The notes under the pieces are model-generated. The model saw only the letters and a program-made list of their open reading frames with translations, ran no database searches and was not told the DNA's origin. Shown here piece by piece: positions 1 to 6,967 of a DNA stretch of 6,967 nucleotides. Positions within the stretch are counted from its first letter, which is position 1; every line of letters begins with the position of its first letter. The position numbers and the translations under genes are program-made. Origin of the DNA: Pseudomonadota bacterium (GTDB lineage Bacteria > CALINM01); NCBI GenBank assembly GCA_026415985.1, contig JAOAGA010000078.1:1-6967 (forward strand), in the 5' to 3' direction.

Positions 1-267
1 AACAAGAATATCAATTCTACCTTGTTGTTTTAATATCAGGCCTAGCTTTGGTTCTACAGACTTACTGTCTGTAACATCGCAAACAAAGTATTTTATAATA
101 CCATCATTTTTAATATCTTTCAATTTTTCTAATAATAACTTTAGTTTTTCTTCATCTCTTCCGGTGTAATATACGAGCGCACCATCTTTATAAAACTCTT
201 CCACTAAATCAGCTCCGATACCTTGAGAACCACCGGTAATTAAAACTACCTTACCTTTTAAACTCAT
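1..267 (-). CDS. fabG: 3-oxoacyl-ACP reductase FabG, N-terminal 89 residues (cut by left edge)
   Basis: Short-chain dehydrogenase that reduces 3-oxoacyl-ACP to 3-hydroxyacyl-ACP with NADPH, the first reduction of each elongation cycle in the cytosol. I translated the 89 codons from ATG 267 to the window edge. They start MSLKGKVVLITGGSQGIGAD, which holds the TGxxxGxG nucleotide loop at residues 11-18. Arg37 in YYTGR, at the end of beta-2, suggests NADP preference, and Asp64-Val65 in CDVTD fits the adenine pocket. The fragment ends in GRIDILV, just where the family's NNAG motif should follow, so the Ser-Tyr-Lys catalytic residues are outside the window. The start lies 3 bases after the fabD stop, and its Shine-Dalgarno GAGGGA (274-279) is the last two sense codons of fabD. 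SDR sequence alone would not prove FabG, since many SDRs share this N-terminus. The position directly after fabD makes FabG by far the likeliest choice. Confidence 0.87.
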   Translation of the reverse strand, partial: MSLKGKVVLITGGSQGIGADLVEEFYKDGALVYYTGRDEEKLKLLLEKLKDIKNDGIIKYFVCDVTDSKSVEPKLGLILKQQGRIDILV

Positions 268-270
268 AAA

Positions 271-1227
271 TTATCCCTCATTATATAGTTTTGCAAAAAG
301 CAATATCTCATCTGGGGTCTCTAAACTCACCGCCTTGACTTCCCTATCAATACGCTTGACAAGATTTGTTAAAACCTTGTTGGGACCTAACTCCAAAAAC
401 TCATTTACACCATTCTTAACCATATATCTGACACAATCGGTCCACCTGACGGGACTTTTTACCTGTTCAACCAATAAATGCCTTATCTCTTCAGCTGATT
501 CATAAGATCTTCCTGTTACGTTCGAAACTACCGGATAAAGAGGTGAATTAACAGAGATTTTTTCTAATACATTTTTCAGATTCTCACTCGCCCTGATCAT
601 TAAACTACTATGAAAGGGAGCACTTACAGGAAGCTGTACCAGTCTCTTTGCACCTCTGTCTTTAAGAATCTCCAGACAGGCATTTACAGCCTTTACATTA
701 CCTGATATTACTACCTGACCGGGGGAATTAAAGTTTGCAGGTTCCACAACCCCCAGAGATTTATCAACCTCTTTACAGGATTCTTCAACTTCAGAATCTT
801 CCAAACCAAGAACCGCATACATTATACCCTCACCAACAGGAACCGCTTCCTGCATAAACTTACCACGGAGATGAACAACCCTGACAGCATCTTCAAAAGA
901 CATTGCTTTAGCAGAAACAAGAGCTGAGTACTCTCCTAAACTATGCCCGCTTACAAAAAGGGGAGATAACTCAGGGACAATTTTTTTTAAAACTTCATAG
1001 ACAGCGATACTTGCAGTGAGGATAGCGGGTTGGGTATTTTGGGTAAGCTTTAACTCAGCATCTGGCCCTTCGAAACATAGCCTTGAAAGTGAGAAGCCTA
1101 AAGCTGAATCAGCTCTCTCAAATATCTCTTTTGCTTCAGGAAAGGCGTCACAAAGGGCTTTGCCCATCCCGACATATTGAGACCCCTGCCCGGGATAAAT
1201 AAATGCTATTTTTGCCTGCTTAGCCAT
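271..1227 (-). CDS. fabD: Malonyl-CoA:ACP transacylase FabD
   Basis: Moves the malonyl group from CoA to acyl carrier protein, giving the extender unit used by FabH and the elongating ketosynthases. The 318 residues match the usual FabD length of about 310. Visible landmarks are GQGSQ at 13-17 (oxyanion-hole Gln15), the nucleophile elbow GHSLGE at 94-99 with catalytic Ser96, Arg121 for the malonyl carboxylate, ANFNSPGQVVISG at 164-176, the catalytic His206 in SAPFH, and GPNKVL at 281-286. All key residues are present, so the enzyme should be active. The ATG start sits 2 bases after the acyl-CoA dehydrogenase stop. Its Shine-Dalgarno AAGGA (1234-1238) lies in the last codons of that gene, which implies translational coupling. 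The last codons of fabD in turn supply the fabG ribosome binding site. Confidence 0.97.
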   Translation of the reverse strand: MAKQAKIAFIYPGQGSQYVGMGKALCDAFPEAKEIFERADSALGFSLSRLCFEGPDAELKLTQNTQPAILTASIAVYEVLKKIVPELSPLFVSGHSLGEYSALVSAKAMSFEDAVRVVHLRGKFMQEAVPVGEGIMYAVLGLEDSEVEESCKEVDKSLGVVEPANFNSPGQVVISGNVKAVNACLEILKDRGAKRLVQLPVSAPFHSSLMIRASENLKNVLEKISVNSPLYPVVSNVTGRSYESAEEIRHLLVEQVKSPVRWTDCVRYMVKNGVNEFLELGPNKVLTNLVKRIDREVKAVSLETPDEILLFAKLYNEG

Positions 1228-1229
1228 TA

Positions 1230-2402
1230 CTATTCCTTTTTACCAGCGTATTCTTTTATAAGCTCCTGACCAATGACGTTTCTCTGTATCTGGTTTGTCC
1301 CTTCGTAAATCTGCAGTATTTTTGCGTCTCTCAACATCTTCTCAACGGGATACTCTTTCATATACCCATAGCCACCTAAAACCTGTATGGCGTTTAGTGC
1401 AACCTTTACCGCGGTATCGGCAGGGAATACTTTTGCCATTGCAGAGTATTTTGAAAAATCTTTACCACCCATATCAATATATTTAGCTACCTGATATACA
1501 AAAGCTCTTGAGACTTCAATCTCTGTTGCCATATCCGCTAAAATATGCTGAATTGCCTGAAAAGATATTATAGGCTTTCCAAACTGCTTTCTATCTCTGG
1601 CATAATCTACCGCAACATCTAAGGCAGACTGGGCAACGCCGACAGCCTGTGCCCCTATACCAGGTCTCGTCATATCAAAGGTTTTCATCGCAACGATAAA
1701 ACCGATCCCTTCTCTACCTCCTATTAGCTGATCCTTATGTATTTTACAATCCTGAAAGACAAGCTCTCTTGTGGCAGATGCCCTTATACCTAACTTATTC
1801 TCCTTTTTACCGAAAGAAAAGCCGGGGGTGCCTTTTTCTACTATGAAGGCCGATGCCCCTCTTGGTCCTTTTGCCTTATTTGTCATGGCTATTACTGTAT
1901 ATACATCTGCTTCACCACCATTTGTAATCCATTGTTTTGTTCCGTTCAATATGTAATAATCTCCGTCTTTAACAGCGGTTGTTTCTATCCCCCCTGCATC
2001 AGACCCCGCATTAGCTTCTGTCAGACCAAAGGCAGCAAGTTTCTTTCCTTTGGCAATATCGGGCAGGTATTTTTTCTTTTGTTCTTCTGTACCGTATAGG
2101 AGTATCGGATAGGAGCCTAAGCCACTGGCAGCAAAGCTAACTGAAACACCCAGGCATCCCCAGCTAAGCTCTTCAATGGCAAGACAGTTTTCAAAACTAC
2201 CGAAACCTAACCCACCGTATTCTTCGGGAATATACAATCCAAACAGACCGGTCTTAGCTATCTCATCTAATATCTCTTTCGGAAACTCGTTGTTTTCATC
2301 TAAATGTGCCCTGACTGGTACTATCTTTTCTTTTGCAATCTTTTTTGCTAAATTTTTAATATACTTCTGGTCCTCGTTAAGAAAAAAATCAAACAAAGCC
2401 AT
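1230..2402 (-). CDS. Acyl-CoA dehydrogenase, MCAD-like, inside the fab operon
   Basis: FAD flavoprotein of the acyl-CoA dehydrogenase family, which normally forms the trans-2 double bond of acyl-CoA and passes electrons to ETF. Counted from ATG 2402 it has 390 residues, the normal size. Visible are the family signature FGLTEANAGSDAG (125-137), KQWITNGG (156-163) at the flavin, RDRKQFGKP (269-277), and the C-terminal YPVEKMLRDAKILQIYEGT (351-369). Glu367 in YEGT is the expected catalytic base. Thr245 in DMTRP sits where isovaleryl- and long-chain enzymes carry theirs, so the pattern is that of the medium-chain (MCAD) or butyryl type. A TTG at 2417 is in frame, but the codons after it, AGG-AGG-AGA, are the ribosome binding site, so ATG 2402 is preferred. 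The gene lies between fabH and fabD, 32 bases after the fabH stop. Exact substrate, CoA or ACP form, and direction are unknown. Family is near certain, role is not. Confidence 0.93.
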   Translation of the reverse strand: MALFDFFLNEDQKYIKNLAKKIAKEKIVPVRAHLDENNEFPKEILDEIAKTGLFGLYIPEEYGGLGFGSFENCLAIEELSWGCLGVSVSFAASGLGSYPILLYGTEEQKKKYLPDIAKGKKLAAFGLTEANAGSDAGGIETTAVKDGDYYILNGTKQWITNGGEADVYTVIAMTNKAKGPRGASAFIVEKGTPGFSFGKKENKLGIRASATRELVFQDCKIHKDQLIGGREGIGFIVAMKTFDMTRPGIGAQAVGVAQSALDVAVDYARDRKQFGKPIISFQAIQHILADMATEIEVSRAFVYQVAKYIDMGGKDFSKYSAMAKVFPADTAVKVALNAIQVLGGYGYMKEYPVEKMLRDAKILQIYEGTNQIQRNVIGQELIKEYAGKKE

Positions 2403-2408
2403 TACTCT

Positions 2409-2415
2409 CCTCCTC
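2409..2415 (-). promoter_or_regulatory. Strong Shine-Dalgarno site of the acyl-CoA dehydrogenase gene
   Basis: Read on the minus strand, GAGGAGG is followed by 6 bases (AGAGTA) and then ATG at 2402. This is close to the ideal match and spacing for the 16S rRNA tail. It decides the start: beginning at the in-frame TTG 2417 would put the ribosome binding site inside the coding region and add the residues MRRRV. It is the best such site in the window and lies in the only sizeable gap within the fab operon. Confidence 0.9.
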
Positions 2416-2434
2416 AAAGTATTAAAAGATTAAA

Positions 2435-3415
2435 TTACCATCTAATCAGTGAACCACCCCAGGTAAACCCAGCACCGAAGGCAATACACAATACCAAATC
2501 TCTTTCTTTCAGAAATCCCCTTTCTTCCGCTTCGAAGAGGGCGATGGGAATAGATGCCGCTGACGTGTTGCCATATTTATGAATGTTTACATAGGTTCTG
2601 TTTTCAGGGATGTTTGTTCTTTTCTGAACCGCCTGAATAATTCTCATGTTTGCCTGATGAGGAACAAGCAGATCAACGTCTTTTCCCTCATATCCATTGG
2701 TCTCTAACAACTCAACAGCGATGTCTTCCATAGACTTTACTGCCTTTTTAAAGACCTCATTTCCGCTCATCTTTATATAATGGAGTTTATTATCAATACT
2801 TTCATAGCTTGGAGGAAACAAACTGCCACCGCCGGGAAGTTTCAGCAGATCGCCATAACTGCCATCTGATCTTATAACGGTTGAGATTATGCCTCTGTCG
2901 CCATTTTTTGCACTTAAAAGAACTGCACCCGCACCATCTCCAAAGAGGACACATGTTGTTCTGTCACTCCAATCAACTATTCTGCTTAAAATTTCTGCAC
3001 CAACAACTAAAATATGCTCTGCAGAACCACATTCTATATATTTTTCCGCAATGGAAAGGGCATATATAAAACCCGAACATCCAGCGGCGATATCAAAAGC
3101 AGCAGCGTTTTTTGCTCCCAATTTATGTTGCAAAAGACATCCCGCTGAGGGAAAAAGCATATCAGGGGTAGCGGTTGCAAAGATTATATAATCAATCTGC
3201 CTTGGTCTTATACCAGCCTTCTTGATAGCAATTTTTGATGCCTCCAGCGCTAAATCAGTGGTAACCTGATTTTTTGCAGCTATCCTGCGTTCCTTTATAC
3301 CTGTTCTTGTTGTAATCCACTCATCTGAAGTATCAACAATTGTCTCCAAATCTTTATTTGTAAGTATCCCTTTGGGGACATAACCACCAATACCAGTGAC
3401 CACTGCTTTTTTCAT
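2435..3415 (-). CDS. fabH: 3-oxoacyl-ACP synthase III FabH
   Basis: Starts each fatty acid chain by condensing an acyl-CoA primer (acetyl-CoA, or a branched short acyl-CoA in some bacteria) with malonyl-ACP. The 326 residues are the usual length. The full catalytic triad is visible: Cys113 in AAGCSGF, His253 in PHQAN and Asn283 in YGNTSAASIP. Also present are DEWITTRTGI (31-40) at the CoA site, FGDGAGA (158-164), and the thiolase-like C-terminal GAGFTWGGSLIRW. The start overlaps the plsX stop as ATGA (3412-3415), and its Shine-Dalgarno GAGGT (3422-3426) sits in the end of plsX. Primer preference cannot be read reliably from the sequence. The acyl-CoA dehydrogenase gene next to it makes the question of primer supply worth keeping open. 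Confidence 0.97.
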   Translation of the reverse strand: MKKAVVTGIGGYVPKGILTNKDLETIVDTSDEWITTRTGIKERRIAAKNQVTTDLALEASKIAIKKAGIRPRQIDYIIFATATPDMLFPSAGCLLQHKLGAKNAAAFDIAAGCSGFIYALSIAEKYIECGSAEHILVVGAEILSRIVDWSDRTTCVLFGDGAGAVLLSAKNGDRGIISTVIRSDGSYGDLLKLPGGGSLFPPSYESIDNKLHYIKMSGNEVFKKAVKSMEDIAVELLETNGYEGKDVDLLVPHQANMRIIQAVQKRTNIPENRTYVNIHKYGNTSAASIPIALFEAEERGFLKERDLVLCIAFGAGFTWGGSLIRW

Positions 3416-4449
3416 TGGTCTACCTCATTTTGCTCCTTTAACGCGAGCATATCTTTATATTTTTCAAGCTCTAACCTGATTATTGTGTTTAATCTTTTTT
3501 CAACGCAATTTATGGCATATTTAACAGCATTCTTTATGGCGTATCCAGAAGATGAACCATGACAGATAAGACTTATACCATCAACTCCCAATAACGGTGC
3601 ACCACCGTATTCTTCATAATCTATTTTCTTTTTCAGTGCTTTTAACGCCGGCATGGCAACCAAAAATCCCATCTTGCTTAAAAGTGATTTATTAACCTCT
3701 TCCTTAAGTATTGATGTTATTGCACCTGCAACGCCTTCTGCAACCTTAAGGACAATGTTTCCGACAAAACCATCACAGACAACTACATCTACATTACCAT
3801 TGAATATATCCCTTCCTTCAACATAACCAATATAATTAAGACCTGTCTTTTTTAACAGCTGATGGGTTTCTCTCGTTAAATCTGTTCCCTTTTCTTCTTC
3901 TTCACCATTGCTTAAGATACCAACTCTTGGTAGCTTTATGTCAAGCAGTGTCGATGAGTATACAGACCCCATAATAGCAAACTGAACAAGATGAGAGGGT
4001 TTACAATCCACGTTAGCACCCGCATCTAACAAAACTGTTGCTGACTTTGTGTTTGGCATTACCGTTACTATTGCAGGTCTTTCAACCATAGGAAGGCGTT
4101 TCATAACAAACATGGAAAATGCCATCATGGCACCGGAATTGCCTGCGCTTATAGCTGCATCTGCTTCACCGTTTTTAACCATCTCGAGGGCTACAGCAAT
4201 TGAAGACTTTCTTTTTTTTCTTATTGCCAAAGATGGAGACTCACTCATAGCAACAACTTCAGGTGCATGAACAATAACTATGGAACCTTTGATATTTTCC
4301 TTTTTATGCTCTTTTAAAAGAGGTTCAAGTATATCTTTATCTCCAACCAGAGCAATTGTTGCATCAACCTCTTTTGCAGCCATAATAGCACCTTCAACAT
4401 TAATCAAAGGTGCTTTATCGCCTCCCATCGCATCTAAAGCAATAATCAT
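3412..4449 (-). CDS. plsX: Phosphate acyltransferase PlsX
   Basis: Converts long-chain acyl-ACP and phosphate into acyl-phosphate, which PlsY uses to acylate glycerol-3-phosphate. It is thus the exit from fatty acid synthesis to phospholipid, working at the inner face of the membrane. At 345 residues it is normal in length. Typical PlsX segments are DAMGGD (6-11), SAGNSGA (101-107), LLDAGANVDCKP (140-151), GILSNGEEEEKGT (177-189), EGRDIFNG (211-218), CDGFVGNIVLK (225-235) and EYGGAPLLGVDG (280-291). The short Lys/Glu-rich tail after about residue 325 is less typical. ATG 4449 comes one base after the rpmF stop. No clear Shine-Dalgarno precedes it, only AAAAG in the last rpmF codons, so translation probably depends on ribosomes finishing rpmF. 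It overlaps fabH by 4 bases. Confidence 0.97.
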   Translation of the reverse strand: MIIALDAMGGDKAPLINVEGAIMAAKEVDATIALVGDKDILEPLLKEHKKENIKGSIVIVHAPEVVAMSESPSLAIRKKRKSSIAVALEMVKNGEADAAISAGNSGAMMAFSMFVMKRLPMVERPAIVTVMPNTKSATVLLDAGANVDCKPSHLVQFAIMGSVYSSTLLDIKLPRVGILSNGEEEEKGTDLTRETHQLLKKTGLNYIGYVEGRDIFNGNVDVVVCDGFVGNIVLKVAEGVAGAITSILKEEVNKSLLSKMGFLVAMPALKALKKKIDYEEYGGAPLLGVDGISLICHGSSSGYAIKNAVKYAINCVEKRLNTIIRLELEKYKDMLALKEQNEVDQ

Positions 4450-4450
4450 C

Positions 4451-4633
4451 TTAGAACTTTTCTATCGCCAGTACTTTTCTACCCTTATAGTAACCACAAG
4501 AGGGACAAACCCTGTGAGGTGGTTTTACTTCGCCACAATTTGAGCACCTTGCTAAAGAAGGGTTCTCAAGAAAATCATGGGCTCTCCTTTTTCCTCCTCT
4601 TGTTCTGGTGTGTCTTTTAAACGGATTTGGCAT
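4451..4633 (-). CDS. rpmF: Ribosomal protein L32 (zinc-binding form)
   Basis: Small basic protein of the large ribosomal subunit. The 60 residues start MPNPFKRHTRTRGGKRRAHD, a basic N-terminal tail as in other L32 proteins. A zinc ribbon follows, with Cys30-x2-Cys33 and Cys43-x2-Cys46, so this is the cysteine-containing (C+) form that binds zinc. The ATG lies 4 bases after the yceD stop. Its Shine-Dalgarno AAGGAG (4641-4646) is written in the last two sense codons of yceD, with 7 bases to the start. The yceD-rpmF-plsX-fabH order is widely conserved in bacteria and ties ribosome production to lipid synthesis. No second rpmF copy is visible here, so zinc-dependent paralogue switching cannot be judged. 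Confidence 0.97.
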   Translation of the reverse strand: MPNPFKRHTRTRGGKRRAHDFLENPSLARCSNCGEVKPPHRVCPSCGYYKGRKVLAIEKF

Positions 4634-4637
4634 AACA

Positions 4638-5168
4638 TCACTCCTTATTTTTTAATTTTTTTAGCTCCTTTGCCAAAAAAGAGTACTCTGTCTCTTCGCT
4701 ACACTTACAGGTCTCTTCATTTAAATTGGTACCACATTTAGGACATATACCTTTACAGCCTGTTTTACAGAGAAGCTTATATGGTATTGAAAGCATAAGC
4801 TGTTCTACCGCCAGCTCTGTCAGGTCAATCTCATCACCTTCAAAATATGATAGTTCTGTTTCCTCATCTTCTAACAACTCTTCTTCTGATTCCTTTTTAG
4901 GCATAAGAATGTAATGGAATTTTTCTTTAAGCTTAAGAGAGGCATCGCATAAACACCTATCGCAGGAAAAGGAAAGTTCTGCTGAAAAATCTCCATATAC
5001 TTCAACATCTTCACCAACGCTTGTTAATTCCATATGAATAGAAAAGGGCTCAAGAAGTTTAGTGGAATTATTCGGCTCCTTTTCAAAAATTTCATTGACT
5101 AAAATGGTGGATTCCAGCCAGTCCCTATTAACTTTTCCCGCTCTGACGTCTTTTACATTAACTTTCAA
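4638..5168 (-). CDS. yceD: YceD/DUF177 family protein, cysteine-rich
   Basis: Member of the DUF177 (YceD) family, found next to rpmF in most bacteria. Family members have been linked to 23S rRNA accumulation or processing, but the molecular activity is not settled. From TTG 5168 it has 176 residues. A CDRCLC motif (69-74) is followed by a very acidic stretch (about 93-116) and a C-terminal cysteine cluster: Cys134, Cys138, Cys142, Cys145 (CKGICPKCGTNLN), Cys154 and Cys156. These nine cysteines suggest one or more zinc sites. No ATG fits the N-terminus. The in-frame TTG at 5174 is only 2 bases from the AGGGG ribosome binding site, while TTG 5168 is 8 bases away and gives (M)KVNVKDV, a more typical start for the family. 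It is the first gene of the operon behind the promoter at 5202-5229. Confidence 0.9.
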   Translation of the reverse strand: MKVNVKDVRAGKVNRDWLESTILVNEIFEKEPNNSTKLLEPFSIHMELTSVGEDVEVYGDFSAELSFSCDRCLCDASLKLKEKFHYILMPKKESEEELLEDEETELSYFEGDEIDLTELAVEQLMLSIPYKLLCKTGCKGICPKCGTNLNEETCKCSEETEYSFLAKELKKLKNKE

Positions 5169-5176
5169 ACACAAAT

Positions 5177-5181
5177 CCCCT
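5177..5181 (-). promoter_or_regulatory. Probable ribosome binding site of yceD
   Basis: Read on the minus strand, AGGGG is followed 8 bases later by TTG at 5168. It is preceded by a run of seven T, which should leave it unstructured apart from weak A/T pairing. The match to the 16S rRNA tail is moderate. The site is used here to prefer TTG 5168 over TTG 5174, which would be only 2 bases away. Confidence 0.6.
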
Positions 5182-5201
5182 AAAAAAAGATTAATTTTTT
5201 T

Positions 5202-5229
5202 ATTATATTAAAAAATAAGGTCTTGTCAA
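5202..5229 (-). promoter_or_regulatory. Consensus sigma-70/sigma-A promoter of the yceD-rpmF-plsX-fab operon
   Basis: On the minus strand there is a perfect -35 box TTGACA (5224-5229), a 16-base spacer and a perfect -10 box TATAAT (5202-5207). The sequence upstream of the -35 box is pure A/T and could act as an UP element. The expected start of transcription is near 5195, at the edge of a run of seven A (5195-5201), leaving a leader of roughly 27 bases before yceD. A full match to both boxes is uncommon and predicts strong, mostly constitutive transcription, as expected for a ribosomal and lipid synthesis operon. The position between tsaB and yceD fits. The window is AT-rich, so chance -10 boxes are frequent, but a chance full -35 box at nearly the right spacing is not. 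Confidence 0.85.
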
Positions 5230-5246
5230 ATAATTAAAAAATTATT
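5229..5246 (-). repeat. Perfect 7-base inverted repeat at the tsaB end and -35 box
   Basis: AATAATT and AATTATT are separated by four identical bases (T on the minus strand, A on the plus strand). The repeat covers the tsaB stop codon and touches the first base of the -35 box. It contains no G or C, so as RNA the hairpin would be weak and is a poor terminator. As DNA it could be an operator or part of an A/T-rich UP element. AT-rich sequence produces such repeats by chance, so function is only possible. Confidence 0.35.
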
Positions 5247-5916
5247 CTTTGTTAATGAGTTGTAAATTAATAACAGCATCAGGCTCTCTCAGGTAAAGAG
5301 GTTTTATGTCCTTTTCTTTGATAAAGATACCTTTATTGAACCTTTCTACAGCAAGCATTCCTACCCCTTCTGACAAAGGGGGTATTTTTTTAATAAGAGG
5401 CTTCTCTTTTATAATATCATCAAAATCGTAATTATCAACATAAGCAATATAATCATTAAAATTGTTAAGATTCTCGATAATTTTTTCCTTAGGTAAAACC
5501 ACCGGCTCAATTATTTTATTGATAGATACCTCTGTTCTTTCATAAAACCCGAAGTAATATAACCCCTTTCTGGCAGATTTTATTACCGCTATCGCATTTT
5601 TTTCGGGGCCTAAGATAGCATTTGCAGACAGAGAATCTACACAAACAATTGGCAGATCCCTGTTTTGAACAAGTCCTTTAACGAACGCCAAAGCCACCTT
5701 TATACCAGTAAAAGAACCAGGGCCGATATCAACACCAATGAAGCTTAATTTTTCATAAAAATTGTCATATATATGAGAAAGCATAAATAAAGCGGGAGTA
5801 AACCATTGTGACGGTTGAATATCTCTTTCAGCATCAAAACTAATCACCTGCTGATTATCTAAAAAAAGAGAAAGAGAAGCCCTCTTTTGAGAAGATGAAA
5901 AGGCTAAAGATATCAT
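5242..5916 (-). CDS. tsaB: TsaB, partner protein in tRNA t6A37 synthesis (divergent)
   Basis: TsaB is the catalytically inactive ASKHA-fold partner of TsaD. With TsaE it supports transfer of threonylcarbamoyl to A37 of ANN-decoding tRNAs in the cytosol. The 224 residues are the normal length. The strongest marker is GPGSFTGIKVALAFVKGL (65-82), and the C-terminal PLYLRE (206-211) is typical. Two usual motifs have changed: the N-terminal IDTS-like stretch reads LAFSSSQ (4-10), and the DAR motif reads KSARKG (113-118), both without the aspartate. As TsaB acts as a scaffold, this need not mean loss of function. ATG 5916 overlaps the rseP stop as ATGA (5913-5916). No strong Shine-Dalgarno is present, only GGA three bases before the ATG, so coupled translation with rseP is likely. 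A promoter for the next operon follows directly after the stop. Confidence 0.9.
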   Translation of the reverse strand: MISLAFSSSQKRASLSLFLDNQQVISFDAERDIQPSQWFTPALFMLSHIYDNFYEKLSFIGVDIGPGSFTGIKVALAFVKGLVQNRDLPIVCVDSLSANAILGPEKNAIAVIKSARKGLYYFGFYERTEVSINKIIEPVVLPKEKIIENLNNFNDYIAYVDNYDFDDIIKEKPLIKKIPPLSEGVGMLAVERFNKGIFIKEKDIKPLYLREPDAVINLQLINKE

Positions 5917-6967
5917 TTTCCAAAAAAGACCCTTAGTATGTCATTGTAAAATACAGTAATTGTAAGCAAGATAATTATGAATATTCCAACATATGCATAG
6001 GCTTCTTTAAACCTATCAGATACCTTTCTGCCCGTAAAAAGCTCATAGGTAAAAAGTATTATGTGACCACCATCTAAAATTGGTATTGGTAAGAGGTTTA
6101 GAACCGCAAGGTTAACACTAAGCAAAGCCATAAAAAGTATCAAACTTACTGCGCCTGTTTTTGCAGTCTCACCTGCAAGCTTGGTAATCATAATCGGTCC
6201 ACCTAATGAAGATACAGGAATAACTCTCTTTATCAGCTTAATAATAGTAATAAGAGTCATCTTTGTGAGTTCATATACCTGACTAAAGGCTCTCACAAAA
6301 GCTTTATGAACGGGATGAGACACCTTTATAAGCTCATCGGAAGATACTATTCCTAAGACAGGAACCTTCGTATCTTCACCAAAAATATTTTTTGTGTTTT
6401 CCAGAACCGGGCTCACTTTGAAAGTAATAATATCCTTATCTCTCTGAATCTCAATGTTTAACTCTTTGCCTTCCTTTGATTTAATTTCCTTGGATATCTC
6501 TTCCCAAGTTCTTACAGAGACACCATCAATTTTTAAAATTCTATCATCTTTTTTAATCCCCGCATTGTAGGCGGGATAATTTTCTTTCACGTCTCCAATT
6601 TTTGTAGAAACTGTTTTGTAGCCGATTATATTGATTAGCAAAAACACAAGAAAGGCAAAGATAAAATTGAAAAATGGTCCCGCAAAAACTATGGCAATTC
6701 TTCTAAGAGGACTTTGACTTGAAAAGGCCCTCTCTTTATCTTCCAAAACTTCATCTTTATCATCTTCCCCGTATAATTTTACGTATCCGCCAAGAGGAAC
6801 AGCGGAAATCAGGTACTCAGTCTCTTTGCCTTGAATACCAAATAATTTCGGTCCAAAACCTACTGAAAATTTTAAGACCTTAACATTAAAATACTTTGCC
6901 ACAACATAATGTCCGAACTCGTGAACGAGAACAAGAATTACAATGACTATTATTGCAGATAATATAC
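5913..6967 (-). CDS. rseP: RseP-type site-2 intramembrane zinc protease, 5' end cut by right edge
   Basis: Inner-membrane M50 metalloprotease that cuts transmembrane segments, such as anti-sigma factors and leftover signal peptides. The frame stays open to the window edge. A GTG at 6902 is internal, because the catalytic zinc motif HEFGH lies upstream of it (6909-6923, visible residues 15-19 of 350). Only a few N-terminal residues should be missing. Then come PLGGY (57-61), a membrane segment with AGPFFNF (about 91-114), a single PDZ domain (about 118-186, with AGIKKDDRILKIDG), a membrane segment ending in NLLPIPILDGG (290-300) with the third zinc ligand Asp298, and a last membrane helix (about 323-340). 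Gammaproteobacterial RseP has two PDZ domains; one is usual elsewhere. The stop overlaps the tsaB start. The protein's client in this organism cannot be told from the window. Confidence 0.95.
   Translation of the reverse strand, partial: ILSAIIVIVILVLVHEFGHYVVAKYFNVKVLKFSVGFGPKLFGIQGKETEYLISAVPLGGYVKLYGEDDKDEVLEDKERAFSSQSPLRRIAIVFAGPFFNFIFAFLVFLLINIIGYKTVSTKIGDVKENYPAYNAGIKKDDRILKIDGVSVRTWEEISKEIKSKEGKELNIEIQRDKDIITFKVSPVLENTKNIFGEDTKVPVLGIVSSDELIKVSHPVHKAFVRAFSQVYELTKMTLITIIKLIKRVIPVSSLGGPIMITKLAGETAKTGAVSLILFMALLSVNLAVLNLLPIPILDGGHIILFTYELFTGRKVSDRFKEAYAYVGIFIIILLTITVFYNDILRVFFGK

Follow-up and report, generated by a model that had tools for sequence, protein, structure and literature searches.

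The 6,967-nucleotide stretch of DNA analysed here (the window) carries a gene for an acyl-CoA dehydrogenase (ACAD) family protein within an operon for fatty acid synthesis (fab). This arrangement is conserved in relatives of the organism and recurs in other phyla, and the genome from which the window derives also encodes an ETF. The last elongation step of bacterial fatty acids is served by four well-known enzyme types, FabI, FabK, FabL and FabV. We found none of these in the window genome, and genomes without any of them represent, to our knowledge, an open gap. We propose, with a probability of roughly three in four, that the ACAD is a type II enoyl-ACP reductase fed by NADH via ETF, both here and in many anaerobes. 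The use of ACP as the carrier, the reductive direction and the role of NADH as donor are components of this proposal that we infer.

A dehydrogenase family gene in the fab operon

The genes of the window all lie on the minus strand, in the order rseP-tsaB-DUF177-rpmF-plsX-fabH-ACAD-fabD-fabG (Table 1). The plsX and fabH genes overlap by 4 bp, and gaps of 32, 2 and 3 bp separate fabH from the ACAD gene, the ACAD gene from fabD, and fabD from fabG, respectively. The open reading frame, its domains and these gaps confirm a first-pass annotation of this DNA, which had described an intact ACAD gene, co-directional and nearly contiguous with fabH on one side and fabD on the other, but had not named the strand. 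We preferred the ATG at 2402 over a TTG at 2417 as the start of the ACAD frame, which ends with the stop codon at 1230, because a strong Shine-Dalgarno sequence precedes the former. The GC content of the gene (~0.41) matches that of its neighbours.

Table 1. Features of the window surrounding the ACAD gene
Feature	Position	Strand	Basis
Proposed enoyl-ACP reductase of the ACAD family, 390 aa	1230..2402	-	ORF, Pfam domains, orthologs in fab operons, Glu367
Shine-Dalgarno of the ACAD gene, gaggaggag (gaggaggagagtaATG), 4 bases 5' of ATG 2402	2407..2415	-	upstream sequence
fabG, 3-oxoacyl-ACP reductase, 5' part only (contig end)	1..267	-	ORF; complete gene in G001/G002
fabD, malonyl-CoA:ACP transacylase, 318 aa	271..1227	-	TIGR00128 above cut-off
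fabH, beta-ketoacyl-ACP synthase III, 326 aa	2435..3415	-	NCBIfam NF006829/TIGR00747 above cut-off
plsX, phosphate acyltransferase, 345 aa	3412..4449	-	TIGR00182 above cut-off
rpmF, ribosomal protein L32	4451..4633	-	TIGR01031 above cut-off
YceD/DUF177 protein	4638..5174	-	PF02620 above cut-off

Three Pfam domains, the N-terminal (PF02771, 120 bits), middle (PF02770, 99 bits) and C-terminal (PF00441, 179.5 bits), all score far above their gathering scores and place the protein in the acyl-CoA dehydrogenase family, and neither Pfam nor NCBIfam relates it to the FabI, FabK, FabL or FabV families. Its top NCBIfam model, with a score below the cut-off, is itself a reductase, the acryloyl-CoA reductase AcrC. 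Models for RedW, PigA and MbtN yield 266, 257 and 68 bits against cut-offs of 650, 500 and 700, so that the protein falls below all three. The best match among solved structures is 5ol2, and the near relatives include the butyryl-CoA dehydrogenases 5ol2 and 4l1f as well as MCAD.

The motif E367-G368-T369 places the catalytic glutamate at the MCAD position, followed by Gly-Thr, and the family glutamate is present in every aligned ACAD that has this column, in agreement with the earlier assignment of Glu367. The same annotation had read Thr245 as part of a medium-chain pattern with a preference for C8-C10 substrates. The threonine is indeed present, but members of the ortholog clade have S, T or A at this position, which therefore carries no chain-length information, and we rejected the predicted preference. 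At three other positions, Arg181, Lys199 and Lys200, a basic residue occurs in 75-79 of the 80 aligned clade and near-clade members but mostly not in paralogs or reference proteins, and these residues could be candidate ACP contacts.

Within the phylum, which was compared through three genomes of two genera, the fab operon with its ACAD gene is kept in all three: the window genome (G000; 1.57 Mb, 84% complete) and the relatives G001 and G002. ACAD identity across these genomes is 90-91%, versus 83-85% for FabH. The operon continues in G001 and G002 with fabG, acpP and fabF. The other ACAD of the window genome, encoded on contig 120, is 39% identical, adjoins a livF-type ABC gene and belongs to a different subfamily. 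Both G001 and G002 additionally carry a second fabH-like gene (51-52% identity to the window FabH) that directly adjoins a further ACAD gene (44%) in convergent orientation, at L006:472-2643 (contig C11 of G001) and L097 (C139:1969-4144 of G002).

Distribution of the linkage and of known enoyl-ACP reductases

Scanning GTDB genome contigs once, we obtained 80 relatives with 53-73% identity to the window ACAD and labelled their flanks by tblastn. Genes for fatty acid synthesis flank the ACAD gene at 41 of these 80 loci, one of which (L051) was counted on a FabG-like SDR alone. At 23 of the 41, etfB/etfA are present as well, and at 17 further loci ETF genes are the sole labelled neighbours. The linkage is thus not peculiar to the window genome; had it been, simple co-regulation would have been favoured by one of the criteria set in the first-pass annotation. 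It recurs in some ten phyla, including Desulfobacterota, Omnitrophota, Margulisbacteria, Planctomycetota and Nitrospirota, and in differing gene orders: plsX-fabH-ACAD-etfB-etfA-fabG-acpP-fabF in Desulfobulbaceae and Desulfofervidaceae, plsX-(fabH)-ACAD-fabD-fabG-acpP-fabF in the window and other Desulfobacterota, and fabG-acpP-fabF-ACAD-etfB-etfA in Omnitrophota, Firestonebacteria, Fermentibacterota and others. That the linkage recurs in different orders suggests functional maintenance of the association and not a single frozen operon. The ACAD gene lies directly after plsX, with no adjacent fabH, in several Desulfobacterota-type operons (L014, L015, L023, L025, L028, L137 and L140). An ACAD-FabF fusion, prompted by shared frames of 1172-1257 aa, was rejected, as the two genes are separate ORFs.

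All 44 fab-linked ACADs group within one clade of 75 (SH-aLRT 99) in a maximum-likelihood tree, which was built by a quick search and has some open forks as well as long branches. Paralogs from the same phylum and the solved Bcd enzymes (5ol2, 4l1f) fall outside this clade.

A query with E. coli FabI at E 1e-20 gave no match in 31 of 41 genomes, G000-G002 included. The sole clear FabI (46%) is that of Dictyobacter, whose ACAD falls outside the clade, and nine other genomes match at 29-37%. Seven of these nine (six Desulfobulbaceae-type genomes and one Acidobacteriota) have FabL above the NCBIfam cut-off. FabL and a fab-linked ACAD occur together in G015 (L152), G025 (L153), G014, G016, G019, G028 and G038, a pairing that would mean either two enoyl reductases or two roles. 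Among the carriers searched, FabV was found only in one Spirochaete. Given FabL or FabV beside the ACAD in such genomes, the ACAD is not the sole candidate everywhere. Desulfogranum has a further FabI-like SDR, encoded alongside FabG- and FabZ-like genes in a separate cluster. In the window genome and its two relatives, searches revealed neither FabL above the cut-off nor FabV.

No protein among the 41 genomes exceeds the cut-off of the FabK model TIGR03151, which is strict, in that only one of the seven control genomes with a match passes it. We therefore treated sub-threshold proteins as possible FabK and counted carriers with no such protein apart. A FabX/FabK-like match exists in 27 of the 41 genomes, and the FabK-like protein of some carriers scores 180-260 bits. 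In ten carriers (G003, G007, G012, G017, G023, G024 and G031-G034), searches yielded neither FabI nor FabV, no protein of the FabK/FabX type, and no FabL above the cut-off. The genomes are mostly MAGs; G017 is an Omnitrophota chromosome (CP070655) in one 1.14 Mb sequence, and it carries fabG-acpP-fabF-ACAD-etfB-etfA. In Margulisbacteria, G008 has fabH-ACAD besides a gene for a 319-aa FabK/NMO-family protein (L117:1408-2367; 199 bits to TIGR03151) located between fabG and fabF.

The sole TIGR03151 match in G000-G002 is a protein of ~360 aa that is a homolog of Helicobacter pylori FabX (2e-65 versus 4.5e-20 for FabK); the match spans the full length in G001, and the G000 copy is truncated at a contig end. 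The gene lies outside the fab operon in all three genomes (L108:3-824, L109:5468-6553 and L110:136-1221, respectively). It is of the decanoyl-ACP dehydrogenase/isomerase type, with a Cys-containing C-terminal part, and occurs here outside Campylobacterota. Matches alike in size and score are present in G004, G006, G018, G020-G022, G026 and G029, and FabX-sized matches also appear in Omnitrophota and Desulfofervidaceae. Judged by homology, the protein in the three genomes is a candidate enzyme for making unsaturated fatty acids anaerobically.

FabZ is present wherever it was sought, including the window genome, which has a single match of the FabA/FabZ type, and its relatives. With the known reductases missing, the pathway is complete except for the enoyl reductase. 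The complete set of such enzymes elsewhere in the genome that the earlier annotation had allowed for was not found in our searches for FabI, FabK, FabL and FabV, and the one unassigned oxidoreductase of the operon is the ACAD, often accompanied by ETF.

We also examined co-occurrence in 148 Desulfobacterota genomes that are at least 90% complete, using a joint ACAD and FabF query followed by a joint FabI and FabK query. Among the matches listed, a strong ACAD ortholog (at least 564 bits) is present in 65 of the 148 genomes, and its gene lies 1.1-4.5 kb from fabF in 50 of the 52 genomes with both. FabI (45-52% identity) appears, among the matches listed, in none of the 65 genomes with the ortholog versus 19 of the 83 others. 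This anti-correlation corresponds to a Fisher p of 7e-6, computed from the matches listed by a test that ignores shared ancestry. About 47 of the genomes show neither protein at these thresholds among the matches listed.

Electron supply and competing explanations

One ETF was found in the window genome; besides EtfB it comprises an EtfA whose N-terminus carries a ferredoxin domain. One ferredoxin-domain EtfA is likewise present in each of G001 and G002, the latter having further EtfA pieces. In these three genomes the ETF genes reside outside the fab operon, on another contig, whereas at many of the orthologous loci they adjoin the ACAD gene. The ETF of the window genome (L125:245-2676, contig C86) adjoins a methylmalonyl-CoA-epimerase-like gene. 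Its EtfA best matches CarE (2.5e-123), and its EtfB best matches 7koe, 6fah and 5ol2 (1e-67 to 1e-74) versus ~1e-30 for ordinary ETFs. By these similarities, both subunits belong with bifurcating ETFs (CarDE, 7koe, 5ol2, 4kpu, 7qh2) and not with ordinary ones. Two [4Fe-4S] motifs (CxxCxxCxxxC) are present in EtfA at 37 of 38 linked loci. NADH is the electron source of such bifurcating ETFs, and they function in the reduction of enoyl-CoA substrates, as with butyryl-CoA and caffeyl-CoA; fatty acid synthesis requires this same direction.

In the proposed reaction, trans-2-enoyl-ACP would be made by FabF/FabH, FabG and FabZ, while NADH would reduce the bifurcating-type ETF, composed of EtfB and the EtfA with its N-terminal two-cluster ferredoxin domain. 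Electrons would then pass from ETF to the FAD of the ACAD, and the reduced enzyme, with Glu367 as the acid/base, would saturate the enoyl chain on ACP, opposite to the direction of beta-oxidation. We consider more tentatively, as a possibility with the odds against it, that this step is electron-bifurcating, such that NADH oxidation by EtfAB-ACAD reduces both enoyl-ACP and, through the EtfA ferredoxin domain, ferredoxin.

The first-pass annotation had offered four interpretations, namely desaturation of acyl-ACP, ETF-linked enoyl reduction, control of the primer pool for FabH, and mere co-regulation of a beta-oxidation gene. Of these, the second is strongly favoured by the linkage of etfB-etfA to fab genes, the missing enoyl-ACP reductases and the FabI anti-correlation, and the other three have each lost ground.

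If the ACAD instead acted on acyl-ACP as a dehydrogenase, with a 2,3 double bond formed at C8-C10 serving as the branch point to unsaturated chains, an unrecognised enzyme would have to reduce the enoyl group. ACADs with carrier-bound substrates are known, and the RedW and PigA models do match, albeit below cut-off. The single dehydratase match in the genome also suits this idea, and FabL beside the ACAD in Desulfobulbaceae makes a second role conceivable there. However, FabX of H. pylori performs the desaturation job (PMC8626469), and a relative of it is encoded in all three genomes, separate from the operon, which makes an unsaturation role for the ACAD less likely. Desaturation would also leave an essential step unfilled in the ten carriers with no known enoyl reductase, where that role needs to be filled first. 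The linked loci encode a bifurcating ETF of the ferredoxin type, a kind that belongs to reductase systems, and Thr245 is not conserved in the clade. We regard this explanation as unlikely.

It is quite unlikely that the protein is an ordinary ACAD of fatty acid or branched-chain degradation that is co-transcribed with fab genes or sets the FabH primer pool, even though its family membership, the epimerase-like neighbour of its own ETF, and the thiolases of G000 (one) and G002 (three) would fit such a role. The PF00108 test is silent in those two genomes, but 30 of the 43 confirmed ACAD carriers yielded no thiolase (PF00108), among them G001, the chromosome G017 and those small Omnitrophota genomes that were searched, so in these 30 the ACAD cannot serve a beta-oxidation cycle and co-regulation with one fails as an explanation. 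A 44th genome (G065), whose ACAD is not explicitly listed, also yielded no thiolase. Furthermore, the linkage recurs after fabH, plsX or fabF in some ten phyla. The ACAD gene neighbours fabF or plsX just as frequently as fabH, which speaks against a function linked to FabH priming, and fabH is not adjacent at L014, L015, L023, L025 and L028.

Finally, FabX and FabK share a superfamily and FabX/FabK-like matches are widespread (27 of 41 genomes), and thus the FabX homolog of G000-G002 might reduce enoyl-ACP and leave the ACAD an auxiliary part, for example as a second, chain-length-specific reductase, but this is very unlikely given that the gene lies outside the fab operon, that its product matches FabX better than FabK, and that ten carriers have no such protein.

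Relation to known systems and implications

The proposed enoyl-ACP reductase resembles CarCDE (6fah) and Bcd-Etf (5ol2, 4l1f) in pairing an ACAD-fold flavoprotein that keeps the catalytic Glu with a bifurcating-type ETF, and its EtfA shares with CarE an N-terminal ferredoxin domain with two [4Fe-4S] clusters. It differs from these systems in that the ACAD gene is part of the core operon for making fatty acids, the substrate is proposed to be carried on ACP rather than CoA, and the protein forms a clade of its own, apart from 5ol2 and 4l1f. The reaction would be that of FabI, FabK, FabL and FabV, which the ACAD gene replaces in genomes without them. Nevertheless, the fold is unrelated, being an ACAD with FAD and ETF instead of an SDR with NAD(P)H or an FMN barrel.

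Other ACAD family members, the prolyl-PCP dehydrogenases RedW/PigA and the acyl-ACP dehydrogenase MbtN, also act on carrier-bound acyl groups. These enzymes oxidise, however, and do so in secondary metabolism, and the window protein is far below their cut-offs. Like H. pylori FabX, the ACAD is a flavoprotein with a (proposed) acyl-ACP substrate in fatty acid synthesis, but the two belong to different superfamilies.

We found no report of an ACAD acting as an enoyl-ACP reductase in the open-access literature, to which our search was confined. A fitness study of Desulfovibrio (PMC10102598) addresses an enoyl-ACP reductase that is missing from biotin synthesis, but does not discuss the ACAD gene.

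If our proposal is correct, these proteins would constitute a fifth class of enoyl-ACP reductase, a beta-oxidation-type enzyme run in reverse and driven by ETF, and many 'acyl-CoA dehydrogenase' annotations that are read as fat degradation would be corrected. We would also predict that membrane synthesis in anaerobes is tied to ferredoxin energetics. Should the step prove to be bifurcating, every round of elongation would recover energy that is wasted by FabI-type reduction.
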